Assembly (NCBI GenBank): GCA_002841495.1
Contig: PGZV01000001.1
Location: forward strand, 186,001 to 250,000
Direction: 5' to 3'
Source: Firmicutes bacterium HGW-Firmicutes-2
GTDB lineage: Bacteria > Bacillota > Clostridia > Lachnospirales > Vallitaleaceae
DNA: 64,000 nt
Shown: positions 1-64,000 of the stretch, in pieces
How the letters are laid out: each line of letters begins with the position of its first letter
How positions within the stretch are numbered: the stretch's first letter is position 1
The notes under the pieces: model-generated
The model's input: the letters and a program-made list of their open reading frames with translations, nothing else
What the model was told of the DNA's origin: nothing
Database searches by the model: none
Made by a program: the position numbers and the translations under genes

Positions 1-33
1 GGACAACAAATGAATTCGAAGGGAGAAATAAAA

Positions 34-630
34 ATGACAAAAGAAGAATTTGTAGCAATAGGTTTAACAGAGGATATGGCAACTAAGGCGGCTGAAGCAT
101 CTCAAACAGAGCTAAAAGGTTTTATACCAAAGGTTAGGTTTGATGAGGTGAATGATGCTAAAAAGAAAGCAGAGGACGGTCTCAAGGAGAGAGATACTCA
201 GATTGAAACGTTGAAGAAGACATCTGGTGATAGCGAAACCTTAAAGGCTCAAATCGAAGAGCTTCAAAAAGCCAACAAAGAAGCTGATGAGAAGTACCAG
301 GCAGATCTAAAAGAAACGCGACTTTCTAGTGCTATTAAATTAGCTCTAACTGGCAAGGTTCATGATGATGATCTAGTGGCTGGACTGTTTGACAAGACCA
401 AGCTTATTCTTGGCGATGACGGTAAGGTGACAGGCTTAGATGAACAGTTAAGCTCTATCAAAGAATCAAAAGCTTTTCTTTTTAAGACGGAAAATAACCA
501 GAACCAAAATCAGAACCAAGGAGCTGGCTTTAGAGTTGGCGCCAATAACAACCAAAACCAAAACAATTCGGAAGGGCAAGAAGGAGGGCTTAAAAGCGCC
601 TTGTCTGCTCATTTCCAACAATCGAAATAG
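34..630 (+). CDS. Phage scaffolding protein (GP20-like)
   Basis: Probable capsid scaffold, which shapes the procapsid and is then removed. The 198-aa protein is highly charged, with a coiled coil at about residues 40-100 rich in K, E and Q, and an Asn/Gln-rich tail with repeated NQNQN. This is the usual build of GP20-family scaffolds. An ATG at 10 is in frame, but GGGAGA at 21-26 sits 7 nt before the ATG at 34, so 34 is preferred. The major capsid gene follows after 12 nt, the standard scaffold-capsid order. Portal and terminase would lie to the left, outside the window. Confidence 0.85.
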   Translation: MTKEEFVAIGLTEDMATKAAEASQTELKGFIPKVRFDEVNDAKKKAEDGLKERDTQIETLKKTSGDSETLKAQIEELQKANKEADEKYQADLKETRLSSAIKLALTGKVHDDDLVAGLFDKTKLILGDDGKVTGLDEQLSSIKESKAFLFKTENNQNQNQNQGAGFRVGANNNQNQNNSEGQEGGLKSALSAHFQQSK

Positions 631-642
631 GAGGATTAAACT

Positions 643-1599
643 ATGGCAATTACTTTACTAGAAGCAAAGAAAAACGTACAAGACGCCTTAACAATGGGTG
701 TTATCGATGAATTTAGAAAATCTAGTTTCATTTTGGATGCAATGACTTTTGATGATGCAGTATCCCCAACAGGTGGCGGTGCTACATTGACTTATGGTTA
801 TACAAGACTTACCACTCAACCAACTGCTGCATTTAGAGATGTCAACGAAGAATACACACCTAGCAACGTGGCTAAGCTACGCTACACTGCTGACCTTAAA
901 GTGTTTGGTGGATCGTTCGAGATTGATCGTATCATCGCTAATATGGGTGGTATTGTTGGTGAAGTTCAACTCAACATCGAGCAAAAAGTAAAGGCTGCTA
1001 GAGCTTTATTTAATGACACTTTCATCAATGGCGATGCTGCTGTTAATGCGAAAGCATTTGACGGACTTGAAAAAGCATTAACAGGATCCAGTACTGAGTT
1101 TGACCCAGGCACTGCAATTGATCTATCTACATCTGCAAACATTGACACCAACTACAAGTACTTCATTGATGCACTTGATGAGTTCCTTCTTGGACTTGAT
1201 GGTAAGCCAGACTTCTTGGCGGTCAATAGCAAGTTGTTAGCTAAATTAAGAGCTTGTGCAAGACGTGTGGGTACTTACTCAACAACCAGCAATGAGTGGG
1301 GTGTAAACGTAGGTGCTTATGATGGCATTACTTTGGTTGATATGGGTACAAAAGCAGGCACTAACGACAATGTAATTAGTACTGATGGCTCTACTGGCGT
1401 GACTTCTCTTTATGCTGGCCGATTAGGTATGGATGGTCTTCACGGTATTTCAATGGCTGGTCAATCACCTGTAAACATTTGGTTGCCTGATTTCTCAACT
1501 GCTGGTGCAGTTAAAAAAGGTGAAGTTGAGATGGTTGCAGCTATCGCTCTTAAAGCATCTAAAGCAGCTGGTGTTATGAGGAAAATCAAAGTTCAATAA
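643..1599 (+). CDS. Phage major capsid protein
   Basis: Main shell subunit of the phage head, 318 aa. It starts MAITLLEAKK after a strong GGAGG site. The N-terminal part (QDALTMGVIDEFRKSSFILDA), a β-rich middle and the segment GGSFEIDRIIANMGG followed by a long helix (about residues 100-125) match the HK97-fold coat proteins of Clostridia and Bacillus siphophages. There is no N-terminal scaffold domain, which fits the separate scaffold gene directly upstream. Its position between scaffold and head-completion genes makes the call firm. I did not assign an exact Pfam family. Confidence 0.9.
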   Translation: MAITLLEAKKNVQDALTMGVIDEFRKSSFILDAMTFDDAVSPTGGGATLTYGYTRLTTQPTAAFRDVNEEYTPSNVAKLRYTADLKVFGGSFEIDRIIANMGGIVGEVQLNIEQKVKAARALFNDTFINGDAAVNAKAFDGLEKALTGSSTEFDPGTAIDLSTSANIDTNYKYFIDALDEFLLGLDGKPDFLAVNSKLLAKLRACARRVGTYSTTSNEWGVNVGAYDGITLVDMGTKAGTNDNVISTDGSTGVTSLYAGRLGMDGLHGISMAGQSPVNIWLPDFSTAGAVKKGEVEMVAAIALKASKAAGVMRKIKVQ

Positions 1600-1614
1600 G
1601 AGGGGGAAAAGAAT

Positions 1615-2175
1615 ATGGCTAGAATATATTCACCCAGTCAATCCCATAGTTGTGATTATGGGGTTGACTTTATTAATGGCGTTGCAGTTGTACCCGATGC
1701 AGATACTGATGTATTAGCTTGGTTTACTTCAAAGGGATACACCGTTGTTACGGGCAAAGACGTCTTGTCACCTTGGGACTACCTCAAAGCAGAGGAATTA
1801 GCAATGTTCTCAGCTTATGCCGGCATAAACCCAACTGGATTAACAAAACTTGAGTTAGTGACACAAATTGAATCACAGTTGGAACTGATGAAAATTGAAA
1901 TAACTGAATTTACTGCAATCGATAATGTAGATGGTGGTACCGTTGCTGTTCCTACTTATGCAGATGCGGCTGCTGTTATTGCTGCATTACCTGTTTTAGT
2001 AGAATGTGACGCAGGCACAGTGTTAGTTCCTGTAACGACTTGGGTTGATACAGATACTTATGACATTGAGACTGCAGGTTCCTACACTTTTACGGCAACA
2101 ATAGGTACGCTACCCGTTCCATATGCTAATACAGGAGCATTCACTGTAACTGTAGAAGTGATTATTGCAGAGTAA
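1615..2175 (+). CDS. Phage structural protein with C-terminal Ig-like domain
   Basis: Unnamed head protein of 186 aa, likely a capsid decoration or accessory protein. Three parts are visible. Residues 1-45 form a module with the pattern IYSPSQ...GVxFxNGVA...LxWFxSKGY that recurs in the next gene. Residues 52-92 (LSPWDYLKAEELAMFSAYAG) resemble a HeH/LEM-like helical SAP-type motif. Residues 95-186 are Thr/Val-rich β-strands ending YTFTATIGTLP...FTVTVEVIIAE, typical of bacterial Ig-like domains that decorate phage surfaces. It lies 15 nt after the capsid gene with a good RBS. The decoration role is inferred from position and the Ig-like fold. Confidence 0.6.
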   Translation: MARIYSPSQSHSCDYGVDFINGVAVVPDADTDVLAWFTSKGYTVVTGKDVLSPWDYLKAEELAMFSAYAGINPTGLTKLELVTQIESQLELMKIEITEFTAIDNVDGGTVAVPTYADAAAVIAALPVLVECDAGTVLVPVTTWVDTDTYDIETAGSYTFTATIGTLPVPYANTGAFTVTVEVIIAE

Positions 2176-2188
2176 GGAGGTAAAGAAA

Positions 2189-2380
2189 ATGGCTAAAATT
2201 ATAGCACCAAATAAACAATATAACGGTGTTTCAGCCGGTGTAGCCTTTGCTAATGGGACAGGGGAGAGTGATAACCCTGTCCTTTTAGATTGGTTTAAGT
2301 CTAAGGGCTATGAAGTTGAAACTGAACAGCCTGAAATCAAGAAGGAAGTCAAAAGCAAAGCAGCAAAGAAGGGGGAATAA
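2189..2380 (+). CDS. Small phage head protein, paralogue of the preceding N-terminal module
   Basis: A 63-aa protein with a Lys/Glu-rich tail. Its first 45 residues (MAKIIAPNKQYNGVSAGVAF...NPVLLDWFKSKGYEVE) align with the N-terminal module of the previous gene, so the two share an origin. An upstream ATG at 2165 overlaps the previous gene, but AAGGAGG at 2174-2180 lies 8 nt before the ATG at 2189, which decides the start. Function unknown. Its place between capsid and connector genes suggests a head-associated protein. Confidence 0.6.
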   Translation: MAKIIAPNKQYNGVSAGVAFANGTGESDNPVLLDWFKSKGYEVETEQPEIKKEVKSKAAKKGE

Positions 2381-2383
2381 CTC

Positions 2384-2707
2384 ATGATCTATGCTACTAG
2401 TCAAGAATTGAGCGAAGAGCTGCTAGAGTTAGCTAGTAGCAAAGTGGATGAACTCACCTTTAACCGGATAGTGGAAATAGGCTTTGATAACCTGTCAGAT
2501 TTTCAGAAAGACAAGGTCATTAAGGCCACGTTAGCCCAAGCTCAGCACTACGAGGACTATGGAACAGATGTGGCCAGCTTGTCTGGATTCAATGTGTCTG
2601 GTCTAAGCATGTCTTTTAAAGACAACGGACCGGTACCAACAGGCGTTAGTCCTGTAGCTTATAGTCACCTAACTCAATCAGGTCTAATGTACCGGGGGTG
2701 GTTTTAA
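2384..2707 (+). CDS. Phage head-tail connector / adaptor protein
   Basis: Probable adaptor that binds below the portal ring, 107 aa. The all-helical N-terminal two thirds (SQELSEELLELASSKVDELTFNRI...QKDKVIKATLAQAQHYEDYG) followed by a loop with GLSMSFKDN is the usual layout of gp6/gp15-type connectors of siphophages, and the gene sits where they sit, right before the head-closure gene. The stop overlaps the next start as TAATG, so the two are translationally coupled. The family was assigned by architecture and synteny. Confidence 0.65.
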   Translation: MIYATSQELSEELLELASSKVDELTFNRIVEIGFDNLSDFQKDKVIKATLAQAQHYEDYGTDVASLSGFNVSGLSMSFKDNGPVPTGVSPVAYSHLTQSGLMYRGWF

Positions 2708-3042
2708 TGAAACTTCCAAAGCTTCCACCTTATTTGTTTAATCAAGAATGGGAAGTCAACATGGACCAAGACGGATTAAGTGAAGATGGTGAGCCACTGT
2801 CAGCGGTAACTGTTACATCTAAGTTTTGGTTTTCGGATAAACCACATCAGGTGATGGACGCAGAGAAGCGCCTTATTCGTCTTGAGGGTACATTGACAAT
2901 ACCAGGTGACTTATTCCCTGCCTTTGCCCAATTGACGACAGGAACCGCTATAAGAGGCGATAAGAGCTATAAAGTATATCGTTGCAAGCGTCCACGGAAT
3001 CCTGATGGCAGTGTTTACGCCACGATAATGGAGTTGATGTAA
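2707..3042 (+). CDS. Phage head closure / minor capsid protein
   Basis: A 111-aa protein, mostly β-strand (TSKFWFSDKPHQVMDAEKRL, GTLTIPGDLFP, GDKSYKVYRCKRP), in the position of the head-closure (stopper) protein that plugs the connector after packaging. A GTG at 2698 is in frame. However, GGGGGTGG just upstream and the TAATG overlap with the previous stop favour the ATG at 2707. The stop again overlaps the next start, so this is part of a tightly coupled run of head-completion genes. No enzyme motif is visible. Confidence 0.6.
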   Translation: MKLPKLPPYLFNQEWEVNMDQDGLSEDGEPLSAVTVTSKFWFSDKPHQVMDAEKRLIRLEGTLTIPGDLFPAFAQLTTGTAIRGDKSYKVYRCKRPRNPDGSVYATIMELM

Positions 3043-3413
3043 TGCAAGTCAGAGTTAAGATGAATAAGAATGTAATGGCCATGCTGACCAAGGCTACAAG
3101 CACAGCTCTAACTCAAACCGCAGAGGCCATTAAAACAGATGTGATATCTAAAAACATCATGCCTTTTGATGATGGTACCATGCAGAATGAGAGTGTATTC
3201 ATTGACGATTCAAAGGCGAACACAGGCATTGTATTGTTAAGTGTCGATACGCCATATGCAAGACGCTTGTACTTTCATCCTGAATACAACTTTAGCACTG
3301 AAGAAAACCCAAATGCACAAGGGCTATGGTTTGAGCCTTGGATCAGTGGTGAACATAAAAATCTTGCCATGAAAGCATTCAGGGAAAATTACAAACGATT
3401 AACGGGGGTGTGA
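3042..3413 (+). CDS. Phage minor capsid protein (Minor_capsid_2-like)
   Basis: A 123-aa protein matching the minor capsid family found between stopper and tail-terminator genes in Clostridia and Listeria phages. It has an N-terminal helix with ALTQTAEAIKTDV, a central DGTMQNESVFID, and the aromatic segment YARRLYFHPEYNFSTEENPNAQ followed by LWFEPWISGE. This fits the HK97 gp10-like tail-completion fold. It overlaps its upstream neighbour by one base (TAATG). Confidence 0.7.
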   Translation: MQVRVKMNKNVMAMLTKATSTALTQTAEAIKTDVISKNIMPFDDGTMQNESVFIDDSKANTGIVLLSVDTPYARRLYFHPEYNFSTEENPNAQGLWFEPWISGEHKNLAMKAFRENYKRLTGV

Positions 3414-3414
3414 A

Positions 3415-3804
3415 ATGACATTAAAAGTTATTAGAGATTGGCTTAAACCCCAAATTGCAGGTTTAAACACGGCTTTTATCGGTCGTACTGACCCAACGAA
3501 AGAGAAGGTGATCTGCATCTACCCTCTATCGACTAGCACAGATTTGCCGGCTATTGGTGGGAATGATAACAAGTCCTACAGAACGAAGGGTATCCGGATT
3601 TTGATAGGGTGGTCTAAAAACTGTGATACATCAGAGCAAGTAGCACAAAACATCTACGATATCTTTAATGGCCAAAGCGCCACGATAGATGGGAAAGATG
3701 TTTTTTTTAAAATGAAAACAGATGAACCAGTTGGAGTCGGTGCAAATGATCACGACATCTACGAGTTCGTCATTAACTTAGAAATGACAATTAAGGAAGG
3801 ATGA
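3415..3804 (+). CDS. Phage tail terminator-like protein (Minor_capsid_3-like)
   Basis: A 129-aa protein with the α/β layout of tail-terminator proteins, which cap the tail tube and join it to the head. An N-terminal helix (VIRDWLKPQIAGLN) and strands (KVICIYPL, IRILIGWSKN) precede a conserved helix (TSEQVAQNIYDIFNG) and a final strand EFVINLEMTI. It comes directly before the tail-tube gene, as in related phages, and one base separates it from the upstream stop. Confidence 0.65.
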   Translation: MTLKVIRDWLKPQIAGLNTAFIGRTDPTKEKVICIYPLSTSTDLPAIGGNDNKSYRTKGIRILIGWSKNCDTSEQVAQNIYDIFNGQSATIDGKDVFFKMKTDEPVGVGANDHDIYEFVINLEMTIKEG

Positions 3805-3810
3805 TAAATA

Positions 3811-4488
3811 ATGGCAATATTATTAGCATTAGGTTCCCTTGGTACGGCCGGTACGACTAGTGTCACCGGACTAACAAGTGGTAAGAAATATAAAGTCACA
3901 AGCAGCGGTTTTGTGTTCCCAGTATTATCGGGAGGCACGTTAGGTGTAGCTGGTTCAAGTGTTGCTTATGCAGACTTAGACGCATTAGTTGGAACAAGTA
4001 TTACTGGTTTAACAGATGGTCAGGTTTACCTGGTACAAGAGGTTACATCAGCAACAATCAGAAGTGGTGTTAACCCTGTTAATGCAATCACTTTTGGCGT
4101 CAACATGGCCGGTAGAACAGGGAGTACTTTCACGGTTGTAAAAGATGCAGTATCCTTGTCTATCGCAATTAATGGACAAATTGAAGAATGGAATCCAATG
4201 GATCAAGCAGGATGGGGTCGTAAGCTCATGACCGCGAAGTCCTTGTCTGTATCCATGGGTGGTAAAAGAAATTACGGAGACCCTGGTAATGATTATGTTG
4301 CAGGTGTTGCTCTTAAAAACGGACAGGATTGTAATAGTCAAATGCAAATTACTTTCCCCAACGGTGATACTCTCATGTTTGATTGTATCATCAATGTGTC
4401 TTCGCTCGGCGGAGAGTCCACGGCTATTGATGCGATGGAGTGGGAAGCACTCAGTGATGGTGCTCCAACTTACACACCATTAGCGTAA
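3811..4488 (+). CDS. Phage major tail tube protein with N-terminal extension
   Basis: Subunit of the tail tube, 225 aa. Residues from about 105 (FTVVKDAVSLSIAINGQIEEWNPMDQ...) to the end form the β-rich tube domain, and the gene lies between terminator and chaperone genes, where tail tube genes sit. The first ~90 residues look like an added domain with two similar units: GTTSVTGLTSGKKYKVTS and GTSITGLTDGQVYLVQEV. Such extra domains often face outward as decoration. A hairpin terminator follows, suggesting this abundant protein ends a strongly expressed sub-operon. Confidence 0.75.
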   Translation: MAILLALGSLGTAGTTSVTGLTSGKKYKVTSSGFVFPVLSGGTLGVAGSSVAYADLDALVGTSITGLTDGQVYLVQEVTSATIRSGVNPVNAITFGVNMAGRTGSTFTVVKDAVSLSIAINGQIEEWNPMDQAGWGRKLMTAKSLSVSMGGKRNYGDPGNDYVAGVALKNGQDCNSQMQITFPNGDTLMFDCIINVSSLGGESTAIDAMEWEALSDGAPTYTPLA

Positions 4489-4498
4489 CAGTCAACTT

Positions 4499-4520
4499 AA
4501 GGGGCCTTAGTGCCCCTTTT
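4499..4520 (+). terminator. Terminator after tail tube gene
   Basis: A perfect 7-bp stem AAGGGGC/GCCCCTT with loop CTTAGT, ending in TTTT. It separates the head/tube genes from the tail-assembly genes and probably lowers downstream expression relative to tail tube. Confidence 0.75.
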
Positions 4521-4552
4521 AATTTTACCTAAAATCGAAGGGAATGTGACCT

Positions 4553-4900
4553 ATGTCAAATATTATAGATATCTCTAGCAGAATTACTAATCAACAACCC
4601 ATGATTCGCGTTACTGATGACTTAGTAGTAACAGTTAATAACCGAAAAAGCACCATTTTGAATATGCAATTGATGATAAAAGAAGCTGAAAAGAAAGCTA
4701 AAAAAGCAGGAGATGAATACGATGAATTGGCATTCATGGACAAAGTTTTATCGATGTTGATTGGCCAAAAATCACTAGATAGCATAAATGAAATGGACTT
4801 ACCTCTTCCGGAGTATAAGATCATTTACAGTGCCATTATGGCTTCTGCTACAGGGCAATCATTAGAAGAGGTTGAAAAAGACCAACGATTTCAACAATAA
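4553..4900 (+). CDS. Tail assembly chaperone (gpG-like)
   Basis: A 115-aa, mostly helical protein between tail tube and tape measure, the standard place for the G part of the tail assembly chaperone that coats tape measure protein before tube polymerisation. Visible features are VTDDLVVTVNNRKSTIL, then a Lys/Glu helix (KEAEKKAKKAGDEYDELAFMDKVLSMLIG), then a C-terminal helix. It overlaps the next reading frame by 29 nt. In many phages such an overlap makes a G-T fusion by ribosomal frameshifting. Confidence 0.7.
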   Translation: MSNIIDISSRITNQQPMIRVTDDLVVTVNNRKSTILNMQLMIKEAEKKAKKAGDEYDELAFMDKVLSMLIGQKSLDSINEMDLPLPEYKIIYSAIMASATGQSLEEVEKDQRFQQ

Positions 4901-5240
4901 CGAAAGCTATTATGATCTATTCGATGATTGGGATTTGATAGAGTCAAGCTTTTGGAAGCAATATGGTATAAGGCTAAGGTCAGATGATGATCTAACGTGG
5001 CCTGAGTTCTCATCCTTGTTATCAGGACTAATGCACGATACACCTCTTGGCTCTGTTGTAGCTATTAGAGCCGAAAGTGATTCAAAGGTCATCAAGAACT
5101 TTTCCAAGGACCAAAAGAGAATACGAAGTGAATGGATACTTAAAAGGAATGCAAAGCTTATGGAAGACCCTGTTGCATACAATCAATATTGGGAGAAAAT
5201 GCAAGAGGCTTTCAAGTCTGCATTCAGTGTAGATAAATAA
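4872..5240 (+). CDS. Gp15-family tail assembly protein (T-like part)
   Basis: A 122-aa reading frame resembling the Gp15 family of Listeria and Clostridia siphophages. The key segments are DWDLIESSFWKQYGIRLRS, LTWPEFSSLLSGLMHDTPLG, VVAIRAE and QKRIRSEW. The only in-frame start is a TTG at 4872 with no clear RBS. The frame is open only from 4866, inside the end of the upstream gene. It may therefore be reached by translational coupling, or by a +1 or -2 frameshift near the A5 run at 4875-4879, giving a G-T fusion. The family call is stronger than the start. Confidence 0.65.
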   Translation: MKKTNDFNNNESYYDLFDDWDLIESSFWKQYGIRLRSDDDLTWPEFSSLLSGLMHDTPLGSVVAIRAESDSKVIKNFSKDQKRIRSEWILKRNAKLMEDPVAYNQYWEKMQEAFKSAFSVDK

Positions 5241-5271
5241 AAATATAAATAAGGGAAGGAGGTAAATACAT

Positions 5272-7794
5272 ATGAGTACAGAAGTTGGAAGAATAGATCT
5301 TGGATTAGATATTAATAAGCAGATGTTTAATAGTCAGCTGCAAGGCATATCAAGAGATGCTTCAGCTAAGACTAAAACAGTCTTTGCTGGTCTTGGTAGG
5401 ACTATTGGTCTTACACTTGGTGCAGCTGCTGTTATCGGATTTGTAAAGTCATCCATAGGCCTTGGAAGTGCATTAGGTGAAGTTCAGAACGTTACAGACA
5501 CTGTATTCCCTAGAATGGGTTCACAGGTTGATAGTTTTGCTCAAAACGCCATTGCCCAGTTTGGATTGTCAGAATTAGCAGCTAAGAGATACATGGGACA
5601 AATGGGAGCTATGTCAAGCTCTATGGGAATGACGGAAAAAGCATCTTACGATATGGCATCAGCAGTAGCAGGACTTGCAGGGGATGTATCATCCTTTTAT
5701 GATATGTCAAGTGATGAAGCGTACACTAAGCTTAAATCAATATGGACTGGTGAGACGGAATCATTAAAGGATTTAGGTGTAATGATGGATCAGGCGTCTC
5801 TTGATCAGTACGCTATGGCCAATGGCTTTGGTAAGAATACAAGAGCTATGACTCAACAGGAAAAATTATTGCTAAGGTATCAATATGTAATGTCGAGATT
5901 GTCGCATGCCCAAGGTGACTTTGCAAAGACAAGTGACAGTTGGGCCAATCAGACGAGGGTTCTAAGCCTTCAATTCGAATCTCTTAAAGCAACATTAGGA
6001 CAAGGCTTTATCTCTCTTTTTAAACCGATACTTACAGGATTAAATCTAATAATAGGTAAACTTACAATAGCAGCTCAATACTTTAAAGCTTTTACTTCAC
6101 TTTTATTTGGTGGAGATGAATCGCAAGAGGATATTGCAAGTGCTGCTGCTAAGGCCAATGAATCGTTAGGTGGTATGGCAGATGGTACGGAAGGCGTAGG
6201 AAGTGCAGTTAAAGAAGCAGGTAAAGCAATTAAGGGTTCTTTAGCATCCTTTGACCAGTTAAATCTCATTGGCCAGAATGCAGCTGATAGTCTTGGTGGT
6301 ATATCTTCAGGTATTGGTGACGTAGGTGGTGTTGATTTTGGTGAATTAGTTACCGGTGATCTTGCCTTACCTGATCTTGATAAATATAAAGAAGCAATAA
6401 AAGACTTTGCAAAAGAGTACAAATTCGAACTGGGTACCATAAGCGGTTCTCTTGTTAATTTTAAAGATACTCTAGGTGGCTACATAGAAAATATTGGCAA
6501 GTTAAAGGATCTCTTATTTGGTAATGCCGGTGGAAGCAATTGGTTTACTAAATGGTTAGCCTCTAATATATCAGGCCAAATAAATACCATGTCCTCTATG
6601 ATAGGCATAACGTCTGCAAATCTTGAAATACTGCATAATATACTTGCAGGTGATTGGAATAATGCACAGGGCTTTGAGAAGTTAATAGGTAGTGCCACAG
6701 ACTTAATGCTTGCTTTCTTTGAATCATTCTTGCCACCTGAAATGTATGCCAATATTGAGAAAGTGGTTTTAAACTTTGAAGGAATGTGGAAAACACTCAG
6801 AGGTCAAATCATAAAGTATGGTGACCCCACAAAGTTAGAATTTACCGATTTCTTGGAATTTTTCAAGGATGAATTTGAACGACAACTTGCGAAGATATTA
6901 CCGGCTAAGTTCTGGAGAATTGGATGGGACATTAAGCAAAAGTTTAAAGAAGGTTATGGCCCTGCAGCTTCAACCTTTACTGAGTTTCTTGAACAATTAA
7001 AAATAGACTTTGACACATATGTAAAGAACCTTTTACCAGTTAGATTTTTTAATCTTGGTAAGGATATTATGACAGAGTTTGGAAAAAGCTTTGGACCGTT
7101 TGTACCTTACTTTGGTGGAATCATAGATGCTGGAAAAGAAGAAGCAGAAAAAAGTATGGTATCTATGTTAGCTACTCTAGGGAAGACGGTGCTTGATGGT
7201 GTGCCAACACTTAAAGGAAATACTACCCTACTTAGTGAAGGAGCTGTGGAAGGTCTTAGGGGATTAGTCACAGGTTTTAATGAGATATGGAAAACTTTAG
7301 GTATAGATTCAGAGCGTGGCTTAAAAGAAGTAGGGAATGCTATCATACGACAAGTAAATAAGATAATAGTGTCTTTAAATGGTTTTATAAGAGATTACAA
7401 TTCAATAGGCTTTAGTATTCCAGATGTAAAAATAGGTGACAAGGTAATAAAAGGGTTCGACTTTAGAGTTCCGCAAATGCCTAGTATGTCATATATTCCA
7501 GCTCTTGCAAAAGGTGGATTAGCTTCAGCACCTACCTTAGCTATGGTTGGTGACAATAAGAATGCAAGAATTGATCCTGAGGTAATTGCGCCTTTATCTA
7601 AGTTAGAATCTATTATGGGTAGTGGTGGACAACAAAAAGTAGTAGAAGCAATTATGATGCTAATAGATGTCCTCGAAAACAAGGATTTCTCAGTAGAATT
7701 AGACGGTGAAAAGCTTAATCGAAGGCTTGCATCATACAACAAGAAAGAAAGCGGTCGAGTAGGTAGAAATTTAGTCACGATAGGAGGTGTGTAA
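5272..7794 (+). CDS. Phage tail tape measure protein
   Basis: Tape measure protein, 840 aa, which sets tail length and passes through the tube during DNA ejection. It has a Gly/Ala-rich hydrophobic stretch near residues 40-65 (GLGRTIGLTLGAAAVIGFV) and another at about 235-275. A TMP core is at 80-225 (FGLSELAAKRYMGQMG, SMGMTEKASYDMASAVAGLA, KLKSIWTGETESLKDLG). By the general ~0.15 nm per residue rule the tail would be about 125 nm, typical for a siphovirus. No peptidoglycan hydrolase domain is recognisable. A strong AAGGAGG site precedes the ATG. Confidence 0.9.
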   Translation: MSTEVGRIDLGLDINKQMFNSQLQGISRDASAKTKTVFAGLGRTIGLTLGAAAVIGFVKSSIGLGSALGEVQNVTDTVFPRMGSQVDSFAQNAIAQFGLSELAAKRYMGQMGAMSSSMGMTEKASYDMASAVAGLAGDVSSFYDMSSDEAYTKLKSIWTGETESLKDLGVMMDQASLDQYAMANGFGKNTRAMTQQEKLLLRYQYVMSRLSHAQGDFAKTSDSWANQTRVLSLQFESLKATLGQGFISLFKPILTGLNLIIGKLTIAAQYFKAFTSLLFGGDESQEDIASAAAKANESLGGMADGTEGVGSAVKEAGKAIKGSLASFDQLNLIGQNAADSLGGISSGIGDVGGVDFGELVTGDLALPDLDKYKEAIKDFAKEYKFELGTISGSLVNFKDTLGGYIENIGKLKDLLFGNAGGSNWFTKWLASNISGQINTMSSMIGITSANLEILHNILAGDWNNAQGFEKLIGSATDLMLAFFESFLPPEMYANIEKVVLNFEGMWKTLRGQIIKYGDPTKLEFTDFLEFFKDEFERQLAKILPAKFWRIGWDIKQKFKEGYGPAASTFTEFLEQLKIDFDTYVKNLLPVRFFNLGKDIMTEFGKSFGPFVPYFGGIIDAGKEEAEKSMVSMLATLGKTVLDGVPTLKGNTTLLSEGAVEGLRGLVTGFNEIWKTLGIDSERGLKEVGNAIIRQVNKIIVSLNGFIRDYNSIGFSIPDVKIGDKVIKGFDFRVPQMPSMSYIPALAKGGLASAPTLAMVGDNKNARIDPEVIAPLSKLESIMGSGGQQKVVEAIMMLIDVLENKDFSVELDGEKLNRRLASYNKKESGRVGRNLVTIGGV

Positions 7795-7795
7795 A

Positions 7796-8143
7796 ATGTT
7801 AATAGTAGCAGGTGTTTCTGTTCCAGAAGGGACAACAACAGTTTTTGAACCAACACTCAATACTCAAGTTAAGTCAGCTGAAAGAAATTCTGATGGTAGA
7901 GTGCTAAGAGAAACCTTACCTGACAAATGGACTTTAAATTGTGAGTGGGAATTCCCAGATGAAACAGCATCGAAAGACTGGTTCAATCATTTGAAAAGCT
8001 TGACTAGGATAGATTTCAGCATGACGTTTAGTGCCCCTACAGGTGCTGATGTTACCTCAACATTTTACATATCACCGATAACTGCCAAGATGATTACTCT
8101 AGGTTATTATAAGAACCTTAAATGTACTTTCGTGGAGGTGTAA
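7796..8143 (+). CDS. Phage tail protein (DUF6711-like)
   Basis: A 115-aa β-rich protein between tape measure and the large tail-tip protein. Motifs include LIVAGVSVPEG, NSDGRVLRETLPDKWTLNCEWEFP and STFYISPITAKMI. Small proteins of this size and pattern occupy the distal-tail position in Clostridia prophages. I recognise a resemblance to DUF6711 but cannot confirm it. A GTG at 7787 is in frame, but AGGAGG sits just upstream of the ATG at 7796, which is the likely start. Confidence 0.55.
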   Translation: MLIVAGVSVPEGTTTVFEPTLNTQVKSAERNSDGRVLRETLPDKWTLNCEWEFPDETASKDWFNHLKSLTRIDFSMTFSAPTGADVTSTFYISPITAKMITLGYYKNLKCTFVEV

Positions 8144-8145
8144 TC

Positions 8146-9924
8146 ATGATTAATACATCTGAAGCTTTCAAGGTGGCAGTTGGGCAAAGTACCAGGGCAA
8201 CCAAGAGTAGGGTAAGATTTAGCGTTGTAGATGTAACAGCTAGAATACAAGCGATACCATCAGCAAGCACATCACAACCGTTTACAGACATTCAAGACAC
8301 ATTAGATGAGAATATAGCTGCCGACATCAGTACAGGTACTTTTGAAGATGATTTCTTTAGGTTGGATGGTAGCTTTAACCTTATGCCAGATGTTCCTGAC
8401 AACATTAATCTAGGGTGGTGGAGTGGATACCTATCTAATGAGCTTGGGGTATTTGATACCCCACCTCATCTTATTTATCAATTTGAAGAAAATCATAGCA
8501 GTGTTGGTGTGAAGATCGTCTTTGATGAAATGAACGGAACTATATGCAGTGAGTTTGAAGTCGTTTGGTACGATCTATTGGATGTAGAGCTGGCAAGAGT
8601 GCTTGTAGAAAGCAATGAAGATTATGAAGTAAATGTGCCTGAGAGCGTTGAGAATTACGGGAGAATAGACATACTATTTTACAAGACACTGCAGCCATAT
8701 AGGTATGTGAAGATGACAGAAATGGTTTTTGGTCTTGAGGAAGTATTTAACTCAGGAGATATTATCTCAGGTGACATCGTTGAAGAAGTGGATCCATCGA
8801 GCAATACCTTAAGCTACAACAATATGAATATTACGGTATACAATGAGAACCAAAAGTTTAATATGTTAAATCCAGAAGGGATCTACGCATATCTACAGAG
8901 TAGACAACCTATATCAGTAGAAACAGGGTTAAAACTTGCTAATGGAACTTATGAGTATGTACCTTTAGGTGTGTATTATTTATCCGATTGGTCCAACTCT
9001 ACCGGTATAACAGCCACATTAAAAGGTGGAGATATCATAAGCTTGTTGGACAGGACAGAGTTCATAAACTCACCATTTTGGAGCGATGCACTTTTTGTAG
9101 ATATAGTTAATTTCATAGTACAAGATGCATTCCCAGATATGACAATAGAAGTAGAGATTTCAAGTGAGTTAACAGCTGCAACGCTTACCGGTTATCTACC
9201 TAGGATGTCACATAGAGAAGCGCTGCATAAAGTGATCATGGCTGTAGGCGGTTCTCTTAAAGCTAAAAGGAATGGTGGTTTGTATTTCTTCAAAGTAGAC
9301 GATATCAAGGAAAAGGATATAGCAAATGATGTAATAATCAATTTTCCACAAATAGAGCAGAAACAATTAATAACAGCCGTTAATGTCCCACAGATTAGTT
9401 ACATCTTGTCAGCTGTTCAGGACATAAGCAAATATAAGATGGCTTTCATAGGAGAGCAATCTATAGTTCTTGATTTTCCAAAGGCGGTCCATTCGGTCTC
9501 GAGTGTAAATATAACAGGTTTAGGTACCATAGTAGGAACACCAGTAGTATCGGCTTCTTGTATGGACCTCGTGGTTAATGCTACAGGTGAATTTGAGATA
9601 GCTGTGTCCGGACAAGTTTATGATGAATCAATAACGGTATTTACTTCAAGGCTTGGCTTATTAGCAGGGCAAAACCACCAAACAGCGGAGGTGGCTAAGA
9701 ATGCGATGTTGGCAAAAGGAGCGAGTAAGTTAGCCGGCTATCTTCTTGCTTATTACCAAAAACGCATTCTACAGAGGTTTGATTATTGGAGTGATCCAAG
9801 TCTTGAAGCAGGTGATAAGGTTGGGGTTCAGACTATGTTCGGTGATAGTTATGAGGGCGTTATCGAAGTACAAGAGATAACCTTTGCACCTAATTTACAA
9901 GCTAAGATGGAGGTGGTTGGATAA
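8146..9924 (+). CDS. Phage tail tip / baseplate hub-like protein
   Basis: A 592-aa tail-tip protein. From about residue 205 it shows the pattern of siphovirus hub proteins: SNTLSYNNMNITVYNENQKF, YLQSRQPISVETGLKL, VPLGVYYLSDWSN, LKGGDIISLLDRTEF, then SHREALHKVIMAVGG and a C-terminal β-domain ending in EITFAPNLQAKMEV. The first ~200 residues probably form a β-sandwich. GGAGGTG at 8134-8140 places the start at the ATG at 8146 rather than the in-frame ATG at 8122. The stop overlaps the next gene (TAATG). Confidence 0.7.
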   Translation: MINTSEAFKVAVGQSTRATKSRVRFSVVDVTARIQAIPSASTSQPFTDIQDTLDENIAADISTGTFEDDFFRLDGSFNLMPDVPDNINLGWWSGYLSNELGVFDTPPHLIYQFEENHSSVGVKIVFDEMNGTICSEFEVVWYDLLDVELARVLVESNEDYEVNVPESVENYGRIDILFYKTLQPYRYVKMTEMVFGLEEVFNSGDIISGDIVEEVDPSSNTLSYNNMNITVYNENQKFNMLNPEGIYAYLQSRQPISVETGLKLANGTYEYVPLGVYYLSDWSNSTGITATLKGGDIISLLDRTEFINSPFWSDALFVDIVNFIVQDAFPDMTIEVEISSELTAATLTGYLPRMSHREALHKVIMAVGGSLKAKRNGGLYFFKVDDIKEKDIANDVIINFPQIEQKQLITAVNVPQISYILSAVQDISKYKMAFIGEQSIVLDFPKAVHSVSSVNITGLGTIVGTPVVSASCMDLVVNATGEFEIAVSGQVYDESITVFTSRLGLLAGQNHQTAEVAKNAMLAKGASKLAGYLLAYYQKRILQRFDYWSDPSLEAGDKVGVQTMFGDSYEGVIEVQEITFAPNLQAKMEVVG

Positions 9925-11036
9925 TGCCTATAATGAACACACATTCAATATTACTTAATGGAATAGATGGCTATGTCAACCTAGGCAACCCTCAAGCAAT
10001 AAATGATATTGGTACTGGTGATTTTACAATAGAGGCTCGTATAAGATGTAAAAACGAAGTTGTATCATCTAGTTATCATCAGCCAATAGTTACTAAATCA
10101 ACGTTTGCAACAGGTGATTGGGGTTTTAACCTAAATGCCTATTATGATGACCACAGACTAACATTCCATTTTGATAGTACTGGTTTAACAGCAAATGCAG
10201 GTGGTGCAAAGCTTAATGGTGATGTGTGGAAACGTGTCGCTGTTACTAGGTCTGGTTCAACAGTAAAGTTCTTTATAGACGGTGTAAACACAAGCACATT
10301 CACTGGTGTTGCACTATTTAGTATATCAAATGTTAATGACCTTATAATAGGTGCAAGAGTACCATTTAGTGTGGAGAGAAGATTCAATGGTAATATAGAT
10401 GAGGTTATATTTTGGAATGTTGCTAGGAGTGAAGCCCAGTTCCTAGAAACAGGCAATAGGTCTTTATTAGATTCAGAATTGTTAGACCCAACTCTTATAG
10501 CGTATTGGGCTTTCAACGAAGGTTCTGGAACAACAGTGTTTGACTCATCCCAAAACGGTATAGATGGTACACTAAATGGTGGTGTAACATTCTCAACTGA
10601 CATACCTTTTACTGACCCTATTCCACCAGAACCAGACACATGGTTAGGAACGAAAGTATTTCAATCAACAGATTATTATAATGTAATTGACTTCAATAGG
10701 GAAAACATAAATGCTGAATATCTAAGGCTAAAGCTTATTGATAAAGGCTATGTAACAAATTTTACTAAGCCTGTAAGGAATCTATTAAGGTCTGACTTTC
10801 CTTATGTTGAAACAATCAATGATCTAAGATCCAACATCAACGCACTGATAAATATCTACACAACAAAGACAGCACTACCCATCATCATAAGTTCAGACCA
10901 AGTACAGGTCTTTGATTGTGAGAAAGCTAATGAGTTAGAGCTTCCACAACAGGAAATATACGAACTTATTGATTTGATGGAACAGCTTTACAGATATTCA
11001 GGCACGTTTAGTGCAGGACAGGAGGTAAATCTATAA
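9924..11036 (+). CDS. Tail protein with LamG-like (concanavalin A-type) domain
   Basis: Probable receptor-binding or baseplate accessory protein, 370 aa. Residues 5-225 form a laminin-G/concanavalin A-like jelly roll. Signature pieces are LNGIDGYVNLGNP, GDFTIEARI, VAVTRSGSTVKFFIDGV, GNIDEVIFWNVARS and LIAYWAFNEGSGTTVFDSS. Such domains bind sugars. After a Pro-rich linker (PPEPDT) comes a ~135-aa C-terminal part with DYYNVIDFNRENINAEYLR, which probably docks to the tail. The specific sugar cannot be predicted. Confidence 0.75.
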   Translation: MPIMNTHSILLNGIDGYVNLGNPQAINDIGTGDFTIEARIRCKNEVVSSSYHQPIVTKSTFATGDWGFNLNAYYDDHRLTFHFDSTGLTANAGGAKLNGDVWKRVAVTRSGSTVKFFIDGVNTSTFTGVALFSISNVNDLIIGARVPFSVERRFNGNIDEVIFWNVARSEAQFLETGNRSLLDSELLDPTLIAYWAFNEGSGTTVFDSSQNGIDGTLNGGVTFSTDIPFTDPIPPEPDTWLGTKVFQSTDYYNVIDFNRENINAEYLRLKLIDKGYVTNFTKPVRNLLRSDFPYVETINDLRSNINALINIYTTKTALPIIISSDQVQVFDCEKANELELPQQEIYELIDLMEQLYRYSGTFSAGQEVNL

Positions 11037-11656
11037 TGGCATACGAACCTAGAGACGTAAAAGACAGAATAGTACAGTATCCAAGAAGGTATCAATTGAA
11101 TGAGGTTGCTGGTCAGACGGACGTGTTTGATTTAGTTCCAGTACCAGGCACAATTACAGAAGAAGGGACCCCAATTAATAAGGCTTATTTACAAGTGTTA
11201 GAAAACATGTTTGCAACTCTCGTTCCTGTAGGTGTAATAACCATGTGGTCAGGTTCTATTGCTAGCATACCTGATGGTTGGGCACTATGTGACGGGACAA
11301 ATGGAACTCCAAATTTAAGAAATAGATTTATAGTTGGCGCTGGTTCTAGTTATGTGGTAAATGCAACTGGTGGTTTAGATTCTGTTTCCTTAACAGTTGC
11401 TGAATTAGCATCTCATAATCACGTAGCAAGTACAAACACAACAGGAAGCCATTATCACAAATTAGCTAATTCAGGGTCGGCAGGTACAATTGCTGGTAGA
11501 AGCGATTTAGTTGCATATAATTCAATCAATGCTAATATGCGCACTTCAACTGATGGAGACCATTCTCACACAGTAACTATAAATAATGAAGGTTCTGGAG
11601 CATCTCACGAGAATAGACCTCCATACTATGCCTTAGCGTATATCATGAAAGTATAA
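11036..11656 (+). CDS. Phage tail-collar fibre protein
   Basis: Short tail fibre, 206 aa. Residues 65-95 carry the collar-domain signature (VGVITMWSGSIASIPDGWALCDG, then TPNLRNRFIVGAG), and the end ENRPPYYALAYIMKV is the classic terminal motif of the family. Three His-x-His sites (HNH, HYH, HSH) lie between. In T4 long tail fibre such HxH sites bind iron along a trimer axis, so a similar metal-stabilised trimer is likely here. It starts by TAATG overlap with the LamG gene and probably helps in host recognition. Confidence 0.85.
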   Translation: MAYEPRDVKDRIVQYPRRYQLNEVAGQTDVFDLVPVPGTITEEGTPINKAYLQVLENMFATLVPVGVITMWSGSIASIPDGWALCDGTNGTPNLRNRFIVGAGSSYVVNATGGLDSVSLTVAELASHNHVASTNTTGSHYHKLANSGSAGTIAGRSDLVAYNSINANMRTSTDGDHSHTVTINNEGSGASHENRPPYYALAYIMKV

Positions 11657-11668
11657 GGAGAAATAAAT

Positions 11669-12019
11669 ATGATAACAAAGATTAAATTTATAGGCATTCA
11701 AAACATAGAAAGTAACCCAACAGTAGAGGTCTTATTTGAAACTGATGGGTCATCAGAAATAAGACATACATTTGATTTTAAGACGGGCTCATTAGAAGAG
11801 TTTTTACCAGAAGGTGATGATCAAAAACCTATTGAATTGATAGATGCCTTAGTAAGGTTTTCCATTAATAAAACTTCGCTTGATACTGGAATATCTGTTG
11901 ATGAAAGCATTATGCCCAGTAAAGTGGTTATCGATAGAATAGGTGGACTTGAAGAAGATAATATCAACCTAATGCTTGCTGTTGCAGAAGTATATGAACT
12001 GATGTTAGGAGGTGTCTAA
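11669..12019 (+). CDS. Hypothetical phage protein
   Basis: Not recognised. A 116-aa acidic protein with an N-terminal β-hairpin (KIKFIGIQNIESNPTVEVLF) and a C-terminal helical part (NINLMLAVAEVYELMLGG). It is preceded by AAGGAG and ends immediately before the next start (TAAATG). It lies between the collar fibre and two CD1375-like mini-proteins, where phages often carry small structural or chaperone genes. No membrane segment or enzyme motif is visible. Confidence 0.6.
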   Translation: MITKIKFIGIQNIESNPTVEVLFETDGSSEIRHTFDFKTGSLEEFLPEGDDQKPIELIDALVRFSINKTSLDTGISVDESIMPSKVVIDRIGGLEEDNINLMLAVAEVYELMLGGV

Positions 12020-12127
12020 ATGGTAGAGATATACGTAAAATTGATTAGAATGGGGTTGAAAACTATTGAAGAAGTTCCGGCAACGATTCGTGAAAAAGTT
12101 GAAATTGCATTGGCAACTACTAACTGA
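12020..12127 (+). CDS. CD1375-like mini-protein 1
   Basis: A 35-aa protein (MVEIYVKLIRMGLKTIEEVP followed by ATIREKVEIAL) encoded directly after the previous stop and preceded by AGGAGGTG. The pattern of a short strand, basic KTIEEVP turn and amphipathic helix matches the CD1375 family of very small proteins found between tail and lysis genes of Clostridia prophages. The family has no known function. The downstream gene encodes a second, related copy. Confidence 0.75.
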   Translation: MVEIYVKLIRMGLKTIEEVPATIREKVEIALATTN

Positions 12128-12152
12128 GTTTAAATGGAATGGAGGCGACGAT

Positions 12153-12278
12153 ATGGACGTAATTTATGCAACTTTAATTATCAGAGGATTCAGGACCTTT
12201 GCACAAGTACCTATGACATTGCAAGGTAGAGTTCGGGATGTATTAGTTGAACTGGATATGGGACATTTAGCAGAATAG
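12153..12278 (+). CDS. CD1375-like mini-protein 2
   Basis: A 41-aa protein (MDVIYATLIIRGFRTFAQVP, then a helix ending DMGHLAE) that aligns along its length with the 35-aa protein just upstream: xVIYxxLIxxGxxTxxxVP...V...L. The reading frame is open upstream to 12066, but GGAGG at 12141-12145 lies 7 nt before the ATG at 12153, and only this part resembles the family. Role unknown. Confidence 0.75.
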   Translation: MDVIYATLIIRGFRTFAQVPMTLQGRVRDVLVELDMGHLAE

Positions 12279-12288
12279 AGGTGTAAAA

Positions 12289-13644
12289 ATGAATGAAGAA
12301 ATTTTAGTACTTGTCGACGATGGCCATGGTGAGATGACGCCAGGCAAAAGAACGCCAGCTTTTACAGACGGATCAGTAGTAAGAGAACATCAATTTAATC
12401 AACCGGTAGCGACAAAACTAGTGGCACTTTTAAAGCATAGCGGATTCTCGGCCCACAACATAACCCAAGGCACCGCAGATGTGACACTACCAACAAGGGT
12501 TAAAATAGCCAACGCTCTTGCAGCCATTCACTTGAGAAAATATCCTAATGGCAAAGTAATATTTATAAGCGTACATTATAATGCCATGAGTGATAAATGG
12601 TCAGCACCAAGCGGCGTTGAGACTTATCATTGCTATGGATCAGTAGAGGGCAAAAGACTTGCTGGTGATGTACATAGTGAGATATTAAAAGGCACGGTAC
12701 AAAGCAACAGAGGAGTTAAAGAGGCTGGTTATTATGTAATCAAATACACGAGTATGCCAGCAATTTTAGTGGAACTTGGCTTTATGAGCAATCTTAGAGA
12801 GGCATCCTTGATGCTTGACCAAGACTTTCAATACGAGTGTGCAAGTGAGATATGCGAAGGCGTTAAGAAGTACTTTAACATCACAGATGCAACACCAAAG
12901 CCTTTGCCGGTTCTAACACCAAGTAAAGAATTGGGTTACTCAAAACTTAGACATTTACATAACAATTATCTGACTGATGTTCATATTTACAAATCAAATA
13001 AACCACCTGAGTTCGTCCTGGGGACGCCAAGAAAGTATGAGCCTATACAAAGTATAGCTTCTAAGTATAAAGGCGTTAAAGCGATTGTAAACGCCAATCT
13101 ATTTCCTTTTTCGGCTACTGAACAAGCTAAATCACCCTTAGGGTATGGTTTGATCATAACGGACAACGGACAAGGTAAAAAGATAGCGGACTACTACCAG
13201 AACTCATCACCAAACTTTGTAGATCTAATCCCCTGGAAAAACGGAAGTGTAACAATCGAGACAGTACAATCTCATGCAGTGGACAATAAGAGGCTTGCAG
13301 GCATCCAGGGCAACGCCTTTTTTGGTGCAAGTGGCTGCTATGCCCTAAAGATTGACGGTAAAGACTCAAAGCTCTACTGGGATAAAGTAACACACGCAAA
13401 CTCCTATACAGACCGCACCATGGTTGGTGTAGACGCTGATGGTAACTGGCATATGATTATAGCAGAGTGCAACAGTAACTCAAAAGGACTTAGAGCGATT
13501 GACCAAGTTAATTTATGTAACGACCTTAAGTTAACCGATGTAGTCAATTTTGACGGTGGTGGATCAAGCGCCATGATGATAAATGGTAAATTTGTAACCA
13601 AAAACACAGGCCGAAGCATACCGGCTGCCTTTATTTGTAAATAA
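12289..13644 (+). CDS. Endolysin: N-acetylmuramoyl-L-alanine amidase fused to phosphodiester glycosidase domain
   Basis: Phage lysin of 451 aa. Residues 5-195 are an Amidase_3 zinc amidase, which cuts between muramic acid and the stem peptide. Visible zinc ligands are H13 (DDGHG), E33 (REHQ) and H96 (SVHYNA), and the catalytic Glu is E162 (AILVELGFMSN). Residues 220-451 match the NAGPA/phosphodiester glycosidase family, with FVLGTPRKYE, KAIVNANLF, and the hallmark FDGGGSSAMMINGKFV near the end. No signal peptide is present, so release depends on the holin genes next door. Amidase plus NAGPA is an uncommon pairing. The second domain may act on wall glycopolymers or serve for binding. Confidence 0.85.
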   Translation: MNEEILVLVDDGHGEMTPGKRTPAFTDGSVVREHQFNQPVATKLVALLKHSGFSAHNITQGTADVTLPTRVKIANALAAIHLRKYPNGKVIFISVHYNAMSDKWSAPSGVETYHCYGSVEGKRLAGDVHSEILKGTVQSNRGVKEAGYYVIKYTSMPAILVELGFMSNLREASLMLDQDFQYECASEICEGVKKYFNITDATPKPLPVLTPSKELGYSKLRHLHNNYLTDVHIYKSNKPPEFVLGTPRKYEPIQSIASKYKGVKAIVNANLFPFSATEQAKSPLGYGLIITDNGQGKKIADYYQNSSPNFVDLIPWKNGSVTIETVQSHAVDNKRLAGIQGNAFFGASGCYALKIDGKDSKLYWDKVTHANSYTDRTMVGVDADGNWHMIIAECNSNSKGLRAIDQVNLCNDLKLTDVVNFDGGGSSAMMINGKFVTKNTGRSIPAAFICK

Positions 13645-13676
13645 AATCAACAGGCTGACTTAAAAGGAGATGAGCA

Positions 13677-13970
13677 ATGAATGAATTATTAATAGGGATA
13701 ATAGGATTTGTAATAACATCAAGTATAGGACTATTAGCAAGAATGATAAGAAACGACAGAATAAGGCATCAACAGGATCACGAAATGCTTAAGATAGGTA
13801 TGACCCAATTATTAAAAAGTCAGATACTAGATATATACAACAGGTCGATTGAAAAAGGTCATGTAGGAGAACATGAAAAAGATGTTGCCAATGATCTTTA
13901 CAAATCCTACGAATCAATGGGTGGTAACGGATACATGAAACAGGTCATGGAAAAAATAGGAAGATTATAG
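13677..13970 (+). CDS. Phage membrane protein, holin-associated
   Basis: A 97-aa protein with one N-terminal membrane helix (LLIGIIGFVITSSIGLLA), a basic stretch (RMIRNDRIRHQQ) and a soluble helical tail with LLKSQILDIYNRSIEKGHVG and YKSYESMGGNGYM. This pattern occurs in small lysis-cassette proteins of Firmicutes phages that accompany a holin. It sits between endolysin and a holin with an AGGAG site. It could be a second holin, an antiholin or a pinholin regulator. Confidence 0.6.
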   Translation: MNELLIGIIGFVITSSIGLLARMIRNDRIRHQQDHEMLKIGMTQLLKSQILDIYNRSIEKGHVGEHEKDVANDLYKSYESMGGNGYMKQVMEKIGRL

Positions 13971-13981
13971 GAGGAATAAAA

Positions 13982-14179
13982 ATGAAAACATTAACTATTA
14001 AATGGTTTAAAGCAGCATTAATCAGAGCATTAAAAACAGTAGGTCAAACTGCATCAGGTATGCTTGCAGTTGGAATGGCGGTAAATGAAGTGGATTGGAT
14101 GTATGTATTGTCAGTAGCATCAGTAGCAGGTGTGCTATCACTATTAACAAGCATAGCAGGATTGCCGGAAGTTGAATAA
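13982..14179 (+). CDS. Phage holin (r1t-like)
   Basis: A 65-aa protein with two hydrophobic segments (about residues 18-35 and 40-58) and the pattern WFKAALIRALKTVGQTASGM followed by a second helix SVASVAGVLSLLTSIAGLP. This is the r1t-type holin layout, with both ends probably on the same side of the membrane. It forms the hole that releases the endolysin. It starts 11 nt after the preceding gene with GGAGG upstream and is the last typical phage gene of the operon. Confidence 0.85.
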   Translation: MKTLTIKWFKAALIRALKTVGQTASGMLAVGMAVNEVDWMYVLSVASVAGVLSLLTSIAGLPEVE

Positions 14180-14336
14180 CTAAAAAGCCTAATCAAAAGA
14201 AACAGTGTTTTGCCAACCCTATGGCTATGATTTGCGTCCACTGTTCTTATAGTCTAGTATGGTAATAGACGAGAAATGGACCATACAGTGTGAGGGGGTA
14301 GACCTTTAGCTATCCCCTCATATCTAATTAATAATA
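14180..14336. other. Intergenic region after the lysis genes
   Basis: No gene is seen. An inverted repeat AACAGTG (14201-14207) / CACTGTT (14239-14245) encloses 31 nt. The strong hairpin at 14291-14320 ends the region and may close the phage late operon. Confidence 0.5.
14291..14320 (+). terminator. Hairpin, probable end of phage late transcript
   Basis: An 11-bp stem TGAGGGGGTAG / CTATCCCCTCA with one G-U pair and an 8-nt loop. It has no T-run after it, so it may need a factor or serve to stabilise RNA. Confidence 0.45.
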
Positions 14337-14365
14337 TTGCAAAAAACTTAATAAAACATTATAAT
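14337..14365 (+). promoter_or_regulatory. Promoter of the protease module
   Basis: TTGCAA (14337-14342), 17 bp, then a consensus TATAAT (14360-14365). It lies beyond the phage late hairpin and upstream of the protease gene, giving the two-gene cargo module its own vegetative-type promoter. A weaker possible second promoter is TTTACA (14524) with 16 bp to TATAGG (14546). Confidence 0.6.
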
Positions 14366-14401
14366 ATAATCAGTCATATAATCACCGATTAGTGACTCTC
14401 C

Positions 14402-14432
14402 AAAAAAGCCCTTAGGACAAAATCCTAGGGGC
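14402..14432 (-). terminator. Hairpin with a T-run on the minus strand
   Basis: A 10-bp stem GCCCTTAGGA / TCCTAGGGGC with one G-U pair and a CAAAA loop. Six A's precede it on the plus strand, so it is a good intrinsic terminator only for leftward transcripts. In the rightward leader of the protease gene it would be a stable 5' hairpin. Confidence 0.5.
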
Positions 14433-14611
14433 CTTAAGAATTGTAAAGCTATATATAGTAAAATAAGTTGAAATATATACAACATATAGTATGGAACTTA
14501 ATATTTGTTAAATTTTCTTAAGTTTTACAGCAATCTCCTTGTCATTATAGGCAAAAAGTGATAAAATTACCAAATACAGACAAAAATGTCGTGAGGGCAA
14601 GAGGTTATAAT

Positions 14612-15661
14612 ATGAAATATATAGTAAATCTAAATCAACCCTTCAACAAGGCCATAGAAGATGATTTGGTTAATTCTAATATAGAAATTGAATTTGTATC
14701 GAATGTACTACCATATATTATTTGCATTGCAGATAGTAGTAGTCGATTCTGTAATAAGGATTACATTAATAGTGTGGATAAAGAACGTATTGGTTCCTAT
14801 CAGAATTCTGAATTTACTGAGACTTTTATTATCAATCCTAGAATATCAAAAAGCGCTCTAATCGATTCTAGTTTAATAGGTTGGGGTGGTACTAAGATTT
14901 TTGTTTTAGATTCGGGTGTTGATAAAAATAAGGTTCATGTTACTGATGTGAAAGATTTTGTTGGAACAGGAATATTGGATAGAAAGAATCATGGAACATT
15001 TGTCACAAAAATAATCAAGCATTTTGCTCGAGGCGCCAATATTTACATAGGGAAAATCGGTGAAGTAGATCCAAGCGAATCAGCACTTCTGCAAGCTATT
15101 GAATGGGCACATTCTAGTGGTGCAGATGTTATTAATATTTCCTCTATGTTTGCAAAAGAAGATAAATATGGGAATTTTATTAATTGTGATGGATCTTGTA
15201 ATTTATGTAAATTAATAGATTTTGTGAGTGGTGATGGTATGACAGTCGTTGTAGCGGCGGGAAATCAAAACCAAGTTGAAAATAGTATTTATTGTCCGGC
15301 TACAGCAAGAGAAGCAGTTACTGTGGCAGCAATAAGCGAAGACAGTAGTAGATTAGCTGAGTATTCAAGTAAAGGATTAATTGGTGGTAATAAACCAAAT
15401 CTTCTTGCTCCAGGAGATGTATCAATAGATGGAATCAGAAAATGTGGTACATCTTTTGCTGCACCTATTGTTTCTGGAATATTGGCAGCTATAACAAGTA
15501 AATTCAGTACTTCGCAAGAAGCACTTGAAGTTATATACAAAACTGCTACTGATTTAAAATTACCGAGTCATGAACAAGGTAAAGGTTTGATTGATGTAAA
15601 AAGAATAGTGGAGGTGATATCAAATGAATCTATTGATATTAAACGTCAGGGACACGAATGA
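14612..15661 (+). CDS. Cytosolic subtilisin-like (S8) serine protease
   Basis: Serine endopeptidase of the subtilase family, 349 aa, in the cargo position of the prophage. The catalytic triad is intact: D100 (FVLDSGVD), H127 (NHGTFVTK), S281 (GTSFAAPIVSG), with oxyanion N218 (AAGNQNQ). There is no signal peptide or membrane segment, so it should act in the cytosol. The first ~65 residues (KYIVNLNQPFNKAIEDDL...) fit an I9-type propeptide. A CDGSCNLC segment inserts near residue 195. A GTG at 14558 is in frame, but GAGG at 14601-14604 and the propeptide start support the ATG at 14612. The gene for a free propeptide-like protein overlaps its end. Possible roles are host-takeover, toxin-antitoxin or anti-phage cargo. 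This is inference. Confidence 0.85.
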   Translation: MKYIVNLNQPFNKAIEDDLVNSNIEIEFVSNVLPYIICIADSSSRFCNKDYINSVDKERIGSYQNSEFTETFIINPRISKSALIDSSLIGWGGTKIFVLDSGVDKNKVHVTDVKDFVGTGILDRKNHGTFVTKIIKHFARGANIYIGKIGEVDPSESALLQAIEWAHSSGADVINISSMFAKEDKYGNFINCDGSCNLCKLIDFVSGDGMTVVVAAGNQNQVENSIYCPATAREAVTVAAISEDSSRLAEYSSKGLIGGNKPNLLAPGDVSIDGIRKCGTSFAAPIVSGILAAITSKFSTSQEALEVIYKTATDLKLPSHEQGKGLIDVKRIVEVISNESIDIKRQGHE

Positions 15662-15824
15662 CCTAATTGAATTAGAAAAAATCTGTAATGTGATTTTTGT
15701 TTCTAAGTTAATGAATGTAGTACATATTGAAATCGAAGATTCTAAAATTGCTGAGCTTGAAAATATTGATAACGTATTAGAATTCTATGAAAATAGAATA
15801 GGTGAATATCAACCAGCAGTATAA
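15624..15824 (+). CDS. Stand-alone subtilisin propeptide-like (I9-type) protein
   Basis: A 66-aa protein whose predicted order of strand, helix, strand, strand, helix, strand (MNLLILNV; DTNDLIELEKIC; NVIFVSK; NVVHIEIED; SKIAELENID; NVLEFYENR) is that of the I9 subtilisin propeptide. Propeptides fold the protease and then inhibit it. Free I9 inhibitors such as yeast PBI2 and mushroom POIA1 are known. The gene overlaps the protease by 38 nt and has its own strong GGAGGTG (15609-15615), so the two are co-expressed. The likely role is chaperone or inhibitor of the adjacent protease, working like an antitoxin. The fold is inferred by eye, not by search. Confidence 0.65.
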   Translation: MNLLILNVRDTNDLIELEKICNVIFVSKLMNVVHIEIEDSKIAELENIDNVLEFYENRIGEYQPAV

Positions 15825-15884
15825 AAGAAATTGTTGTAATATTTTCCAATAGTAATAGCATATACAGATTATAGTATTCTGCAG

Positions 15885-15919
15885 ATAAGGTCCTTGGTTA
15901 ATCCCGAAGGCCTTATTTT
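15885..15919 (+). terminator. Terminator of the protease/propeptide operon
   Basis: Stem ATAAGG(T)CCTT / AAGG..CCTTAT with one bulge, followed by TTTTATT. It closes the two-gene module on the plus strand. Confidence 0.75.
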
Positions 15920-15930
15920 ATTGCTTAAAA

Positions 15931-15979
15931 TTGACCTTCTTTTTGACCTGTTTTTTATAAATTGACCTTCTTTTGACCT
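15931..15979 (+). repeat. Four TTGACCT direct repeats, possible integrase arm sites
   Basis: TTGACCT occurs at 15931, 15943, 15962 and 15973, alternating TTGACCTTC and TTGACCTGT, so two ~24-nt units lie in tandem. They sit about 100 bp from the 3' end of a tRNA gene at the edge of the prophage, the position of arm-type sites of tyrosine integrases. The integrase gene would be at the far end of the prophage, outside the window. Confidence 0.5.
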
Positions 15980-16029
15980 GTTAAACTAAGCTATATTTTA
16001 ATAAACTAAGACAAACAAAGTGGTAAAAT

Positions 16030-16074
16030 AAAAACCGCCAAACCCTTGATATATATGGGCTTAAGGCGGTTTTT
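16030..16074 (-). terminator. Terminator downstream of tRNA-Arg
   Basis: A 10-bp stem AAAAACCGCC / GGCGGTTTTT with an inner CCC/GGG pairing. Read on the minus strand it is followed by TTTTTATTTTA, so it ends the tRNA (and probably dnaD-dnaC) transcript. Confidence 0.75.
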
Positions 16075-16081
16075 GAGGGGA

Positions 16082-16155
16082 CGCACACAGTAGGACTTGA
16101 ACCCACAACATTCTGATCCGAAGTCAGACGCTCTATCCAATTGAACTATGCGTGC
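16082..16155 (-). tRNA. tRNA-Arg (anticodon TCG)
   Basis: A 74-nt cloverleaf on the minus strand. Acceptor arm GCACGCA pairs with TGTGTGC (one G-U), the D-loop region is AGTTCAATTGGATAGAGC, the anticodon arm is TCTGA-CTTCGGA-TCAGA with anticodon TCG, and the T-arm has GGGTTCAAGTCC. The CCA end is not encoded. The 5' end is 11 nt after the dnaC stop, so it may be co-transcribed with dnaC. Its 3' end faces the prophage, as expected for an attachment site. Confidence 0.93.
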
Positions 16156-16166
16156 ATATACAAAAT

Positions 16167-17156
16167 TTATAAAAACTTTTGTAAGCGTATATCAGAACCG
16201 ATAAAGCCTACAGATAAGTAATTACCATAAATTCGTGAAACGATACGATCGGTATACTGGTTGCTCCATGCGCTTGGTGGTAAGTTGGTAGAGATGACAA
16301 CAGGCTTTTTGTCCAGCATGCGTGTGTTGATGATGTTAAACAGCTCAGACGTAGTAAAAGCATTGTTAATCTCAGTACCAAGGTCATCAATGATAAGTAG
16401 ATCACATTCATAGAGGTTCTGAATCTCATCTAATGTTACATGGCCTTCCTCGTTATGGAAGCGGTAAGTTTCAAGAAGCTTAAACAAACCAAAAGCCGTC
16501 AGATAGATAACCGTATGCCCTGTATCAAGGAGTGATTTTGCAATACAGTTACATAAATAAGTCTTACCTAGACCGGCTTGACCGTAGAGTATGAGATTGT
16601 TGTATTTTGTGTCAAAATGTTCAGCAAAGTTATAACAGAGTTTATAATTGAAGGCTGCAATCTCTCTTGGTGATTTACCAATATTTTTATCTACTTCACT
16701 ACTATAATGGTCAAGAGAGAAATTGTCAAAGTTTTCTTTTTGTAAAATAGCATTTAAATGACTTTGCTCATAAGAAAAGTTAATGATTTCTTGGTTGAGG
16801 CAATGACATTTGGCATGATCGATATAGCCGGAATCCTTACAATCTTCGCAATCATAGACTGGTGCCAGGTAATCACTTGGATAACCAGCATCTACCAGGG
16901 TTTCTTTTTTCTGTAAAGATAGACGACTAATTTTTTCTTGTAGATCTGTCAGGAGTGCCTGTCGCTGACTTGGGTTTTCCACAATCTGCCGTGTTAAGGA
17001 GGCAGATAAGGAAGAGATTTGCTCATCTATGGTCTGAAGTATAGGGTAAGCTTTATAGACCTTATCTTTTCGGGCATAATGTATCTGCTGATTTTTTAAA
17101 CGACGTTGGTCGATAATATTTAGGATGTGTTTAAACTGTGACCTTGTAAGACCCAT
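16167..17156 (-). CDS. dnaC: Replicative helicase loader (DnaC/DnaI-type AAA+ ATPase)
   Basis: ATPase that loads the replicative helicase at origins and restarted forks, 329 aa. A four-Cys zinc-binding segment (CEDCKDSGYIDHAKCHC) near residues 103-119 is followed by the AAA+ core with Walker A GQAGLGKT (about 196), Walker B LLIIDDLG, sensor VVISTNLPP and arginine-finger region DRIVSRI. The zinc segment plus IstB-like core matches Clostridia primosome loaders rather than transposon IstB. It lies 1 nt after dnaD on the same strand, forming a primosome operon like dnaB-dnaI of Bacillus. Confidence 0.92.
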   Translation of the reverse strand: MGLTRSQFKHILNIIDQRRLKNQQIHYARKDKVYKAYPILQTIDEQISSLSASLTRQIVENPSQRQALLTDLQEKISRLSLQKKETLVDAGYPSDYLAPVYDCEDCKDSGYIDHAKCHCLNQEIINFSYEQSHLNAILQKENFDNFSLDHYSSEVDKNIGKSPREIAAFNYKLCYNFAEHFDTKYNNLILYGQAGLGKTYLCNCIAKSLLDTGHTVIYLTAFGLFKLLETYRFHNEEGHVTLDEIQNLYECDLLIIDDLGTEINNAFTTSELFNIINTRMLDKKPVVISTNLPPSAWSNQYTDRIVSRIYGNYLSVGFIGSDIRLQKFL

Positions 17157-17157
17157 A

Positions 17158-18234
17158 TTAAGTCCTCTTTTCCACGGTTTCGACTTCGATCAACTGTCGC
17201 ATGCGCTTCTCAATTAGATCGTGGTCATATTGACGTTGGTTATGATTATGAAAACGGTTGCTGGCTTTTGGTGCTATCTCTTTTTTGGTAGCTTGTTTGT
17301 CGGCTTGGCCGGATTTGAACTGTACATCTAATTCTTTTACAGCGTTAATGGATTTTGCCCCTTTGTTTTGCCAATTGGTCAAAATCGTATCCACATATTT
17401 AAGTTCAGGTTTGTTGATGGCCTCAATAGTCTTTTCACAGGCTATTTCAATGACTTCAATTGCAAAATTATATTCAACCAACCATTTTTCCATCATCTTT
17501 GACTGAGCCGGTGTAGGGTTCCGACTGGATAAGCCTAAAGCTTTAAAAATCTTATAATAGTTTTTATTAAAGTTCTCCGTTAAATCTTTTGCCTGAGAAA
17601 CGGTGCGTATGCCCTTATCGGACCAATCCATAGCCACTTTCTCAATATAGTTCATATGGCGATGATCGTTGGATGCACAATATTCAATTAAATATTCTAC
17701 AACTTCTATGTTTAAACCTAACCAATCCATAAAACCGACTAAAATATTGACATCTACCTGAGTTAATTGCTTACCTAGGTATTTTTCTGTGATATATATA
17801 AGCTGTTGGAATTCGATTTGACTTGCAATAGCAGCAATCTCTTCCATGGTATATTCAGGTCTCTCGTAGAGCTTAGGCTTTGAGGCTTTGGCTTTATTTT
17901 TTGTTGGTTGATCAGAAGCAATAACAGTCTCTTCCGTTTTTTCAAGGCTTAATAATCCGATAGAGGTAATCTGATCATCTTCATACTGAACTTCAATAAC
18001 TTTAAGCTCGTCCCAGTAACTTATAGCTCGTATGACATCGGATTCTATCAGATGCAATTGCTTTGCTATTTGTTTGGTTGTAAAAGCACATTGATTACTA
18101 CAAATCAGCCTAAGTAAATACAAATAGACTTTTACATAATCACCATTGGATTTTGGCATATAATGATCAATGAAGAGGTTATTTATGAGGGTGTGTTGAT
18201 GAATGTTTTGAGATAACAAATTAATTTGACTCAT
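17158..18234 (-). CDS. DnaD-domain primosome protein
   Basis: Replication initiation protein of 358 aa that acts before helicase loading. It has an N-terminal winged-helix region (residues 1-90), a charged linker, then two DnaD C-terminal domains near 140-210 and 225-295. Each domain ends with the family motif: YIEKVAMDWSDKGIRT and YVDTILTNWQNKGAKS. The basic, His-rich tail (NRFHNHNQRQYDHD) is DnaD-like. It precedes dnaC in the same operon. The promoter overlaps a perfect DnaA box, suggesting control by DnaA. Confidence 0.9.
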   Translation of the reverse strand: MSQINLLSQNIHQHTLINNLFIDHYMPKSNGDYVKVYLYLLRLICSNQCAFTTKQIAKQLHLIESDVIRAISYWDELKVIEVQYEDDQITSIGLLSLEKTEETVIASDQPTKNKAKASKPKLYERPEYTMEEIAAIASQIEFQQLIYITEKYLGKQLTQVDVNILVGFMDWLGLNIEVVEYLIEYCASNDHRHMNYIEKVAMDWSDKGIRTVSQAKDLTENFNKNYYKIFKALGLSSRNPTPAQSKMMEKWLVEYNFAIEVIEIACEKTIEAINKPELKYVDTILTNWQNKGAKSINAVKELDVQFKSGQADKQATKKEIAPKASNRFHNHNQRQYDHDLIEKRMRQLIEVETVEKRT

Positions 18235-18285
18235 AGGAACCCTTTCTCACATTATGTAAACTGCTACCATTTATGTGTATAACTT

Positions 18286-18298
18286 TATTAGTATTATA
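18286..18298 (-). promoter_or_regulatory. Extended -10 promoter of dnaD-dnaC
   Basis: On the minus strand TGG precedes TATAAT (18298-18293), an extended -10, with a second TATAAT 20 bp upstream (18318-18313). No good -35 is seen. Transcription would begin near 18286, next to the DnaA box at 18274-18282. Confidence 0.55.
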
Positions 18299-18365
18299 CC
18301 ATCATAGCATGTATTATACTATGGGGAGTATAATGATATAGAACTATGAACAATAAGTCAAGAGA

Positions 18366-18408
18366 AAATAGGAAAAAAAAATTAAAAAGCCTTATAAATA
18401 AAGGCTTT
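18366..18408 (-). terminator. Terminator of murC
   Basis: An 8-bp stem AAAGCCTT / AAGGCTTT with a 7-nt loop. On the minus strand it is followed by TTTTTAATTTTTTTTT. It ends the murC transcript before the dnaD promoter. Confidence 0.8.
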
Positions 18409-18619
18409 CCTAAGAAGTTGTTCATAAGGTATAACAAATGTGCAAAGTGTGGATAAGATGGTGCATAACATTATTTGCTTGGGTAATATGACTACAAATG
18501 GTGGCTAAACCCAGTAAAATAGAGGTGTTCAGATATATCAAATTTATACATTATGTAAACCAGTTATACAAGTTTGTTTTTGTACGATATGTGAACAACT
18601 CTGTGGACAATGTGGAGAA

Positions 18620-20005
18620 CTATGAATCTAAGAGAGATTCTCCTAGTAAATAGACGTCTCCGGCGCCCATGGTTATCAACAGGTCATTTGGGATACAATG
18701 GGTCAAAATATGATAGCTGATTTCGTCGAAAGAAGAAAAATATTCACAAGGTGTACCATAGGTCAAAATTCTAGATTGAATATCTCGTGCATGAATATCA
18801 CCAATATCTGTTTCTCGACCGGCCGAATAGATATCCATAAGGATAACATGGTCAGCCAAACTTAAAGCCTTTGCAAAATCATCTAAAAAAGCCTTGGTTC
18901 TGGTATAGGTATGAGGTTGAAATACAATCCATAGTTTGTTAAATTTCATATTAGCGGTTGATCGAATTGTGGCTTCTATTTCGGTGGGATGGTGTGCGTA
19001 ATCATCTACAATATGAACACCACCAAGAGAGCCTTTATATTGGAAACGGCGATGTGTCCCGGTAAAAGCAAGAAGACCTAAGGTTATAGATGCAAGGTCA
19101 ATGCCTAGTTCTATAGCGGTTGCGATGGCGGCAAGTGCATTACTGATATTATGATCACCAGGTACGGAGAGTTGGAACCGACCAATCGAATGTTCTTTAT
19201 AGATGACATCAAAAGCGCCGTGCCCAAGTGCGTTATAAACAATATTGGTGCCATAGAAATCACAATCTCTATGGACTAAGCTATAATTCAGAATCTTTCT
19301 ATTTGTTTGCCTTAAAATTTGTTCGGAATTCTTGATATCAGCATTGATAATAATCGTACCATCTGCTTTTGTATTTTCCAAAAAGGTATGAAAAGAATTA
19401 TGGATATGATGAAGATCTCTAAAATAATCCATATGATCTTCTTCCACATTCAGAATGACGGCTATCTTCGGGAAAAAATGATGAAAGCTATCAAAATATT
19501 CACAAGCTTCTGTTACAAAATACGGGGATTTACCGACGGCCACATTACCACCTATTAATGGTAGTATGCCACCAACCATAACTGTTGGTTCGGTTTTTGC
19601 TGAAGTTAGAATATGGGCAATCATGGAGGTTGTTGTTGTTTTACCATGGGTACCGGATACGGCAACGCTATTTTCGTAACCGTCCATTACCTGTCCAAGT
19701 AATGTACCACGATCTATAATGGGTATATCCATTTTTTTTGCTTTTTCCATTTCGGGATTATCCAGCTTGACAGCTACCGTGTAGACGACCAAATCAATAT
19801 CAGAGGTTATATGGTCTTGGTGGTGGCCTTTGTAAATATGCGCACCCATGGATGCTAATTTGTTAATAGAACTGTTGTTGCCGATATCTGAACCGGTTAC
19901 TCTAAAGTTACGGTCAAGTAATAACTGAGCCAATGCGCTCATACTTATGCCGCCAATACCGATGAAATGAACATGTATGGGTGACTCCAGGTTGACTTTA
20001 TACAT
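18620..20005 (-). CDS. murC: UDP-N-acetylmuramate--L-alanine ligase
   Basis: Adds L-alanine to UDP-MurNAc, the first step of stem-peptide synthesis in the cytosol, using ATP. The 461-aa protein has the N-terminal nucleotide-sugar domain (HFIGIGGISMSALAQLL), the ATP-binding GTHGKTTTT at 118-125, the Mur-ligase HNISNALAAIA segment and DDYAHHPTEIEAT, all diagnostic for MurC. GAGGAG precedes the ATG. It is transcribed alone toward the DnaA-box region, and its leader contains a tandem pair of MITE-like repeats. In many Clostridia it is next to purR and spoVG, as here. Confidence 0.96.
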   Translation of the reverse strand: MYKVNLESPIHVHFIGIGGISMSALAQLLLDRNFRVTGSDIGNNSSINKLASMGAHIYKGHHQDHITSDIDLVVYTVAVKLDNPEMEKAKKMDIPIIDRGTLLGQVMDGYENSVAVSGTHGKTTTTSMIAHILTSAKTEPTVMVGGILPLIGGNVAVGKSPYFVTEACEYFDSFHHFFPKIAVILNVEEDHMDYFRDLHHIHNSFHTFLENTKADGTIIINADIKNSEQILRQTNRKILNYSLVHRDCDFYGTNIVYNALGHGAFDVIYKEHSIGRFQLSVPGDHNISNALAAIATAIELGIDLASITLGLLAFTGTHRRFQYKGSLGGVHIVDDYAHHPTEIEATIRSTANMKFNKLWIVFQPHTYTRTKAFLDDFAKALSLADHVILMDIYSAGRETDIGDIHARDIQSRILTYGTPCEYFSSFDEISYHILTHCIPNDLLITMGAGDVYLLGESLLDS

Positions 20006-20016
20006 TTTTTCTCCTC

Positions 20017-20107
20017 TAAATTACATAAAATATATAGATTACGTTGATACATTCTTAACTATATATTATATGAAAAAGTTCAACTATATAGTTATGACAC
20101 TTTAACC
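20017..20107 (-). repeat. MITE-like repeat, partial copy
   Basis: Lacks the left terminal repeat but keeps the core (ATAAAATATATAGATTACGTTG, in two adjoining pieces) and the right end GTTATGACACTTTAACC. It begins only 12 nt upstream of the murC start codon, so it forms most of the murC leader. Confidence 0.75.
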
Positions 20108-20226
20108 TTGATTAAAGTGTCATAACTAAGTTTCTCTAATTACATAAAATATATAGATTACGTTGATACACTCATAACTATATATTGTATGAAAAAGTTC
20201 AACTATGTAGTTTTGACACTTTAACC
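20108..20226 (+). repeat. MITE-like repeat, full copy in tandem
   Basis: About 119 bp. The left end ATTAAAGTGTCATAACTA is the inverted partner of the right end TAGTTTTGACACTTTAAC. The core differs from the preceding copy at only a few positions. TTGATTA follows each of the two copies. Family members also occur at 27396, 48473 and 49487. Confidence 0.8.
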
Positions 20227-20376
20227 TTGATTAGATTCTTCTATATTATACATTCTTTTTTAAAAATATGAAAGAGCCGAATATTTTAGTGAAAAAGACT
20301 TATAATATTCGGAGTTATAAGTTATAATATGGATTAAAAGAATCTCCTTAGTGAGGATAGAACTTGAGGAAAAATA

Positions 20377-21189
20377 ATGAATAAGAAAATCAGTAAGACA
20401 GAGCGTATTGCTTTAATTACAAAAACGTTAATAGAGAACCCATCACAGATATTTACGCTGAACTATTTTTCAGAGATGTTAGATCATGCAAAATCAACAT
20501 TGAGTGAAGATATAAAGAGTATTGAAGCGTCTTTTGAGAAGTACAATCTAGGTAAGATCTATTCCATATCAGGAGCAGCCGGAGGGGTTTACTATCTGCC
20601 GCTTGTCCAAAAAGAATTTGTTAAAAAAGTTCAAACGGATCTGTGCAATAAACTATCAGAAACCAGTAGAATCATCCCAGGTGGCTATTTGTATATGAAC
20701 GACATTCTATACAATCCGTCATGGCTTGAAAAAATAGCTTTATGTATTGTTTCTCATTATGAAGGTACTTTAATCGACTATATTGTGACCATTGAAACAA
20801 AGGGTATTCCTTTGGCTTTGGCTGTGGCTAGAATTTTAAATAAACCAATTGTCGTCATTAGAAAGTCAGCAAGATTAACAGAAGGCACCACCTTACAAAT
20901 GAATTATGTAACCGGTTCTAAACAAAATATTAAAACCATGTCCATGCCCATCAAATCCATTAGGAGAGGCGCCAATGTTTTATTTGTCGATGACTTTATG
21001 AAAGCAGGCGGCACGGCAAAAGGCGTTGTAGACTTTATGAAGGAGTTTGAAGCTAAGGTGGTTGGTGTAGCGGTTATGATGTCCACCATTACATCAGAAG
21101 AGAAGCTCGTTCAGTCCTATTATTCTTTAATTGACTTTAAGGGTATTGATGAAAAAAATAAAATCATTCATATGACACCATCTAAGTAA
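20377..21189 (+). CDS. purR: Purine operon repressor PurR (PRPP-responsive)
   Basis: Transcription repressor of purine genes of the B. subtilis type, 270 aa. Residues 1-72 form a winged helix (SKTERIALITKTLIENPSQI, LDHAKSTLSEDIKSI). The rest is a phosphoribosyltransferase-like fold with the PRPP loop VLFVDDFMKAGGTA near 200-213, which binds the inducer PRPP but does not catalyse transfer. Its presence with prs (PRPP synthase) 5 kb downstream is typical of Firmicutes. GAGG lies 9 nt before the ATG. A long-stem terminator follows. Confidence 0.93.
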   Translation: MNKKISKTERIALITKTLIENPSQIFTLNYFSEMLDHAKSTLSEDIKSIEASFEKYNLGKIYSISGAAGGVYYLPLVQKEFVKKVQTDLCNKLSETSRIIPGGYLYMNDILYNPSWLEKIALCIVSHYEGTLIDYIVTIETKGIPLALAVARILNKPIVVIRKSARLTEGTTLQMNYVTGSKQNIKTMSMPIKSIRRGANVLFVDDFMKAGGTAKGVVDFMKEFEAKVVGVAVMMSTITSEEKLVQSYYSLIDFKGIDEKNKIIHMTPSK

Positions 21190-21211
21190 AAATATATGGA
21201 TTTTGCCCACG

Positions 21212-21277
21212 AAAATGCTCCCCTTTAGACATACAGCTTGGTGATAAGCTGTAAAAATGAGGTGGAGCATTTTGTTT
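21212..21277 (+). terminator. Terminator of purR
   Basis: A 10-bp outer stem AAAATGCTCC / GGAGCATTTT encloses an inner hairpin ACAGCTT / AAGCTGT, followed by GTTT. Confidence 0.75.
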
Positions 21278-21408
21278 CCGATAAATGAATGGCCGTGTAT
21301 AAAAAATAAACGGCAAGTTAACCGATTTTATGATTAATTGTCTGTGAAATTAGAACCAAAAGTGTAATAAATGTGATATCATAGAGCCATAAGAAGGGAG
21401 GCATATTT

Positions 21409-22686
21409 ATGAGGAAAAAAGAAATTGTTGCAATGTTATTAGCCGGCGGTCAAGGTAGTCGTTTAGGCATATTAACATCCCATGTTGCTAAGCCGGCAGT
21501 ATCCTTTGGTGGCAAATATAGAATTATTGATTTCACATTAAGCAACTGTATTAATTCAGGGATTGATACGGTTGGCGTATTGACACAATATCAACCTTTG
21601 TTGCTCAATCAGCATATTGGTATTGGGATACCTTGGGATCTAGATAAGAATTTTGGTGGTGTCACCATATTACCGCCCTATGTAAGCAAGGATAATAATG
21701 CTTGGTATACCGGTACGGCCAATGCAGTTTATCAGAATATCCCATATATTGATTATTATAATCCGGAATATGTACTGATTCTTTCTGGAGATCATATTTA
21801 TAAAATGGATTATGAAATGATGCTAAACTATCATAAGAAGAAAAAAGCAGATGTTACCATTGCAGTCTACAAAGTGCCAATGGAAGAAGCCCATCGATTT
21901 GGTTTGATGAAAACTGAAGAAGATGGCAAAATCATTGATTTTGAAGAAAAGCCCCAGAATCCAACCAGTGATCTGGCTTCTATGGGTATCTATATATTTG
22001 AGTGGAAGGCTTTCAGGCAAGCCCTTATTCTATCTGAAGAGATTCATGAGGACAGTGACTTTGGAAAGCATATATTGCCTTATATGCTCAATAAGAACTA
22101 TAACCTTTATGCCTATGAGTTTGATGGATTTTGGAAAGATGTGGGTACACTAGAAGCATACTGGGAAGCCAATATGCAACTTATAGATTTGGTGCCTGAG
22201 TTCAATCTTTATGAATCTTATTGGAAAATCTATACCAAGAATGCCATTCAGCCACCACAGTTCATTGCTAGTGGGGCCAGTGTTGAAATGTGTATTTTAG
22301 GTGAAGGCGCTGAGATTCACGGCCATGTTTATAATTCTGTCATCGGATCCAATGTCATTATAGAGAAAGATGCGGTCATTCGAGACTCAATCATTATGAA
22401 CAACGCGGTGGTAGGAGAAGGCGTTCAGGTATTTAAAAGCATTATTGCTGAAGAAGCACTTATTGGTGCACAAACTAAAATCGGTGTCGGTGAGGATGTT
22501 ATAAATGAAGAGCAACCTCATATCTATTACTCAGGCATATCTGTAATTGGCGAAAAAACAATCATACCGCCTAATATTGAGATAGGTAAAAATTGTGCCA
22601 TAGATGGTCCTGTAACCCATGCTTCTTTTGTAGACAACAAATTGGCCAGTGGGAAAAATCTAATCTCAGAGGAGGGTGCAGATTGA
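21409..22686 (+). CDS. glgC: Glucose-1-phosphate adenylyltransferase, catalytic subunit
   Basis: Makes ADP-glucose from ATP and glucose-1-phosphate, the committed step of glycogen synthesis. The 425-aa protein starts [20 protein letters not shown], the nucleotide-binding loop, and carries [47 protein letters not shown] and [16 protein letters not shown] left-handed β-helix domain with hexapeptide repeats covers the C-terminal ~110 residues. The RBS is GGGAGG. The stop overlaps the glgD start, so the two subunits are made together. Confidence 0.95.
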
Positions 22687-23801
22687 GAGCATTAGGTATT
22701 ATATTAGCAGGCGGCAAAAATGAAAGATTGAAAGATTTATCAACAAATAGGGCTTTAGCAGCAATGCCCATTGCTGGAAGCTATCTTTCGATAGATTTTG
22801 CATTAAGTAATATGACCAACTCCGGCGTTAATAAAGTTGCTGTCGTAACTCAGTATAATTCAAGATCCCTCATTGAGCATCTTAGCTCTTCAAAATGGTG
22901 GGATTTTGGTCGGAAGCATGGTGGTTTATATGTTTTTACACCTTATATGACCAATGAGAATAGCCTCTGGTATCGAGGTACAGCCGATGCTATTTATCAA
23001 AACTTAAGCTATCTTAAAAACAGCCATGAGCCCTATGCCATCATCGCTCAGGGTGATGGTATTGCGAAAGTGGACTATAGTAAAGTCCTACAATATCATA
23101 TAGAAAAAAGAGCCGATATTACGATGATTTGTTATGATGAAAAAAACAGACGTGAATTAAATCGGTTTGGAATTGCGACAGTGGATTCGGATAATCGAAT
23201 TATTGAGTTTGAAGAAAAACCGATAGAGCCGGAGGGAAACATTGTTTCGACAGGTATGTATATTATACGTCGCAGGCTACTGATCGAACTCATTGAAAGT
23301 TGTGCTAAAGAAGAACGTCATGATTTTGTAAGTGACGTTATCGTACGCTACAGAAAACAAAAAAAGATCTATGCATACATCCATGAAGGCTATTGGAGAA
23401 GCATTGCAAGTGTGGAATCTTATTTTGAAACCAATATGGATTTTCTAGACAAGACCATTCGAGATGATTTTTTTAGAAAAGTACCCAATATTATGTCAAA
23501 AGTGGAAGATGAACCGCCGGTAAAGTTCAATTATGGGTCTAAAGTTTCCAATAGCTTATGTTCAAGTGGTAGTATCATTAACGGTTGTGTTGAAGATGCC
23601 CTCCTTTTTAGAAATGTGTTTGTTGGTAGAAACACAGTGGTGAAGAATGCCATTGTCCTAAATGAAACCTATATCGGTGATAATTGTCATATCGAAAACG
23701 CCATTGTTGACAGCCATTGTAACCTGAGTGAAGGTACTGTGGTAAAAGGAGAAGATGGCAAAATTATTATTGTAAAAACCAAGGAAGATTCTTACAGTTA
23801 A
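22683..23801 (+). CDS. glgD: Glycogen biosynthesis protein GlgD
   Basis: Regulatory or non-catalytic partner of GlgC, found in Firmicutes glycogen operons, 372 aa. It keeps the fold ([59 protein letters not shown]) but the nucleotide loop lacks the GQGSRL form. Where GlgC has [10 protein letters not shown] it reads [11 protein letters not shown], so the substrate sites are altered. The reading frame is open upstream to 22593, but GGAGGGTG (22670-22677) and protein alignment put the start at TTG 22683, overlapping the glgC stop. Confidence 0.92.
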
Positions 23802-23890
23802 AATCCACTCTTAACCATACCATAATAGTAAAAACGCGTAAAATCAAGGGTTTTCAAGGAATATGGCTCTAAAAGCACAAAGAAAAAGAG

Positions 23891-23919
23891 TTGTCATCCT
23901 ATTGATAATATACTATAAT
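23891..23919 (+). promoter_or_regulatory. Promoter of spoVG
   Basis: TTGTCA (23891-23896), 17 bp, TATAAT (23914-23919). This is a strong vegetative-type promoter 155 bp upstream of spoVG. No clear terminator separates it from glgD. Confidence 0.65.
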
Positions 23920-24073
23920 AATTGTAGAGATGATTTTACAGAGTAATGGCCCATAATACTAATATTTTCCTGTAATAAAAGGACGAGAGAGATATATGTA
24001 TGATATTAGTGTTAGGAGCTGAGTTGACAGTTTAGTTACTTATAGACAGAGCTACTTATGGAAAGGGGTACAT

Positions 24074-24370
24074 ATGGAGATTACAGATGTAAGAGTAAGA
24101 AAAATTACCAAAGAGGGAAAAATGAAAGCAGTGGTTTCGGTTACCTTTGATAATGAATTTGTTGTACATGATATCAAAGTAATCGAAGGAGAAAAAGGTC
24201 TATTCATAGCAATGCCTAGTAGGAAAGCTTTGGATGGAGAGTTTAGAGATATTGCACATCCCATTAACTCCATCACTCGGGATAGAATTCAAAAGTCAAT
24301 ACTTGAAAAATACGAAACCATTTCATTGGATGAAGGCGAAGTATACGAAGAAATGGCTGAAATGGATTAA
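24074..24370 (+). CDS. spoVG: SpoVG regulatory protein
   Basis: Small RNA/DNA-binding regulator linked to septation, sporulation and envelope traits in Firmicutes. The 98-aa length and the sequence [41 protein letters not shown] and [15 protein letters not shown] are diagnostic. It has its own promoter and a terminator, so it is a single-gene unit lying upstream of glmU and prs, the order seen in Bacillus. Confidence 0.96.
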
Positions 24371-24376
24371 TTTTTG

Positions 24377-24402
24377 GCACTTCTATCTAGAAGTGCTTTT
24401 TT
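24377..24402 (+). terminator. Terminator of spoVG
   Basis: A perfect 8-bp stem GCACTTCT / AGAAGTGC with loop ATCT and a T6 run. Confidence 0.9.
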
Positions 24403-24415
24403 ATTGAGTTATTCC

Positions 24416-24444
24416 TTGAACATATATAGTTTCTAGTGTAAAAT
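24416..24444 (+). promoter_or_regulatory. Promoter of glmU-prs
   Basis: TTGAAC (24416-24421), 17 bp, TAAAAT (24439-24444), starting just after the spoVG terminator and 50 bp before the glmU start. Confidence 0.65.
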
Positions 24445-24493
24445 GTACCACGGACAGTATTAATTTTATGTTAAATTGAAAGAGGTGTCTTCA

Positions 24494-25855
24494 TTGTCAA
24501 AAATCAAGGCCATTATTTTGGCTGCCGGTGGCGGAACCAGAATGAAATCCAATAAACCAAAAGTCATTCATGAAATTCTAAAAAAAACATTAGTGGATTA
24601 TGTCATAGAATCTGCTAAAGAAGCAGGAATAGAAGAAATCTGTGTGGTAGTAGGACATCAAAGCGATGTTGTAGAGGCAGCTATTTCTCATGAAGTGGTT
24701 TATGCTAAGCAAACGGAACTACTTGGAACCGGTCATGCGGTTATGATGGCAGAGGATTTTTTGGACGCTGAGGGAAAGACTTTGGTTTTGTTTGGTGATA
24801 CACCTTTAATTACAAGTGATACATTGAAAGCGATGATTCAGCATTGTGAATCGACATTAAGTGACGTTGTCGTATTGTCTACAATAGTAGAGAACCCTAC
24901 GGGTTACGGTCGAATTTTAAGAGACCATAATGGATTATTTCTTAAGAGCGTGGAACATAAAGATGCAACAGAGCAGGAAAAAATGGTTTGTGAAATCAAT
25001 TCAGGCATGTATTGCTTTGATTCCAAGGCGCTAAAAAATGTTTTAGGTAAGCTAACCAATGACAATGCTCAAGGTGAATACTATCTTCCTGACGCTATGA
25101 AGATTATTATGGAAATGGGTGGCAAAGTGGAAGTGTTGGTTACCGAAGAAAGCGACGAGATTCTAGGAATCAATACAAAAGTTCAATTAGCAGAAGCAGG
25201 TTTGATTATGCAAAGACGCATCAATGAGGGCTTCATGCTTGAGGGTGTTGGTATGATAAATCCTGATCAATGCTACATTAGTAAAGATGCCATTATTGGT
25301 GCAGATACGGAAATCTATCCCAATACTTTTATAGAAGGTCATACAAAAATCGGTAAAGGGTGTATAATAGGACCTAACACTAAAATAGTGGACTGTGAAA
25401 TCGGAGACCGAGTTTATATTGAGCAATCTACGGCTCTAGAAAGTAAAATTAGTCATGATACCACTGTTGGACCGTATGCTTACATACGTCCAAATTCAAA
25501 TATAGGTCAAAATATAAAAATTGGTGATTTTGTAGAAATCAAAAATGCAACCATTGGTGACGGTACGAAGGTATCCCATCTTACGTATATCGGAGATGCG
25601 GATGTTGGAAAAAACGTTAATTTTGGATGTGGGACCGTAGTGGTGAACTACGATGGACAGAAAAAATATAGAACGACAATTGAAGACGAAGCTTTCATAG
25701 GTTGTAATACGAACCTTGTCTCTCCTGTCACTGTACATCACAGGGCTTACACAGCTGCTGGATCGACAATAACAAACGATGTACCGGAATCCGCACTAGG
25801 TATAGCAAGAACAAGGCAAACAAATATTGAGGATTGGGCTAAGAGAAACAGATAA
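24494..25855 (+). CDS. glmU: Bifunctional GlcNAc-1-P uridylyltransferase / GlcN-1-P acetyltransferase
   Basis: Makes UDP-GlcNAc, the precursor of peptidoglycan and other glycans. The 453-aa protein has the N-terminal pyrophosphorylase domain (IKAIILAAGGGTRMKSNKPK, GTGHAVMMA, LFGDTPLI, NSGMYCFD) and a C-terminal left-handed β-helix acetyltransferase with many hexapeptides, GPYAYIRPNS, FVEIKNATIGDGTKVSHLTY and NYDGQKKYRT. The start is TTG 24494 with AGAGGTG at 24481-24487. A further-upstream TTG at 24476 lacks an RBS. prs follows after 30 nt. Confidence 0.96.
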   Translation: MSKIKAIILAAGGGTRMKSNKPKVIHEILKKTLVDYVIESAKEAGIEEICVVVGHQSDVVEAAISHEVVYAKQTELLGTGHAVMMAEDFLDAEGKTLVLFGDTPLITSDTLKAMIQHCESTLSDVVVLSTIVENPTGYGRILRDHNGLFLKSVEHKDATEQEKMVCEINSGMYCFDSKALKNVLGKLTNDNAQGEYYLPDAMKIIMEMGGKVEVLVTEESDEILGINTKVQLAEAGLIMQRRINEGFMLEGVGMINPDQCYISKDAIIGADTEIYPNTFIEGHTKIGKGCIIGPNTKIVDCEIGDRVYIEQSTALESKISHDTTVGPYAYIRPNSNIGQNIKIGDFVEIKNATIGDGTKVSHLTYIGDADVGKNVNFGCGTVVVNYDGQKKYRTTIEDEAFIGCNTNLVSPVTVHHRAYTAAGSTITNDVPESALGIARTRQTNIEDWAKRNR

Positions 25856-25885
25856 CGTGAATGCATGAACCTAGGAGGAAGATGA

Positions 25886-26851
25886 ATGACCAGTGTAATC
25901 AGAAACAATGATGGCATTAAAGTTTTTTCAGGAGGCGCAAACCAAGAACTGGCAATCAACATAGCTAAATCATTAGGAACAGAATTATCCATTGCAGAGG
26001 TTGGCAAGTTTAGTGATGGTGAATCGTATGTAAAAATCGGAGAAATGGTAAGAGGTGTTGATTGTTTTATTATTCAACCCACATCATTCCCTGTTAATGA
26101 CACTTTAATGGAAACACTTATTATGATTGATGCTTTAAGAAGAGCCTCAGCCGGACGTATCACAGCAGTTATGCCATATTACGGTTATGCAAGACAAGAC
26201 CGTAAGGCTAGGGCCAGAGATCCGATTACAGCACGTTTAGTGGCGGACATGCTCCAGATTGCCGGTTGTGATCGTATGTTAACGATGGACCTTCATTGTG
26301 CACAGATACAAGGTTTTTTTACCATTCCTGTGGACCATATGCTTGGCAATCCTCTATTAATTAAGTATTACAGAGATAAGTTTCAAGATAACAAAGAAGA
26401 TTTAGTTATTTGTTCACCGGATATTGGTTCGGTTAAACGTTCTAGAAGTTTTGCAGAGGCCCTAGATGTACCGATTGCCATTATTGATAAACGTAGACCT
26501 GAAGACAATGTGAGTGAAGTTATGCACATCATTGGTGATGTTAAAGGTAAAAAGGTGATCTTGGTAGATGATATGATCGATACAGCCGGTACGATTTGTA
26601 ATGCTGCCAATGCCCTTTATGATCAAGGTGCAACGGAGATCTACGCTTGTTGTACACACCCTGTTTTATCCGGTCCTGCGATCGAGAGAATTACAAAGTC
26701 AGCGATTAAAGAACTGGTTGTTCTGGATACGATTGCTTTACCGGATGGTAAAAATACGGATAAGATTAAGCAATTGTCAGTGGCAGATATATTGGCAGAT
26801 GCGATTTCAAGGATTCATCACAATGAGTCTGTTTCGAAGCTTTTTGTATAA
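25886..26851 (+). CDS. prs: Ribose-phosphate pyrophosphokinase (PRPP synthase)
   Basis: Makes PRPP from ribose-5-phosphate and ATP for nucleotide, His and Trp synthesis. The 321-aa protein has the class I pattern: [50 protein letters not shown], the metal site [14 protein letters not shown] (with a Leu for the first Met) and the PRPP loop [18 protein letters not shown] precedes the ATG. It ends the glmU-prs operon at a strong terminator. PRPP is also the effector of the PurR encoded 5 kb upstream. Confidence 0.96.
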
Positions 26852-26866
26852 ATAGATTATGAAGGT

Positions 26867-26902
26867 CTCTAAGTGGATAAAATGCTTAGAGGCTTTTTTT
26901 TT
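26867..26902 (+). terminator. Terminator of glmU-prs
   Basis: Stem CTCTAAG / CTTAGAG with an 11-nt loop, followed by GC and a T9 run. Confidence 0.88.
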
Positions 26903-26954
26903 ATTCTTTAGGAAAGTCTATGCTATGTTAATGCATTGAAGTGTTACATTAACT

Positions 26955-27020
26955 ATCAAGGAAATCTTTCCTGTCGAACCGTTCAGAAATATGAGCAGAG
27001 CTCATAGCGAAGTTAAGCTT
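26955..27020 (+). repeat. Hairpin repeat family 3, divergent copy
   Basis: TCAAGGAAATCTTTCCTG followed by TCGAACCG resembles the better preserved copies at 48994 and 59401 (TCAAGGAACTTTCCTGCCG). The self-complementary GGAAA/TTTCC part is kept. Confidence 0.4.
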
Positions 27021-27028
27021 CTTTTCTT

Positions 27029-27173
27029 GGTCCCATGAAAACCCTTCCACAGTCTGTATGAGTACGGCCTCCGGTTGGTGCGTCCTGCACCAAAAGTCGG
27101 CGGACAGCTTCCGGCTGTCTTGCTTAACTCACACAGCCAGTTCTAGGAACTTCATGGTCGATGTTGGTGTAGC
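27029..27173 (+). repeat. Structured repeat family 2, copy A (short form)
   Basis: Starts GGTCCCATGAAAACCCTTCC and ends GGAACTTCATGGTCG, so the ends can pair. It holds hairpin 1, TTGGTGC(GTCCT)GCACCAA (27075-27093), and hairpin 2, GACAGC(TTCCG)GCTGTC (27103-27119). The ~75-nt third hairpin present in copies B and C is missing. It lies between prs and the kinase operon. Confidence 0.8.
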
Positions 27174-27186
27174 GGTAATAAAGGAA

Positions 27187-27226
27187 GGTCCCATGAAAAC
27201 CCTTCCACAGTCTGTATGAGTACGGC
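27187..27226 (+). repeat. Structured repeat family 2, 5' fragment
   Basis: A 40-bp exact repeat of the first part of copy A (GGTCCCATGAAAACCCTTCC to GAGTACGGC), then a T7 run. GGAAGG at 27183-27188 can pair with CCTTCC, so this fragment may act as a terminator. Confidence 0.75.
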
Positions 27227-27395
27227 TTTTTTTGGTAAGTCTTGTTATAAATGGAAATGATTCCTATAATATGGAATTGTTTCTTTTTTTGTGTTATATA
27301 AACATAAATGTTTAAAATATGAAATAATTTATTCAATATACGTAAATTATCAAAAAACTTCTTGCATTTTATAGAGGGTCTCCCTATAATATGGT

Positions 27396-27475
27396 AGAGG
27401 GTCAAAACCAAGTTTCACTAAATTCACCCACCATGGTAGGTGAAAGTTCAACTATATAGTTTTGATACCTTAACC
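27396..27475 (+). repeat. MITE-like repeat with replaced centre
   Basis: Left part GGGTCAAAACCAAGTTTCAC and right part TTCAACTATATAGTTTTGAT...CTTAACC match the ends of the 119-bp element, but the AT-rich core is replaced by the short palindrome CCACCATGGTAGG. It ends 43 bp before the kinase gene and forms part of its leader. Confidence 0.7.
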
Positions 27476-27518
27476 ATAATATATAAGAGTATTGTGCCTT
27501 AAAGAATGGGGATAGGGA

Positions 27519-29039
27519 GTGGATGACTTGGAAGATACATTATTGGCGGGTGTTGTTCTCTTTGAACGCTATAAGATTATCAGGCCTCTTGGCATTGGCG
27601 GGACCAGTATCGTATATCTGGCACAGAATAATAAGATTGGGAGTTTGGTCGCCATTAAAGCCATTAAGAAAAAAGATGGTGACGTAGATTTACTGGCAGA
27701 AAAAAATATTTTGATTGAATTGCGACACCCGTCCATTCCAATCATTATGGATATTGAAGAGGATGAAGATCGCATCTATCTTATTGAGGAATATGTTGAA
27801 GGTAACGTGCTTGAGAAGTTTAAGAACAAACTAACAGAACATGAGATTATCGATATTATGCTACAGCTTTGTGATGTACTGAATTACTTACATACCTTCC
27901 AAGATCGGCCTATTATTTATAGAGATTTAAAACCAAGTAATGTCATCCGAATGCAAAATGGACATATTAAGTTGATTGATTTTGGTATAGCCAAAAAATA
28001 CAGCCATGATACAACTCAGGATACGACTCAGTTTGGAACAAGAGGGTATGCTGCCCCTGAGCAATTTGGATTTTCTAAGGCGGATGTACGTACGGATATT
28101 TTTGCACTGGGCGTAAGCATGTATTATTTACTAACAGGTAAGAATCTAAGTACACCTCCATACCGTTTACAACCTTTACGAGAAGAACATCCTTTTATTA
28201 GTTCGGGTTTAGAACAAATCATTATGAAATGTGTGGAGACCGTACAGGCTAAAAGGTATCAGAGTATTGTCGCCTTACGAGATGCTATTAAGTCTCTGAG
28301 TATTCAAGGTCATGACAATAAAGACTATGAAGTCTTTCTTGAAAAAGGTCGTAAAGTCATTACGGTTACAGGTATAAGCAGGTCATTGGGTACAACACAT
28401 GTGGCCATCATGCTTGCTCATTATTTCAAGGAGCAAGGGCAAAAAGTTGCTTTGATAGAGTGGCAACCGCATCATGATTTTATAAAAATTTATAACATGT
28501 ACAAAACCATCATAGAAGAAAAATTCTACTTTATTTTTAATGAGATTCATTTTTATAGTTATCAAAATCATATGTCATATGATAAAAGCATGACCGCTAA
28601 TTATGATGTGATTATAGTAGATGGTGGTGGGTATGATGACTTAGTACAAAAAGGCAGTTATCAGAAAAGTCACCAGGTTCTTATGTTGTGTGGTGGTAAG
28701 GATTGGGAAATAGATCATTTTGAAGAATACTATTTTGGTAGTCCGAATAAGAAGTATCATTATATGTTTAATTTTATGGATGATGTAGCTTTTGTAGAAA
28801 TAAAAAAAAGTATGACGAACTTTAAGTGTCATCAGATACCTTATAATCCCAGTCCATATCAGGTGACGGAAACCACTAAAAAGTTATTAGATGGTATTTT
28901 TGAAGTGAATAATACAAAATCCATAGGATTAAAAAGGAGTAAGCTGGAGGATGTTAAAAACCATATTAGATCAAAAATTCAAACACTTAAAAACTCAAAA
29001 ATCAAAGAGCAATGTGATTGCAGTGACGGGAGCAGCTAA
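27519..29039 (+). CDS. Ser/Thr protein kinase fused to a degenerate ParA-like domain
   Basis: A 506-aa two-domain protein heading the Tad-like operon. Residues 18-262 form a Hanks-type kinase: GIGGTS loop (25-30), K47 (VAIK), E61, YRDLKPSN with D136, and DFG with D154, so it should be active. Residues 278-480 resemble a ParA/MinD-like NTPase, but its P-loop is GISRSLGTTH, without the catalytic Lys. No membrane segment or PASTA repeats are seen. The start is GTG 27519 or TTG 27528, since purine-rich GGGGA and AGGGAG sites fit each. It probably phosphorylates or senses components of the secretion machine. The next gene overlaps by 89 nt. Confidence 0.8.
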   Translation: MDDLEDTLLAGVVLFERYKIIRPLGIGGTSIVYLAQNNKIGSLVAIKAIKKKDGDVDLLAEKNILIELRHPSIPIIMDIEEDEDRIYLIEEYVEGNVLEKFKNKLTEHEIIDIMLQLCDVLNYLHTFQDRPIIYRDLKPSNVIRMQNGHIKLIDFGIAKKYSHDTTQDTTQFGTRGYAAPEQFGFSKADVRTDIFALGVSMYYLLTGKNLSTPPYRLQPLREEHPFISSGLEQIIMKCVETVQAKRYQSIVALRDAIKSLSIQGHDNKDYEVFLEKGRKVITVTGISRSLGTTHVAIMLAHYFKEQGQKVALIEWQPHHDFIKIYNMYKTIIEEKFYFIFNEIHFYSYQNHMSYDKSMTANYDVIIVDGGGYDDLVQKGSYQKSHQVLMLCGGKDWEIDHFEEYYFGSPNKKYHYMFNFMDDVAFVEIKKSMTNFKCHQIPYNPSPYQVTETTKKLLDGIFEVNNTKSIGLKRSKLEDVKNHIRSKIQTLKNSKIKEQCDCSDGSS

Positions 29040-29586
29040 AGGTGTTGGCGTCACACATTTTTGCATTATGATCGCTTACTATCTGGCCAAACAAAGAAGG
29101 AAGGTTGCTTTAGTGGAACTAAATAGTACGGGTCATTTTGGGAGAATTGAAAAAGCATATGAAGGCTTGCATCATGATGTCACGTCCACAGAAACTTTTA
29201 ATATTAAAGGTGTGACATATTATAAAGCAACATCGAAAGAAAAACTTATGGATTTGTATCAGGGAGACTATCATTACATCGTTCTTGACATAGGCGATGG
29301 TATAAAAAATCATGCAGAAGAGCATAAGCGTGCGGACATACCTTTGGTTATAGGGCATGTTAGTGACTGGAAGATACATGAAGTGGAAGATTTTAGGCAA
29401 AGATATTCTATGCTCATGACTCAAAGATGTAAATGGCTTTTTCCAGACGGAAAGAAGGATGAAATGAAGGCGTTAGGGAGAAAAATGGAGATGGCTTTCC
29501 ATAGAGTACCTTATTGTGTTGATCCATTTATAAGGACAAAAGAAGCACAAGAATACATGAAAAAAATCATAGGATCGGAGGTATGA
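28951..29586 (+). CDS. ParA/MinD-like protein with altered Walker A
   Basis: A 211-aa soluble protein of the SIMIBI type (NVIAVTGAAKGVGVTHFCIMI, VALVELNSTGHFG, YIVLDIGDG). The P-loop AKGVGVTH keeps the signature Lys but has Val where the catalytic Lys of GKT normally is. It is related in its opening pattern to the C-terminal domain of the preceding kinase. The gene starts inside the 3' end of the kinase gene in another frame, with GGAGG nearby, so the two are coupled. In Tad systems such proteins (CpaE/TadZ) position the machine. That role here is inferred. Confidence 0.7.
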   Translation: MLKTILDQKFKHLKTQKSKSNVIAVTGAAKGVGVTHFCIMIAYYLAKQRRKVALVELNSTGHFGRIEKAYEGLHHDVTSTETFNIKGVTYYKATSKEKLMDLYQGDYHYIVLDIGDGIKNHAEEHKRADIPLVIGHVSDWKIHEVEDFRQRYSMLMTQRCKWLFPDGKKDEMKALGRKMEMAFHRVPYCVDPFIRTKEAQEYMKKIIGSEV

Positions 29587-29587
29587 T

Positions 29588-30613
29588 ATGTCAATCATTC
29601 GACAACGTACAAAGAATTTATTAATGGCAGGATTTTTAGGAGTGGTCTTGTGTCTTCTGGTGACTTTGATATTGTCCTTAACATTTAGAGAAAAACTTTC
29701 TGATTTTCTAACCACCACAATTAAACAAGAAAAACAAGAAGTGTTCACCTATCCAATTGTTGTAGCATCTAAGCCACTAAAAAAAGGAAGTGTCCTGAAA
29801 CAGGAGGATGTAGCGGTATCACTATTGGGGGCAGAAAAACCAATCTTATCCGGTTATACTGAAGTAACTTTGGTGGTTGGTAAGAAACTTCTGATGGATG
29901 TGGATGAAAATCTACCGTTAACGCAGCCTATGTTTATGGAGGACGCCTTGGTTGATAAGAATCTTAGAATCTATGAGTTTGGGTTTATTGAAATACCTTA
30001 TTTGCTAAAGGAGACAGATGTGGTGGATGTCAGAATTGCTTTTCCAACAGGTCAGGATTACATCGTTTTAGCGAAGAAATCGATACAATCCTTTGAGCGT
30101 TCCAGAGATCAGGTTCATGTAGGTTTGTTGGATTTGGCTCTTGAAGAAGAAGAGGTTCTTAGGATGTCCAGTGCAATGGTAGATACGTACTTGACAGAAG
30201 GTACCAAGGTGTACTTGGTCAAATATATCAACCCAGACCAACAGGCATCATCCGTTGTTAATTATCCTGTAAATCAAAGTGTTTTAGCTCTTTATATGGA
30301 GAATCCGAATGTATTTGAGGTACCCAATGCTGAACAGGTTTTAAGTAGACGACGGGTGCTGGATGCATCATTGTTATCTTTATTAGATGAAGCAGGCGTT
30401 CGTTTTTTTGAGACAAACATGGCTATACCGACCATGACGATGAATCCTTCGACACCGGTGGATACGATTTTGGAAGATATCCAAAGTACAGATCATAATC
30501 CCTTACCTGAAACAACTACCACCACAACGAGCAATGAGTTCAAGAACACTGAACCTAAGAACACGGAACATAATAACGAAAAGGAAGAAGACGCAACATT
30601 GTCTGGATTTTAG
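29588..30613 (+). CDS. CpaB-like SAF-domain membrane protein
   Basis: Probable Flp/Tad assembly protein, 341 aa. One N-terminal membrane helix (LMAGFLGVVLCLLVTLILSL) is followed by a SAF domain at about 52-115 (PIVVASKPLKKGSVLKQEDV...VGKKLLMDVDENLPLT), the pattern of CpaB/RcpC. The C-terminal tail is low complexity (TTTTTTSNEFKNTEPKNTEH). It lies one base after the upstream gene. In Gram-positives CpaB-like proteins act on the outer face of the membrane. Confidence 0.75.
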   Translation: MSIIRQRTKNLLMAGFLGVVLCLLVTLILSLTFREKLSDFLTTTIKQEKQEVFTYPIVVASKPLKKGSVLKQEDVAVSLLGAEKPILSGYTEVTLVVGKKLLMDVDENLPLTQPMFMEDALVDKNLRIYEFGFIEIPYLLKETDVVDVRIAFPTGQDYIVLAKKSIQSFERSRDQVHVGLLDLALEEEEVLRMSSAMVDTYLTEGTKVYLVKYINPDQQASSVVNYPVNQSVLALYMENPNVFEVPNAEQVLSRRRVLDASLLSLLDEAGVRFFETNMAIPTMTMNPSTPVDTILEDIQSTDHNPLPETTTTTTSNEFKNTEPKNTEHNNEKEEDATLSGF

Positions 30614-30615
30614 GT

Positions 30616-31227
30616 ATGGATATGATACGTATAGGTTTAATCGGTATAAATACAAAAGAAAAGGACTATTTGGGGCTTTATTTAGGCAAGGTCCTATCCA
30701 TGGAACATAAAGTTGTGCTGGTTACAAGGCAACAAAGCATCATGGGTGGGTTAGAGGATTATGAATACAATGAGACCTTTAGAATTGTGAGCCATATACC
30801 GGATACAATTGAAGCGGATTATCTCATTGTGAATCATCAGGAATTTGATAGAGAAAGTTATGATTGCTTATTTTTCATAACCGGACCTAAGCAATCGGAG
30901 GTGTCCGACAACGAGCCCATTTTTAACAAAGGCCTATTGGAAAATGATTGTGTTATTTATCATAATATTTTTGAAGACAGTAAAATAAATGGAAAATATT
31001 TGAGCAATCGATTAAAGATTGATCCCCAAAAAACCAAAGTGCTTGAACGACCTATTAATGAATGGGATTTAATAATGGAGATGGAAAATGATTATGATCA
31101 GTCCATAGGTATGCGGCATATGTCCCGAGATTACCGGAAACTTATTTACAAAATGTTGCAACATAGTACGGGCGATAAAGACAAAGCCATAAAAAGGTGG
31201 CAAAAAAAGGCGAAAAGGAGTAAATAA
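30616..31227 (+). CDS. Hypothetical protein of the Tad-like operon
   Basis: Not recognised. A 203-aa protein with a Rossmann-like opening (IRIGLIGINTKEKDYLGLYLGKVL) and a second strand-rich part (DYLIVNHQEFD, DCLFFITGP), ending in a basic tail (RWQKKAKRSK). No P-loop or membrane segment. It lies 2 nt from both neighbours inside the operon, so a role in the same machine is likely. It may be a response-regulator-like or NTPase-like accessory domain. Confidence 0.65.
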   Translation: MDMIRIGLIGINTKEKDYLGLYLGKVLSMEHKVVLVTRQQSIMGGLEDYEYNETFRIVSHIPDTIEADYLIVNHQEFDRESYDCLFFITGPKQSEVSDNEPIFNKGLLENDCVIYHNIFEDSKINGKYLSNRLKIDPQKTKVLERPINEWDLIMEMENDYDQSIGMRHMSRDYRKLIYKMLQHSTGDKDKAIKRWQKKAKRSK

Positions 31228-31228
31228 A

Positions 31229-32062
31229 ATGCAAATAGCGTTTTGGTCACCCAATCATGGTCAAACTGGGACAACAAGTGCTGCTGTTGCTATGGCAAGC
31301 ATGTCAGCCCTTATGTATAACTTCAAAATTCTTCTAGCACATAGTCATTTTGAGCGTAGTACATTGGAAAGCTGTTTTATGAAAGAAAAAGTACATCATC
31401 ATGAAGATCTTTTAGACTTTAGTGATAATGGTTTGGATGCCTTGAAAAGACTGGCAAAAAATGGAAGACTTTCTTCAGGTATGATCTGCGATTATACCAT
31501 ATCTCTTTTGGCAAATAGACGATTGGATTTGCTTCAAGGAACCAAAACACCCAAGCCAATGGATACTCAAGAAACACTGACACTACTAAATCAGATTTTT
31601 ACGGTAGCTAGTAGTGATTATGATCTAACGATGATTGATGTACCAAGTGGTACCCACCAGAAATTAACACGAAAAATTATCAAGCAATCTGATTTGGTTG
31701 TGGTATGTCTGAATCAGAATAAAGCCTTATTGGATGCATATTTTAGTAGTCCGACTTATGCTTCAATGCTAAATGAGAAGACGGTTTTATACAACATCGG
31801 TATGTACAATAAAGATAGTCGGTATACACTTAAAAATCTGGCTAAAACATATGGTATGAACAACATAATGTGCATACCCTACGATATAGGTTTTATGGAT
31901 GCCTGCAATAATAGTCGCGTACTTGATTTCATGATGCGCCATTTGACCACCAATTCGAAAAATAAGCACAGAAAATTTTTGGAACATCTAGAAAGAAATT
32001 GTGAACGCATGATGAAACAGTTAGAAAAGACCAAACAGGAGGCTAGTATCGATTATGCTTAA
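31229..32062 (+). CDS. CpaE-like P-loop protein with GQTGTTS motif
   Basis: A 277-aa SIMIBI-type protein starting MQIAFWSPNHGQTGTTSAAV. The P-loop has Thr where the usual Lys of GKT would be, a form I associate with CpaE-like proteins next to clostridial Tad genes. Further motifs are YDLTMIDVPSG (Walker B-like) and SDLVVVCLNQ. It overlaps the CpaF-like gene by 8 nt. The likely role is localisation or assembly of the ATPase complex. It is the third such protein in this operon. Confidence 0.7.
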   Translation: MQIAFWSPNHGQTGTTSAAVAMASMSALMYNFKILLAHSHFERSTLESCFMKEKVHHHEDLLDFSDNGLDALKRLAKNGRLSSGMICDYTISLLANRRLDLLQGTKTPKPMDTQETLTLLNQIFTVASSDYDLTMIDVPSGTHQKLTRKIIKQSDLVVVCLNQNKALLDAYFSSPTYASMLNEKTVLYNIGMYNKDSRYTLKNLAKTYGMNNIMCIPYDIGFMDACNNSRVLDFMMRHLTTNSKNKHRKFLEHLERNCERMMKQLEKTKQEASIDYA

Positions 32063-33920
32063 TTTTATAATGATACTGGTGGTGCTTTTAGTATTTGTCT
32101 TTATATTAATGATGTATTTTAGAAAAGGGGATTCAACCCATTATTTAGAGCAGAAGCTACTAAACAACAATGAAAGATTTCAATTTGAGGCCATTGTGGA
32201 TTTTGTCAAAGATGCTATTAATGATATAACAAGAACCAACTTGTATGAAATGGGTCTATCCGAAGATGAGTTTAAAAGGCGGCTTAATAAAAGAAGTGAG
32301 TTGAAAAAAGCACTGAAAAATTGTACCTATGGGTCAGTCCTAGATAAAGAATATGTGAAAGACTTCATCTGCGATTTGTTAAAGAAAAACTATATAACAG
32401 AAAAAAATGTGGATAAAATCATGCACTTTGGACAACCTAATTTTCTAAGTATACAAGATAAATTTGAGATCTTGCTTTATCAGTATAAAAAAAGTTATGG
32501 TTCATTGGCCCTTAGCCAAATGATTCAGGAACACAACTTAGATGATCTAAAGCATATCATTGAAAACGGAAAAACCCCTTCTTATATCATAACGTCTCAG
32601 GAGATTGAAGCAATCTTTAGTACAAGCCTAACACAATTGAGTTATGAAGATAAGTTGAAGGTTATTACACAGAGAGTTTATCAGATTTACAAAGGATTTG
32701 GTGTGGTAGATGAAATAAGGGATATGGCGATTGACGGCGTATCAGGTGGTGTTTCGGGTGTGGTAGAAAAGGCTACAGATAAAGTGATGGAAGATTATTT
32801 GAGTCAAATCATCCAGATACCGAATCATTATGATAGCATTTGGATATTTTATAAAGGTAAGTCCATTCATTTGGATTTTCTTTCATTTGGTTCAGAAAAG
32901 GAATTGCGACGGATCTGTCAGAATATATATCGCTATAACAAAGCCGGACAACTTTCGGAAAGTACAGGCTTTAAAGTGAATGAAATGAAGGACGGTTCAA
33001 GAGTTGTTGTTGTCAGACCGGGTTTCTCGGAATCGTGGGCATTTTTTGTCAGAAAATTCCACATTGCCAATGTAACATTGGAGGAATTGATTTCAGATGA
33101 AAATGCTAGTCTACCAATAGAAACCATTCGATATCTGATTAAGGGTGCAAGAATAATATCCATAACCGGCTCTCAAGGGTCAGGCAAGACAACGTTATTG
33201 ATGGCAATGGTTGAAGCTATTTATGGAACATTAACACTACGTGTTCAAGAAATGGCTTTTGAATTGCATCTTAGAAAAGTTTATCCAATGCGAAACATCT
33301 TAACATTCAAAGAAACACCTACCATAACAGGGCAGTCAGGTATGGATGTCCAGAAAAAAACTGATGGGTCCGTTAGTATTTTAGGTGAGATTGCAACAGA
33401 TGAGGTTGCTGTTTGGATGCTACAAATGGCTCAAGTGGCATCTTTGTTCACGCTTTTTACCCACCATGCCAAAACCGTTAAGGATTTGGTTTTGTCTCTT
33501 AGGAATTCTCTTCTTAAATGTGAGATTTTCAGGGACGAGAAGATAGCAGAACAACAGGTGGTGAGTGTATTGGATTTTGATATCCATATGGAACGGGATG
33601 GAGACGGTAAAAGATATATTTCCCGAATAACAGAAATCGTAGCTTCTGAGCTTGAAGCACCATACAAGAGAGATTATAGGGAAACGTCGAATCAAGAAGA
33701 TCAGCAAAAGGCTTTTATGGACACCATGACCGAGTACTTCACCCGTATGACGGATCGGAAAAAATATGAAAGTAGAGATGTTGTTGTATTTGATGGGAGG
33801 CGTTACAAAACGGCGCATAGAATAAGTAAGGACACCATCAGTCAGATGGAAAAAAGCATGTCCAAAACAGATTATCAAGGCTTTGTACTATTTCAAAATG
33901 AGAACTGGGGTTGTGGATAA
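32055..33920 (+). CDS. CpaF/TadA-like secretion ATPase with N-terminal membrane anchor
   Basis: Motor ATPase of the Tad/type II family, 621 aa. It has a membrane helix at residues 4-22 (unusual for CpaF), a helical N-domain, then the ATPase core: PGFSESWAFFVRKF, Walker A GSQGSGKTT near 371-379, the Asp-box-like LRVQEMAFEL, Walker B-like SVSILGEIATDEVAVW, and the His box TLFTHHAK. LGEIA instead of VGEVRG is a divergent Walker B. The TAA stop overlaps the next ATG. It powers assembly or retraction of the pilin-like proteins encoded downstream. Confidence 0.85.
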   Translation: MLNFIMILVVLLVFVFILMMYFRKGDSTHYLEQKLLNNNERFQFEAIVDFVKDAINDITRTNLYEMGLSEDEFKRRLNKRSELKKALKNCTYGSVLDKEYVKDFICDLLKKNYITEKNVDKIMHFGQPNFLSIQDKFEILLYQYKKSYGSLALSQMIQEHNLDDLKHIIENGKTPSYIITSQEIEAIFSTSLTQLSYEDKLKVITQRVYQIYKGFGVVDEIRDMAIDGVSGGVSGVVEKATDKVMEDYLSQIIQIPNHYDSIWIFYKGKSIHLDFLSFGSEKELRRICQNIYRYNKAGQLSESTGFKVNEMKDGSRVVVVRPGFSESWAFFVRKFHIANVTLEELISDENASLPIETIRYLIKGARIISITGSQGSGKTTLLMAMVEAIYGTLTLRVQEMAFELHLRKVYPMRNILTFKETPTITGQSGMDVQKKTDGSVSILGEIATDEVAVWMLQMAQVASLFTLFTHHAKTVKDLVLSLRNSLLKCEIFRDEKIAEQQVVSVLDFDIHMERDGDGKRYISRITEIVASELEAPYKRDYRETSNQEDQQKAFMDTMTEYFTRMTDRKKYESRDVVVFDGRRYKTAHRISKDTISQMEKSMSKTDYQGFVLFQNENWGCG

Positions 33921-35909
33921 TGGATTATGATTTATGGATGGTTATAGGTCTACTACTTATGGTAATGGCCTTTGGGTTGATATTTATAGCCTATGCCATG
34001 GATAAGCAGTCAAAAAAAAGACAACAACATTTGAAGGTGAAGCAAAATCAAGAGCAGGTCAATGGTTATTATTTGTCGTTGTATAAATTCTTTTCAGGGT
34101 TTTCTCCTACAAAACACAAAATAGCAAATATTCGCTTAAGAATCGAAATGATTGGTCATACTGGTCCTCATGGTTTTTTTGATGGCAGGCATGATTATGA
34201 TTACAAGACAGCCTATACTGCTTCTGCTATTCTTGTTGGTTATATGGCTTTTATCGGAGACTGTGATTGACTTCTTGGTCGAGCGCCTAAAGAATCGATT
34301 GCTGTATCAACAACTCAAATTTAATGACATGGTTAGGCACAAGTATTATGAAACTCATATGATTGATGAAGCCGTCTATGATGCTTGTCAAGAATTAGGC
34401 GAGGATTATTATGAAATATGTATTCAAGGAGAAAGGATTTATGATGTCCTAAGGGCAAAGGATGTTGAAAAAGAAATTTTGGCTTACAATGAAACAGCAC
34501 CTAATAAATTCTTAAAAATGTTCCTAGGTCTGGCTTTTATTACTATGGAATACGGGGATACAAAAGTTGACGGACATAGTGTTTTCTTGAAAAATATAGG
34601 TGATTTGACAGGTGAAATCAGGATTGAACTAAGCAAAAGAGAAAAGTTGAACTACGCTTTAAAAAGCCTGAACATCATTGTATTCTTACCGCTTTTCTTT
34701 ATCAACCCGGTAAAGCGTTGGGCCAGTGGGTATTTTATGCCTATGAAAGTTTTTTATGATAGTAGAGCCGGTTTTTTGCTGGAAGTGATCATCATCATGA
34801 TGGTACTACTTGCCTATTTTCTGCTTAGGAAAGTTCAGCAGTTTGATGATCAGAAAACGGTGGTTAATAAAAAGAAGGTAGTAGAAAAAATACTTTATGA
34901 AAAAGGACTTTACCGGTTGGTTGATTTTGTGAAGCCTTCAAATCACAAAGGACGTTACTATAGACTAAAGCTAAAACTAAAAAACGGAGCCAGTCATTTA
35001 GATGTGGAATCCTTTATCACTAGGAAATGTCTGTATTTTTTTATAGGGTGTATGGTGACTTTGATGGTCATTGTTGCATTGCAAATGAACACAAAAAAAA
35101 TGATCTTGACAGCACCGACCATACCGGATTACTTTTTAGGTGGTCAACTATCAGAGGCGGCGCTTATGGAAGCAGAAGCCATAACAAATAAAGATCGAAG
35201 TTACTTACAGAAGCTGAACCGAAATATGGAGATAGGGGATGTGACACGTTTGTTGGAGGAAAACGGCATACCTGTTACGGAAAGTGAGATCATGGCAAGG
35301 CGGCTTATGAAAAAGCAGATGGTTTTTATGGATCAGTACATAAAATGGTGGGAGGTACTTTTGGTTCTTATTGTAGGTGTTTTGGCGTATAACATTCCGG
35401 AGATTATGTTGATTTTTCAAAGAAGAATTCTTAGGTTTGATGTAGAAGATGAGGTTATGGGTTTTAGTACCATATTGTTGATGTTGATGAATCATGAACG
35501 TTTATCTCTCATGGATGTCCTTGAGTGGATGGCTTTATATGCCTATACTTTTAAAGCGCCGATTCAAGACTGCATCAACAACAGTTCTTCAGGCATGGTT
35601 GCTTCCTTAAAAACACTTAGAGACGTTTCTGATGACTCGAGGTTTATACGGTTGATTGACAGCCTTATACTAGCTGCACAGGATATTACCATCAAACAAG
35701 CCTTCGATGAACTTGAATCAGAGAAAAGCCATTATCTTGAAGAGAGAAAAACAATCAATGAGCAAATTGTAGAAAAGAAAGTGAACTTGGGAAAGATTAT
35801 AGGTTTTGTGCCGGTATATGGATTTATATTATTGTATATGATTTATCCAATGATTGTAAGCAGTATGGCAGATATGGAATCATACCTGAACCGAATGATG
35901 CAGCTATAA
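33920..35909 (+). pseudogene. TadB/TadC-like membrane protein, split by a frameshift at a T7 tract
   Basis: Two overlapping frames look like one gene. The first (33920-34270) starts by TAATG overlap with the ATPase gene and has a membrane helix then IANIRLRIEMIGHTGPHGFF. The second (open from 34152, to 35909) continues with a membrane helix (PILLLLFLLVIWLL), a ~150-aa cytosolic part, two more membrane helices, and a T2SSF-like C-terminal domain (FSTILLMLMNHERLSLMDVL...). The frames join at seven T's (34174-34180), and removing one T gives a single frame of about 660 aa. The second frame has no RBS at its start. It may be a real mutation, phase variation, slippage-based expression or a sequence error. 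Confidence 0.65.
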
Positions 35910-35952
35910 AAGCATAAAACATTATAAACAATCAAATATGGGGGTGTATGGA

Positions 35953-36426
35953 ATGGATGGAAATATTCAAAAAGCTTTATGGATTGGTGTCAGCATACTA
36001 CTTTTTGTTGCTGTAGTGGCGATAGGTATGTCGGCCTATGGAAAAGCATCAAAAATGACGGATGAAAGTATGACGAATCTGGACAAACAGGCACAACAAT
36101 TGGCAAATGCAGCATATGGTGTGTACGACAATCAGTATGTGAGTGGCACGCAAGTCATTAATGCGATAAAAAGCTATAAGGCAACACCGGACGAAATGCA
36201 GGTGATTGTTGTAAAAGGTGGTTCATCTACTTATTATCTGTCGACCGGATCAGCAGATGCAGGCACATTGTCGCCGATTGCTGAAAGTACAACCAACAAT
36301 ATGCTAAAGTCCGTTCAGGACAAAAACAATGCTACAGTTTACATTAACCCTTATGGGGAATTTTATGCCACTGTGGTGACGGATGTTAATGGAATCGTAA
36401 GGGCAATACGATTTGAACAGCAATAA
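35953..36426 (+). CDS. Pilin-like membrane protein of the Tad-like operon
   Basis: A 157-aa protein with one N-terminal membrane helix (ALWIGVSILLFVAVVAIGM) and a Tyr/Ser/Thr-rich outer domain (TYYLSTGSADAGTL, ATVYINPYGEFYATVV). The organisation, helix then extracellular domain in a Tad operon, suggests the major pilin or pseudopilin. A classical prepilin cleavage site (G/xxxxE) is not obvious. GGGGGTG at 35940-35946 places the start at the ATG at 35953, not the in-frame ATG at 35938. Confidence 0.65.
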   Translation: MDGNIQKALWIGVSILLFVAVVAIGMSAYGKASKMTDESMTNLDKQAQQLANAAYGVYDNQYVSGTQVINAIKSYKATPDEMQVIVVKGGSSTYYLSTGSADAGTLSPIAESTTNNMLKSVQDKNNATVYINPYGEFYATVVTDVNGIVRAIRFEQQ

Positions 36427-36428
36427 CA

Positions 36429-36875
36429 ATGAATGATAATTTAGATCGAGTTCTAGAACTGGGATTTGGCTTTATGATTTTCATCTTAGCACTAAGTGTG
36501 TTTTTTAGAATAGATGGAAAAACAACCAATTATATGAAAGTGGCCGATGACCACTTACAGTTTAATCGGCAAATGGTAAAAAGCACAGTTGAGACTATGA
36601 GTGTGGAAGTGTCAAGGGGTACTTTATTTTTCATGCTTACAGATTTGGACAATAAGGGTAAAAATCAAAAGATGGGTGAAGAGACTTATTTGATCGACAA
36701 CAGTGGGGCACTGGATATTGTTATAGACGGCACTCTATTTCCTATAGTGACAGATTATGCTGGCATACAAAGTCTTAGAGTAGCAATGGATAATCTTGGA
36801 TCTTATACATATACACCGGAAATAATAGTCGATCATCAAGGGAAGATTGTTAGCATTGCGTATACAAGTTACTAG
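36429..36875 (+). CDS. Single-pass minor pilin-like protein
   Basis: A 148-aa protein with an N-terminal membrane helix (LELGFGFMIFILALSVFF) followed by a soluble domain containing FNRQMVKSTVETMSVEVSR and strands SLRVAMDN and IVSIAYTSY. The family is not recognised. It follows the pilin-like gene after 2 nt, and the layout is that of TadE/TadF-like minor components, which probably sit at the base or tip of the fibre. Confidence 0.6.
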   Translation: MNDNLDRVLELGFGFMIFILALSVFFRIDGKTTNYMKVADDHLQFNRQMVKSTVETMSVEVSRGTLFFMLTDLDNKGKNQKMGEETYLIDNSGALDIVIDGTLFPIVTDYAGIQSLRVAMDNLGSYTYTPEIIVDHQGKIVSIAYTSY

Positions 36876-36887
36876 TGGAGGCAAAGG

Positions 36888-37403
36888 ATGGAGCAAGTCT
36901 TATGGAAAATACTGGGTATATTTTTGTCGGTCATTCTAATGTTTGTTGTACCGATTATGAATTTATATGAGCGTCAAGATAATATTAGCTACAGTGTTGT
37001 CTCAACACAACTCAATCAAATGACCGATAGTGCAAGAGATATAGGAGGCCTTGATGCTTCGGCTTATCAAGCATTTTTGAAGACTCTGGATCAGACAGGT
37101 AACGGCTATAGTATAAGTATTGAGCATTATGAAAAGGTATATGTACCTATTTATAATAATGATGGTTTATTCATGGAGGATTATCATATTAGTTATGAGG
37201 GATTCTATAAAGATGATATCGAGGCTATATTAAGCACCGATGGATTCTACCCGATGAACCAAGGGGATATGTTCTTTGTGAGTGTTCATAACATTACGCC
37301 AACAAAAAGCCAGATTGTACGACAGATACTGTATGGAATGGACCCTCGGTATCCTTCCCTTATTGTGAGAGGTGGTGGGATGGTAAGACATGAATCTTAT
37401 TAA
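36888..37403 (+). CDS. Single-pass membrane protein of the Tad-like operon
   Basis: A 171-aa protein with one N-terminal helix (ILGIFLSVILMFVVPIMNL) and an extracellular domain (ISIEHYEKVYVPIYNNDGLF, FFVSVHNITPTKSQIVRQIL). The ending with TKSQIVRQILYG is typical of small proteins in clostridial Tad-like clusters. It overlaps the next gene by 14 nt. A TadE/TadF-like minor component is the best guess. Confidence 0.6.
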   Translation: MEQVLWKILGIFLSVILMFVVPIMNLYERQDNISYSVVSTQLNQMTDSARDIGGLDASAYQAFLKTLDQTGNGYSISIEHYEKVYVPIYNNDGLFMEDYHISYEGFYKDDIEAILSTDGFYPMNQGDMFFVSVHNITPTKSQIVRQILYGMDPRYPSLIVRGGGMVRHESY

Positions 37404-38358
37404 GTACGCCATACTATTTATTATTATTACTCTACCTTTTTATATGATACATAATTTCAATACCCATCGTTTAGTTCAAAGAGAACGTTTAAAAAATCAA
37501 TATGAGCGCGTCATAAGCAGTGCTATAGAAGATGGCACCTATGCCCTCAAAACCTATTCAAAAAGGAGCTTTGATGAAGACCGTGGAAAGCGCATCGGTA
37601 TTGAGACGGAGGAAGTCATTGAAGCTTTTCTAAAAACCTATCACTATGGTTTTAAAGCTTTTGGTGATGCGGCAAAGCATCAATTCAATCAATATATAGT
37701 GGCAATTGTGATTATTGGCTATGACGGTTACTATCTTTATGGTACGAAACAAGTTGCAGATCATACGGGTTTAGTGAGCTATAGGCCGGTACTAAGTGAA
37801 AAAAAGCCTTATATCTATGAGGATACTGAGTTTGCCATGAAAATGACTTTAGATGATTTTGTTGAGGTTGTGGACATGAGGTCTTGGGAAGTGGAAAAAG
37901 GAAACTTTGCATCCATTGCTCATAAACCTTCAGGTATGAATGAATCGAACTTTGAACAAATTAGAAAAAGAACTATAATCACTTCTGTTGAAGCAGGTCT
38001 GAGAGATGCCGTTATTAGCCATAATCAATGGGCGAATCAACAAGGTGTATTGTACGAATTTATAGTACCCGTAGCAGATAACGACCCCTGGAGTCGCACC
38101 TTAGATGATATCGGTCTTATGGTATGCATTCAAGGCGCACCTCTTGGCTATGGCGCTTTCTTAGATTTTTTTTCTTTTCATCAAAATAATGTTTTGAAAA
38201 TACAGCCTGTTAATGGCTATGAGGATATGGCAGACGGTTCCTTCTATTACTGTGACCATAGGTGTACCCATGAACAAACGGACAATTTGATTCAGGTTTT
38301 TGCATCCAAAGAGGCAGCAGCAAGTGAAGGTTTTTGGCCATGTCATTATTTAAAATAA
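37390..38358 (+). CDS. Large single-pass membrane protein ending the Tad-like operon
   Basis: A 322-aa protein with an N-terminal helix (IKYAILFIIITLPFYMIHNF), a coiled region (RLVQRERLKNQYERVISSAIEDG) and a ~250-aa extracellular domain with four Cys near the ends (VCIQG, YYCDHRC, PC), which might form disulfides. The family is not recognised. As the last gene of the operon and the largest outer protein it could be an adhesin-like tip or sensor. A structured repeat begins 4 nt after the stop. Confidence 0.6.
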   Translation: MNLIKYAILFIIITLPFYMIHNFNTHRLVQRERLKNQYERVISSAIEDGTYALKTYSKRSFDEDRGKRIGIETEEVIEAFLKTYHYGFKAFGDAAKHQFNQYIVAIVIIGYDGYYLYGTKQVADHTGLVSYRPVLSEKKPYIYEDTEFAMKMTLDDFVEVVDMRSWEVEKGNFASIAHKPSGMNESNFEQIRKRTIITSVEAGLRDAVISHNQWANQQGVLYEFIVPVADNDPWSRTLDDIGLMVCIQGAPLGYGAFLDFFSFHQNNVLKIQPVNGYEDMADGSFYYCDHRCTHEQTDNLIQVFASKEAAASEGFWPCHYLK

Positions 38359-38361
38359 TTA

Positions 38362-38590
38362 GGTCCCATGAAAACCCTTCCACAGTATGTATGACTACGG
38401 CCTCCAGTCGGTGCGTTCTGCACCAAAAGTCGGCAGACAGCTCCTGCTGTCTTGCAAATTTCATAAGAAAGTTTTCATTATTAGCATCATGTCTTGAAGA
38501 CTAACATGATGCATGAGGTTCCTTCTTATGAGCCTACTTCATACACACTGATTCCAGGAACTTCATGGTCGGTGTTGATGTAGTGGTATT
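38362..38590 (+). repeat. Structured repeat family 2, copy B (full form)
   Basis: About 229 bp from GGTCCCATGAAAACCCTTCC to TTCATGGTCGGTGTTGATG. It has hairpin 1, TCGGTGC/GCACCAA, hairpin 2, GACAGC(TCCT)GCTGTC (38436-38451), and a long third hairpin with outer CATAAGAA/TTCTTATG and inner GCATCATGT/ACATGATGC. It follows the Tad-like operon directly. Confidence 0.8.
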
Positions 38591-38974
38591 ATTGGTTGCT
38601 TTAAGGCATATGGGATACGGATTTAAGTTTATTGAAATTATGCATTTGCGAAACCGAATGAGGAAAGAAAAAACACTGATCAATCACAGTTCTACATGGA
38701 TGTAGAACGTCCTTCATTTTTACATGGATGTAAAATGGAAGGATGATTGAGCAGTAAGGCAAGGAAAAGCTGTGTGTTACATCAACGACGATGATAACGA
38801 AACAAGTATATTACTTAAAATGACAAGCTTTAATTAATCCTTATTTAGATTCTTTTCTCTATAAAGTCTTATCTTTATTCTTGCCCTTTGGCCTAATATC
38901 ATTTAATATGAGTATAGGTCTTTTAATACCTTATGATTGATTAAGATATTGAGGACCAAAAGAGGTGAAAGATT
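38591..38974. other. Intergenic region with paired hairpins upstream of the rhomboid gene
   Basis: No gene is seen. A three-part fold lies at 38681-38749. Outer CAATCA/TGATTG encloses a perfect 9-bp hairpin GTTCTACAT-GG-ATGTAGAAC and a second hairpin whose top is TTACAT-GG-ATGTAA, so both loops sit in TACATGGATGTA. There is no T-run. The rest is AT-rich, and the promoter for the rhomboid gene is not clear. Confidence 0.5.
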
Positions 38975-40024
38975 ATGGAAAAAAGACTGTACAATCAGAT
39001 CAATGACTATTTCAAGAACAGACAATATCAAAAGATTCCAACAGATATTGAGAACGTGGCCATGTACGGTATCTATGATAAGAGCAATCTTTATCTTATT
39101 AATGTGATAGAGCTCGGACCGGAATTTGCTCTTGATCCGGAACGGTATCTGGAGTATAAACAATTAACCATGCAACAATTTAGTAAAACAGAAGCAGATA
39201 AAGTCATCTTGCTGAACCTGATAATAGCAAAAGAGACACAAGTGCTATATGACGCTTTTAATTTTGTACCGGATCTTAGTGAAAGATTTATTGATGTGGT
39301 TTGGTTCATTAATGAAAATACACGAAAACTGCAGATTCCTAAGCGCCAATTAAAAAACATACTGAACATCGATAAAGAAATTAAAAAGATACTCAATAAT
39401 GAAGAAACAACCTATTATAAACTTAAGCCAAGGAAAGCACCCATTTGGATTACATGGGTGTTGATGTCTATCAATATCGCTATTTGGGTTAGTATGGAAA
39501 TTAAAGGAAGCTCCCTAGATATTGAGACCTTGATTGGGTCCGGAGCGATGAGCTTTCCATTGGTTGTAATAGAAGGTGAGTATTACCGCCTGGTAACGGC
39601 CATGTTCTTGCATATAGGTGCCGTGCATTTGTTCCATAATATGTTCAGTTTGTACATATTTGGCTACCGTCTTGAACGCTATCTAAAAATATGGCAGTAT
39701 ATGGTGGTATATCTGGGTTCCGGATTATTAGGTTCATTGATGAGCCTTGGAGGGGCATATATAACCGGTATGTATCCGGTTGCAGCGGGTGCAAGTGGTG
39801 CTGTTTATGGACTTATAGGTAGCTTGTTGGTGGTGACCAATAAGATTAAGAAACCGATCGATGGGGTTTCAAGCTATATTCTATGGGTTATGTTTGGTAT
39901 TGGTATCATTTTCTCAGTTCTAACCCCTAATGTAGATACATTAGCTCATATAGGTGGTTTTGCCGGTGGAATCATGCTGACCCATAAACTGTTGAAACCG
40001 GCACAAAAGACGGATGTATTATGA
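38975..40024 (+). CDS. Rhomboid family intramembrane serine protease
   Basis: Membrane protease of 349 aa that cuts membrane proteins within or near the bilayer. Residues 1-150 form a soluble N-domain, then six to seven membrane helices start at 156. Active-site features are all present: R205 (EYYRLVTAMFLH), H221/N222 (HLFHNMFSLY), Ser274 in GASGAVYG, and His325 in LAHIGGFAGG. This matches B. subtilis GluP-like rhomboids with a cytosolic front domain. The stop lies within the leader of the next gene. Confidence 0.92.
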   Translation: MEKRLYNQINDYFKNRQYQKIPTDIENVAMYGIYDKSNLYLINVIELGPEFALDPERYLEYKQLTMQQFSKTEADKVILLNLIIAKETQVLYDAFNFVPDLSERFIDVVWFINENTRKLQIPKRQLKNILNIDKEIKKILNNEETTYYKLKPRKAPIWITWVLMSINIAIWVSMEIKGSSLDIETLIGSGAMSFPLVVIEGEYYRLVTAMFLHIGAVHLFHNMFSLYIFGYRLERYLKIWQYMVVYLGSGLLGSLMSLGGAYITGMYPVAAGASGAVYGLIGSLLVVTNKIKKPIDGVSSYILWVMFGIGIIFSVLTPNVDTLAHIGGFAGGIMLTHKLLKPAQKTDVL

Positions 40025-40034
40025 GGAGAACGAC

Positions 40035-41795
40035 ATGAAGCAGATGGCAATTAAAGAGCTGATGCGAGAGTGCTCAGCCCATATAACTGAAAAAACCAAA
40101 GACATTCATAGTTTAGTTCCGGGATATGGTAATGTAAACAGCAAGATCATGTTTATAGCACCTTGTCCATCCGCCAAAGAAGAGGCTTCAGGCAATTTCT
40201 TTGAAGGTGGTGGTGGGGTTGTTTTTGATGCTTTTTTAGAGCGATTAGATATGAAAAGAGAAGATGTATATCTAACGTATGCTGTTAAGTACCGACCTTA
40301 TAAGATTAATGCCAAAACCGGTCGCATTTTATCTAGGAACCTAGAAGATAATGAGATTATGATGTTTTTACCTTTTTTACATAGAGAGATTGAATTGGTT
40401 AAGCCTATGCTTATTATTCCTCTTGGACCAACAAGTCATAAAGTGATGCATAACCTTGAAGCGGTTAAAAGCGAAGACGTTGGAATGAAGACGACCATCT
40501 ACATTCATGACAAGCCATACGATCAGATAGTGCTTCCACACCCTAGTGAAACATCCTTTGTTGGTGCAACTCAGTCAGAAGAACTTCTAAAAGTCTTAAG
40601 TGATTTCAAATCGGATGTTGAAGTCGATCATCCTATAGAAGTAGAAAAGCCTAAGAAAACTAATGTGCCATCAATGAAAGAAGCGGAAAAACCACAGGTA
40701 AAGAAAAAGATTGTACTGAAACAAAGAAAACCAAGAGTTTCAGGTAAAAGAAAGGTCATACTTATTTATGGTGGCAATAATCTGGCAAATGACCCAACCT
40801 TAGTTGCTGCCGAGAGAGTCAGCAGCGTTCTAAGCGAGTTGAATGTCAGTGTAAAAAGATTAGATTTGTATCAAGGCGATTATAATATGGATGATTTTTT
40901 TGAAGCCCTTAGTGAATCAGAAGGTGTTATACTTGCAACGACTGTAACTTGGTACGGCATTGGCGGTCTTATGCAAAACTTTTTGGATCGGTGTTACGAA
41001 AGTGGCCAATTCCCTTGTTTTGAAAGTGTCTATCTGTTTGGCATTGTTATTAGCAAACAAGCTTATGAAAGAGATGCCTTAAGCCATTTATTAAAATCAT
41101 GGGACATACTAGGTGGCGTTGAAGGCACAACCCTATGTGCGAGTATTGAGAATTCTGCAGATCTTGAGACAGATAAAATTCTGTTAAATGCCATTGATAA
41201 AAAAGCAGAAGATTATTACCGTGTATTAAATCAACAAAGGAATATTCTACCAACCAGTATTCGAGATAATAAAGTGATGATGAAGTTGTATGTGCCAAGT
41301 GATGAAGGTCAACAGGAAAATGAATCAGAAGAGATAAGCCCAGGTTGGGAGCGTGCTTTTGAAGGCGGTTCAGGTACGAAATCACAAATATCTAATTATG
41401 ATGAATTTATTGAAAAGCAACAAAAAGACATTGAAGATATTGCAAGTTTGTTCAAAGAACGTCTCTCAAACAAAGGTGGATTGGTACAAAAAACCTATCC
41501 GGAGCTTTTTGAGTATAAATTTAAACCGGATAAGACTTTTCCGGATTGTATCATCAGCTGGGTTATTGAGGATAAGAAAAATGAAAGCTTTATTCTCGAT
41601 TTCAAAAGTGCGAAGCTGAAGTCAAAATTCGGTACAGATCAAGATGCTGATGTGGTCATGAACTGCAACCATGATATTATGAAAAAAATAACAGAAGGTA
41701 GATTGACGGTGCAAAGAGCTTTTATGACAGGTGAGATAAAAGCCAAAGGCAATTTTACCTTATTGTATAAACTGGATCTGCTATTTGCGTTCTAG
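40035..41795 (+). CDS. Three-domain fusion: uracil-DNA glycosylase-like, flavodoxin-like, SCP2-like
   Basis: A 586-aa protein. Residues 20-195 resemble family 4 uracil-DNA glycosylases (KIMFIAPCPSAKEEASGNFF, VYLTYAVKYRPYKIN, IIPLGPTSHKVM, IVLPHPSETSF), but the four Cys for the iron-sulphur cluster are not there. Residues ~240-395 resemble a flavodoxin/FMN reductase (KVILIYGGNN, GVILATTVTWYGIGGLMQNFLDRC). Residues ~455-586 match an SCP2-like lipid-binding domain (GGLVQKTYPELFEYKF, DADVVMNCNHDIMKKI, TGEIKAKGNF). A Lys-rich linker joins the first two. The RBS GAGGAG supports the ATG at 40035. Joint function unknown. Confidence 0.7.
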   Translation: MKQMAIKELMRECSAHITEKTKDIHSLVPGYGNVNSKIMFIAPCPSAKEEASGNFFEGGGGVVFDAFLERLDMKREDVYLTYAVKYRPYKINAKTGRILSRNLEDNEIMMFLPFLHREIELVKPMLIIPLGPTSHKVMHNLEAVKSEDVGMKTTIYIHDKPYDQIVLPHPSETSFVGATQSEELLKVLSDFKSDVEVDHPIEVEKPKKTNVPSMKEAEKPQVKKKIVLKQRKPRVSGKRKVILIYGGNNLANDPTLVAAERVSSVLSELNVSVKRLDLYQGDYNMDDFFEALSESEGVILATTVTWYGIGGLMQNFLDRCYESGQFPCFESVYLFGIVISKQAYERDALSHLLKSWDILGGVEGTTLCASIENSADLETDKILLNAIDKKAEDYYRVLNQQRNILPTSIRDNKVMMKLYVPSDEGQQENESEEISPGWERAFEGGSGTKSQISNYDEFIEKQQKDIEDIASLFKERLSNKGGLVQKTYPELFEYKFKPDKTFPDCIISWVIEDKKNESFILDFKSAKLKSKFGTDQDADVVMNCNHDIMKKITEGRLTVQRAFMTGEIKAKGNFTLLYKLDLLFAF

Positions 41796-41843
41796 ATTCT
41801 AAAAGGTCGTTTAAAAGAGAAGGTATAACGAAAGGAGCATAAA

Positions 41844-42254
41844 ATGAGTAAGTGTTTATTTTGTAGTATTGCATCAGGGGATTTGGATTCTGCAACCATA
41901 TTTGAAAGCAGTGAGTTTCGGGTCATATTGGATAAATTTCCATCGGGTAAAGGCCATACATTAATTCTACCTAAAGAGCATATTGAGAATATCTACGATT
42001 TGGATGGTGAGACGGCCGGTAAGATGTTTGCTTTAGCAACGGTCATTGCAAAAGCATTAAAAAAAGTACTGAAGTGCGATGGATTAAACATTCTTCAAAA
42101 CAATGGGGTAGCTGCCGGACAAACAGTCATGCATTTTCATCTTCATTTGATTCCTAGATTTGAAGAGGATGGGATGAATTTCAAATGGAAAACTAAAGCG
42201 TTTTCAGATGATCAGATGCTGGAACTGGTATCAGAAATATCTAAAGAAATCTAA
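41844..42254 (+). CDS. HIT family nucleotide-binding protein
   Basis: Small nucleotide hydrolase or transferase of the Hint/HIT type, 136 aa. The N-terminal CLFCSIASGD has two of the usual zinc Cys, then ILDKFPSGKGHTLILPKEH, and the catalytic histidine triad HFHLHLIPRF. AAAGGAG precedes the ATG. It is convergent with murG, and a shared strong terminator lies between. The usual substrate is an adenosine phosphoramidate. The exact substrate is unknown. Confidence 0.92.
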   Translation: MSKCLFCSIASGDLDSATIFESSEFRVILDKFPSGKGHTLILPKEHIENIYDLDGETAGKMFALATVIAKALKKVLKCDGLNILQNNGVAAGQTVMHFHLHLIPRFEEDGMNFKWKTKAFSDDQMLELVSEISKEI

Positions 42255-42283
42255 GAATTTAATCAGGCGAAACCCATAGAAAG

Positions 42284-42326
42284 GTACCGGATGCTCATGA
42301 AATCTCATAGGCATCCGGTACTTTTT
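42284..42326 (+). terminator. Terminator between HIT gene and murG
   Basis: An 11-bp perfect stem GTACCGGATGC / GCATCCGGTAC with a 16-nt loop and T5. It is best for the plus strand and may also help end murG. Confidence 0.88.
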
Positions 42327-42368
42327 ATTGTTTTGTTTAAAATTTTATTTTATTAAAGCGTCCTAAAT

Positions 42369-43439
42369 TTATTCTTGAGGTAATAAACCTTCAAGGGTGT
42401 ATAGAATATGTTTGGTACCGTCTGCAAAAGCATACTCAGCCATTTTTTCTGAATAAATCTGGGGATGTTGATGTAGATAGAGCACGGATTTCATTAGGGT
42501 TTCAGGTGTTAGGTGTTCTTGTTGTAAGACCATACTGTAGCCGAAAGCTTCAAAGGCATCAGCATTAAGAAGCTGATCACCTCTGCTTTGGGTCGCAGGT
42601 AAAGGAATTAATAGATGGGGCTTTTTGAGGGCCACAAGTTCAGTGATGGTATTAGAACCGGCCCGACTTACGACCACATCAGCCATAGCATACAGATCAG
42701 CCATATGTTTGCCTACGAACTCATATTGTCTGTAACCTTCAAGGTAGTCATAACTATGATCGATATTGCCTTTTCCACAGAGATGGACCACATGAAAGGT
42801 TTTTGTCAATTCTATGAGACTATTTCTAAGACAATCATTAATACTATGTGCGCCGAGACTGCCACCGGTTACCATTAATATGGCTTTATTATAATCAAGC
42901 CTTGTATAGACATGGCCTTTATGGCCTTCACCAAGAAGAAGTTCGCCCCTTATAGGTGCACCGGTGTGGACACCTTTTGAAGCCGGAATATGAGCTAAAG
43001 TACTTTCAAATGTGGTACAGATTTTTACGGCAAACCTAGAAGCAATTTTATTAGCTAGGCCTGGTGTCATATCCGATTCATGTATAACGACCGGAACCTT
43101 GGTCAGCCACGCTGCTATTACGACCGGTACAGTGACGAAGCCACCTTTGGAAAATACCAGGTTCGGTTTTAATTTGTGCATGAGAAAGATAGACTCAATG
43201 GTTCCGAAAAATATTTTGAAAAGATCCGTGAAATTCTTAAAATCGATATAGCGTCTGAGTTTTCCTGAAGCGATGCCATAGTAAGGCAACCCTTCTTTTT
43301 CTATGAGCTTTTTTTCTATGCCATTCTTAGATCCTATGTAATCTATGTGGTAGTTTTTTCCCCTAAGATAAGGTAATAAAGCCAAATGAGGCATGACATG
43401 ACCGGCAGTGCCTCCGCCTGTAAGTATAATTTTTTTCAT
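42369..43439 (-). CDS. murG: Undecaprenyl-PP-MurNAc-pentapeptide GlcNAc transferase
   Basis: Makes lipid II from lipid I on the inner membrane face, using UDP-GlcNAc. The 356-aa protein starts MKKIILTGGGTAGHVMPHLA, with FSKGGFVTVPVVIAAWL, PVVIHESDMTPGLANKI, VTGGSLGAHSIN, the donor-binding VVSRAGSNTITELVALKKP and PATQSRGDQLLNA. The frame is open upstream to 43457, but GGAGG lies 5 nt before the ATG at 43439. It is a minus-strand gene between plus-strand units, outside the usual mur cluster. Confidence 0.95.
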   Translation of the reverse strand: MKKIILTGGGTAGHVMPHLALLPYLRGKNYHIDYIGSKNGIEKKLIEKEGLPYYGIASGKLRRYIDFKNFTDLFKIFFGTIESIFLMHKLKPNLVFSKGGFVTVPVVIAAWLTKVPVVIHESDMTPGLANKIASRFAVKICTTFESTLAHIPASKGVHTGAPIRGELLLGEGHKGHVYTRLDYNKAILMVTGGSLGAHSINDCLRNSLIELTKTFHVVHLCGKGNIDHSYDYLEGYRQYEFVGKHMADLYAMADVVVSRAGSNTITELVALKKPHLLIPLPATQSRGDQLLNADAFEAFGYSMVLQQEHLTPETLMKSVLYLHQHPQIYSEKMAEYAFADGTKHILYTLEGLLPQE

Positions 43440-43531
43440 CAGAACCTCCAAAGACAATAATCTCTATTCATTATGAATATAATAGACTCGAAAGTCAATA
43501 GATGGTTAAAGTGTTAAAAATATATTCCATA

Positions 43532-43559
43532 TTGACAACAAAAATGTAGATGGTATAAT
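43532..43559 (+). promoter_or_regulatory. Promoter of the galR-like gene
   Basis: Consensus TTGACA (43532-43537), 16 bp, and TATAAT (43554-43559) with an upstream TGG that makes an extended -10. This is a very strong promoter. Confidence 0.75.
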
Positions 43560-43562
43560 TAA

Positions 43563-43582
43563 TATAGAAAACCTTTTCTATA
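43563..43582 (+). promoter_or_regulatory. Palindromic operator at the galR-like promoter
   Basis: A perfect inverted repeat TATAGAAAA-CC-TTTTCTATA placed 4 bp after the -10 element, over the transcription start. It is the natural site for autoregulation by the LacI-type protein encoded 15 bp downstream. The centre is CC rather than the usual CG. Confidence 0.6.
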
Positions 43583-43596
43583 AAGGAGACATAAAT

Positions 43597-44598
43597 ATGA
43601 AAAGAACGACCATACAAGATGTTGCAAGCGCTGCAGGTGTTTCCATTACGACAGTCTCAAGAGTGATCAATAATAACTATCCGGTCAAGGCGTCAACTCG
43701 AAAAAGAGTTGAAGAAGCCGTGGATAGGCTTAAGTTTAAACCTAATTTATTGGCCCGCAGTCTGATTCAAAATTCAACAAAAACAGTGGGCATTTTAACA
43801 CCATCAATAGAAAACCTTTTCTTTTCTGAAGTCATAAAAGGTGTAGATAGTGTCTTAAAAGAAAAAGGTTACACAACCTTTCTATGTCATACAGAAGGTG
43901 AAGCAACCAATGAGGTGGAGATGATTCATAGTTTGGTGGATCGTCGCGTGGATGGCATGGTTGTACTTGACCCAAGGAAAGAAAATGTGGTATCAGGGTA
44001 TTTTGAAGAACTTGCCAAGCGCGTACCTTTATTGTTGGTGAACGGCTATGCTCAAGGTATTGGGTGTAATTATGTTCTTAATGACGGAGAAGGTGGCACC
44101 CGTATGGCTTTAAAATACTTGATATCAGAAGGATGCAAGCGGATTGTTTTTTTGCGAGGTAAGAAAAGTCATTCGTATGATATTAAAGAAGAAGTCTATT
44201 TGGAATTTATGAAAGCCCATAGTATGGAAAGTCGCATCCTTAGAATAAAAGATGGTAACGATATCAAAACCGTGGAACAGGCTAAAGACGCTGTAGCAGG
44301 TTATATTAGGTCCGGCGAAAAGCCCGATGCCTTATTGGCATGTAATGACTGGATGGCAGTTGGCGCCTTAAGTGGTGCCAAATCAGAAGGATACATCATC
44401 CCAAAAGATATGCGTATCATAGGGTTTGATAATACCATCATATCGATGATTACCGAACCTAAGCTATCTACAGTAGATCAGCAGATGATGAAACTAGGTC
44501 AACTAGCAGGCAACCGCATATACAAAATGATGACCACCAAAGACATAGAAAACCAAAAAACGTACTTGGAAACAAAACTAATGATTAGAGAGTCTTAG
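43597..44598 (+). CDS. LacI/GalR-family regulator of the galactose genes
   Basis: A 333-aa repressor with an N-terminal HTH (TTIQDVASAAGVSITTVSRV) and hinge helix (PNLLARSLIQ), then a periplasmic-binding-protein-like sugar domain (KTVGILTPSIENLFFSEVIK, DGMVVLDPR, CKRIVFLRG, LLACNDWMAVGAL, RIIGFDNTIISMITEPKLST). It lies directly upstream of galK-galE-galT on the same strand, so galactose or a derivative is the likely effector. Its own promoter carries a perfect palindrome, suggesting self-repression. Confidence 0.88.
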   Translation: MKRTTIQDVASAAGVSITTVSRVINNNYPVKASTRKRVEEAVDRLKFKPNLLARSLIQNSTKTVGILTPSIENLFFSEVIKGVDSVLKEKGYTTFLCHTEGEATNEVEMIHSLVDRRVDGMVVLDPRKENVVSGYFEELAKRVPLLLVNGYAQGIGCNYVLNDGEGGTRMALKYLISEGCKRIVFLRGKKSHSYDIKEEVYLEFMKAHSMESRILRIKDGNDIKTVEQAKDAVAGYIRSGEKPDALLACNDWMAVGALSGAKSEGYIIPKDMRIIGFDNTIISMITEPKLSTVDQQMMKLGQLAGNRIYKMMTTKDIENQKTYLETKLMIRES

Positions 44599-44662
44599 CA
44601 AAAGATGATAATAAAGAGAATTATAATAAAAGCATTATGGTATAAGAAGGAGATAACCAGCT

Positions 44663-45841
44663 ATGAATACTACAACAAATAGTACACTGAAAACATCTAT
44701 GCAAGCATCTTTTGAATCCATCTATGGTGAAGGTGGGGAGATACGACACTATTTTGCACCCGGGCGTGTGAACTTGATTGGAGAACATATCGACTACAAT
44801 GGCGGTTATGTCTTCCCCTGTGCACTGGATTTTGGCACATATGCGGCGGTTCGAGTAAGGAATGACCATCAGGTAAGCTTTGCCACTTTGAACTTTGATA
44901 CTAGGGTGACAGTAGATTTGAATCACATCGTATATAATGAAGAAGATGATTGGACCAACTATCCTAAAGGGGTCATAAAAACATTTTTAGACCTTGGCAT
45001 TTCGCTTAGTGGGTTTGAAGTACTGTATTATGGTAATATACCTAATGGTTCAGGTTTATCCTCATCAGCTTCTCTTGAAGTCTTGACGGCGGTCATGATT
45101 AATGACTTATTTGAGTGCAATCTGGACAGAGTGGATTTGGTTAAGATGAGTCAAAAAGCTGAAAATGCTTTTGTAGGTGTCAATTGTGGCATTATGGATC
45201 AATTTGCCGTAGGTATGGGTAAGGCGGACCATGCTATCTTACTGGATTGTAACACACTCAAGTATGAGTATGTTCCCCTTAAGTTAGAAGGCGTAAAAAT
45301 AATCATCAGCAATACCAATATGCGAAGGGGTTTGGCTGACTCAAAATACAATGAACGCCGTCGTGAGTGCGATAAGGCAGTTGCTGAATTGAACAAAGTT
45401 CTGGAAATACAGTACTTATGTGATTTGGATGGCGAGAGTTTTGAGAAAAACAAACATTTAATCGAAGATCAAGTGATTAGAAAAAGAGCCGAACATGCCG
45501 TATATGAAAACCTTAGAACATTAGAAGCAAAAGAAGCCCTTGAGAAGGATGACTTATTTTGTTTTGGGAATCTGATGAATGCGTCTCATGACTCTTTAAG
45601 AGATCTATATGAAGTAACTGGGGATGCCCTTGATACGATGGTAAATGAAGCACGGAAAATTGAAGGTACGATAGGTTCAAGGATGACAGGGGCTGGTTTT
45701 GGCGGATGTACAGTGAGTCTGGTCAAGGAAGAAGCGGTCGATATTTTTATAAAAGAAGTGGGTAAGCATTACGAGACGTTAACAGGACTAACGCCGGCAT
45801 TTTATGTGGCTGGTGTCGGTCAAGGTGCAAGTAGGATTTAA
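44663..45841 (+). CDS. galK: Galactokinase
   Basis: Phosphorylates galactose to galactose-1-phosphate, first step of the Leloir pathway. The 392-aa GHMP kinase has the galactokinase signature APGRVNLIGEHIDYNGGYVFP, the ATP loop PNGSGLSSSASLEVLTAVM, CGIMDQFAVGMGK and the C-terminal GSRMTGAGFGGCTVSLV. AAGGAG precedes the ATG. galE follows after 11 nt and galT after that, one operon. Confidence 0.96.
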   Translation: MNTTTNSTLKTSMQASFESIYGEGGEIRHYFAPGRVNLIGEHIDYNGGYVFPCALDFGTYAAVRVRNDHQVSFATLNFDTRVTVDLNHIVYNEEDDWTNYPKGVIKTFLDLGISLSGFEVLYYGNIPNGSGLSSSASLEVLTAVMINDLFECNLDRVDLVKMSQKAENAFVGVNCGIMDQFAVGMGKADHAILLDCNTLKYEYVPLKLEGVKIIISNTNMRRGLADSKYNERRRECDKAVAELNKVLEIQYLCDLDGESFEKNKHLIEDQVIRKRAEHAVYENLRTLEAKEALEKDDLFCFGNLMNASHDSLRDLYEVTGDALDTMVNEARKIEGTIGSRMTGAGFGGCTVSLVKEEAVDIFIKEVGKHYETLTGLTPAFYVAGVGQGASRI

Positions 45842-45852
45842 AGGAGGATCAT

Positions 45853-46845
45853 ATGGCAATTTTAGTTTGTGGTGGTGCAGGGTATATAGGATCTCATACA
45901 GTAGCGGCTCTTGTTGCAGAAGGAGAAGCGGTGGTTGTTTTTGATAATTTAATTACTGGGCATCGCAAAGCAGTACCTGAAAACGTAGCTTTTTATGAGG
46001 GCGACCTTAGGAATGAAGGGGATTTAGACCGTGTCTTTTCTAATGAAAATATTGATGCTGTCATTGATTTTGCGGCTTATTCTTTGGTGGGTGAAAGTGT
46101 GACGCAACCCTTAAAATACTATGAAAATAATGTATATGGGACCTTATGTTTATTAAAAAAAATGGTTGAGTTTAAAGTGCCTTATATTGTCTTTTCATCC
46201 ACTGCGGCTACCTACGGAGAACCCAAAGAGATTCCAATTAAAGAAGAAGATCGGACATTGCCGACCAATCCATATGGTGAATCCAAGTTGGTGGTAGAAA
46301 AGATGCTAAAGTGGGTAGGAGAAGCTCATGGCATTCGGTATACAGCCCTTCGTTATTTTAACGCTGCAGGAGCTCATGAAAGTGGGCTTATTGGAGAAGA
46401 TCATACACCTGAAAGCCACTTAATACCTCTAGTACTTCAGGTTGCCAATGGACAACGAGAGGAGATTATGGTCTTTGGGGATGATTATGCCACAAAAGAC
46501 GGGACATGCGTCAGAGATTATATCCATGTTACGGATTTGTCCGATGCTCATGTTTTGGCACTTAGAAGACTTCAAAAAGGTGGCGACAGTAGAATCTATA
46601 ACCTTGGAAACGGTCAAGGTTTTTCTGTTATGGAAATCATCCGTATATCGAGAGCGGTGACAGGACACCCCATTCCTGCAGCTGTAACAAGTAGAAGAGA
46701 AGGCGATCCTGCAACGTTGATTGCATCAGCAGAAGCAGCTATAAAAGAACTGGGTTGGAAGCCTAAATTCGATACCATAGATGACATTATAAGAACAGCA
46801 TGGACTTGGCATCAAGCTCACCCTAAAGGTTATATAGAAGAATAA
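45853..46845 (+). CDS. galE: UDP-glucose 4-epimerase
   Basis: Interconverts UDP-galactose and UDP-glucose. The 330-aa short-chain dehydrogenase-type protein has the NAD loop MAILVCGGAGYIGSHTVAAL, DNLITGHRKAV, the catalytic Ser and YxxxK (PYGESKLVVEKML), ALRYFNAAGAHESG, VRDYIHVTDLSDAH and YNLGNGQGFSVMEII. GGAGG precedes the ATG. It is central to the galactose operon and also supplies UDP-galactose for glycans. Confidence 0.96.
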   Translation: MAILVCGGAGYIGSHTVAALVAEGEAVVVFDNLITGHRKAVPENVAFYEGDLRNEGDLDRVFSNENIDAVIDFAAYSLVGESVTQPLKYYENNVYGTLCLLKKMVEFKVPYIVFSSTAATYGEPKEIPIKEEDRTLPTNPYGESKLVVEKMLKWVGEAHGIRYTALRYFNAAGAHESGLIGEDHTPESHLIPLVLQVANGQREEIMVFGDDYATKDGTCVRDYIHVTDLSDAHVLALRRLQKGGDSRIYNLGNGQGFSVMEIIRISRAVTGHPIPAAVTSRREGDPATLIASAEAAIKELGWKPKFDTIDDIIRTAWTWHQAHPKGYIEE

Positions 46846-46868
46846 GATATTAGAGTGAAGGAGCATAT

Positions 46869-48410
46869 ATGGAGATGATTAAGAAATACATTGAGGAACT
46901 TATATTATTTGGTTTACATCATAAGTTGATTGAAGCTTTGGATGTACCTCTCGTGCGCAATCAGCTTATGGCATTATTAAAAGTGAGTGAACCGTACACC
47001 GGCAAGGCCGTAATTATAGAAGATCAGACGCCGACGAGAATTCTAGAAGGCATTTTAAATGAGGCGGTCTTATTGGGTATTATTGAAGAAAGCCTTGTGG
47101 AGCGTGAGATTCTTGATGCAAAGTTGATGGCAACTCTCATGCCGAGACAATCTGAATTAAACCGGTTGTATACTATGGTTAAAGAGGAAAAAGGGATTAA
47201 GGCGGCTACGGACTATTATTACCACCTGAGTCAGATGTCCAATTATATCCGAACAGACCGAATCGCCTTAAATAGATACTGGCAGACCGAGACCCAGTAT
47301 GGCAACATGGAAATCACGATTAATTTATCAAAGCCGGAAAAAGACCCAAAGGATATTGAAAAGGCAAAGCATCAGCCACAATCCAATTATCCCAAGTGTT
47401 TTTTGTGTTTGGAAAATGTAGGTTATGAAGGCAATCTAAACCATCCGGCAAGAAGTAACCACCGTGTGTTGCCCCTTACGCTTAATGATGAATCCTGGTA
47501 TCTGCAATACTCACCTTATGTTTATTATAATGAACACGCCATCATTTTCAAAGAAACCCATGAACCCATGAAAATCACGTTTGAAACCTTCAAACGCCTT
47601 GCAGATTTTATCGAGTGTATGCCCCATTATTTTATCGGATCCAATGCAGACCTACCCATTGTAGGCGGATCCATCCTAAGTCATGATCATTTTCAAGGTG
47701 GTAGGCATCGTTTTTCCATGGTGGATGCCAAAGTTTTAAGAACTTATAAGAACTTAGATGTACCAGATATACGTTTGGAGATATTGGCTTGGCCACTGTC
47801 CGTAGTTCGCCTATCTTCAAATGATAAGTCGACTTTGGTTCAACAGGCATTTGATATATTTAAGTATTGGCAAGGATATAGTGACTTCAATGAAGGCATT
47901 CTTGCATATTCGGATACGAGTGAAGGTTCTGTGCCCCATAATACGGTAACACCCATTGCCAGAATGAATGATCAAGGTTGGTATGAGATGGACTTAGCTC
48001 TTAGAAACAATCGAAAGGATGAAAAGCATCCGGAGGGAATTTTTCATCCACATGAGCACCTACATCATATAAAGAAAGAAAACATAGGTCTCATTGAGGT
48101 TATGGGGCTGGCGGTCTTACCAGCTAGACTGGAGCTGGATTTAACCTTTTTGAGTGAAGTATTAATGGGGAAACATTCTATGGATTTAGTGAGAGAGAAG
48201 CTACCTCATCATTTTGCCTGGTTTGAAACTATTGTGTTAGATGTTGGCTTAACCTGCAGTGAAACAACAGCAAAAGAAGTTTTAAAGCATGCCGTAGGTC
48301 AAAGATTTGCAGAGGTACTGGATTGTTCCGGTGTCTTTAAGCAAACAATAGAGGGTCTTGGGGCATTTGAAAGATTTGTTGAGAGTATGGGCTATATAAA
48401 GATCAGTTAG
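46869..48410 (+). CDS. galT: Galactose-1-phosphate uridylyltransferase, class II
   Basis: Transfers UMP between UDP-glucose and galactose-1-phosphate. The 513-aa length and sequence (CFLCLENVGYEGNLNHPARS, LQYSPYVYYNEHAIIF, PIVGGSILSHDHFQGGRH with the catalytic His-rich site, NTVTPIARMN, HPHEHLHHIKKENIGLIEVM) mark the Gram-positive class II enzyme rather than the E. coli type. It ends the galK-galE-galT operon. A terminator appears only 330 bp downstream, after a MITE-like repeat. Confidence 0.95.
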   Translation: MEMIKKYIEELILFGLHHKLIEALDVPLVRNQLMALLKVSEPYTGKAVIIEDQTPTRILEGILNEAVLLGIIEESLVEREILDAKLMATLMPRQSELNRLYTMVKEEKGIKAATDYYYHLSQMSNYIRTDRIALNRYWQTETQYGNMEITINLSKPEKDPKDIEKAKHQPQSNYPKCFLCLENVGYEGNLNHPARSNHRVLPLTLNDESWYLQYSPYVYYNEHAIIFKETHEPMKITFETFKRLADFIECMPHYFIGSNADLPIVGGSILSHDHFQGGRHRFSMVDAKVLRTYKNLDVPDIRLEILAWPLSVVRLSSNDKSTLVQQAFDIFKYWQGYSDFNEGILAYSDTSEGSVPHNTVTPIARMNDQGWYEMDLALRNNRKDEKHPEGIFHPHEHLHHIKKENIGLIEVMGLAVLPARLELDLTFLSEVLMGKHSMDLVREKLPHHFAWFETIVLDVGLTCSETTAKEVLKHAVGQRFAEVLDCSGVFKQTIEGLGAFERFVESMGYIKIS

Positions 48411-48472
48411 ATTTGCAAAATATAATCATCATGCATGAAAAATCAATATCTCATTCAAAAGCTTAATAATTT

Positions 48473-48591
48473 GGTTAAGGTGTAAAAACTATATAGTTGA
48501 ACTTTCGCATACAGTATATAGTTATGAATGTATCAACATAATCTATATATTGCATGTGAATTTAGTGAAACTTAGTTTTGACCCTTTAACC
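48473..48591 (-). repeat. MITE-like repeat, complete copy
   Basis: 119 bp in the opposite orientation to the copy at 20108. Ends GGTTAAGGTGTAAAAACTA and TAGTTTTGACCCTTTAACC are imperfect inverted repeats. The inner AACTATATAGTT palindrome and the ATCTATATATTGCATGTGA core are kept. No coding potential. Confidence 0.82.
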
Positions 48592-48743
48592 ATAATTTCG
48601 TATATTACAACAATGAAATGCAATGTTCATAATTATTTTACAACTTGGTCACTTTAAAGCCATAACTTTGTTTTATAATCAGTTCATAGCATTGATAGCA
48701 GTTAGTTCATTTCATAAAACTCCCCTCATATAATATTAAAAAG

Positions 48744-48774
48744 AAAGAAGCTTTCCCCAAAAGCTTCTTTTTTT
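48744..48774 (+). terminator. Terminator downstream of the gal operon
   Basis: An 11-bp stem AAAGAAGCTTT / AAAGCTTCTTT, loop CCCCA, and a run of seven T's. Confidence 0.85.
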
Positions 48775-49058
48775 GTTGCGCAAAACGCGACAAAGTCGCT
48801 TTGAACTGTATTAGGAAATTATACCTTCCTAATACAATTCAAATATTTAATTAAGCGCGTGCTTTGCACATGCGCAAAGAAGACTGACTTCTTTGTAATG
48901 GAATCTAAATAGTATATAACGTGACGAAGTCATTCTTCTTGTTGCTCTAGTAAAGCCTAATTAAAGCATTCAGCTTTGAAACATAGCTGAATACGTCAAG
49001 GAACTTTCCTGCCGCGAACAATTTGCAAGCAAACCGCGACAAAGTCGCTTTGTTCTTG
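48775..49058 (+). repeat. Hairpin-rich region with repeat family 3 upstream of ridA
   Basis: No gene. Successive hairpins: GCGAC-AAA-GTCGC; GTATTAGGAA/TTCCTAATAC (10 bp); CAAAGAAG/CTTCTTTG; TTCAGCT/AGCTGAA (48969-48991). Then the conserved unit CGTCAAGGAACTTTCCTGCC with AACAATTTGCAAGCAAA and a second GCGAC-AAA-GTCGC follows at 48994-49058. The last part recurs at 59401-59462. It forms the long leader or upstream region of ridA. Confidence 0.6.
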
Positions 49059-49101
49059 TATAATAAAACAAAACAAAACAAAAATTGAAGGAGTGGTTAT
49101 A

Positions 49102-49485
49102 ATGAAAAGAAATATTACGACGGATCAAGCACCAGCGGCTATAGGACCTTATTCTCAAGGAATTGTTGTAAATGATCTTCTGTTTACATCCGGACAGCTA
49201 CCTATAGATATCAAAACAGGGATGATGCCGACGACCATAGAGGAACAGACAATAGCATCGTTATCAAATGTAAAGGCGATTGTTGAAGCGGCCGGTTCCG
49301 GTATGAAAGATGTCATCAAAGTTATGGTGTTCTTGAAGGATATGAATGACTTTGTAGCCATGAATCAGGTTTATGAGACCTTTTTTGAAGCGCCTTATCC
49401 ATCAAGAAGTTGTGTTGAGGTCGCAAGGCTGCCCAAAGATGCAAATATTGAGATTGAAGCCATAGTACAAGTTAAGAATGAGTAG
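49102..49485 (+). CDS. ridA: RidA family enamine/imine deaminase
   Basis: Hydrolyses reactive enamines/imines made by PLP enzymes and protects against 2-aminoacrylate. The 127-aa protein has TTDQAPAAIGPYSQGIVVND, LFTSGQLPIDIKTG, NVKAIVEAAGSGMKDVIKV and the ending PYPSRSCVEVARLPKDANIE with the substrate-binding Arg. An in-frame GTG at 49093 overlaps the AAGGAG site, so the ATG at 49102 is the start. It is a single-gene unit. Confidence 0.93.
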   Translation: MKRNITTDQAPAAIGPYSQGIVVNDLLFTSGQLPIDIKTGMMPTTIEEQTIASLSNVKAIVEAAGSGMKDVIKVMVFLKDMNDFVAMNQVYETFFEAPYPSRSCVEVARLPKDANIEIEAIVQVKNE

Positions 49486-49486
49486 T

Positions 49487-49523
49487 GTTTAAGGTGTCAA
49501 AGCTTAGTTTTGACCCTTTAACC
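49487..49523 (+). repeat. MITE-like remnant: two fused terminal repeats
   Basis: TTTAAGGTGTCAAA followed at once by TTAGTTTTGACCCTTTAACC: the two ends of the 119-bp element without a core. It forms a hairpin and may act as terminator of ridA. Confidence 0.65.
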
Positions 49524-49565
49524 CTAGTATGGACAGTTTTTTAATGCATAGTGGAAAGGAATATT

Positions 49566-50342
49566 ATGATAAAAGTCACTAATTTTACAAAAGTGTATCG
49601 TTTGACGAAGAAGCAAATGAAAGAACAAAAAGTTAATGATCATAAAAAAATTGCTGTGGACAACATTTCATTTATAGCAAATAAAGGTGAAATATTCGGG
49701 TTATTAGGGCCAAATGGTGCTGGAAAGACCACGACTTTAAGAACCATTGCAACGCTGTTAAAGCCGACAATGGGAGAAATTAGTGTTGAAGGCTATGATG
49801 TGGTGAAGGATGCTAAAGCGGTTCGCAGCAGTATTGGTTTTTTAACCAATGAACTTAAGATGGAAACCCATTTTACACCGGATTATACTATGAAATTTTT
49901 TGGACAACTTCATGGACTTGATCTTGAAACCATCAAAACTAGGACAAATGAATTATTTGAATACTTCGGTATAACCGAATTTAGAAATAAAAAAATTGGA
50001 GAATTGTCCACAGGTATGACACAGAAATTAGCGATTGCCGTTAGTCTGGTACATGATCCGGAGGTGGTCATTTTTGACGAGCCGACCAATGGTCTGGATA
50101 TTATAACGGCTAAGGCTGTTACCGAATATCTTCAAGGGCTAAAAGATAAAGGCAAACTGGTTATTATATCTACGCATATCATGACAGTTGCAGAAAAACT
50201 GTGTGATCGCGTGGCGGTCATCATTAATGGGAAAAAAGTAGCTGATGGGGATATTCCTTCCATAACAACAATGACGGGTACCACCAACCTTGAGGACGCA
50301 TTTTTCGCCTTATACAAAGACAATGTTAAGGAGGTGTTGTAA
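49566..50342 (+). CDS. ABC transporter ATP-binding protein (NatA-like)
   Basis: ATPase of an exporter, 258 aa. Walker A GPNGAGKTTT, signature LSTGMTQKLAIA, Walker B VVIFDEPTNGLD and the switch His in STHIMTV are intact. The domain order and the LSTGM signature fit the NatA/drug-exporter group, and the partner gene resembles NatB. GGAAAGGA precedes the ATG at 49566 (a GTG at 49551 is in frame). The TAATG overlap couples it to the permease. Sodium extrusion is a family-based guess. Confidence 0.87.
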   Translation: MIKVTNFTKVYRLTKKQMKEQKVNDHKKIAVDNISFIANKGEIFGLLGPNGAGKTTTLRTIATLLKPTMGEISVEGYDVVKDAKAVRSSIGFLTNELKMETHFTPDYTMKFFGQLHGLDLETIKTRTNELFEYFGITEFRNKKIGELSTGMTQKLAIAVSLVHDPEVVIFDEPTNGLDIITAKAVTEYLQGLKDKGKLVIISTHIMTVAEKLCDRVAVIINGKKVADGDIPSITTMTGTTNLEDAFFALYKDNVKEVL

Positions 50343-51559
50343 TGCTTTGGGTTATTGTAAAAAAAGAATTGAAACGGGTCTTTTCAGACCGAAGATTGGT
50401 TTTTTCTGCCTTTATCTTACCGGCAGTGGGCATTTACATCTTATATTCCTTAATGGGAACGATGATGGGAGAGATGTTTGAAGACAGAGACCAGCATCAA
50501 TCTATTGTGCATGTTTATAAAGCACCGACATCCTTTTTAGATTATTATGAAAATCATAAAGACGACCTTGGAATGATGATGACTTTTGATCAAGCAGATT
50601 TTGAAGCCGATCTTATAGGCGTCAAAGACGGTAACGTAGATCTTGTGGTTATGTTTGAAGAAGGCTTTGACCAAAAAATATTAGAGTATCAAACTTTGGA
50701 ACAAGTACCTGAAATAAAAACCTATTACAACCCATCCGAGGATTATTCCTATCCGGCAAGGAACAAGTTTGTCATGCAACTCCTTGAGGGTTATGAACTT
50801 GCCATGTTAGGAGAAAGATTTGGACATGAGAATTATGCCAAAGCTTTTATGGTGGATGTGACCAATGATGAAAGTGAAGTCATGGATGAGTCCAAAGCCA
50901 TGGGTATTGGCCTTTCTTTGATATTGCCGATGTTGATTGCGATACTTTTATTTGCTGGTGCTATGGGTATCGGATTAGATACCATAGCAGGAGAAAAAGA
51001 AAGAGGAACCATGGCAACCTTACTCATGACGCCTGTCAATAGAGAAACCATCGCCATGGGTAAATTAATTGGACTGGCCATCGTTGCCTTTGTGAGCGCT
51101 GCGTGTTCATTTATTGCCATCATGGCTTCCTTGCCAAACGTAGGTGGCATGTTATCTGGCGGCAGAGATATTTCTATTACATCATTGTCCTTTACGGTTT
51201 TTCAGTATGTACAGTTATTAATTATTATGTTGGTATTGGTAGGCATGTATGTAGGTCTTATATGTATTACTTCCGTTAGAGCAAAGTCTATTAAAGAGGC
51301 AGGCACCTATGTGTCGCCTATTTACATGATTGTTATGTTTGCATCTTTTTCAACCATGTTTACCACAGGTGAACCTGCTTTGATTCAATTTGCCATTCCG
51401 ATACTCGGCAACGTACTGGCGATTAAACAATTATTTATGTTCCAACTGGGCATGGATGCATTCTTGCTATCCACTATTGTATCCATTGTCATTACAGGGA
51501 TTTTGATTCTTATGATTACAAGATCTTTCAATAATGAAAAAGTTATGTTGAACGCTTAA
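50342..51559 (+). CDS. ABC-2 type permease (NatB-like)
   Basis: Membrane partner of the preceding ATPase, 405 aa. One N-terminal membrane helix (RLVFSAFILPAVGIYILYSL), a ~150-aa extracellular domain, then five C-terminal helices with the family motif GLDTIAGEKERGTMATLLMTPVNRE between the first two. This matches ABC-2 exporters of the NatB/YhaP group. It ends 9 nt before manA, but a common function with that gene is not suggested. Confidence 0.87.
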   Translation: MLWVIVKKELKRVFSDRRLVFSAFILPAVGIYILYSLMGTMMGEMFEDRDQHQSIVHVYKAPTSFLDYYENHKDDLGMMMTFDQADFEADLIGVKDGNVDLVVMFEEGFDQKILEYQTLEQVPEIKTYYNPSEDYSYPARNKFVMQLLEGYELAMLGERFGHENYAKAFMVDVTNDESEVMDESKAMGIGLSLILPMLIAILLFAGAMGIGLDTIAGEKERGTMATLLMTPVNRETIAMGKLIGLAIVAFVSAACSFIAIMASLPNVGGMLSGGRDISITSLSFTVFQYVQLLIIMLVLVGMYVGLICITSVRAKSIKEAGTYVSPIYMIVMFASFSTMFTTGEPALIQFAIPILGNVLAIKQLFMFQLGMDAFLLSTIVSIVITGILILMITRSFNNEKVMLNA

Positions 51560-51568
51560 GGAGGCACT

Positions 51569-52603
51569 ATGGGACCATTATTATTGGAGCCAGACCTAAA
51601 AGAACGGGTCTGGGGCGGAGAAAAACTGAAAAATCTTTATGGTAAAAAAACCCCATTTAAGTATACAGGGGAAAGCTGGGAAGTTGCTTGTCATGAACAT
51701 GGTGCTTCTGTTATTGCAGTAGGACCATTTAAAGGCCGTACATTATGCGAACTATTGCAAACCCATGGTCCTCAAATATTGGGTGAAGGTTATGATAAAG
51801 GAAATAAATTTCCATTACTGGTAAAAATAATTGATGCAAAAGAAGATTTGTCCGTTCAGGTACATCCGGATGATGCCTATGCCAATATTATAGAAAACGG
51901 AGAACTTGGAAAATCAGAAGCTTGGGTTATTATGGAAGCAGAAGAAGGTGCCAGGCTGATTATTGGTCTGAAAGAAGGAACAACTCAAGAGGCGTTTATG
52001 ACCGCTCTAAAGGCCAACCAATTGGAACAAGTTCTCAATGATGTAGAAGTTAAGCCCGGTGATGTCTTTAACATACCGGCAGGCTTGATCCATGCCATAG
52101 GAAAAGGCATCTTGCTTGCTGAAGTACAGCAAAACTCCGACACCACCTATAGAGTCTATGATTGGAATAGAGTTGGCCTTGACGGTCAAAGCAGAGATCT
52201 TCATGTAGACAAATCCATAGAGACCATCGATTTTCTAGATACCTATTCAACCTTACCGATTCAAGGCTCAGTTGTCGTTAGAGAAAACGCCAAACATACT
52301 TATTATATCCTGAACCAATATTTTGCCTTAGAGACCATAGAAATGGACGGTTCACATCAGCAATTGAATGAAAATGGATATGAAATCTATATGGTACTTG
52401 AGGGTTCCGGTCAATTAGAGGGCAATCATGAATCTTTAGAAGTTAAAAAAGGGGACAGTCTGCTTATACCTTCAAGTTGTAAAGACTATACTTTCAGTGG
52501 AAAAATGAAGCTTCTAAAATCCTATGTACCCATAAGCATTGACGACACATTAAAAAAGCTTGAAGTAAAAGGGGTACAAAAAGAAGCCATTAGGATCCAA
52601 TAG
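51569..52603 (+). CDS. manA: Mannose-6-phosphate isomerase, class I
   Basis: Interconverts mannose-6-phosphate and fructose-6-phosphate. The 344-aa cupin enzyme has KERVWGGEKL, FPLLVKIIDAKEDLSVQVHPDD (zinc ligands in QVHPDD), GKSEAWVIMEAEEGA, PAGLIHAIGKGILLAEVQQNSDTTYRVYDW in adjoining pieces, and a C-terminal cupin with EGSGQLEGN. The Firmicutes short form is about this length. AAGGAGG precedes the ATG. It supplies mannose intermediates to sugar nucleotide pathways. Confidence 0.93.
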   Translation: MGPLLLEPDLKERVWGGEKLKNLYGKKTPFKYTGESWEVACHEHGASVIAVGPFKGRTLCELLQTHGPQILGEGYDKGNKFPLLVKIIDAKEDLSVQVHPDDAYANIIENGELGKSEAWVIMEAEEGARLIIGLKEGTTQEAFMTALKANQLEQVLNDVEVKPGDVFNIPAGLIHAIGKGILLAEVQQNSDTTYRVYDWNRVGLDGQSRDLHVDKSIETIDFLDTYSTLPIQGSVVVRENAKHTYYILNQYFALETIEMDGSHQQLNENGYEIYMVLEGSGQLEGNHESLEVKKGDSLLIPSSCKDYTFSGKMKLLKSYVPISIDDTLKKLEVKGVQKEAIRIQ

Positions 52604-52615
52604 AAAAGGTGTTAT

Positions 52616-53956
52616 ATGATTAAAAGAGAATTACCAAAAGATGTTCATTATATATTAAAAAAATTGCATCATCATGGACATGAAGCTTTTATTGTTGGTG
52701 GATGTGTCAGAGACTTAATGCTTGGAAAAGTTCCTAAAGATTGGGATTTGACCACGTCTGCTGAACCAAGTCAAGTAAAGGCTTTGTTTTCAAGAACTGT
52801 GGATACCGGTCTAGAACATGGTACGGTTACCATCTTAAAAAACAAAATTGGTTATGAAATCACGACCTACCGTGTAGATGGTAAATACGAAAATCATAGA
52901 CGGCCCAAAGCGGTTGCGTTTACAAAGTGCCTAAAAGAAGATCTTAAACGACGGGATTTTACAATTAATGCAATGGCCTATAACGAAGAATCAGGTTTTA
53001 TTGATCTGTTTGGCGGCGAAGAAGATCTAAAACGAGGTATTATTAGATGTGTTGGCGACCCGGATGAACGTTTTCATGAAGATGCACTTAGGATGCTTAG
53101 AGCCATTCGCTTTGCAGCTCGATTCGGATTTGAAATCGAATCAGAAACAGGCAGAGCCATTACATTACTCTCTAAGCTTATTGAAAAAATAAGTGCTGAA
53201 AGAATTAAGATGGAGCTGACTCAGATTCTATGCTCCAAAAATCCGGACTATATATCAAAGCTGGTTCATTATGGTTTAATGCCCTATGTCATACCTGAAT
53301 TTATGTCATGTGTAAATCTCAGTCAAAATCACCCTTACCATATTTATGAAGTGGACGAACATACTTATAGGGCACTCAAAGAAGTGAAAAGAACGGAAGC
53401 CTTAAGATGGGCCATATTTTTACATGATATTGGAAAAGGCTATTCAAAAACAACAGACGATGAAGGTGTTGACCATTTTTATGGCCACTCAAAAATCAGT
53501 GTTGAGTTATCAAAAACCATACTCAGCCGTCTCAAATTTGATAATAAAACAAAAAACCATATCCTCAAACTTATTGCCTATCACGACTATCGTTTTGAAC
53601 CGAATGCAAAATCTCTTAGAAAAGCAGTCGCCCATATGGGTGTGGATATGTTTATAGATTATATGGCCGTTCAAGAAGCAGATGTTAGGGCTCAAGCACC
53701 TAGCAAGCTTCAGGAGAGGCTTGATGATTTAGAAGTTAAGAAGCAGTATTTTGAGGCCCTTATGGCAAGTAAGCACTGTTTGACCATACAAGATCTAAAT
53801 ATCCGTGGTAAAGACCTGATGGACCTAGGTGTTGAAAAAGGTGAGAGAATCGGTATACTCTTAAAAGCATTATTAGAGCTGGTTATCGAAGAACCGGAGT
53901 TGAATAAAAAAAAGCTGCTGCTTGAAAAAGCAGAGATTTTAATACATAAGGGTTAA
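52616..53956 (+). CDS. cca: CCA tRNA nucleotidyltransferase with HD domain
   Basis: Adds or repairs the CCA end of tRNAs. This matters here because the tRNA-Arg in this window lacks an encoded CCA. The 446-aa protein has the class II core (AFIVGGCVRDLMLG, PKDWDLTTSAEP with the metal Asp pair, EITTYRVDG, KRRDFTINAMAYN, EDALRMLRAIRFAARFGF) and an HD phosphohydrolase domain (LHDIGKG, HFYGHSKIS, AYHDYR). AAGGTG precedes the ATG. The next gene starts 3 nt after its stop. Confidence 0.92.
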   Translation: MIKRELPKDVHYILKKLHHHGHEAFIVGGCVRDLMLGKVPKDWDLTTSAEPSQVKALFSRTVDTGLEHGTVTILKNKIGYEITTYRVDGKYENHRRPKAVAFTKCLKEDLKRRDFTINAMAYNEESGFIDLFGGEEDLKRGIIRCVGDPDERFHEDALRMLRAIRFAARFGFEIESETGRAITLLSKLIEKISAERIKMELTQILCSKNPDYISKLVHYGLMPYVIPEFMSCVNLSQNHPYHIYEVDEHTYRALKEVKRTEALRWAIFLHDIGKGYSKTTDDEGVDHFYGHSKISVELSKTILSRLKFDNKTKNHILKLIAYHDYRFEPNAKSLRKAVAHMGVDMFIDYMAVQEADVRAQAPSKLQERLDDLEVKKQYFEALMASKHCLTIQDLNIRGKDLMDLGVEKGERIGILLKALLELVIEEPELNKKKLLLEKAEILIHKG

Positions 53957-53959
53957 CCT

Positions 53960-55645
53960 ATGAAAGTTTATTCAATAACCATTTTAGTATGGATGACGGT
54001 TTTCTTATTTATGCAAGGTCTGTATTTTAATCACACCCTTATGTTGGCCAATGTGGTTATGACTATTTTATTGTTTGCATGCCTGTATCATAGAGGCAGC
54101 ATTACATTACCAAGGGATGTTACAAGTAAGTTCTTATTATTTTTTTTAGCTTTGCAGGTTTTGACTTTTTTTATTGCTTTGGAAAAAGGGATGCAAATCT
54201 ATGGCATATTTTTAGGGCTACTACTTATAATGGCTTATGTGGTCATCTATCAAGTATATGATGACGTTTTTATGCATAACTTTAAATGGGTTTTTGTGTT
54301 GAGTGTTATATCAGGCGGTATAATCGGCATCATGAGTTATTTGGGCTTAGGAGGGCATCAACTTTCTTATATCATTAACCAAAGAATGGCCGGTCCGATT
54401 CAGTATGCCAACACTTGGGCCATTGTTGTGTTAGCGGCCATACTGGTATATCTGACACTCGATATGAAGCCATGGCAGAAAGTCATAGGTTTTAGTATCT
54501 TAGGAACAACATTGTTGTTGACCATGAGTCGAAGTGTCATCTTAATTGGATGTCTCGTCATGGTCTATCTAATGATTAAGAAAAAATTGAACCCTACTTT
54601 TTGGATGGGATTAGGATTTTCTATTGTCATCAGCAAAGTGCTTATTAACTTAACGAATTTGGAGAATGTTTTTAATAGGCTTACACAAATGACGCCAAAA
54701 GTCAGCGAGTGGCAAACTAGGTTATTATATTATGAAGATGCTTGGACCATGATTTGGGATCGGCCATTTGGGTACGGAACCTTCGGTTACTATTATGCGC
54801 AACGTGCCTATCAAACCGGTTCCATGTATCATGTTAGATACGTTCACAGTAGTATATTACAGGCGTTTTTAGATATTGGTCTATTAGGCGGTGTGGCATT
54901 AACGGCTTTTATGATCTATTTGATTTTTATTAAGAAATACGACGGTATGAACAAGTTGGTGGTTATGGTTTTGTTGCTACATAGCCTTTCGGATATCACC
55001 CTTCAATTCCCCTATATTTGGCTATTGATATTGATTTTTTCAATAAGTAAGGAAGAGGCAGTAAGAAAAGAATCCATTATAAAAAAAGAATATGGTTATT
55101 ATATTCTGGTGGTGTTACTTTTACCAAGCTTATATTTTTTAGTTGTTGAAGCCAGCCACTACATGGGCGATTATGAAAAAACATTAAGTCTTTATCAAGG
55201 CCATACAGAAGCGGCAAGGAAATACTTGGGTACTGTGGATCATCAAGAACCACAGGTTACACTATCCCAAGATTTGGTAAAGCGTAACCCCTATATAATT
55301 GAAGGTCATTTGATTCTAAGAGATGTTGCTTTGGATCAAGGTAATTATCCATTAGCAGTTGAACATGCCAAGACATTGGTGACCATGAATCCTTTGAATA
55401 TTCGTAGGCATGAGGATTATAGCAGCACGCTGCTAAGAGCAGGCGAAGCGTCTATCATGCATGGTGATGTCCAACAGGGGACATATTATCTAGAAGCGAT
55501 TCGAGCGATTCCGGAGGATTTGGTAAGACTTGCAAAAGAAAAGAATACTTATTATAATATAAGACATAAACCCCAGTTGTTCATGACGGAAAAGTTGAAC
55601 AAAGACTATGAAAAAGCCGGAGAATTGCTGTTGGGTTTGGACTAA
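53960..55645 (+). CDS. O-antigen ligase/polymerase-like membrane protein with TPR-like tail
   Basis: A 561-aa protein with about ten membrane helices, then a ~170-aa soluble helical tail (LRDVALDQGNYPLAVEHAKT, NIRRHEDYSSTLLRAGEASI) resembling TPRs. The family signs are MSRSVILIGCLVMVYL and the loop DRPFGYGTFGYYYAQRAY followed by YVHSSILQAFLDIGLLG, the Wzy_C/WaaL motif for lipid-linked glycan ligation or polymerisation. In a Gram-positive it probably acts on a surface polysaccharide or glycoprotein. Substrate unknown. Confidence 0.8.
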   Translation: MKVYSITILVWMTVFLFMQGLYFNHTLMLANVVMTILLFACLYHRGSITLPRDVTSKFLLFFLALQVLTFFIALEKGMQIYGIFLGLLLIMAYVVIYQVYDDVFMHNFKWVFVLSVISGGIIGIMSYLGLGGHQLSYIINQRMAGPIQYANTWAIVVLAAILVYLTLDMKPWQKVIGFSILGTTLLLTMSRSVILIGCLVMVYLMIKKKLNPTFWMGLGFSIVISKVLINLTNLENVFNRLTQMTPKVSEWQTRLLYYEDAWTMIWDRPFGYGTFGYYYAQRAYQTGSMYHVRYVHSSILQAFLDIGLLGGVALTAFMIYLIFIKKYDGMNKLVVMVLLLHSLSDITLQFPYIWLLILIFSISKEEAVRKESIIKKEYGYYILVVLLLPSLYFLVVEASHYMGDYEKTLSLYQGHTEAARKYLGTVDHQEPQVTLSQDLVKRNPYIIEGHLILRDVALDQGNYPLAVEHAKTLVTMNPLNIRRHEDYSSTLLRAGEASIMHGDVQQGTYYLEAIRAIPEDLVRLAKEKNTYYNIRHKPQLFMTEKLNKDYEKAGELLLGLD

Positions 55646-55686
55646 ACAATGACCTGTTTTATAAGGTGAATAATATGAGGTGACAG

Positions 55687-56991
55687 ATGACTGAACGAAA
55701 AAGAACGACTGAGAAGAAGAAAAATGTGGATATTGTATCAAGAATGACGGTGATTGGTATTGTTGCTGTTGTTATATTAATCGTTGGTGTAACGGTTCTA
55801 GCGCTAATATTAGGTGGGAAAGATAAAAAAAATGATAAACCGAGCGAAGTTGAAACACCTACAGATATTGAAGAAATGGCATCTAGTGGTGAATATGAAA
55901 GAGCTATGGCGGTGGTTAAATATGTGGATACAAATACCGGTAAGCTTATGGTTTATGATATCGAAGCATTGAAGACGATTACATTAGTAATGGACAGCTC
56001 TATTGATATAAAAAATGAGTATGGTACGGATATCGCACTAAGCCAGATTAACGTTGGTGATATGATTGAGACCAAGTATGATATAAAAACACTAAAGCCG
56101 GAAAATGTGAGAATTACCGCGGTCACATGGCAGAGGCGAGATGTCAGCAATATGGTGGTGGATCAAGAGAATCGTACCATTAGGATTGGTAACGAGGTAT
56201 ACACTTATACAGAAGAACTGGTTACCTTTAAAGATGGTTCTCCTTTTGCAATTACCGATCTTAGTCCGGCAGATGAGGCAATTGTAAAAGGATATAAAAA
56301 TCAAGTATGGAGCATTATTGTTATTAATGGCCATGGTACGATAACTTTGATCAACCATGAAAGTTTTATTGGCGGTCAGATTGAGGTGGGGAAAAAAATA
56401 AGTAAGTTGGTTGAAGCAGAAATGACTATGCCAATTAGTGCCGGTGTCTATGATGTAGTTGTGTCAAAGGACAACATGTCACCTTATGTTAGCCAAGTCA
56501 TGGTGGAGGAAGGTCAGAATATAACACTTGATTTGAGTACAGCACAGCCGAAGGTTGGTACTGTCGAGTTTGTACTATCACAAGAAAATGTGAAAATCTA
56601 TATTGATGATGTACTCTTACAGTCTAATGAGCCCAGTATGCTTAGTTTTGGTAATTATAGAATTCGAGCTGAGAAAGAGAATTTTGAGACTTGGGAAGGG
56701 AATTTAATTCTTAACCAGGCTTATTTAAGATTCAGAATTGATCTTGAGAGAAAAGCGAGCTTTCTTTTCATACAAGAACCGGCTGGTGCTGAAGCCTATT
56801 TGGATGCCGCTTTTATAGGTGTTATTCCAACTTCAACACCTTATACCCCGGGAAATCATACCATAACCTTACGAAGAACAGGTTATGTCACAGCAAGCTT
56901 CTCATTTTCTTGGGAGGATGACGGTAAAGATAAGAACCTTGTATTACCGGAATTGGTACCTTTAGAACCCAGTACGCCAGGTAACGAATAA
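55687..56991 (+). CDS. Membrane-anchored PEGA domain protein
   Basis: A 434-aa protein with a basic start, one membrane helix (MTVIGIVAVVILIVGVTVLALIL without the first residues) and an extracellular region. β-rich domains at 75-215 are followed by PEGA-type units at about 290-355 (VKIYIDDVLLQSNEPSMLSF) and 360-425 (LFIQEPAGAEAYLDAAFIG, TPYTPGNHTITLRRTGYV). PEGA domains occur on surface proteins and may bind wall or glycan. GAGGTG precedes the ATG. It lies between a ligase-like gene and phosphoglucomutase, pointing to the cell surface. Confidence 0.82.
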   Translation: MTERKRTTEKKKNVDIVSRMTVIGIVAVVILIVGVTVLALILGGKDKKNDKPSEVETPTDIEEMASSGEYERAMAVVKYVDTNTGKLMVYDIEALKTITLVMDSSIDIKNEYGTDIALSQINVGDMIETKYDIKTLKPENVRITAVTWQRRDVSNMVVDQENRTIRIGNEVYTYTEELVTFKDGSPFAITDLSPADEAIVKGYKNQVWSIIVINGHGTITLINHESFIGGQIEVGKKISKLVEAEMTMPISAGVYDVVVSKDNMSPYVSQVMVEEGQNITLDLSTAQPKVGTVEFVLSQENVKIYIDDVLLQSNEPSMLSFGNYRIRAEKENFETWEGNLILNQAYLRFRIDLERKASFLFIQEPAGAEAYLDAAFIGVIPTSTPYTPGNHTITLRRTGYVTASFSFSWEDDGKDKNLVLPELVPLEPSTPGNE

Positions 56992-57080
56992 GAGCTATTT
57001 TGGGTAGACTAACCCAAGAAAAGTTCCTTAAGAATAAGATACAGATACATAAATGAGATTCTAAAAAAGGAGGGCGTAAT

Positions 57081-58817
57081 ATGACGTACATGGATTTATA
57101 TGAATCATGGCTTAATAACGATAATTTTGATGAGGTAACTAAGGAAGAACTCAGGCAAATACAAGGTGACGAGAAGGAGATACAAGATCGCTTTTATAGA
57201 GAACTGGAGTTTGGTACCGGAGGTTTAAGAGGTGTTTTAGGCGCCGGGACCAACCGTATGAACATTTATACTGTAAGAAAAGCCACTCAAGGATTAGCCA
57301 ATTACATTAACCTTAAGAAGCCCAATCAAGAAAACAGTGTTGCCATTGCCTATGACTCAAGACGTATGTCACCGGAGTTTGCAGATGAAGCAGCATTGGT
57401 ACTAGCAGCAAATGGTATTAAAGGGTATGTTTTTGAGTCTCTTAGACCGGTTGCATATTTGTCCTACGCGGTTAGAGAGCTGGGTTGCACAGCGGGAATT
57501 GTAGTTACAGCCAGTCATAATCCTCCGGAGTATAACGGCTACAAAGTGTATTGGTCAGACGGTGCACAGGTAGCTGAGCCTATTGATGGAGAAATTATTG
57601 AACAAGTGAATTTGGTTGAAGGCTATGAATCCGTAAAAATCATGGACAAAGATATGGCGATGGCAAAAGGTTTATATGAAATAATCGATAAAGCCCTAGA
57701 TGATAGATACATTGAAACCTTGAAAAAATTAATCATCGATCCTGAAGTTATAAAAGAGGAGGCCAATGATTTTACAGTGGTGTACACACCACTTCATGGA
57801 TCCGGTAATATTCCTGTTAGGCGTATTTTGAAAGAAATCGGATTTGAAAATGTACTCATTGTTAAGGAACAAGAAGAGCCGGACGGTAGTTTTCCAACGG
57901 TAGATTATCCCAATCCTGAAGATCCAAAGGCTTTTGAGTTAGCCCTAAAGCTTGCAAGAGAAAACAGCGCAGATGTGGTTATGGCTACAGATCCTGATGC
58001 CGATCGTCTAGGCGTTTTTGCAAGAACAAAAGAGGGTGATTTTAAGGCACTTAATGGTAATAATATCGGCATGATTCTAATGTCTTATATCTTAAGTCGT
58101 AAAGCAGAATTAAGAATCTTACCTGAGAACAGTGCTGTTGTTGGGACCATAGTTTCTACCTATATGGCGAGAGCTGTTGCAGAAGATTATGGGGTAACGT
58201 TGTTTGAGACTTTAACCGGTTTTAAATATATCGGTGAGAAGATTAAGGAATTTGAAGCCGATGGTAGTTATGATTTTCAATTTGGTTTTGAAGAGAGCTA
58301 CGGATGTCTTGTAGGCACCCATTCAAGAGACAAAGATGCTATTGTTGCGGTCATGTGTGTGGCGGAAGCTGCAGCCTATTACAAATCAAAAGGTAAGACA
58401 TTATATGAAGCGCTTATAGATTTATATGAGAAGTACGGTTATTATAAAGAGACGCTTCAAGCGATTACTTTGAAGGGTATTGAAGGTATAGAAAAGATTC
58501 AACATATCCTTACTTCATTACGAGAGAACCCACCTAAGGTTTTGGGCGGTGTTAAAGTGGTGAGTGCTAGGGATTACGATCAAGATACGATTAAGGATCT
58601 AACGACGCATGAAGTTACGTCTACAGGTTTGCCGTCTTCGAATGTGTTGTATTATGACTTGGAAGATGGGTCATGGTTCTGTGTTAGACCTTCCGGTACG
58701 GAGCCAAAGGTGAAGTTTTACTTTGGTGTTAAAGGGAATACCCAAGCTGAGGCGGATGCTTTGGCGATGAATCTTGAGACGGCTGTCATGGGTATGGTGG
58801 ATGAGATTTTGAAGTAG
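57081..58817 (+). CDS. Phosphoglucomutase / phosphomannomutase
   Basis: Interconverts glucose-6-phosphate and glucose-1-phosphate, supplying glgC and UDP-glucose synthesis. The 578-aa α-D-phosphohexomutase of the PgcA type has FGTGGLRGVLGAGTNRMN, the phosphoserine loop TASHNPPEYNGYKVYW, the metal loop ATDPDADRLGVF, FGFEESYGCLVG and the phosphate-binding VRPSGTEPKVKFYF. AGGAGG precedes the ATG. No clear terminator follows, and a structured repeat starts 29 nt after the stop. Confidence 0.93.
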   Translation: MTYMDLYESWLNNDNFDEVTKEELRQIQGDEKEIQDRFYRELEFGTGGLRGVLGAGTNRMNIYTVRKATQGLANYINLKKPNQENSVAIAYDSRRMSPEFADEAALVLAANGIKGYVFESLRPVAYLSYAVRELGCTAGIVVTASHNPPEYNGYKVYWSDGAQVAEPIDGEIIEQVNLVEGYESVKIMDKDMAMAKGLYEIIDKALDDRYIETLKKLIIDPEVIKEEANDFTVVYTPLHGSGNIPVRRILKEIGFENVLIVKEQEEPDGSFPTVDYPNPEDPKAFELALKLARENSADVVMATDPDADRLGVFARTKEGDFKALNGNNIGMILMSYILSRKAELRILPENSAVVGTIVSTYMARAVAEDYGVTLFETLTGFKYIGEKIKEFEADGSYDFQFGFEESYGCLVGTHSRDKDAIVAVMCVAEAAAYYKSKGKTLYEALIDLYEKYGYYKETLQAITLKGIEGIEKIQHILTSLRENPPKVLGGVKVVSARDYDQDTIKDLTTHEVTSTGLPSSNVLYYDLEDGSWFCVRPSGTEPKVKFYFGVKGNTQAEADALAMNLETAVMGMVDEILK

Positions 58818-58845
58818 TGAGTGAGTTTGTTATATATTATCTAGG

Positions 58846-59070
58846 GGTCCCATGAAAACCCTTCCGCAGTGTATATGACTACGGCCTCCAGTTGGTGCGT
58901 CCTGCACCAAAAGTCGGCGGTCTGCATCCATGCAGACTTGCAAATTTTATAAGAAAGTTTTCATTATTAGCATCATGTCTTGAAGACTGACATGATGCGT
59001 GAGGTTACTTTCTTATGAGCCTAGTCACACACACTGCTCCAGGAACTTCATGGTCGGTACTGGTAGGGCA
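58846..59070 (+). repeat. Structured repeat family 2, copy C (full form)
   Basis: About 225 bp, the closest relative of copy B. Hairpin 1 is TTGGTGC(GTCCT)GCACCAA. Hairpin 2 is GTCTGC(ATCCAT)GCAGAC (58920-58937), with both arms changed relative to GACAGC/GCTGTC in copies A and B. Hairpin 3 has perfect outer ATAAGAAAGT/ACTTTCTTAT and inner GCATCATGTC/GACATGATGC. Confidence 0.82.
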
Positions 59071-59092
59071 AAGATGTGTAAGTTATATTTGT

Positions 59093-59198
59093 TGTCCCAT
59101 GAAGACCCTTCCACAGTGTTAATGACTACGGCTTCCGATTGGTGCATCCATACACCAAAAGTCGACGGTTAGCATCCATGCTGCTTTTAGTTCGAGGA
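59093..59198 (+). repeat. Structured repeat family 2, copy D (partial)
   Basis: Begins TGTCCCATGAAGACCCTTCC and includes TTGGTG(CATCCATA)CACCAA and a shortened hairpin 2 (AGCATCCATGCT). The third hairpin and the 3' end are missing. It lies 23 bp after copy C. Confidence 0.7.
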
Positions 59199-59473
59199 TA
59201 ATTATTAATAAATCAAAAAGCTGTTATAGCAGTAAGTGTTTTTTCACCTGATTGTTCGTAAGGAATGACTGGGAGTTGAATACTTACTGCTTTGTTATGC
59301 GGTGAGATGAAAGATGAATTTCAGAGAATTTTAAAAATATGTATTTTATATTCTCTAGGTAAGTCATATTTAGTTTTCAGCCTTGAAGCGCGGCAGAAAA
59401 CGTCAAGGAACTTTCCTGCCGGAACAATTTGCAAGCAAAACGCGACTTTGTCGCTTTGTTCTGAACAATGGGG
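59199..59473. repeat. Intergenic region with a long inverted repeat and repeat family 3
   Basis: Holds a perfect 10-bp inverted repeat AGCAGTAAGT (59228-59237) / ACTTACTGCT (59282-59291) with a 44-nt loop. At 59377-59462 is a second copy of repeat family 3: a TTTTCAGCC...GGCAGAAAA stem, CGTCAAGGAACTTTCCTGCC and GCGAC-TTT-GTCGC. No gene is supported. Confidence 0.6.
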
Positions 59474-59522
59474 TTGACAAATGTATCGTGGAGGTGGTAA
59501 ACTAATATCGAAAGCGGTTTCG
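59474..59522 (+). promoter_or_regulatory. Upstream promoter with LacI-type operator O1
   Basis: TTGACA (59474-59479), 18 bp, TAAACT (59498-59503), and the operator CGAAAGCGGTTTCG at 59509-59522 over the start point. Repression by the LacI-type protein encoded downstream is the natural reading. Confidence 0.7.
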
Positions 59523-59578
59523 GTAACTTCTTTTTAGCAGAAAAGACACTTGAATGGCGATATTTTTTTACGAAACAC

Positions 59579-59592
59579 CGAAAGCGGTTTCG
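59579..59592 (+). promoter_or_regulatory. LacI-type operator O2
   Basis: CGAAAGCGGTTTCG, identical to O1 and 70 bp downstream of it, about seven helical turns, which would suit DNA looping. Confidence 0.75.
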
Positions 59593-59611
59593 AAAGGAAT
59601 TCTAAAAGGAC

Positions 59612-59640
59612 TTGCACATACGGATAAAGTTAGGTATAAT
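59612..59640 (+). promoter_or_regulatory. Downstream promoter of the sugar-transport operon
   Basis: TTGCAC (59612-59617), 17 bp, consensus TATAAT (59635-59640). It lies between operators O2 and O3, 47 bp before the regulator start codon. Confidence 0.75.
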
Positions 59641-59656
59641 TTTTTTTAGAATGAAT

Positions 59657-59670
59657 CGAAATCGGTTTCG
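59657..59670 (+). promoter_or_regulatory. LacI-type operator O3
   Basis: CGAAATCGGTTTCG, differing from O1 and O2 at one base. It lies just after the transcription start of the downstream promoter and before the RBS, where binding would block transcription. Confidence 0.72.
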
Positions 59671-59686
59671 GAGAGGATGGTCATAT

Positions 59687-60706
59687 ATGATTACCATTTA
59701 TGATATAGCAAAAAATGTCGGTTGCTCAAGTGCAACAGTATCAAAAGCTCTTAATAATTATCCGGATGTCAATGCCATGACGCGGAAAAGGATATTGGAT
59801 ATGGCAGAAAGCATGGGGTATTCACCAAATTCACAGGCACAGGCACTTACAAAAAATAAAACCTGGAATATTGGTGTTCTATTTGAAACGGAGAGTGAGA
59901 TTCGTAATGGTTTTACCCACTACTTCTTTTCACAGATTCTTGAGAGCTTTAAGAAATATACTGAAGAACGAGGTTATGATTTAACCTTTGTATCCCAAAA
60001 AATAGGTGAGAATAAGGTGTCTTTCCTTCAACATGTAAGGCGACGCCGCTGCGATGGTGTTATTATTGCTAACTATGATTATCATGATCAAAATGCACTT
60101 GAATTGATTCATAGTAAGATACCCGTTGTGGTCATTGATTTTGATAACGATACAGTGAGTTCTATTTTTTCTGAAAATTATGAAGGCTTAAAACTGCTGA
60201 CTCAGCACCTTATTGATTTAAACCATCGAGATATTGTTTATATTCACGGACAACGCAATTATGTCACCGGTGAACGAATTCGCGGCTTTGAAGACACTAT
60301 GAAAGCCAACAATTGCATAATAACGGAAGAACATTTAGTGGAAAGTAAGTATTATGATCGTCAGAATATTGCCGATAAGACACGATTGGTCTTGGCAAGA
60401 GACAAACGACCCACTGCCATTATTTTCTCGGATGATTATGCAGCTGTTTTAGGTATCAAGGTGATTCAAGAGCTAGGTCTAAGAGTACCGGAGGATATAT
60501 CGGTTGTTGGATTTGACGGTCTTGAACTTGGACAAATGATTACACCCCATTTAACGACGATTGTACAAGATACGAGGATGATTGGTGAACTAGCCGCTAA
60601 GCGCTTGACAGAAATCATTGAAACCAAGAATCGAACGAAAGTAGACATTAGTGTGGGCGTAACATTGTTAGAAGGTGCATCCTGTAAGCAAGTGAAACTT
60701 ATATGA
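59687..60706 (+). CDS. LacI-family regulator of the adjacent sugar transporter
   Basis: A 339-aa repressor. The HTH is at the extreme N-terminus (MITIYDIAKNVGCSSATVSK, ALNNYPDVN), followed by a hinge (YSPNSQAQALTKNKTWNIGV) and a sugar-binding domain (DGVIIANYDYHD, RDIVYIHGQRNYVTGERIRG, AIIFSDDYAAVLGI, VVGFDGLELGQMITPHLTTI). The frame is open back to 59612, but that point is the -35 element of a promoter. The ATG at 59687 with GAGAGG upstream starts exactly at the family N-terminus. Three operators precede it, so it is probably autoregulated. Confidence 0.9.
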   Translation: MITIYDIAKNVGCSSATVSKALNNYPDVNAMTRKRILDMAESMGYSPNSQAQALTKNKTWNIGVLFETESEIRNGFTHYFFSQILESFKKYTEERGYDLTFVSQKIGENKVSFLQHVRRRRCDGVIIANYDYHDQNALELIHSKIPVVVIDFDNDTVSSIFSENYEGLKLLTQHLIDLNHRDIVYIHGQRNYVTGERIRGFEDTMKANNCIITEEHLVESKYYDRQNIADKTRLVLARDKRPTAIIFSDDYAAVLGIKVIQELGLRVPEDISVVGFDGLELGQMITPHLTTIVQDTRMIGELAAKRLTEIIETKNRTKVDISVGVTLLEGASCKQVKLI

Positions 60707-60725
60707 ATGTGAAAAGGAGAAAAAA

Positions 60726-62054
60726 ATGAAAAAGTGGATTGGTTTATTACTAACATTTACATTAATACTTTCTGTAACGGCTTGTGGTGGGGCGAAGCAG
60801 GACAATAGTGAAGCATCAAATCAAGAAAAAGAAGTTGGCGTTGCAACTGATAACAAAGGTGATACTTTGGTTGTATGGACTTTCACCGATGAACTTAAAG
60901 GTATGATTGAAAACCATTATTTAAAAGATAACCCAGACTTACCGTATAAGGTTGAAGTCGTTGTCGTCCCTAACGATCAATACCAAAACAAGCTGGATCC
61001 GGTTTTGGCATCAGGAAAAAGTGCTCCGGATGTATTCGCACTAGAAGCAGGGTATGTTAAAAAATATGTAGATTCACCTTTCACAGCAGATCTTGCATCT
61101 ATAGGATTTGATCGAGATAATATTGATACACTTCCTTATGTACTGGATGTAGCAACAGATACCAATGGCGTTCTTAAAGGTTCTAGCTGGCAAGCCACTC
61201 CAGGTGCATTCTTCTATCGAAGAAGTTTGGCTTTGGAATATCTAGGAACAGAAGAACCAGAAGAAGTACAAGCGCTTATGAGCGATTTTGATAAGTTCTA
61301 TGATACAGCTATGACCATTAGTGAGAAATCAGACGGAAAAGTAAAAATGATCAGTTCTCTAGGAGATCTTGTACAAGTTTTCTATGCAGCCAGACAAGAT
61401 GGATGGGTTGTAGATAATAAGATGGTCGTTGATCCTAAGATTACGGAACTTATGGAAATGGGTAGAAAATTAGAATCTAATAAATTAACGAACCAGTCTG
61501 AACAATGGACAGAACAATGGTTTGCAAGTATTTCAGGCAATGATGTTTTTGGTTATTTCTTACCAACATGGGGTCTTCACTATGTATTAAAAACAAGTGC
61601 TGAAAATGCAGATACAGGCGTATCCACTTCAGGTGACTGGGGTATGATTCAAGGACCTTCCTCATATTTCTGGGGTGGCACATGGCTCGCTATGCGTGAA
61701 GGATCACAGATGGAGGCAGCAGCAGCTGACTTAATCAAGTACTTAACACTAGATGAATCTTTCCTAAAGACATGGGCAGAGGAAACAGGCGACGTTCTAT
61801 CCAATGAAGCGGTTGTGAATGAAATTAAAGATGGCTTTACAGAACCTTTCTTGAAGGGTCAAAACCATTATGCTGCCTTTGCAGACATGGCAACAAAGGT
61901 AGATGCATCTATTTTAACCGGTTCCGATAAAGACATTCAAGACTTGTTTACGGAGCAGTTGACAGCCTATTCCAAAGGTGAAAAAGAACGTGATGCTGCA
62001 ATGGATGATTTTATATCATCGGTCAAAAACCAATTCCCCAGCTTAGAATACTAG
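60726..62054 (+). CDS. Sugar ABC transporter substrate-binding lipoprotein
   Basis: Family 1 solute-binding protein, 442 aa. A lipoprotein signal peptide (LLLTFTLILSVTAC with Cys20, lipobox SVTAC) anchors it outside the membrane. The fold shows LVVWTFTDELKGMIENHY, APDVFALEAGYVKKYV, GVLKGSSWQATPGAFFYRRS and WGGTWLAMREGSQMEAAAADL. It sits 19 nt after the LacI gene and before two permeases, one carbohydrate uptake operon. No ATPase gene is visible, so a shared MsmX-like ATPase is likely. The sugar is not predictable. Confidence 0.92.
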   Translation: MKKWIGLLLTFTLILSVTACGGAKQDNSEASNQEKEVGVATDNKGDTLVVWTFTDELKGMIENHYLKDNPDLPYKVEVVVVPNDQYQNKLDPVLASGKSAPDVFALEAGYVKKYVDSPFTADLASIGFDRDNIDTLPYVLDVATDTNGVLKGSSWQATPGAFFYRRSLALEYLGTEEPEEVQALMSDFDKFYDTAMTISEKSDGKVKMISSLGDLVQVFYAARQDGWVVDNKMVVDPKITELMEMGRKLESNKLTNQSEQWTEQWFASISGNDVFGYFLPTWGLHYVLKTSAENADTGVSTSGDWGMIQGPSSYFWGGTWLAMREGSQMEAAAADLIKYLTLDESFLKTWAEETGDVLSNEAVVNEIKDGFTEPFLKGQNHYAAFADMATKVDASILTGSDKDIQDLFTEQLTAYSKGEKERDAAMDDFISSVKNQFPSLEY

Positions 62055-62060
62055 AATTAC

Positions 62061-62092
62061 AGGGGTGAAGGCTTGTCTTTCATCCCTTTACT
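62061..62092 (+). terminator. Intercistronic hairpin after the binding-protein gene
   Basis: Stem AGGGGTGAA / TTCATCCCT with one G-U pair, then TTTACTATT. A weak terminator or RNA stabiliser here would keep the binding protein in excess over the permeases. Confidence 0.5.
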
Positions 62093-62189
62093 ATTAACCC
62101 TATGATATAAGAAAATTGAATTTATAAACAGAGACAAAGTTTAATCGATTGCTTATAAAAAGAGCTTAAAATTAAGATAGGAGATTATA

Positions 62190-63146
62190 ATGGCAAAGAA
62201 TACGAAGCACCAATTGGTTAATTATGATAAGTACGGTTATTTCTTTGTTGCACCATTCATTATTGCCTTTCTGGTCTTCCAACTGTACCCGATTTTTTAC
62301 ACCTTTCAGTTGAGTTTTTCTGATCTGGCAGGATGGGAAACCCAGATGAATTATGTGGGATTAAAGAATTACTTTGCATTGCTTGAAAATGAATTGTTCT
62401 TAAAAGCACTGAGAAATACATGGATTATATGGACCATGAACTTTATACCACAAATTGGTTTGGCTTTATTATTGGCGAAGTGGTTTTCTGATGCACGTAT
62501 GAAGTTAAAGGGTGCCGGACTTTTTAAAGTACTGTTTTATATGCCAAATATTATTACGGCGGCTTCTGTATCCATACTTTTTAGCACACTTTTTAGCTAC
62601 CCGATGGGTCCAATTAACCAATTGCTGATTCAATTTGGTGTTTTACAGGAACCTTTTGAGTTCTTTAGAAGCTCAGGCGCAACAAGATCTATCGTAGCCT
62701 TTATTCAGTTTTGGATGTGGTATGGCAATACCTTTATCATTCTTATGGCAGGCATTTTAGGTATTAACCCTTCTCTCTACGAAGCCGCCATGGTAGATGG
62801 TGCCACAAGTAGCCAGATGTTTTTTGGCATAACTTTGCCGCTCATAAAACCGATTACATTATATGTATTGGTAACCTCTTTTATCGGTGGGATGCAAATG
62901 TTTGATATTCCCTTCCTGTTAACATTAAGAGGTAACCCGGATTATTCTATTGAAACGGTCACCATGTTTATCTATAGACAGGCCTTTAGTGGTAGTAGAA
63001 ACTACTATGTTGCAGCGACCGCTTCCATAACTTTGCTGGTAATGATTGTGATAGTAAGTATGATTATTTTCAGAGTCATGGGTGGCGATGAAAGTATCAA
63101 AAAGCCTTTTACCGGTAGACTTAGAAAGGCAGGTACACCAAAATGA
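62190..63146 (+). CDS. Sugar ABC transporter permease (MalF-like)
   Basis: First membrane subunit of the carbohydrate importer, 318 aa, with six membrane helices (YFFVAPFIIAFLVFQLYPIF first). The EAA loop EAAMVDGATSSQMFFGITLP, which docks the ATPase, is near residue 200. The N-terminal part (QLSFSDLAGWETQMNYVGLK) is typical of the MalF/UgpA group. AGGAG precedes the ATG. It overlaps the next permease by 4 nt (ATGA). Confidence 0.93.
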   Translation: MAKNTKHQLVNYDKYGYFFVAPFIIAFLVFQLYPIFYTFQLSFSDLAGWETQMNYVGLKNYFALLENELFLKALRNTWIIWTMNFIPQIGLALLLAKWFSDARMKLKGAGLFKVLFYMPNIITAASVSILFSTLFSYPMGPINQLLIQFGVLQEPFEFFRSSGATRSIVAFIQFWMWYGNTFIILMAGILGINPSLYEAAMVDGATSSQMFFGITLPLIKPITLYVLVTSFIGGMQMFDIPFLLTLRGNPDYSIETVTMFIYRQAFSGSRNYYVAATASITLLVMIVIVSMIIFRVMGGDESIKKPFTGRLRKAGTPK

Positions 63147-63991
63147 AAGAGCATAGATTAGGAAGATTTTATTGGCTAAAAGTGTCTTGGGTTTATATCA
63201 TATGCTTTATACTCATGATACTTAGCATCATGCCTTTTTGGATTCTTATTGTGAATGCAACCCGATCAACGGATCAGATACAGCAAGGTTTTTCTCTTAT
63301 CCCAAGTGGATTCTTAGAATATAACTATAGAGTTTTAACCAACAGAGGCTTTGATATATGGCGTGGTTTTTTAAACAGTTTTACCATATCTGCAAGTGCC
63401 ACTTTTATGGCTTTATATTTTAGTGCTTTAACAGCCTATGGCCTTGTTATATATGATTTCAAAGCAAAAAAATATATATTTGCGCTCATTGCTTTTATTT
63501 TAATGATACCGGCTCAAATCAGCATGATCGGTTTTTATCGTATGATGTTGAACATGAACTTAACAGATAGTTATATACCCTTAATTTTCCCAGCGATAGC
63601 TACACCGGCTACGGTCTTTTTCATTCGACAATACTTGCTCTCATCCTTTCCAAAAGATTTGGTAAGTGCAGCAAGAATTGATGGTGCAAAAGAGATTCAC
63701 ATTTTTCATACGATAGCATTGCCGGTGATGAAGCCGGCACTGGCAACAATGGGTATTTTCGCCTTTGTCGGTTCTTGGAATAATTTCCTTATGCCCTTAA
63801 TGTTGATTTCGGATGAGAAAAAATACACATTGCCCATGTTGGTACAGTTACTTAAGGCGGATATTTATAGGACCGAGTTCGGTGGCATTTATCTAGGGAT
63901 TGCTATGACCATTTTACCACTGCTCATTGTATATCTTATATTCTCAAGATACATTATTGCAGGGGTGGCTCTTGGTGGCGTTAAGGAGTAA
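63143..63991 (+). CDS. Sugar ABC transporter permease (MalG-like)
   Basis: Second membrane subunit, 282 aa, six membrane helices, EAA loop SAARIDGAKEIHIFHTIALP near residue 180, and the MalG-type opening (LSIMPFWILIVNATRSTDQI, LIPSGFLEYNYRVL). The ATGA overlap couples it to MalF-like synthesis. The frame ends at 63991, 9 nt before the window edge. Further genes of the operon, such as a glycosidase, may lie beyond. Confidence 0.93.
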   Translation: MKEHRLGRFYWLKVSWVYIICFILMILSIMPFWILIVNATRSTDQIQQGFSLIPSGFLEYNYRVLTNRGFDIWRGFLNSFTISASATFMALYFSALTAYGLVIYDFKAKKYIFALIAFILMIPAQISMIGFYRMMLNMNLTDSYIPLIFPAIATPATVFFIRQYLLSSFPKDLVSAARIDGAKEIHIFHTIALPVMKPALATMGIFAFVGSWNNFLMPLMLISDEKKYTLPMLVQLLKADIYRTEFGGIYLGIAMTILPLLIVYLIFSRYIIAGVALGGVKE

Positions 63992-64000
63992 AGGTTTAAA

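Follow-up and report, generated by a model that had tools for sequence, protein, structure and literature searches.

The window, a stretch of 64,000 nucleotides from the genome of Firmicutes bacterium HGW-Firmicutes-2, carries two overlapping prophage genes that code for a cytosolic-looking subtilase and for a small protein with the predicted fold of a subtilisin propeptide (Table 1). The pair is probably a mobile cytosolic protease that is restrained by a cognate propeptide-fold partner provided in trans, and may be a normally latent effector. A protease that is kept in the cytosol must be restrained, and the recurrence of the pair on other mobile elements gives it the look of a portable protease under restraint in the normal state. 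The family is sparse and consists of four lineages: the window, a group of Brevibacillus phages represented by Jimmer1, and two genomes, G502 and G755, from another class of the phylum.

Table 1. Features of the protease locus in the window (positions counted from the first nucleotide of the window).
Feature	Position	Strand	Basis
Subtilase, cytosolic-looking, 349 aa	14612..15661	+	ORF list; Pfam Peptidase_S8 9e-24
N-terminal domain of protease, residues 1-76, propeptide-like at family level	14612..14839	+	profile comparison with small proteins, E 1.7e-5
C-x3-C-x2-C codons (Cys192, 196, 199)	15185..15208	+	alignment
Codon of fourth invariant Cys (Cys228)	15293..15295	+	alignment
GGAGGTG ribosome-binding site of small gene, within protease gene	15610..15616	+	sequence
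Overlap of protease and small gene, 38 nt	15624..15661	+	ORF list
Stand-alone protein with predicted subtilisin-propeptide fold, 66 aa	15624..15824	+	AlphaFold pLDDT 87.6; subtilisin propeptides matched by Foldseek and VIA
Terminator-like hairpin with U-rich tail	15885..15925	+	RNA fold -12.7 kcal/mol, z -2.6
tRNA-Arg(tcg), prophage integration site	16079..16156	-	ARAGORN
attR core	16081..16128	.	48-nt repeat, 97.9%; attL copy beyond the window, at C7:163180-163227

The protease gene starts with an ATG; an in-frame GTG at 14558 would give an alternative protein of 367 aa. The protein has the Asp, His and Ser of the S8 subtilases as well as the oxyanion Asn, in motifs that align and can be read directly in the sequence (ILDSG, HGT, AAGN and GTSFA), and it matches PF00082. 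No further Pfam family was found in it up to an E value of 1. A signal peptide is not evident by eye, and the proteases of the relatives likewise begin straight with the N-terminal domain. The description as an intact D/H/N/S subtilase without signal peptide, given in an earlier note on this DNA, is thus borne out. The family does not fit the definition of the Bacillus-type ISPs, which have a short propeptide with a LIPY/F motif. By regular expression, LIP[YF] is absent from all four family proteases, and in the alignment the catalytic domain of the three intact members begins only after about 75-95 residues. The ISP propeptide is described as typically 16-20 residues long, with LIPY/F (PMC6220982).

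The small gene, its overlap with the protease gene and its own ribosome-binding site had been noted before and are readily seen in the sequence. GGAG or GGAGG precedes the small gene in all four loci, and the overlap is 38, 44, 32 and 38 nt in the window, Jimmer1, G502 and G755, respectively, with the starts of the relatives as chosen here (others are possible). Because the arrangement recurs in three other diverged loci, it goes beyond chance. The further claim that the unit has its own promoter found no support, as 11 promoter-like sites were found compared to 11.9 in shuffled sequences. The claim of a separate terminator stands in part: the hairpin with U-rich tail is present, but it is absent from the list of a consensus scan. 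Another strong hairpin is located in the gap between the holin and protease genes (14398-14445, -17.2 kcal/mol, z -3.1), and is not followed by a U-run on the plus strand.

The fold of the small protein was predicted by AlphaFold from a four-row alignment. The model has the order of elements E2-8, H15-20, E22-27, E32-37, H39-47 and E51-56, which is the beta-alpha-beta-beta-alpha-beta fold of I9 (clan JC), as supported by Foldseek and VIA. In the Foldseek search of the PDB, ranks 1 to 18 are occupied by subtilisin propeptides or proproteases only (best E 0.016, TM 0.76; none at E 0.001 or better). The best VIA-align match is the Tk-subtilisin propeptide (3vv2_B, Z 9.4, 2.3 A over 62 residues). 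Ferredoxin-like folds score about 6.5, below the propeptide match, with the exception of NapD (8.2, at an rmsd of 7.8). POIA1 (1v5i_B) is also among the VIA matches, with Z 6.7. The I9-like fold suggested in the earlier note is therefore what the prediction returned. At the sequence level, a Pfam scan of the window small protein gave nothing above the cut-off, and one of the four small proteins reaches E 0.019 with Inhibitor I9 (PF05922), at 16 bits compared to a cut-off of 21.2. The last seven residues of the model are of low confidence, with a pLDDT below 50 in the C-terminal tail. In known complexes, it is the C-terminal tail of the propeptide that enters the active-site cleft. A DNA-binding part was not recognised in the small protein, which consists of a single propeptide-fold domain. 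The model also matches the Jimmer2 entry in BFVD, but this match is not independent, since the relatives are in the alignment used for the model. BFVD further contains an unnamed 64-aa viral protein (A0A141HRY7, 24% identity, TM 0.73 to the model), which may be an additional family member.

By profile comparison, the N-terminal domains of the proteases and the small proteins are related as families (E 1.7e-5 as a single comparison, probability 78%). The summed pairwise scores between N-domains and small proteins exceed those of all 2000 shuffles, and of the 24 ways to pair them, the one within loci scores highest, if only narrowly (184 versus 175). When single N-domains were scored against the small-protein profile, which contains their own partners, those of G755 (23.2) and G502 (21.3) were above all 150 control segments (maximum 15.1), but those of the window (11.6) and Jimmer (13.7) were not. 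In the pairwise alignment of the window N-domain with its small protein, the two are out of register. Kinship is thus demonstrated for the family rather than for the window copy by itself. The model of the whole protease is poor (pLDDT 46.5) and hence unusable for the fold of the N-domain. The earlier proposals of an I9-like protease N-terminus, and of an inhibitor or chaperone domain both in cis and in trans, thus stand at the level of family relatedness, but not for the window N-domain taken alone.

A second family trait is a cluster of cysteines. The motif C-x3/4-C-x2-C and a fourth Cys are common to all four family proteases, and the motif is missing from all 28 further S8 ORFs retained by a motif filter. 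When the proteases are aligned to subtilisin BPN', the loop at GPSGSAAL corresponds to the cluster and the Tyr of GYPG to the fourth Cys, positions which we take to be the rim of the S1-S4 pockets. Control of the protease by zinc or redox state through the four cysteines is a guess. A subtilisin with a redox switch, PfSUB1, has been described (PMC4024747).

The Brevibacillus phages Jimmer1, Jimmer2, Osiris and Powder (seven records, some of them duplicates) encode a protease that is 35% identical to the one in the window. In Jimmer1, it is followed by an overlapping 64-aa gene, and the pair occupies part of the interval from endolysin to integrase, flanked by further genes on either side. Abouo and Davies, which were included in the phage records searched and have no protease match, have other genes in the endolysin-integrase interval. 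As both belong to the Jimmer cluster (PMC4909266), the pair is optional cargo. The same source states that the cluster may be temperate, and its main text uses the word "protease" once, for another gene. G502 was found with a profile of two proteases, which picked out two of 398 genomes of the phylum, the window's own included. G755, of the same genus as G502, was found with a three-row profile (two of 97 genomes of that class). In both, a gene of 64 or 65 aa overlaps the protease gene. The two-gene order anticipated in other genomes thus occurs in Jimmer-type phages and in two tRNA-flanked loci, and all four recognisable homologues of the protease keep the small gene. The four proteases form one clade (support 100/99, with a long-branch warning), and their identity is about 33% across the lineages.

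Searches with less or more information mark out the limits of the family. With the single protein as query, one of four genomes of the genus and one of 295 of the order were hit, in both cases the window's own, and no family member was found in the genome_contigs set. Single-sequence and two-row-alignment scans of genome_contigs and viral_contigs returned only the same prophage and Jimmer. With the four-row profile, 63 of 391 genomes of the window's class had a subtilase at 1e-25, none above 140 bits except the window copy, which scores 543 bits, being itself in the profile. Among 398 genomes of the phylum, largely the same sample as in the two-protease search, only G502 and G755 passed 1e-42. 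The four-row scan of viral_contigs gave the window phage, Jimmer and 14 more distant subtilases, two of which passed the motif filter. As a check free of profiles, the G755 small protein was compared by tblastn to 50,697 phage records (E limit 10). All seven matches were from Brevibacillus, and each fell on the gene that follows the homologous protease (E 0.04, 33% identity). The same kind of search with the window small protein, and tblastn with that of G502, found no family member in the phage records, and BLASTP left the window small protein and Jimmer gp43 unaligned.

In total, 32 distinct S8 ORFs from the loci retrieved passed the filter (G[TN]S.A.P, HG and an end inside the locus, with identical ORFs counted once). 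The four family members have the Cys motif and a small gene scoring at least 106 bits, by construction, as they are in the profile. For the 28 others, which include 14 of the 19 background loci from the search of 391 genomes, the best ORF after the protease scored 2.8 bits. Loci dropped before this count include L013, L018, L073, L077, L080, L082, L083, L087-L093 and L096-L100. Plasmid subtilases in seven loci (L006-L009, L012-L014) have no Cys motif and no recognisable small gene, with L013 running off its end and therefore unscored for the latter. A profile search for orphan small genes in eight genomes recovered the three chromosomal copies already known and, beyond them, only a weak match in G001 (E 0.03). 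In viral_contigs, 40 loci matched a DNA pattern modelled on the beginning of the small gene; among those fetched, the family protease was present only in the window phage contig and the Jimmer contig.

In the window, the pair lies between an r1t-type holin gene, assigned by Pfam, and tRNA-Arg, in agreement with the earlier placement between phage lysis genes and a tRNA. The attR repeat is the 3' part of tRNA-Arg and recurs on the same contig (C7). A tyrosine-type integrase (C7:163255-164406, PF00589, 6e-23) is encoded just inside the attL repeat, and is followed by IrrE-like and HTH genes. The att repeats and the placement of the integrase define the pair as the last prophage cargo before attR. 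The prophage, of 38.9 kb, is inserted in tRNA-Arg, and with its integrase, repressor-type genes, lysis genes and att repeats in a tRNA gene it conforms to a temperate prophage. Three presumed structural genes had no Pfam match. An IMG/VR contig (38,570 bases) carries an identical protease. Elsewhere in the window, the region 12289-13644 encodes an endolysin-like protein in which Amidase_3 is joined to a phosphodiester glycosidase (NAGPA) domain.

The chromosomal relatives are also next to tRNA genes, so that the pair is on phages or tRNA-flanked inserts in all four loci. In G502, the pair is flanked by tRNA-Ala on one side and by a repeated copy of the 3' half and tail of this tRNA on the other. 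The G755 pair is part of an insert that, judged against G502, splits tRNA-Pro at the anticodon loop and has an intact tRNA-Pro in its middle. Neither integrase nor structural phage genes were recognised by eye among the ORFs around these two pairs. Of five ORFs from the two loci compared to PHROGs, three had no match and one, from the IS next to the G755 insert, was transposase-like. Within that insert, an ORF of 110 aa matches phrog_15901, of unknown function, at 1.8e-26, so this insert may be a prophage remnant. In G754, the orthologous tRNA-Ala site has a Fic/DOC gene instead of the pair. The G502 protease gene has a broken, shortened frame in the region of the N-domain and linker, with no ATG, GTG or TTG before the catalytic Asp, next to an intact small gene. 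If the protease is the harmful part, it would be expected to decay before its partner, although this is a single case. More generally, the tRNA-Ala and tRNA-Pro sites in this genus carry short inserts bounded by partial tRNA copies, in which no integrase was recognised (L011 of G502, 826-3311; L117 of G754; L066 of G755, 11657-15080). Their cargo comprises the protease pair, a weakly MORN-like 97-aa gene, the Fic/DOC gene and the 110-aa gene matching phrog_15901. The inserts resemble either cargo cassettes in tandem, mobilised by an integrase acting in trans, or prophage remnants.

The roles proposed for the pair in the earlier note are favoured only by where it lies, by its mobility, by the overlap of its genes, by its patchy occurrence in closely related phages and by the single decayed copy. 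By analogy with known propeptides, the small protein is likely to bind the active-site cleft of the protease and to keep it folded but inactive in the lysogen. The small protein would be read from the overlapping frame straight after the protease, on the same message, and the overlap would lead to roughly matched synthesis of the two. The free propeptide-fold protein would then occupy the active site and leave the enzyme latent. Release could follow when the supply of inhibitor stops, either because another phage shuts off the host or because the element is lost; alternatively, the four-Cys cluster beside the substrate pockets could change state. That the released protease is harmful, and the module a latent effector akin to a protease toxin with an inhibitor antitoxin, is put forward tentatively. 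The roles proposed in the earlier note (toxin-antitoxin-like, superinfection exclusion or abortive infection) are plausible inferences. A still more speculative step would be to see here a class of protease toxin-antitoxin or abortive-infection modules, in which the antitoxin is a free copy of the toxin's propeptide type, a four-Cys sensor sits at the substrate pockets, and phages and integrase-less tRNA-flanked inserts spread the module.

Other readings of the pair have to be considered. It could be a split zymogen: the small protein would chiefly assist folding in trans, and the protease would have no part as a toxin but serve the ordinary programme of the phage or lysogen, for example by trimming proteins of the phage or its host. 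Known propeptides are chaperones as well as inhibitors, and given the N-domain in cis, the free copy may act as a foldase instead of an inhibitor. Moreover, the pair follows the lysis genes both in the window and in Jimmer1, and other phage subtilases are encoded with no small gene of this kind. Against this reading, an N-domain is already present in cis, Abouo and Davies lack the pair, which is optional cargo, and the pair persists beside tRNA genes in two genomes in which integrase or structural phage genes were not recognised around it. We consider this reading unlikely.

Slightly less likely still is that the pair is defence or superinfection-exclusion cargo, triggered not by inhibitor loss but by a specific phage signal that is sensed via the four-Cys cluster near the S1-S4 pockets. 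The conservation of the four cysteines in all four members, the absence of the motif from the 28 other filtered ORFs, the alignment of the cysteines with the BPN' pocket loops, the precedent of PfSUB1 and the Fic/DOC gene at the same tRNA-Ala site in G754 would fit such sensing. However, the cysteines could simply bind structural zinc, no known defence gene stands beside the pair in the window, and the PADLOC matches are limited to part of a generic subtilase model and to weak ones with IetS. Prophage ends do collect cargo, and the protease of G502 is broken, as might be the case for a neutral hitchhiker near the attachment site with a functionally unlinked small gene. This is most improbable, as pairing, overlap, internal ribosome-binding site and shared domain are conserved in four lineages despite the low identity of their proteases. 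A mobile protease restrained by its propeptide-fold partner, and tentatively a latent effector, remains the reading that we favour.

Subtilase propeptides are cis-acting chaperone-inhibitors. Stand-alone propeptide inhibitors are described in fungi and apicomplexa (PMC6993865). Among the latter, SUB1-ProM inhibits SUB1 and its gene adjoins subtilisin-like genes in malaria parasites (PMC6993865), and TgMIC5 of Toxoplasma is a stand-alone propeptide mimic (PMC6993865, PMC4024747). The window small protein resembles SUB1-ProM of Plasmodium and TgMIC5 in being a small free protein of subtilisin-propeptide fold, which in their case restrains a subtilase; unlike the window pair, they are eukaryotic, belong to secretory compartments and are not phage-borne. 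To our knowledge, their genes do not overlap with a protease gene. POIA1 of Pleurotus and PBI2 of yeast are also free I9-fold proteins, which inhibit subtilases, and we know of no case in which they are encoded with the protease in one overlapping unit. Protealysin is an M4 metalloprotease, and emfourin belongs to another inhibitor family. The window pair is similar to them in combining an intracellular bacterial protease with a small protein partner (emfourin is a proteinaceous inhibitor), but its protease is of the S8 family, and protealysin-emfourin is not described as phage-borne. In Serratia, this protease and inhibitor are encoded in one operon, and protealysin cleaves its substrates only without emfourin (PMC9505478). 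IspA of Bacillus is, like the window protease, a cytosolic subtilase, and has a proteinaceous inhibitor, IPI. It differs in its short propeptide with LIPY/F, and IPI has an Ig fold and, in B. subtilis, a gene away from the subtilisin genes (PMC6220982, PMC3901451).

With the IetAS anti-phage system, the pair shares an S8 protease, which in IetAS stands in a defence setting. The partner of IetS is the ATPase IetA. Matches to IetS or IetAS are partial, at best 1.8e-6 in PADLOC and 15 bits compared to a cut-off of 900 in NCBIfam, and the nearest ATPase-type gene (16167-17156, minus strand) is IstB/DnaA-like and lies beyond attR. Models for mycosin (77.6 of 278.75 bits), QhpE (37.7 of 165) and PatA (30.7 of 421.05) are far under their cut-offs, and roles in RiPP maturation or type VII were therefore dropped. 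PHROG 3677, "protease", matches part of the window protein (9.7e-35). The architecture resembles that of type II toxin-antitoxin modules, with adjacent, overlapping genes on mobile DNA and a small protein partner in all four loci. The statement that no named system has this form agrees with searches of an open-licence library, in which no phage-borne or bacterial subtilase with a propeptide in trans was found; it has to be qualified, since SUB1-ProM (PMC6993865) and protealysin-emfourin (PMC9505478) are parallels.

A protease with a proteinaceous I9-fold partner is thus known already. New is that the pair is phage-borne, bacterial and overlapping, and that the partner is akin to the N-domain of its own protease family. 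A bacterial mobile module here supplies a propeptide-type domain in trans as a gene of its own, while a related domain stays in cis. How free propeptide inhibitors of the SUB1-ProM type originate can be studied with the pair as a natural bacterial test case. Should the module prove to be a latent effector, it would add restrained proteolysis, with a very simple two-protein logic, to the ways in which prophages control or protect their hosts.
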